11,224 nt of DNA from Oscillospiraceae bacterium (lineage in GTDB: Bacteria > Bacillota > Clostridia > Oscillospirales > Oscillospiraceae). Shown here in pieces: positions 1 through 11,224 of the stretch. The translations under genes and the position numbers were made by a program. Within the stretch, counting starts at the first letter, position 1, and each line of letters begins with the position of its first letter. The notes below the pieces were generated by a model. The model had not been told where the DNA came from. It did no database searches and saw only the letters and a list, made by a program, of their open reading frames with translations. Location: assembly GCA_017538775.1 (NCBI GenBank), contig JAFYIF010000093.1, positions 1-11,224 of the forward strand, read 5' to 3'.

Positions 1-525
1 GGGATAACGGCTCAGGGCCGCGCAGAGGGAGTGGACCGTGCGGCCATATTTCAGGTCGCCGCAGCAGCCCACGGTCAGGCCCCAGAAGCGGCCCTGTCTG
101 CGCCAGATGGTCAGCAGGTCCCCCAGGGTCTGGGTGGGGTGGTGGTGGCCGCCGTCCCCGGCGTTGATGACCGGGACCCCCGCCTTGCGGGAGGCCACCA
201 GCGGCGCGCCCTCCAGCGGGTGGCGCATGGCGATGATGTCCGCATACAGGCCAACGATCCGGGCCGTGTCCGCCACGCTCTCCCCTTTGGCGGCGGAGGA
301 ACTGTCCCCGCCCTCGATGCCCAGGACGCTGCCCCCCAGCTCCAGCATGGCCGCCTCGAAGCTCAGGCGCGTCCGGGTGCTGGGCTCGAAAAAGAGCGTG
401 GCCAGCTTCTTGCCGCGGCAGACTTCCGCGTAGTCCCCGGGGCGCTCCATGATGCGCTCCGCCGAGCCGATCAGGGTATAGAGTTCCTCCACGTCCAGGT
501 CCATGAAGTCGATCAGATGTCGCAT
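1..525 (-). CDS. pyrB: Aspartate carbamoyltransferase catalytic chain, 3' truncated by window edge
   Basis: Condenses carbamoyl phosphate with L-aspartate to carbamoyl-aspartate in the cytoplasm, the first committed pyrimidine step. Only the N-terminal 175 residues of an expected roughly 300 are present. They cover most of the carbamoyl-phosphate-binding domain: [13 protein letters not shown] at 45-57 (the STRTR phosphate loop), SSAAKGES at 76-83, MRHP at 100-103, [18 protein letters not shown] at 121-138 and [12 protein letters not shown] at 156-167. All are diagnostic for the family and none of the visible key residues is lost. The start ATG at 525 is preceded by a purine-rich GGGGGGAAG Shine-Dalgarno sequence, and the gene begins only 13 nt after the pyrE stop, so it is the last visible gene of the pyrimidine operon. 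Whether a regulatory chain gene (pyrI) follows cannot be seen. Confidence 0.96.
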
Positions 526-538
526 TTTGCTTCCCCCC

Positions 539-1177
539 TCATGCCGTCCGCCAGCCCGCGTCCTCCGGGCAGGCCCGGAAGCGCAGCAGACGCTTTACGT
601 CCTCCGGACGGATGTAGCCCTGGGCGGCGGCCAGCTCCGCCACGGTGTCAAAGTCCGTCAGGCTGTGGTTTTCCACTCCGGCGGCGGCCAGACGCTCCAG
701 GCCCTTTTGCATCCCGTAAGTGAAGATGCTCACCACTCCGAGCACCTCAGCCCCGGCTTCCCGGAGGATCTCCACCACTTCAATGACGCTTCCGCCGGTG
801 GAGATCAGGTCCTCCACCACCACAACTTTCTGACCGGGCAGCAGCCGCCCCTCGATCTGATTGCGCCGCCCGTGGTCCTTGGCCCCGGCGCGGACGTAGC
901 CCATGGGCAGGCCCATCAGGTGGGCGGTGATGGCCGCGTGGGCGATGCCCGCCGTGGAGGTGCCCATCAGCGCTTCCGCCGAGGGGTACCAGGTCTCGAT
1001 CAGCGTGCGCAGCCCTTGCTCCACGTCCGTCCGCACCGCCGGGTCGGACAGGGTCAGGCGGTTGTCGCAGTAGACCGGGCTCTGGATGCCGCTGGCCCAG
1101 GTGAAGGGTTCCTCCGGGCGGAAAAACACGGCCCGGATCTGCAGCAGGTGCGCTGCAATGCGTTTGTTCAACTCCAT
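539..1177 (-). CDS. pyrE: Orotate phosphoribosyltransferase
   Basis: Transfers the ribose 5-phosphate of PRPP to orotate to give OMP, the fifth step of UMP synthesis. The 212-residue product has the usual family length. Visible landmarks are [17 protein letters not shown] near 24-40, the catalytic-loop region [14 protein letters not shown] at 97-110 (Lys100, His102) and the PRPP-binding motif [13 protein letters not shown] at 118-130. The N-terminal pattern resembles the Bacillus/Clostridium type of PyrE rather than the enterobacterial one. The ATG at 1177 follows AGGGGAGAG at good spacing and lies 22 nt downstream of the pyrF stop; pyrB begins 13 nt after its own stop. The enzyme works directly before PyrF, whose gene is immediately upstream in the operon. 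Family assignment is firm. Confidence 0.97.
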
Positions 1178-1199
1178 CTTCTCTCTCCCCTGCTTTCAA

Positions 1200-1907
1200 T
1201 CATGCATCGACGAATTCCGTCAGGCAGCGCCGCCAGGCCTCCACCGGGTCGGCGGCGGCGGTGATGGGTCTGCCCACCACGATGTAGTCGCTGCCCAGCT
1301 CCCGCGCCCGGGCGGGGCTGGTGACGCGGCGCTGGTCGTCTGCGGCGCTGCCGGCGAAGCGGACGCCGGGGGTGACGGCCAGAAAGTCCGCCCCGCAGCG
1401 CTTGTGGATCATGCCCGCCTCCAGCGGGGAGCATACCACCCCGTCCAGCCCGGCCAGGCTGGCGTTCTCCGCGTAGTGGGCGATGACCTCCTCCATCTCC
1501 TCCCGGATCCAGAGGTCCCGCTCCAGGTGGAGGCTGTCCGTGCTGGTGAGCAGCGTCACGGCCAGCAGCAAAGGCCGCGTGCCGTCGGGCCGCGTCAGGC
1601 CCTCCAGCGCCGCCTCCATCATCGGGATGGTCCCCGCCGCGTGGAGGTTGCAGATGTCCGCCCCCAGCCCGGACAGCACCCGCATGGCGGCGCGCACGGT
1701 GTTGGGGATGTCGTGCAGCTTCAGGTCCAGGAAGATGCGGTAATCCCGGTCTTTCAGCTCCCGCACGATGTCCGGCCCGGCGCTGTAAAAGAGCTCCATG
1801 CCGATTTTCAGGAAAGGCTTGCGCGCCTCCCCGTCAAAGCGTTTCAAAAAGTCCAGCACCTGCTCCCGTCCGGGAAAATCGCAGGCGATGATCACGTCCT
1901 TACCCAT
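1200..1907 (-). CDS. pyrF: Orotidine 5'-phosphate decarboxylase
   Basis: Decarboxylates OMP to UMP, the last step of de novo pyrimidine synthesis. The 235-residue single-domain TIM-barrel protein has normal length. Its signature is FLDLKLHDIPNT at 59-70, containing the catalytic Asp61-Lys63-Asp66 array, with substrate-binding Lys34 in FLKIGMELF, VTPGVRF in the middle and the phosphate-binding VVGRPIT at 210-216. The ATG at 1907 overlaps the end of pyrD by 8 nt (positions 1900-1907), and its AGGAGG Shine-Dalgarno is formed by the last codons of pyrD, so translation is probably coupled. The short form next to pyrD and pyrE is the bacterial group 1 enzyme, not the long mycobacterial type. Confidence 0.97.
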   Translation of the reverse strand: MGKDVIIACDFPGREQVLDFLKRFDGEARKPFLKIGMELFYSAGPDIVRELKDRDYRIFLDLKLHDIPNTVRAAMRVLSGLGADICNLHAAGTIPMMEAALEGLTRPDGTRPLLLAVTLLTSTDSLHLERDLWIREEMEEVIAHYAENASLAGLDGVVCSPLEAGMIHKRCGADFLAVTPGVRFAGSAADDQRRVTSPARARELGSDYIVVGRPITAAADPVEAWRRCLTEFVDA

Positions 1908-2817
1908 GTGCGCCTCCTATGATCTCTCTCAGGCTTTCGATTCCATATCGTTCCATGGCCTCCGGCAGGGCCGCCACGATGTCCCGGCAGGCGAAGGGGT
2001 CCACCAGATTGGCCGCCCCCACCTGCACCGCCGTGGCCCCGGCCAGCAGCATTTCCAGCACGTCCTCGGCGCTGGAGACGCCGCCCATGCCCACCACCGG
2101 GAGGTCCACGGCCTGGCTGACCTGCCAGACCATCCGCAGGGCCAGGGGGAAGACGCCGGGGCCGCTCATGCCCCCGGTGCCGTTGGCCAGGATGGGCCGG
2201 CGGCGGCGCAGGTCGATGCGCATCCCCAGCAGGGTGTTGATCAGGCTCAGGCCGTCGGCTCCCGCGTCCGCGCAGGCCCGGGCGATGGACACGATGTCCG
2301 TCACATTGGGGCTGAGCTTCACCAGCACCGGCTTGTCCGTCACGGCGCGCACCGCCGCCGTCACTGCGGCGGCCTGGCGCGGGTCGGTGCCGAAGCTCAT
2401 GCCCCCGCCGTGGACGTTGGGACAGGAGATGTTCACCTCCAGCCAGCCCACCTGGGGACAGGGGGCCAGGCGTTCCGCCACGGCTCGGTATTCCTCAATG
2501 GAAAAGCCGCTGATGTTTGCCAGAATCGGCTTGCGGAAGACTTTGGAGAGCTTGGGCAGCTCCTCGGTCACCACCGCCTCCACGCCGGGGTTTTGCAGGC
2601 CGACGGCGTTCAGCATCCCCCCGGCGTACTCCGCGATGCGGGGCGTGGGGTTGCCGAAGCGGGGGTGGAGCGTCGTGCCCTTGCAGGAGAAGCTGCCCAG
2701 GCAGTTGATGTCGTAGAGCTCCGCGAATTCATAGCCGTAGCCGAAGCAGCCGCTGGCGGGGATCACCGGGTTGTCCAGCTCCACGCCGCAGAGCGTCACG
2801 CGCAGATCCCTTACCAT
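1900..2817 (-). CDS. pyrD: Dihydroorotate dehydrogenase, class 1B catalytic subunit
   Basis: Oxidises dihydroorotate to orotate with bound FMN. The 305-residue product matches class 1 cytoplasmic enzymes. Landmarks are NPVIPASGCFGYG at 16-28, Lys46 in SCKGTT, the substrate loop NAVGLQNPGVE at 70-80 and VNISCPNVHGG at 128-138. In that last motif Cys132 is the expected catalytic base; class 2 membrane enzymes have Ser there. The C-terminal FMN-phosphate region GMGGVSSAEDVLEMLLAGATAVQVG is also present. The pyrK gene directly upstream identifies subclass 1B, which passes electrons through PyrK to NAD+. The ATG at 2817 overlaps the pyrK stop by 7 nt and follows AAGGAGGAA. No membrane segment is visible. 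Confidence 0.96.
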   Translation of the reverse strand: MVRDLRVTLCGVELDNPVIPASGCFGYGYEFAELYDINCLGSFSCKGTTLHPRFGNPTPRIAEYAGGMLNAVGLQNPGVEAVVTEELPKLSKVFRKPILANISGFSIEEYRAVAERLAPCPQVGWLEVNISCPNVHGGGMSFGTDPRQAAAVTAAVRAVTDKPVLVKLSPNVTDIVSIARACADAGADGLSLINTLLGMRIDLRRRRPILANGTGGMSGPGVFPLALRMVWQVSQAVDLPVVGMGGVSSAEDVLEMLLAGATAVQVGAANLVDPFACRDIVAALPEAMERYGIESLREIIGGAHG

Positions 2818-3545
2818 GGCAGTTCCTCCTTGTCCAGCACCGGCCCCTCCCGGCAGAGGCGTTTGGGTCCATTCCGGGTCTGGCAGCTGCAGCCCATGCA
2901 GGCCCCGAAGCCGCAGCCCATGCGCTCCTCCAGGCTGAACTGCCCGCCGGTGGCGCAGCGCTCGTACACCGCCCGGAGCATGGGCTCCGGCCCGCAGGCG
3001 CAGACGTGGCTGTAGTCTCCGGCCCGGTCCATGCCGTCGGTCACCAGGCCCCTAAGACCCAGGGAGCCGTCCGCCGTGCAGACCGTCACAGGGACCCCCA
3101 GGGCGGCGAAGTCCTCAAGCAAAATCGCCTCGGATGCCGTGTTGAAGCCCAGCACGGCCAGGGGCTTGCTCCCCTGCCCGACCAGGCGTTTTGCCAGGCC
3201 GTAAAGGGGCGGGACCCCCACGCCGCCGCCCAGCAGCAGGGGGCGCGGGCCGCACTTGCTCAGGTCGTAGCCGTTTCCAAGGCCCGTCAGGACATCCAGC
3301 TTCGTGCCCACCGGACAGCCGCGCAGGGCGGCGGTGCCTTTGCCCTGAACTTTATAGATCAGGCGCAGCGTCCCCTCCCCCCAGTCGCAGACGGAGATGG
3401 GGCGGCGCAGATAGAAGCCCGGAATCCGGAGGTCCACGAACTGGCCCGGCGCGGTGACGGCGGACGTGTCCCCCGCCAGACGCAGCTCGTAAATGTCCCG
3501 GGCGATCCGGCGGTTGGACCGGATCTCAAACAATACCTGCTGCAT
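2811..3545 (-). CDS. pyrK: Dihydroorotate dehydrogenase electron transfer subunit (FAD, [2Fe-2S])
   Basis: Partner of PyrD in the NAD-dependent heterotetrameric dihydroorotate dehydrogenase; it carries electrons from FMN through an iron-sulfur cluster and FAD to NAD+. The 244 residues are close to the usual 250 or so. The N-terminal ferredoxin-reductase-type FAD domain has PGQFVDLR and RRPISVCDW. The central nucleotide-binding domain has PLLLGGGVGVPPLYGLAKRL, and CACGPEPMLRAV lies further on. The C-terminal cluster ligands are Cys211, Cys216, Cys219 and Cys231 (C-x4-C-x2-C-x11-C). The ATG at 3545 lies inside the end of carB, giving a 20-nt overlap; the Shine-Dalgarno is only a modest GGAAG. 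The frame shift relative to carB and the intact domains argue that the overlap is genuine. Confidence 0.95.
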   Translation of the reverse strand: MQQVLFEIRSNRRIARDIYELRLAGDTSAVTAPGQFVDLRIPGFYLRRPISVCDWGEGTLRLIYKVQGKGTAALRGCPVGTKLDVLTGLGNGYDLSKCGPRPLLLGGGVGVPPLYGLAKRLVGQGSKPLAVLGFNTASEAILLEDFAALGVPVTVCTADGSLGLRGLVTDGMDRAGDYSHVCACGPEPMLRAVYERCATGGQFSLEERMGCGFGACMGCSCQTRNGPKRLCREGPVLDKEELPW

Positions 3546-6500
3546 GGTCTTCCGTAGGGAACGCCGTCCCCGGCGTTCCGCCCATGTCGATGGTGCTGAT
3601 GGGCAGGGTCATGTCCTCCAGCACGTCCAGGACGATGCGCACGGTGTCCAGGTTGGTGAACATCGTGACGCCGTTTTCCACCGCGCAGCGGCGGATGGCC
3701 TCGCCGTCGTGGAAGTGGGTGCCGGAGGTGATGGTGCGGGTGTTCACCACATAGCTGACATAGCCCGCCCGGATGGACTCCAAAATCTCCTGGCTGCCCT
3801 CGCTGAGCTTGCCCCGGACCCGGGTGCGGATGCCGTGTTCCTTGAGGAAGGCCGCCGTGCCCGCCGTGGCCTCGATGTTGAAGCCCATGTCGTAGAAGCG
3901 GCGGACCAGGGGCAGGGCCTCGGCCTTGTCCTCCGTGGCAATGGTCACCAGCACGGTGCCGTAACTCTTGAGCTTCATCCCGGCGGCCTGGAGGCTCTTG
4001 AACATGGCCCGGTAGAGCTTGTCGTCATAGCCGATGGCCTCGCCGGTGCTCTTCATCTCCGGGCTGAGATAGGCGTCCAGGCCCCGGATCTTGGCGAAGG
4101 AGAAGACCGGGGTCTTCACATACCAGCGCTTTTTCTCCTCCGGGTAGAGGGAGAAGATGCCCTGCTCTTTCAGGCTCCGGCCCAGAATCACCTCCGTGGC
4201 GATGTCGGCCAGAGACCAGCCGGTGGCCTTGCTCAGGAAGGGCACGGTGCGGCTGGAGCGGGGATTCACTTCGATGATGTAGACCTTGTCCTGCTTGTCC
4301 ACGATGAACTGGATATTATACAATCCCTTGATGCCCACGCCCAGGCCCAGCTTTTTCGCGTAGGTCAGGATGGTGCCCTTCACTTTGTCGGAGATGGAGA
4401 AGGCGGGATAGACGCTGATGGAGTCGCCGGAGTGGACGCCGGTGCGCTCTACCAGTTCCATGATACCCGGCACGAACACGTCCTGTCCGTCGCAGATGGC
4501 GTCCACCTCCACCTCGCGGCCGGCGATGTATTTGTCCACCAGCACGGGCTTGTCCTCGTCGATCTCCACGGCGGTCTTGAGATAGCGCCGCAGCATGGCC
4601 TCGTCCGCCACGATCTCCATGGCCCGGCCGCCCAGCACGAAGGAGGGGCGCACCAGCACGGGGTAGCCGATCTCCTCCGCGGCCCGGACGCCGTCCTCGA
4701 TGTGGGTGACGGCGGTGCCCTTCGGCTGGGGGATGCCCAGGCGCAGCAGCAGCTTTTCAAACTGGTCCCGGTCCTCCGCCCGGTCGATGGCCTCCACGTC
4801 GGTGCCGATGATCTGCACGCCCCGCTCCATCAAAGGCCGTGCCAGGTTGATGGCAGTCTGTCCGCCCAGAGAGGCGATGACGCCCTCGGGCTGCTCGTAG
4901 TCCAGAATCGCCATGACATCCTCCGGCGTCAGCGGCTCGAAGTAGAGCTTGTCCGCCGTGGTGTAGTCGGTGGAGACGGTCTCCGGGTTGTTGTTGATGA
5001 TGATGGACTCATAGCCCGCCCGGCGGATGGTCTGCACCGCGTGGACGGTGGAGTAGTCGAACTCCACGCCCTGGCCGATGCGGATGGGACCCGCGCCCAG
5101 GACCACGATCTTCTTTTTGTCGGTCAGGCGGCTCTCGTTTTTCAGCTCCGGGTCCAGCAGATGCAGGTAGGTGGAGTAGAGATAGGCGATGTATTTCCCG
5201 GTGTGCAGGGTGTCCACCATGCGGAACACCGGGGTCAGGCCCGCGGCCTTGCGCTGGCGGTAGACCTCCAGCTCCTCCCGCTCCCAAAGCTTTGCAATGA
5301 ACTTGTCGGAAAAGCCCATGGTCTTGGCGGCCAGCAGCGCCCGCTCGTCCCCCGGGCGGCTTTGCAAAATGCGCTCCATCTCCACGATGTCGGACAGGCA
5401 GTTCAGGAAGAGCTCCGTGATCATCGTGACCCGGTGCAGCTCCTCCACCGTGTGGTCCCGGCGCAGAAGCTCCGTCACGGCGAAGATGCCGTCGTCCCGG
5501 TACTCGTTCAGGTAGTCCAGAATGGCCGCGTCGGACATGGCGTCAAACTTGGGGCTGTAGAGGTGACAGACCCCGGTCTCCAGGCTGCGGACGGATTTCA
5601 GGAAGCACTCGGCCAGGGTGCCGCCGATGCCCATGACCTCGCCGGTGGCCTTCATCTGGGTGCCCAGGGTGTTGGGGGCACCGGCAAATTTGTCGAAGGG
5701 GAAGCGGGGGAATTTCGCCACGATGTAGTCCAGAGACGGCTCCATGGCCGCGTTGCCCCCCGCCACGGGGATCTCGTCCAGGGTCATGCCCACGGCCACC
5801 TTGGCCGTCACCCTGGCGATGGGGTAGCCGCTGGCCTTGCTGGCCAGGGCGGAGGAGCGGGAGACCCGGGGGTTCACTTCGATCAGATAATATTCGCTGC
5901 TGGTCGGGTTCAGGGCGAACTGCACGTTGCAACCGCCGCAGACCCCCAGGGCGCGGATCAGTTTCAGCGCCGCGCTGTTCAGCATGTCCAGGTCCTCCGG
6001 GCTGAGGCTCAGGATCGGGGCCACCACCACGCTGTCGCCGGTGTGGACGCCCACCGGGTCCACGTTCTCCATGCCGCAGACCGTGATGGCCCGGTCGGTG
6101 CCGTCCCGCATGACCTCAAATTCGATCTCCTTGTAGCCCTTGACGCTCTTCTCCACCAGCACCTGGTGGACCGGGGAGAGGGCGAAGCCGTGCATCGCCA
6201 CCTCTTCCAGCTCCGTCTCGTCGTTGGCGAAGCCGCCGCCGGTGCCGCCCAGGGTGAAGGCCGGGCGCAGCACCACCGGATAGCCGATGCGCGCCGCCGC
6301 CGCCTTCGCCTCCTCCACGGAGTAGGTGATCTCGCTGGGGATGACCGGCTCGCCGATGCGCTGGCACAGCTCCTTGAACTGCTCCCGGTCCTCCGCCATT
6401 TCGATGCTGGCCGAGGGGGTGCCCAGCAGCTCCACCCGGCACTCGTTCAGGACGCCGTTCTTCTCCAGCGCCATGGCCAGGTTCAGGCCCGTCTGGCCGC

Positions 6501-6768
6501 CCAGGCCGGGGATGATGGCGTCCGGGCGCTCCCGCCGCAGAATGCGGGCCACGTATTCCAGGGTCAGAGGCTCCATATAGACCTTGTCGGCGATGGCGGT
6601 GTCGGTCATGATGGTGGCGGGGTTGGAGTTCACCAGCACCACCTCATAGCCCTCCTCCTTCAGCGCCAGGCAGGCCTGGGTGCCCGCGTAGTCGAACTCC
6701 GCCGCCTGTCCGATGACGATGGGGCCGGAGCCGATGATCAGAATTTTCTTGAGATCCGTCCGTTTCAT
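3526..6768 (-). CDS. carB: Carbamoyl-phosphate synthase large subunit
   Basis: Makes carbamoyl phosphate from bicarbonate, ammonia and two ATP. The 1080 residues cover the full family length. The first ATP-grasp half starts with KILIIGSGPIVIGQAAEFDY and includes NSNPATIMTD. An oligomerisation region follows at about 400-550. The second ATP-grasp half starts near 555 with VVLGAGPIRIGQGVEFDYS and NNNPETVSTD. A C-terminal MGS-like allosteric domain begins at about 936 (TAGTAAFL, VVNTRTITSG, IRRCA). The ATG at 6768 was chosen because it directly precedes the conserved MKRTDLKKILIIGSG start, follows GGAGGG, and overlaps the pyrC stop as ATGA; a longer in-frame start at 6840 would lie within pyrC. 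The glutaminase partner carA, often next to carB, is not in the window. CarB alone can use free ammonia in known systems, so either an unlinked carA or ammonia supply is needed. Confidence 0.97.
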   Translation of the reverse strand: MKRTDLKKILIIGSGPIVIGQAAEFDYAGTQACLALKEEGYEVVLVNSNPATIMTDTAIADKVYMEPLTLEYVARILRRERPDAIIPGLGGQTGLNLAMALEKNGVLNECRVELLGTPSASIEMAEDREQFKELCQRIGEPVIPSEITYSVEEAKAAAARIGYPVVLRPAFTLGGTGGGFANDETELEEVAMHGFALSPVHQVLVEKSVKGYKEIEFEVMRDGTDRAITVCGMENVDPVGVHTGDSVVVAPILSLSPEDLDMLNSAALKLIRALGVCGGCNVQFALNPTSSEYYLIEVNPRVSRSSALASKASGYPIARVTAKVAVGMTLDEIPVAGGNAAMEPSLDYIVAKFPRFPFDKFAGAPNTLGTQMKATGEVMGIGGTLAECFLKSVRSLETGVCHLYSPKFDAMSDAAILDYLNEYRDDGIFAVTELLRRDHTVEELHRVTMITELFLNCLSDIVEMERILQSRPGDERALLAAKTMGFSDKFIAKLWEREELEVYRQRKAAGLTPVFRMVDTLHTGKYIAYLYSTYLHLLDPELKNESRLTDKKKIVVLGAGPIRIGQGVEFDYSTVHAVQTIRRAGYESIIINNNPETVSTDYTTADKLYFEPLTPEDVMAILDYEQPEGVIASLGGQTAINLARPLMERGVQIIGTDVEAIDRAEDRDQFEKLLLRLGIPQPKGTAVTHIEDGVRAAEEIGYPVLVRPSFVLGGRAMEIVADEAMLRRYLKTAVEIDEDKPVLVDKYIAGREVEVDAICDGQDVFVPGIMELVERTGVHSGDSISVYPAFSISDKVKGTILTYAKKLGLGVGIKGLYNIQFIVDKQDKVYIIEVNPRSSRTVPFLSKATGWSLADIATEVILGRSLKEQGIFSLYPEEKKRWYVKTPVFSFAKIRGLDAYLSPEMKSTGEAIGYDDKLYRAMFKSLQAAGMKLKSYGTVLVTIATEDKAEALPLVRRFYDMGFNIEATAGTAAFLKEHGIRTRVRGKLSEGSQEILESIRAGYVSYVVNTRTITSGTHFHDGEAIRRCAVENGVTMFTNLDTVRIVLDVLEDMTLPISTIDMGGTPGTAFPTEDHAAGIV

Positions 6769-8063
6769 TGCACGCCCTCCATAGTATCCGTAGTATCCCG
6801 CACGATGCTCCCGTCGTCCCAGACGACGGCCCCGCCGCACACGGTCATGCGGCAGCGCCCGGCGACGCGCCAGCCCGCGAAGGGCGTGGCCCGCCCCCGG
6901 CTCAGGAATTCCGCCGGGTCAATGTCGTATTCCGCCTCCAGGTCCCAGACGGAGAAGTCCGCCGGGGCCCCCGCCTCCAGGGGACTGCCCAGCCCGAACA
7001 GGGTCTGCGCCCTGCCACAGAGAAGTTCCACCAGCCGCGCCAGGCTGATGTGGCCGGGCCGGACCAGGTGGGTGTAGAGCAGCGGAAAGGCGATCTCCAG
7101 GCCCACCACGCCCATGGCGCTTTTCTCCAGGCCCCGGCTTTTTTCCTCCGCGCTGTGGGGCGCGTGGTCCGTGGCCACCAGGTCGACGGTCCCGTCCCGC
7201 AGCCCCTCCAGCAGCGCCGCCCGGTCCTCCGGGCTCCGGAGCGGGGGGTTCATCTTAAAGCGCCCGTCCTCCTGCAGGGCCGTCTCGTCCAGCAGCAGAT
7301 AGTGGGGCGCGGTCTCACAGCTCACGGGCAGGCCCTCGGCCTTGGCACGGCGGATTAGCTCCACGCTCTCCTTGGTGGAGATGTGGCAGACGTGGTAGGC
7401 GCAGCCGGTCTCCCGCACCAGCTGGAGGTCCCGGGCGATGGGGCCCCACTCGCTCTCAGAGCAGATGCCCCGGTGTCCGTGGGACAGGGCGTAGGCCCCG
7501 TCATGGATGTAGCCGCCGCGGAGCAGGGCGTTGTCCTCGCAGTGGGCGGCAATGCGCTTGCCCAGGCGTTTGGCCTCCCGCATGGCCGAGTACATCATCT
7601 CCTGACTCTGGACCCCCTTGCCGTCGTCGGAAAAGCCCGCCACAAAGGGCGCCATGGCCGCCATGTCCGACAGCTCCAGGCCGAACTCCCCTTTTGTGAT
7701 CGCCCCGTAGGGGACGCAGCGGATCACGCTGTCCCGGCGTATGATTGAAAGCTGGGCTTCCAGATGCGCCGCGCTGTCCGGCACGGGTTTCAGGTTCGGC
7801 ATCGGGCAGACCGTGGTATAGCCCCCCCGGGCCGCGGCGCGGGAGGAGGCGGCCACCGTGTCTTTATACGAAAAACCCGGCTCACGGAAATGCACATGCA
7901 CGTCCGTGAAGCCGGGAAAAACGGTGAGGCCGTGAAGATCCAGGGTGGGGAGTTTGCGCCCCGTTTCGGAGACAAGTCTGCCGTCGGAAATGCGCAGATC
8001 CCGACGGACCGCCCGTCCGTCGTTGGCGTCGTATACCGCTGCGCCGCGCAGGACTGCTTCCAT
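6765..8063 (-). CDS. pyrC: Dihydroorotase, type I
   Basis: Cyclises carbamoyl-aspartate to dihydroorotate. The 432-residue amidohydrolase is of the Bacillus type. Metal and catalytic residues are visible at spacings matching my recollection of the Bacillus enzyme: His56 and His58 in DVHVHFREPG, Asp147 in FSDDGKG, His174 in AAHCEDN, His227 in VCHIST and Asp299 in VATDHAPHS. The ATG at 8063 was preferred over an in-frame ATG at 8108 for two reasons. It has a GGAGAGGAT Shine-Dalgarno, and the predicted promoter (-10 at 8099-8104) would start transcription downstream of 8108. It is the first gene of the operon and its stop overlaps carB by 4 nt. A catalytically dead dihydroorotase-like protein is excluded by the intact ligands. 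Confidence 0.96.
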   Translation of the reverse strand: MEAVLRGAAVYDANDGRAVRRDLRISDGRLVSETGRKLPTLDLHGLTVFPGFTDVHVHFREPGFSYKDTVAASSRAAARGGYTTVCPMPNLKPVPDSAAHLEAQLSIIRRDSVIRCVPYGAITKGEFGLELSDMAAMAPFVAGFSDDGKGVQSQEMMYSAMREAKRLGKRIAAHCEDNALLRGGYIHDGAYALSHGHRGICSESEWGPIARDLQLVRETGCAYHVCHISTKESVELIRRAKAEGLPVSCETAPHYLLLDETALQEDGRFKMNPPLRSPEDRAALLEGLRDGTVDLVATDHAPHSAEEKSRGLEKSAMGVVGLEIAFPLLYTHLVRPGHISLARLVELLCGRAQTLFGLGSPLEAGAPADFSVWDLEAEYDIDPAEFLSRGRATPFAGWRVAGRCRMTVCGGAVVWDDGSIVRDTTDTMEGVQ

Positions 8064-8090
8064 ATCCTCTCCGCTCCCTTCCAACTCAAA

Positions 8091-8151
8091 TTTTTGCAAG
8101 AATAACACAGCAAAGGGGAGAAATCAAGCGCAGTCCCCGGCTTTTTTGCAA
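8091..8151. repeat. Pair of direct TTTTTGCAA repeats around the pyrC promoter
   Basis: The 9-bp sequence TTTTTGCAA (TTGCAAAAA on the pyrC coding strand) occurs at 8091-8099, across the predicted pyrC start site, and at 8143-8151, upstream of the -35. The copies are 52 bp apart, about five helical turns, so they lie on the same DNA face. This would suit a dimeric or looping regulator, but the regulator is unknown and chance recurrence of an A/T run with GCAA is possible. Confidence 0.35.
8099..8127 (-). promoter_or_regulatory. Predicted pyrC operon promoter
   Basis: Read on the minus strand: a -35 of TTGATT (8127-8122), a 17-nt spacer, and a -10 of TATTCT (8104-8099) preceded by TG one base upstream, that is, an extended -10. 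Each hexamer matches the sigma-A consensus at 4 of 6 positions. Transcription would begin in the A run at about 8093-8091, giving a leader of about 29 nt. That is too short for a PyrR-type antiterminator/terminator, and no such structure is seen. If the first base is 8092 the RNA starts AAUUUG. Prediction only. Confidence 0.6.
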
Positions 8152-8167
8152 TCTTGTCAGGATTGCA
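8147..8167. promoter_or_regulatory. Inverted repeat upstream of pyrC, possible operator
   Basis: TGCAATC (8147-8153) and GATTGCA (8161-8167) form a perfect 7-bp inverted repeat around a 7-bp spacer. It lies about 20 bp upstream of the predicted pyrC -35 and about 73 bp upstream of the purE -35. No T run follows it on either strand, so it is not an intrinsic terminator. Symmetry, position and the overlap with one TTGCAAAAA copy fit a binding site for a dimeric regulator. It does not match the Bacillus PurR box or the E. coli PurR site as I know them. Confidence 0.35.
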
Positions 8168-8171
8168 CAAT

Positions 8172-8229
8172 CCGCGCCGACTCTCCCGCGCCCATTCCCG
8201 TCAGGACATGGATTTTGCGCCGCGCCGAC
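8172..8229. repeat. Direct repeat CCGCGCCGAC in the shared control region
   Basis: The 10-mer CCGCGCCGAC is found at 8172-8181 and 8220-8229, 48 bp apart, the second copy ending 10 bp before the purE -35. Position next to the promoter is suggestive, but a GC-only core in a GC-rich genome can recur by chance. Confidence 0.25.
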
Positions 8230-8239
8230 CCCTTTCGCA

Positions 8240-8269
8240 TTGACAAGGCTTCTTCTTGTTTGCTATGAT
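8240..8269 (+). promoter_or_regulatory. Predicted purE operon promoter
   Basis: A perfect -35 TTGACA (8240-8245), an 18-nt spacer and a -10 TATGAT (8264-8269, 5 of 6 matches) preceded by TG at 8261-8262 (extended -10). Transcription should start near 8275-8277, giving a leader of about 60 nt before purE. That leader is too short for a purine riboswitch with expression platform, and no such fold is seen. This is the strongest promoter-like sequence in the window and faces the pyrC promoter back to back. Confidence 0.75.
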
Positions 8270-8290
8270 AGAAAGCGCAGAGATTTTGAC

Positions 8291-8311
8291 CGGCCTGTCC
8301 CCACGAGGCCG
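8291..8311 (+). promoter_or_regulatory. Small hairpin in the purE leader
   Basis: CGGCCT (8291-8296) pairs with AGGCCG (8306-8311) around a 9-nt loop, within the predicted 5' leader and about 17 nt upstream of the purE ribosome-binding site. There is no following T run, so it is not a terminator. It could stabilise the mRNA or be incidental. Confidence 0.3.
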
Positions 8312-8337
8312 CACGCAGTCGAAGCCGGGAGGTGTGC

Positions 8338-8829
8338 ATGAAAAAAGTCGGAATCGTCATGGGCAGCACCAGCGATCTGCCAGTCGTGGAAAAGGCCCTT
8401 GCCGTATTGCAGGAATACGGCGTCCCAATCGAAGTGCGCGTTTTGTCCGCTCACCGTTGTCCCGAAGAGGCAGCAGCGTTTGCCCGTTCGGCGCGGGAGA
8501 GCGGTTTTTCTGTTTTGATCGCCGCCGCCGGCATGGCGGCGCACCTGGCCGGGGCCCTGGCCGCCAACTGCAGCCTGCCGGTCATCGGCATCCCCTGTAA
8601 GGGCGCGGTGCTGGAGGGCATGGACGCCCTGCTCAGCACCGTGATGATGCCCCCCGGTGTGCCGGTGGCCACCGTGGGCGTGGACGGCGCGAAAAACGCC
8701 GCGCTGCTGGCCGTGGAGATCCTGGCCCTCTCGGATGAGAGCCTGGCCGCCAAGCTGGAGGCCGCCCGGGCTGCCAACCGCGCCGCCGTGCTGGAGGCCG
8801 ACGCCGCGCTGCAGGCGAAGTATTGCTGA
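8338..8829 (+). CDS. purE: N5-carboxyaminoimidazole ribonucleotide mutase (PurE, class I-like)
   Basis: Makes CAIR, the substrate of PurC. The 163 residues match the small PurE family. Visible motifs are [12 protein letters not shown] at 9-20, the catalytic SAHRCPEEA at 37-45 with His39, [15 protein letters not shown], and [31 protein letters not shown]. These resemble the class I bacterial mutase more than class II AIR carboxylases. Class I enzymes normally need PurK, and no purK is in the window; it may be elsewhere. The ATG at 8338 was chosen over an in-frame GTG at 8332 because GGGAGG (8328-8333) is well spaced for the ATG and would overlap the GTG. It is the first gene of the purine operon, 48 nt before purC. 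It could alternatively carboxylate AIR directly; the sequence alone does not decide. Confidence 0.94.
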
Positions 8830-8853
8830 GTGGCGCTGACACAACGTATTTTT

Positions 8854-8870
8854 TTCCATCCTGGAAGGAG
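8854..8870 (+). promoter_or_regulatory. Hairpin abutting the purC ribosome-binding site
   Basis: TTCCA (8854-8858) and TGGAA (8862-8866) can form a 5-bp stem with a TCC loop, followed directly by GGAG (8867-8870), the purC Shine-Dalgarno. Nearly the same string, CCATCC(C)TGGAAGGAGA, precedes purM. The preceding T run is not behind a stable GC stem, so this is not a terminator. Confidence 0.35.
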
Positions 8871-8877
8871 AGATATT

Positions 8878-9558
8878 ATGGAACTCGTTTACACCGGAAA
8901 GACCAAGAACGTCTACAAACTGGACAACGGCCACTATCTGCTGAAGTTCAAGGACGACTGCACCGGCAAGGACGGCGTCTTTGACCCGGGTGAGAACTCC
9001 ATCGGCCTGACCATCGAGGGCGTGGGCGACGTGAACCTGCGCATGAGCATCTATTTCTTTGAAAAGATCAACGCCGCCGGTATCCCCACCCACTACGTCT
9101 CCGCAAACCTGGCCGACACCACCATGGAGGTGCTGCCCGCCCGGGTCTTCGGCCACGGGCTGGAGGTCATCTGCCGCCACAAGGCGGTAGGCAGCTTCCT
9201 GCGCCGCTACGGGGAGTATATCGAAGAGGGCGCGGACCTGCCCGCCTATGTGGAGATGACCTTCAAGAACGACGAGAAGGGCGATCCCCTGGTCACGAAG
9301 GACGGCCTCATCGTCCTGGGCATCATGAGCGGCGAGCAGTACGACGCCATTCGCACCCAGACCCAGCGCATCACCCAGATCGTGGCCGACGACCTGGCGG
9401 AGAAGGGCCTGACCCTCTATGACATCAAGTTTGAATACGGCTACGATGAGAAGGGCGACGTGATGCTCATCGACGAGATCGCCAGCGGCAACATGCGGGT
9501 CTACAAGGACGGCCAGTACATTGACCCGATGACCCTCAGCGCGCTGTTCTTTGCGTAA
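8878..9558 (+). CDS. purC: SAICAR synthetase, divergent short variant
   Basis: Ligates CAIR and aspartate with ATP to give SAICAR. The 226-residue product is slightly short for the family (about 235-240). It has the N-terminal ATP-site GKTKNVY at 7-13, LLKFKDD, GIPTHYV, a conserved-region variant [20 protein letters not shown] and [12 protein letters not shown]. The usual DEISPD-x-CR-x-W signature is replaced by [11 protein letters not shown] at 199-209, and the protein ends shortly after, lacking the usual C-terminal helix. I recall similar variants in gut Clostridia, so it is probably a functional subfamily, but that is from memory. The ATG at 8878 follows GGAAGGAG; a GTG at 8830 would add unrelated residues. 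Its TAA overlaps the purF ATG by one base. Confidence 0.93.
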
Positions 9559-10982
9559 TGGGCGGCTTTTTCGGCGCGGTTGGCCGCCAGGATGTGGTGC
9601 TGGACGTGTTCTTCGGCACGGACTACCACTCCCACCTGGGCACCCGCAGCGCGGGCATGGCCATCTGGGACGCGGAATGCGGCTGCCGCCGCCAGATCCA
9701 CAACATCGGCAACACCCCCTTCCGCACAAAATTTGAAAACGACCTGCGGGACTTCCATGGCAACTGCGGCATCGGCTGCATCAGCGACAGCGACCCCCAG
9801 CCGCTGCTGGTGCGCTCCCACCTGGGGCTTTACGCCATCGCTACCGTGGGGCTCATCGGGAACGCGGAGGAGCTGGTCCAGAAGTATTTCTCCGACCACG
9901 GGCACCAGTTCATGGCCATGAGTTCCGGTCGGGTGAACACCACGGAGCTGGCCGCCGCCCTCATCAACGAGAAGGAGAGCCTGGTGGACGGCATCCGCCA
10001 CGCCCAGAGCCAGATCGACGGCAGCCTCACCGTTTTGCTGATGACCGGCAAGGGGGAGATCATCGCCGCCCGGGACCGCTACGGGCGTCTGCCCGTGTTG
10101 GTGGGCGAGAAGGAGGACGGCTACTGCGTCTCCTTTGAGTCCTTCGCTTTCCAGAAGCTGGGCTACCACAAATGCCGGGAGCTGGGGCCGGGCGAGATCG
10201 TCCGCATCACCCCCCAGGGCTGCGAGACCCTGGCCCTGCCGGGGCGCGAGATGAAGATCTGCGCCTTCCTCTGGACCTATTACGGCTATCCCAACTCCAA
10301 CTACGAGGGCGTCAACGTGGAGGTCATGCGCTACCGCAACGGGCGCAGCATGGCCCGGGCGGAGATGGCCGACGGGACGCTGCCCCAGGTGGACTCCGTG
10401 GCCGGAGTCCCGGACAGCGGCGTGCCCCACGCCATCGGTTACGCCGCCGAGAGCGGGCTGCCCTTCGCCCGGCCCTTCGTCAAATACACCCCCACCTGGC
10501 CCCGCTCCTTCATGCCCACCGACCAGAAGGTGCGCGATCAGGTGGCAAAGATGAAGCAGATCCCGGTCCCGGAGCTGATCGAAGGGCGGAAGCTGCTCTT
10601 CGTGGACGACAGCATCGTCCGCGGCACCCAGCTGTGCGAGACCATCGACTTTCTCTATGAGTCCGGCGCGGAGGAAGTGCACATGCGCTCGGCCTGCCCG
10701 CCCATCATGTACGCCTGCAAATACCTGAACTTCTCCCGCTCCAACTCCGACCGGGACCTGCTGGCCCGGCGCATCATCCGCAAGCTGGAGGGCCAGGCGG
10801 GGGAAGCCCACATCGAAGAGTACGCCGACGGGAAGACCGAACGGGGCCAGTGCCTCCTGCGCACGATCTGCGAGGACATGGGCTTCAGCTCCCTGCGCTA
10901 TCAGAGCCTGGACGAGCTGCTGGACGCCATCGGCATCGACCGGGAGAAGATCTGCACCTACTGCTGGACCGGCAAGGAGTGA
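9558..10982 (+). CDS. purF: Amidophosphoribosyltransferase-like protein lacking the glutaminase active site
   Basis: PurF family: makes phosphoribosylamine from PRPP, the first purine step. The 474 residues show an N-terminal class II glutamine-amidotransferase-like fold and a C-terminal phosphoribosyltransferase domain with the PRPP loop [12 protein letters not shown] at 346-357 and [13 protein letters not shown]. Four cysteines at the positions that bind the [4Fe-4S] cluster in Bacillus PurF are kept (Cys235, Cys387, Cys466, Cys469). The glutaminase site is gone. The start is MGGFFG instead of MCG-type, so the nucleophilic Cys is Gly2. The GH-x-RYST motif is replaced by GCISDSD at 73-79, the HNGN oxyanion motif by TVGLIGN at 96-102, and the SDTE aspartate apparently by Asn127. 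Activity with free ammonia is plausible; a regulatory pseudo-enzyme is the alternative. The start codon overlaps the purC stop (TAATG) and has no Shine-Dalgarno, so translation is coupled to purC. Confidence 0.9.
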
Positions 10983-10991
10983 GTCCCCGGC

Positions 10992-11008
10992 CCATCCCTG
11001 GAAGGAGA
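10992..11008 (+). promoter_or_regulatory. purM leader element with ribosome-binding site, copy of the purC one
   Basis: CCATCCCTGGAAGGAGA precedes purM by 9 nt and differs from the purC leader CCATCCTGGAAGGAGA only by one extra C. It contains the Shine-Dalgarno AAGGAG. It lies in the 35-nt gap between purF and purM, where no terminator or promoter is visible. Confidence 0.4.
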
Positions 11009-11017
11009 AGCAACCCT

Positions 11018-11224
11018 ATGGAATCCCATTCTGCATCCTACGCCGCCGCCGGCGTGGACATCGAGGCCGGGTACAAGGGCGTGAAGCTCATGCGCGGCCA
11101 TGTGGAGCGTACGTTCATCCCCGGCGTCCTGGGCGGGCTGGGCGGCTTCGGCGGGCTGTTCGCCCCCGACCTGCGCGGTATGGCCGAGCCGGTGCTGGTC
11201 TCCGGCACCGACGGCGTGGGCACC
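11018..11224 (+). CDS. purM: Phosphoribosylformylglycinamidine cyclo-ligase (AIR synthetase), 3' truncated by window edge
   Basis: Closes the imidazole ring of FGAM with ATP to give AIR, the substrate used by the PurE step. Only 69 of an expected roughly 340 residues are present, yet they are diagnostic: [19 protein letters not shown] at 6-24, the glycine-rich [12 protein letters not shown] at 37-48 and the nucleotide-binding-loop start VSGTDGVGT at 61-69. The ATG at 11018 follows AAGGAG at 10-nt spacing, 35 nt after the purF stop. The order purE-purC-purF-purM is a common Clostridia/Bacillus-like arrangement, and further pur genes probably follow beyond the edge. Confidence 0.95.

Follow-up and report, generated by a model that had tools for sequence, protein, structure and literature searches.

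The window, by which we mean the whole 11,224-nucleotide stretch analysed here, carries on its forward strand the beginning of a purine operon in which an unusual PurF, hereafter the variant, follows a purC-like gene and precedes purM, within which the contig ends (Table 1). The ATG of the variant (9558-9560) shares one base with the purC stop codon in a TAATG overlap, and the protein begins MGGFFG. Judged by its score below the family cut-off, the PurC of this operon is a divergent form too; we note that the purC-like product is short (242 residues). Positions 1-8108 hold, on the minus strand, pyrB-, pyrE-, pyrF-, pyrD-, pyrK-, carB- and pyrC-like genes, which were identified by eye from their translations and point away from the purine operon.

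Table 1. Features of the purine operon in the window and of the PurF variant it encodes.
Feature	Position	Strand	Basis
purE, GTG start	8332..8829	+	TIGR01162, 187.1 bits vs cut-off 149.6
purC-like gene	8830..9558	+	TIGR00081, 118.9 bits, below cut-off 189.9
PurF variant, 474 residues, without glutaminase active site	9558..10982	+	
Residues 1-230 of variant: degenerate Ntn (ex-glutaminase) domain	9558..10247	+	
Gly2, in place of catalytic Cys1	9561..9563	+	Alignment of 149 variants and 30 canonicals
DYHSHLGT, residues 22-29, variant signature including Leu27	9621..9644	+	(Nearly) invariant in 149 variants
Ile75-Ser76, junction at the missing 8-residue glutamine loop	9780..9785	+	Gap in 149/149 variants; loop in 30/30 canonicals
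T-V-G-L, residues 96-99, at the oxyanion HNGN position	9843..9854	+	Alignment
Asn127-Thr128; Thr128 in the column of the conserved Asp	9936..9941	+	Alignment
Residues 231-474 of variant: phosphoribosyltransferase domain	10248..10979	+	
Flexible PRPP loop, variant form, residues 309-318	10482..10511	+	Alignment; pLDDT
Kept PRPP loop	10605..10628	+	Alignment
Span with four iron-sulfur Cys codons	10260..10964	+	Cys235 10260-10262, Cys387 10716-10718, Cys466 10953-10955, Cys469 10962-10964
purM, start only, contig end inside gene	11018..11224	+	tblastn with purM reference

The earlier note on this DNA had proposed that Gly replaces the nucleophilic Cys of the glutaminase domain, and had named a sequencing error at the ATG or a hidden Cys-Gly start as ways in which this could be wrong. 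Neither is the case: no in-frame ATG, GTG or TTG lies upstream of 9558 before the stop codon at 9522-9524, and 149 relatives are concordant with the start.

These relatives were aligned with canonical PurFs of the window's order, namely the 30 that score best. The 149 variants comprise 69 complete proteins from that order (the window protein included; the truncated copies L132-L134 were excluded) and 80 from named genomes, the latter being the best 80 of at least 595 stretches found when species genomes were scanned for two signature peptides. The Cys1 column holds Gly in 140 variants and Ser in the other nine, and Cys in all 30 canonicals, each of which starts Cys-Gly, so that 140 variants have no Ntn nucleophile; the loss read from the MGGFFG start thus holds family-wide. 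It extends to the glutamine loop, the Arg of the QHRGQ motif and the oxyanion Asn, which we take to be functional elements of PurF at these positions. The Arg is Leu in 149/149 variants (Leu27 in the window protein), and the first oxyanion Asn is Val, Ile or Thr in 149/149, the His-Asn-Gly-Asn motif reading Thr-Val-Gly-Leu in the window protein, in keeping with the oxyanion loss first noticed there. The HTRYST segment had been read as replaced by GCISDSD; the substitution stands, and there is in addition a deletion, with eight glutamine-loop columns missing from every variant and present in every canonical. Brown et al. (2011; PMC3261824) name a Cys-His-Asp triad for the glutaminase site. The conserved Asp of the SDTE motif is another residue in 147 of the variants and Asp in two. 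It had been matched to Asn127, which proved to be its neighbour: Asn127 is invariant among the 149 variants and precedes the Asp column, in which the window protein has Thr128. The window protein has therefore lost all four of glutamine loop, QHRGQ Arg, oxyanion Asn and catalytic Asp.

The synthase half is preserved. The window protein has the two-domain fold of PurF end to end, and the variant shares this fold, the PRPP loop and the iron-sulfur cysteines with canonical PurF (TIGR01134; B. subtilis 1ao0/1gph, E. coli 1ecb/1ecf). The motifs DDSIVRGT (with Val for Ile353 in a few proteins) and PDSG are retained, Cys235 and Cys387 are found in 149/149 variants and Cys466 and Cys469 in 148, with one gap, and the loop and the four cysteines match those of the aligned canonicals. 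Their retention had been recorded from the window alone; that account did not extend to the flexible PRPP loop, which is altered, reading KYTPTW.RSF in variants versus K-N-(R/K)-Y-(I/V).RTF in canonicals. In the window protein, pLDDT falls below 50 at residues 312-317 of this loop. The variant further differs from canonical PurF in carrying about 27 extra residues at 410-436 and in lacking a C-terminal extension. The TIGR01134 score of the window protein, 185.6 bits, is about half the cut-off of 350, and by this score and the lost glutaminase residues the name glutamine PRPP amidotransferase is not appropriate for the variant.

The family is large. The scan for the two signature peptides gave at least 595 genome stretches, and 595 out of 595 encode relatives; the best 80 include records from Ruminococcaceae, Flavonifractor, Agathobaculum, Frisingicoccus, Evtepia, Adlercreutzia, Thermophilibacter, Olsenella and Collinsella. 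Proteins beginning MGGFFG do exist in other gut Clostridia, as the earlier note had it, and also in the order of Adlercreutzia, which we take to be GTDB Coriobacteriales. Among the matches listed, the four of 120 relatives that have a source name are labelled amidophosphoribosyltransferase. A quick tree was made from 98 rows (69 variants from the window's order, 17 of the 80 named variants and 12 of the 30 canonicals); in it a very long branch, with roughly five changes per column either side of the root and thus effectively saturated, separates all the variants from the canonicals. We estimated dN/dS over 25 close pairs, of which 22 and 21 were usable and many had saturated dS; the medians were 0.036 for residues 1-230 and 0.025 for residues 231-474. 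Mean pairwise identities of the two halves were 0.60 and 0.64 among variants (600 sampled pairs) and 0.64 and 0.66 among the 30 canonicals. By these measures both domains are under strong purifying selection and, since dN/dS is low and the identities of the halves are near those of the canonicals, the ex-glutaminase domain is not decaying. A sequencing error or a decaying pseudogene was rejected on the agreement of the 149 relatives and the low dN/dS. The absence of Cys from all 149 relatives, their position beyond the long branch and the low dN/dS strongly support the suggestion that this is a stable PurF subfamily and not a recent mutation.

To establish which genomes rely on the variant, we surveyed 147 genomes of the window's order, calling it at more than 350 bits with a variant query that gives no canonical PurF more than 175 bits, and calling canonical PurF above the TIGR01134 cut-off. 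The variant was found in 72 genomes and canonical PurF in 99: 35 have both, 37 the variant only, 64 the canonical only and 11 neither, one of the latter (G004, 55% complete) having a partial canonical PurF of 273 bits. In each variant-only genome the variant query matched just once at E <= 1e-20, with no fragment of a second PurF seen at that threshold. Incomplete assemblies were rejected as the source of this class, as 4.0 absences of canonical PurF (sd 1.9) would be expected among the 72 carriers and 37 were observed, a sum that treats related genomes as independent. On the protein tree the variant-only/both label requires 15 changes, and the state has therefore switched many times.

Later pathway genes are kept in most of these genomes. 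PurM exceeds its cut-off in 34/37 variant-only, 62/64 canonical-only and 34/35 'both' genomes and in 2/11 genomes with neither PurF; conversely, 34 of the 36 purM-positive genomes without canonical PurF carry the variant. Fisher tests alongside these counts gave p values of 2e-10 and 6e-6, with genomes treated as independent though they are related. The three variant-only exceptions are the window genome, G087 (match below the cut-off) and G020. PurL was dropped as a second pathway marker because it is uninformative, being found also in 6 of the 11 genomes with neither PurF; 29 of its occurrences in variant-only genomes are, by our reading, full length in one piece. Two genomes stand apart: G020 (98% complete) has a stand-alone variant at locus L091 and neither purM nor PurL, both of which its genus-mate G144 has, and G021 (95% complete) lacks both the variant and canonical PurF while having purM and PurL, which leaves a gap at the first purine step. 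The window genome itself is a draft (94% complete, 360 contigs); a count of purM matches at E <= 1e-20 gave none, its contig ending within purM, and the search for a second, canonical PurF advised earlier found none over the TIGR01134 cut-off. Its other TIGR01134 match is a 372-base piece of 43 bits on contig C178. Read by eye, this contig opens with an ammonium transporter.

Beyond the order, 28 of 398 genomes in a phylum sample at least 90% complete carry the variant, and three of these (G000, G497 and G549) have no canonical PurF; when the five carriers of the window's order are set aside, 21 of 23 also have the canonical enzyme. Similarly, 49 of 120 genomes in the order of Adlercreutzia are carriers, 43 of them with canonical PurF as well; in the remaining six it was absent at E <= 1e-70, in genomes whose completeness is not given. 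As canonical PurF accompanies it in most of these carriers, the variant may play a different part outside the window's order. Of 16 named genomes picked from among the best 80 of at least 595, five have no PurF over the cut-off, and purM is present in 5/5. Two of these five are isolates, Evtepia gabavorous KLE1738 and Adlercreutzia equolifaciens DFI.6.87.

The neighbourhood of the variant is that of PurF. At least one of purE, purC, purM or purN lies on the same strand in 29/37 variant-only loci, 19/32 intact 'both' loci and 66/80 named loci (the best 80 of at least 595), and the usual order is purE-purC-variant-purM-purN-AICAR formyltransferase-purD. In 28 of the 29 operonic variant-only loci the variant directly precedes purM. 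Of the 13 operon loci scanned, 11 (L065, L066, L069, L070, L071, L075, L077, L078, L081, L084 and L201) have a ZMP/ZTP riboswitch, which senses a purine intermediate, starting 122-179 bases upstream of the purE match; it was found in none of 20 stand-alone loci nor in L100, and an Rfam scan of the window found no riboswitch. Stand-alone copies occur in 8/37 variant-only and 13/32 'both' loci. In the six loci looked at, their neighbours are unrelated genes (ten proteins, one of them without a match) and include SfsA, a P-type ATPase, LigT, a penicillin-binding protein, a GDSL lipase and an ABC transporter. The AICAR formyltransferase of the operon is of the PRK07106 type (663.6 bits at L078:14083-15264), which is stand-alone and not a bifunctional PurH, and IMP cyclohydrolase must therefore come from elsewhere. 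We note that variant operons combine three unusual purine enzymes, namely PurC, PurF and the formyltransferase.

In textbooks, purine synthesis begins with PurF and its use of glutamine. A relative that has lost the glutaminase site, conserves the synthase motifs, occupies the PurF slot of operons and is the only PurF of many genomes very probably does PurF's job. Our best reading is that it can replace PurF as an ammonia-dependent enzyme, and we infer the use of ammonia from the sequence comparisons above: the variant is likely to be a PRPP aminotransferase that performs the first purine step with ammonia instead of glutamine. The phosphoribosyltransferase domain would make phosphoribosylamine from PRPP and NH3, and the ex-glutaminase domain would persist as a scaffold, with the loss of the glutamine loop opening the old pocket to solvent as an entry port for cytosolic ammonia, a plausible route in the ammonia-rich gut. 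Many gut bacteria with such a dismantled PurF, often as the sole copy, would then probably start purine synthesis from free ammonia, and those that also have canonical PurF may have a choice of nitrogen source.

There is precedent for the chemistry. PMC3261824, citing Mei and Zalkin, states that replacing Cys1 of E. coli PurF abolishes the use of glutamine and leaves the use of ammonia, as the earlier note had it; the variant would resemble an evolved end state of such an enzyme. Phosphoribosylamine arises non-enzymatically from ribose 5-phosphate and ammonia (PMC3485032), and ammonia is therefore chemically capable of the step. The altered flexible PRPP loop, on the other hand, counts against an ammonia-dependent PRPP aminotransferase, and the retention of the variant by G020 without purM or PurL counts against an ammonia-fed PurF. 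The two variants that have Asp in the catalytic column weigh on the same side, as do the draft state of the window genome, its zero count for purM and the lack of a riboswitch in the window.

The strong conservation of DYHSHLGT and ISD..PQP in the ex-glutaminase domain looks like more than that of a scaffold and counts against this part of the reading. It is possible, and we suggest it only tentatively, that the domain has been rebuilt as an ammonium-uptake port that feeds an internal channel and is paired with the rewritten PRPP loop KYTPTW.RSF. The glutamine lid would have been deleted, and DYHSHLGT, ISD..PQP and N127 would capture and deprotonate ammonium. If so, evolution itself would have turned a glutamine amidotransferase into an enzyme that runs on ammonia, and would have done so at the committed purine step and in much of the gut microbiota.

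Delivery of ammonia by a partner is unlikely. The variant would still make phosphoribosylamine for purines, with ammonia coming from a glutaminase that forms a separate subunit or from a different glutamine amidotransferase of the cell, for example PurL or a canonical PurF in a mixed oligomer. PurL is indeed present in 36/37 variant-only genomes, and canonical PurF adjoins the variant in 8/32 intact 'both' loci and 6/80 named loci (the best 80 of at least 595); a mixed oligomer with canonical PurF is nevertheless impossible in the 37 variant-only genomes. The variant-only operons, moreover, seldom have room for a partner gene beside the variant, as gaps on both sides of the variant are short: 3-121 bases from the purC match in 22/22 loci, and 7-67 bases to the purM match in 26 of 28, with 311 and 314 in the other two.

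We consider it quite improbable that the ex-glutaminase domain has acquired a new function as an active or binding site, for a non-glutamine amide or for uptake and deprotonation of ammonium, built from D22, Y23, H24, H26, S76, D77 and N127. These residues are (nearly) invariant in the 149 variants and, except for His26, differ from the canonical ones, and selection on the Ntn domain is nearly as strong as on the phosphoribosyltransferase domain; conservation alone, however, may mean packing at a domain interface. Least probable is a regulatory or structural pseudoenzyme, or one of another pathway, with purines made by canonical PurF: the canonical enzyme of most carriers outside the window's order, the stand-alone copies beside unrelated genes and G020 speak for it, and the purM of 34/37 variant-only genomes, the conserved PRPP loop and iron-sulfur cysteines and the place of the variant in the PurF slot of the operon speak against it. 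The regulatory option raised earlier accordingly does not suit the 37 variant-only genomes and is conceivable where canonical PurF is also present.

An ammonia-fed PurF has been proposed before. Brown et al. (2011; PMC3261824) describe PurF' of Crenarchaeota, a Cys-less PurF homologue near purine genes, whose dependence on ammonia they put forward as a hypothesis needing experiment, and report both PurF and PurF' in each Crenarchaeon studied. Compared by description, PurF' and the bacterial variant both have no N-terminal Cys and both occur near purine genes; PurF' is in that account always accompanied by a Cys-bearing PurF, whereas the variant stands alone in 37/72 carriers of the window's order. 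What is new relative to PurF' is thus a bacterial family that follows the same logic and stands alone in many genomes. Human carbamoyl phosphate synthetase I (CPS1), with an inactive glutaminase domain (Cys to Ser) and ammonia taken from its surroundings (PMC4655335), is alike in its working, but as a different enzyme of a different pathway it offers an analogy only. In the titles and abstract openings of the open-licence PMC literature we recognised no description of a bacterial Cys-less PurF family, which is weak evidence of absence, and we found no test of the 2011 proposal in the same literature.

Gut Clostridia and the order of Adlercreutzia harbour a large PurF family that is without the residues on which the textbook mechanism depends and is often the sole PurF, a status that makes the ammonia idea testable and, if the idea is true, would provide a clean test of the archaeal proposal. 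Should free ammonia be the substrate, gut ammonia would feed purine synthesis directly, glutamine analogues such as DON should not affect this step in these species, and metabolic models charging one glutamine for the PurF step would be wrong for them.

Variant-type PurF proteins are presumably present in Bacteroides, and Bacteroides ihuae, a control genome that matches TIGR01134 below the cut-off, may have a Cys-less variant. In the order of Adlercreutzia, canonical PurF matches of G589, G599, G607, G615, G619, G631 and others, and of G160:C152, come in two pieces within one open frame. The break, close to profile position 187, is suggestive of inserted sequence between the domains.
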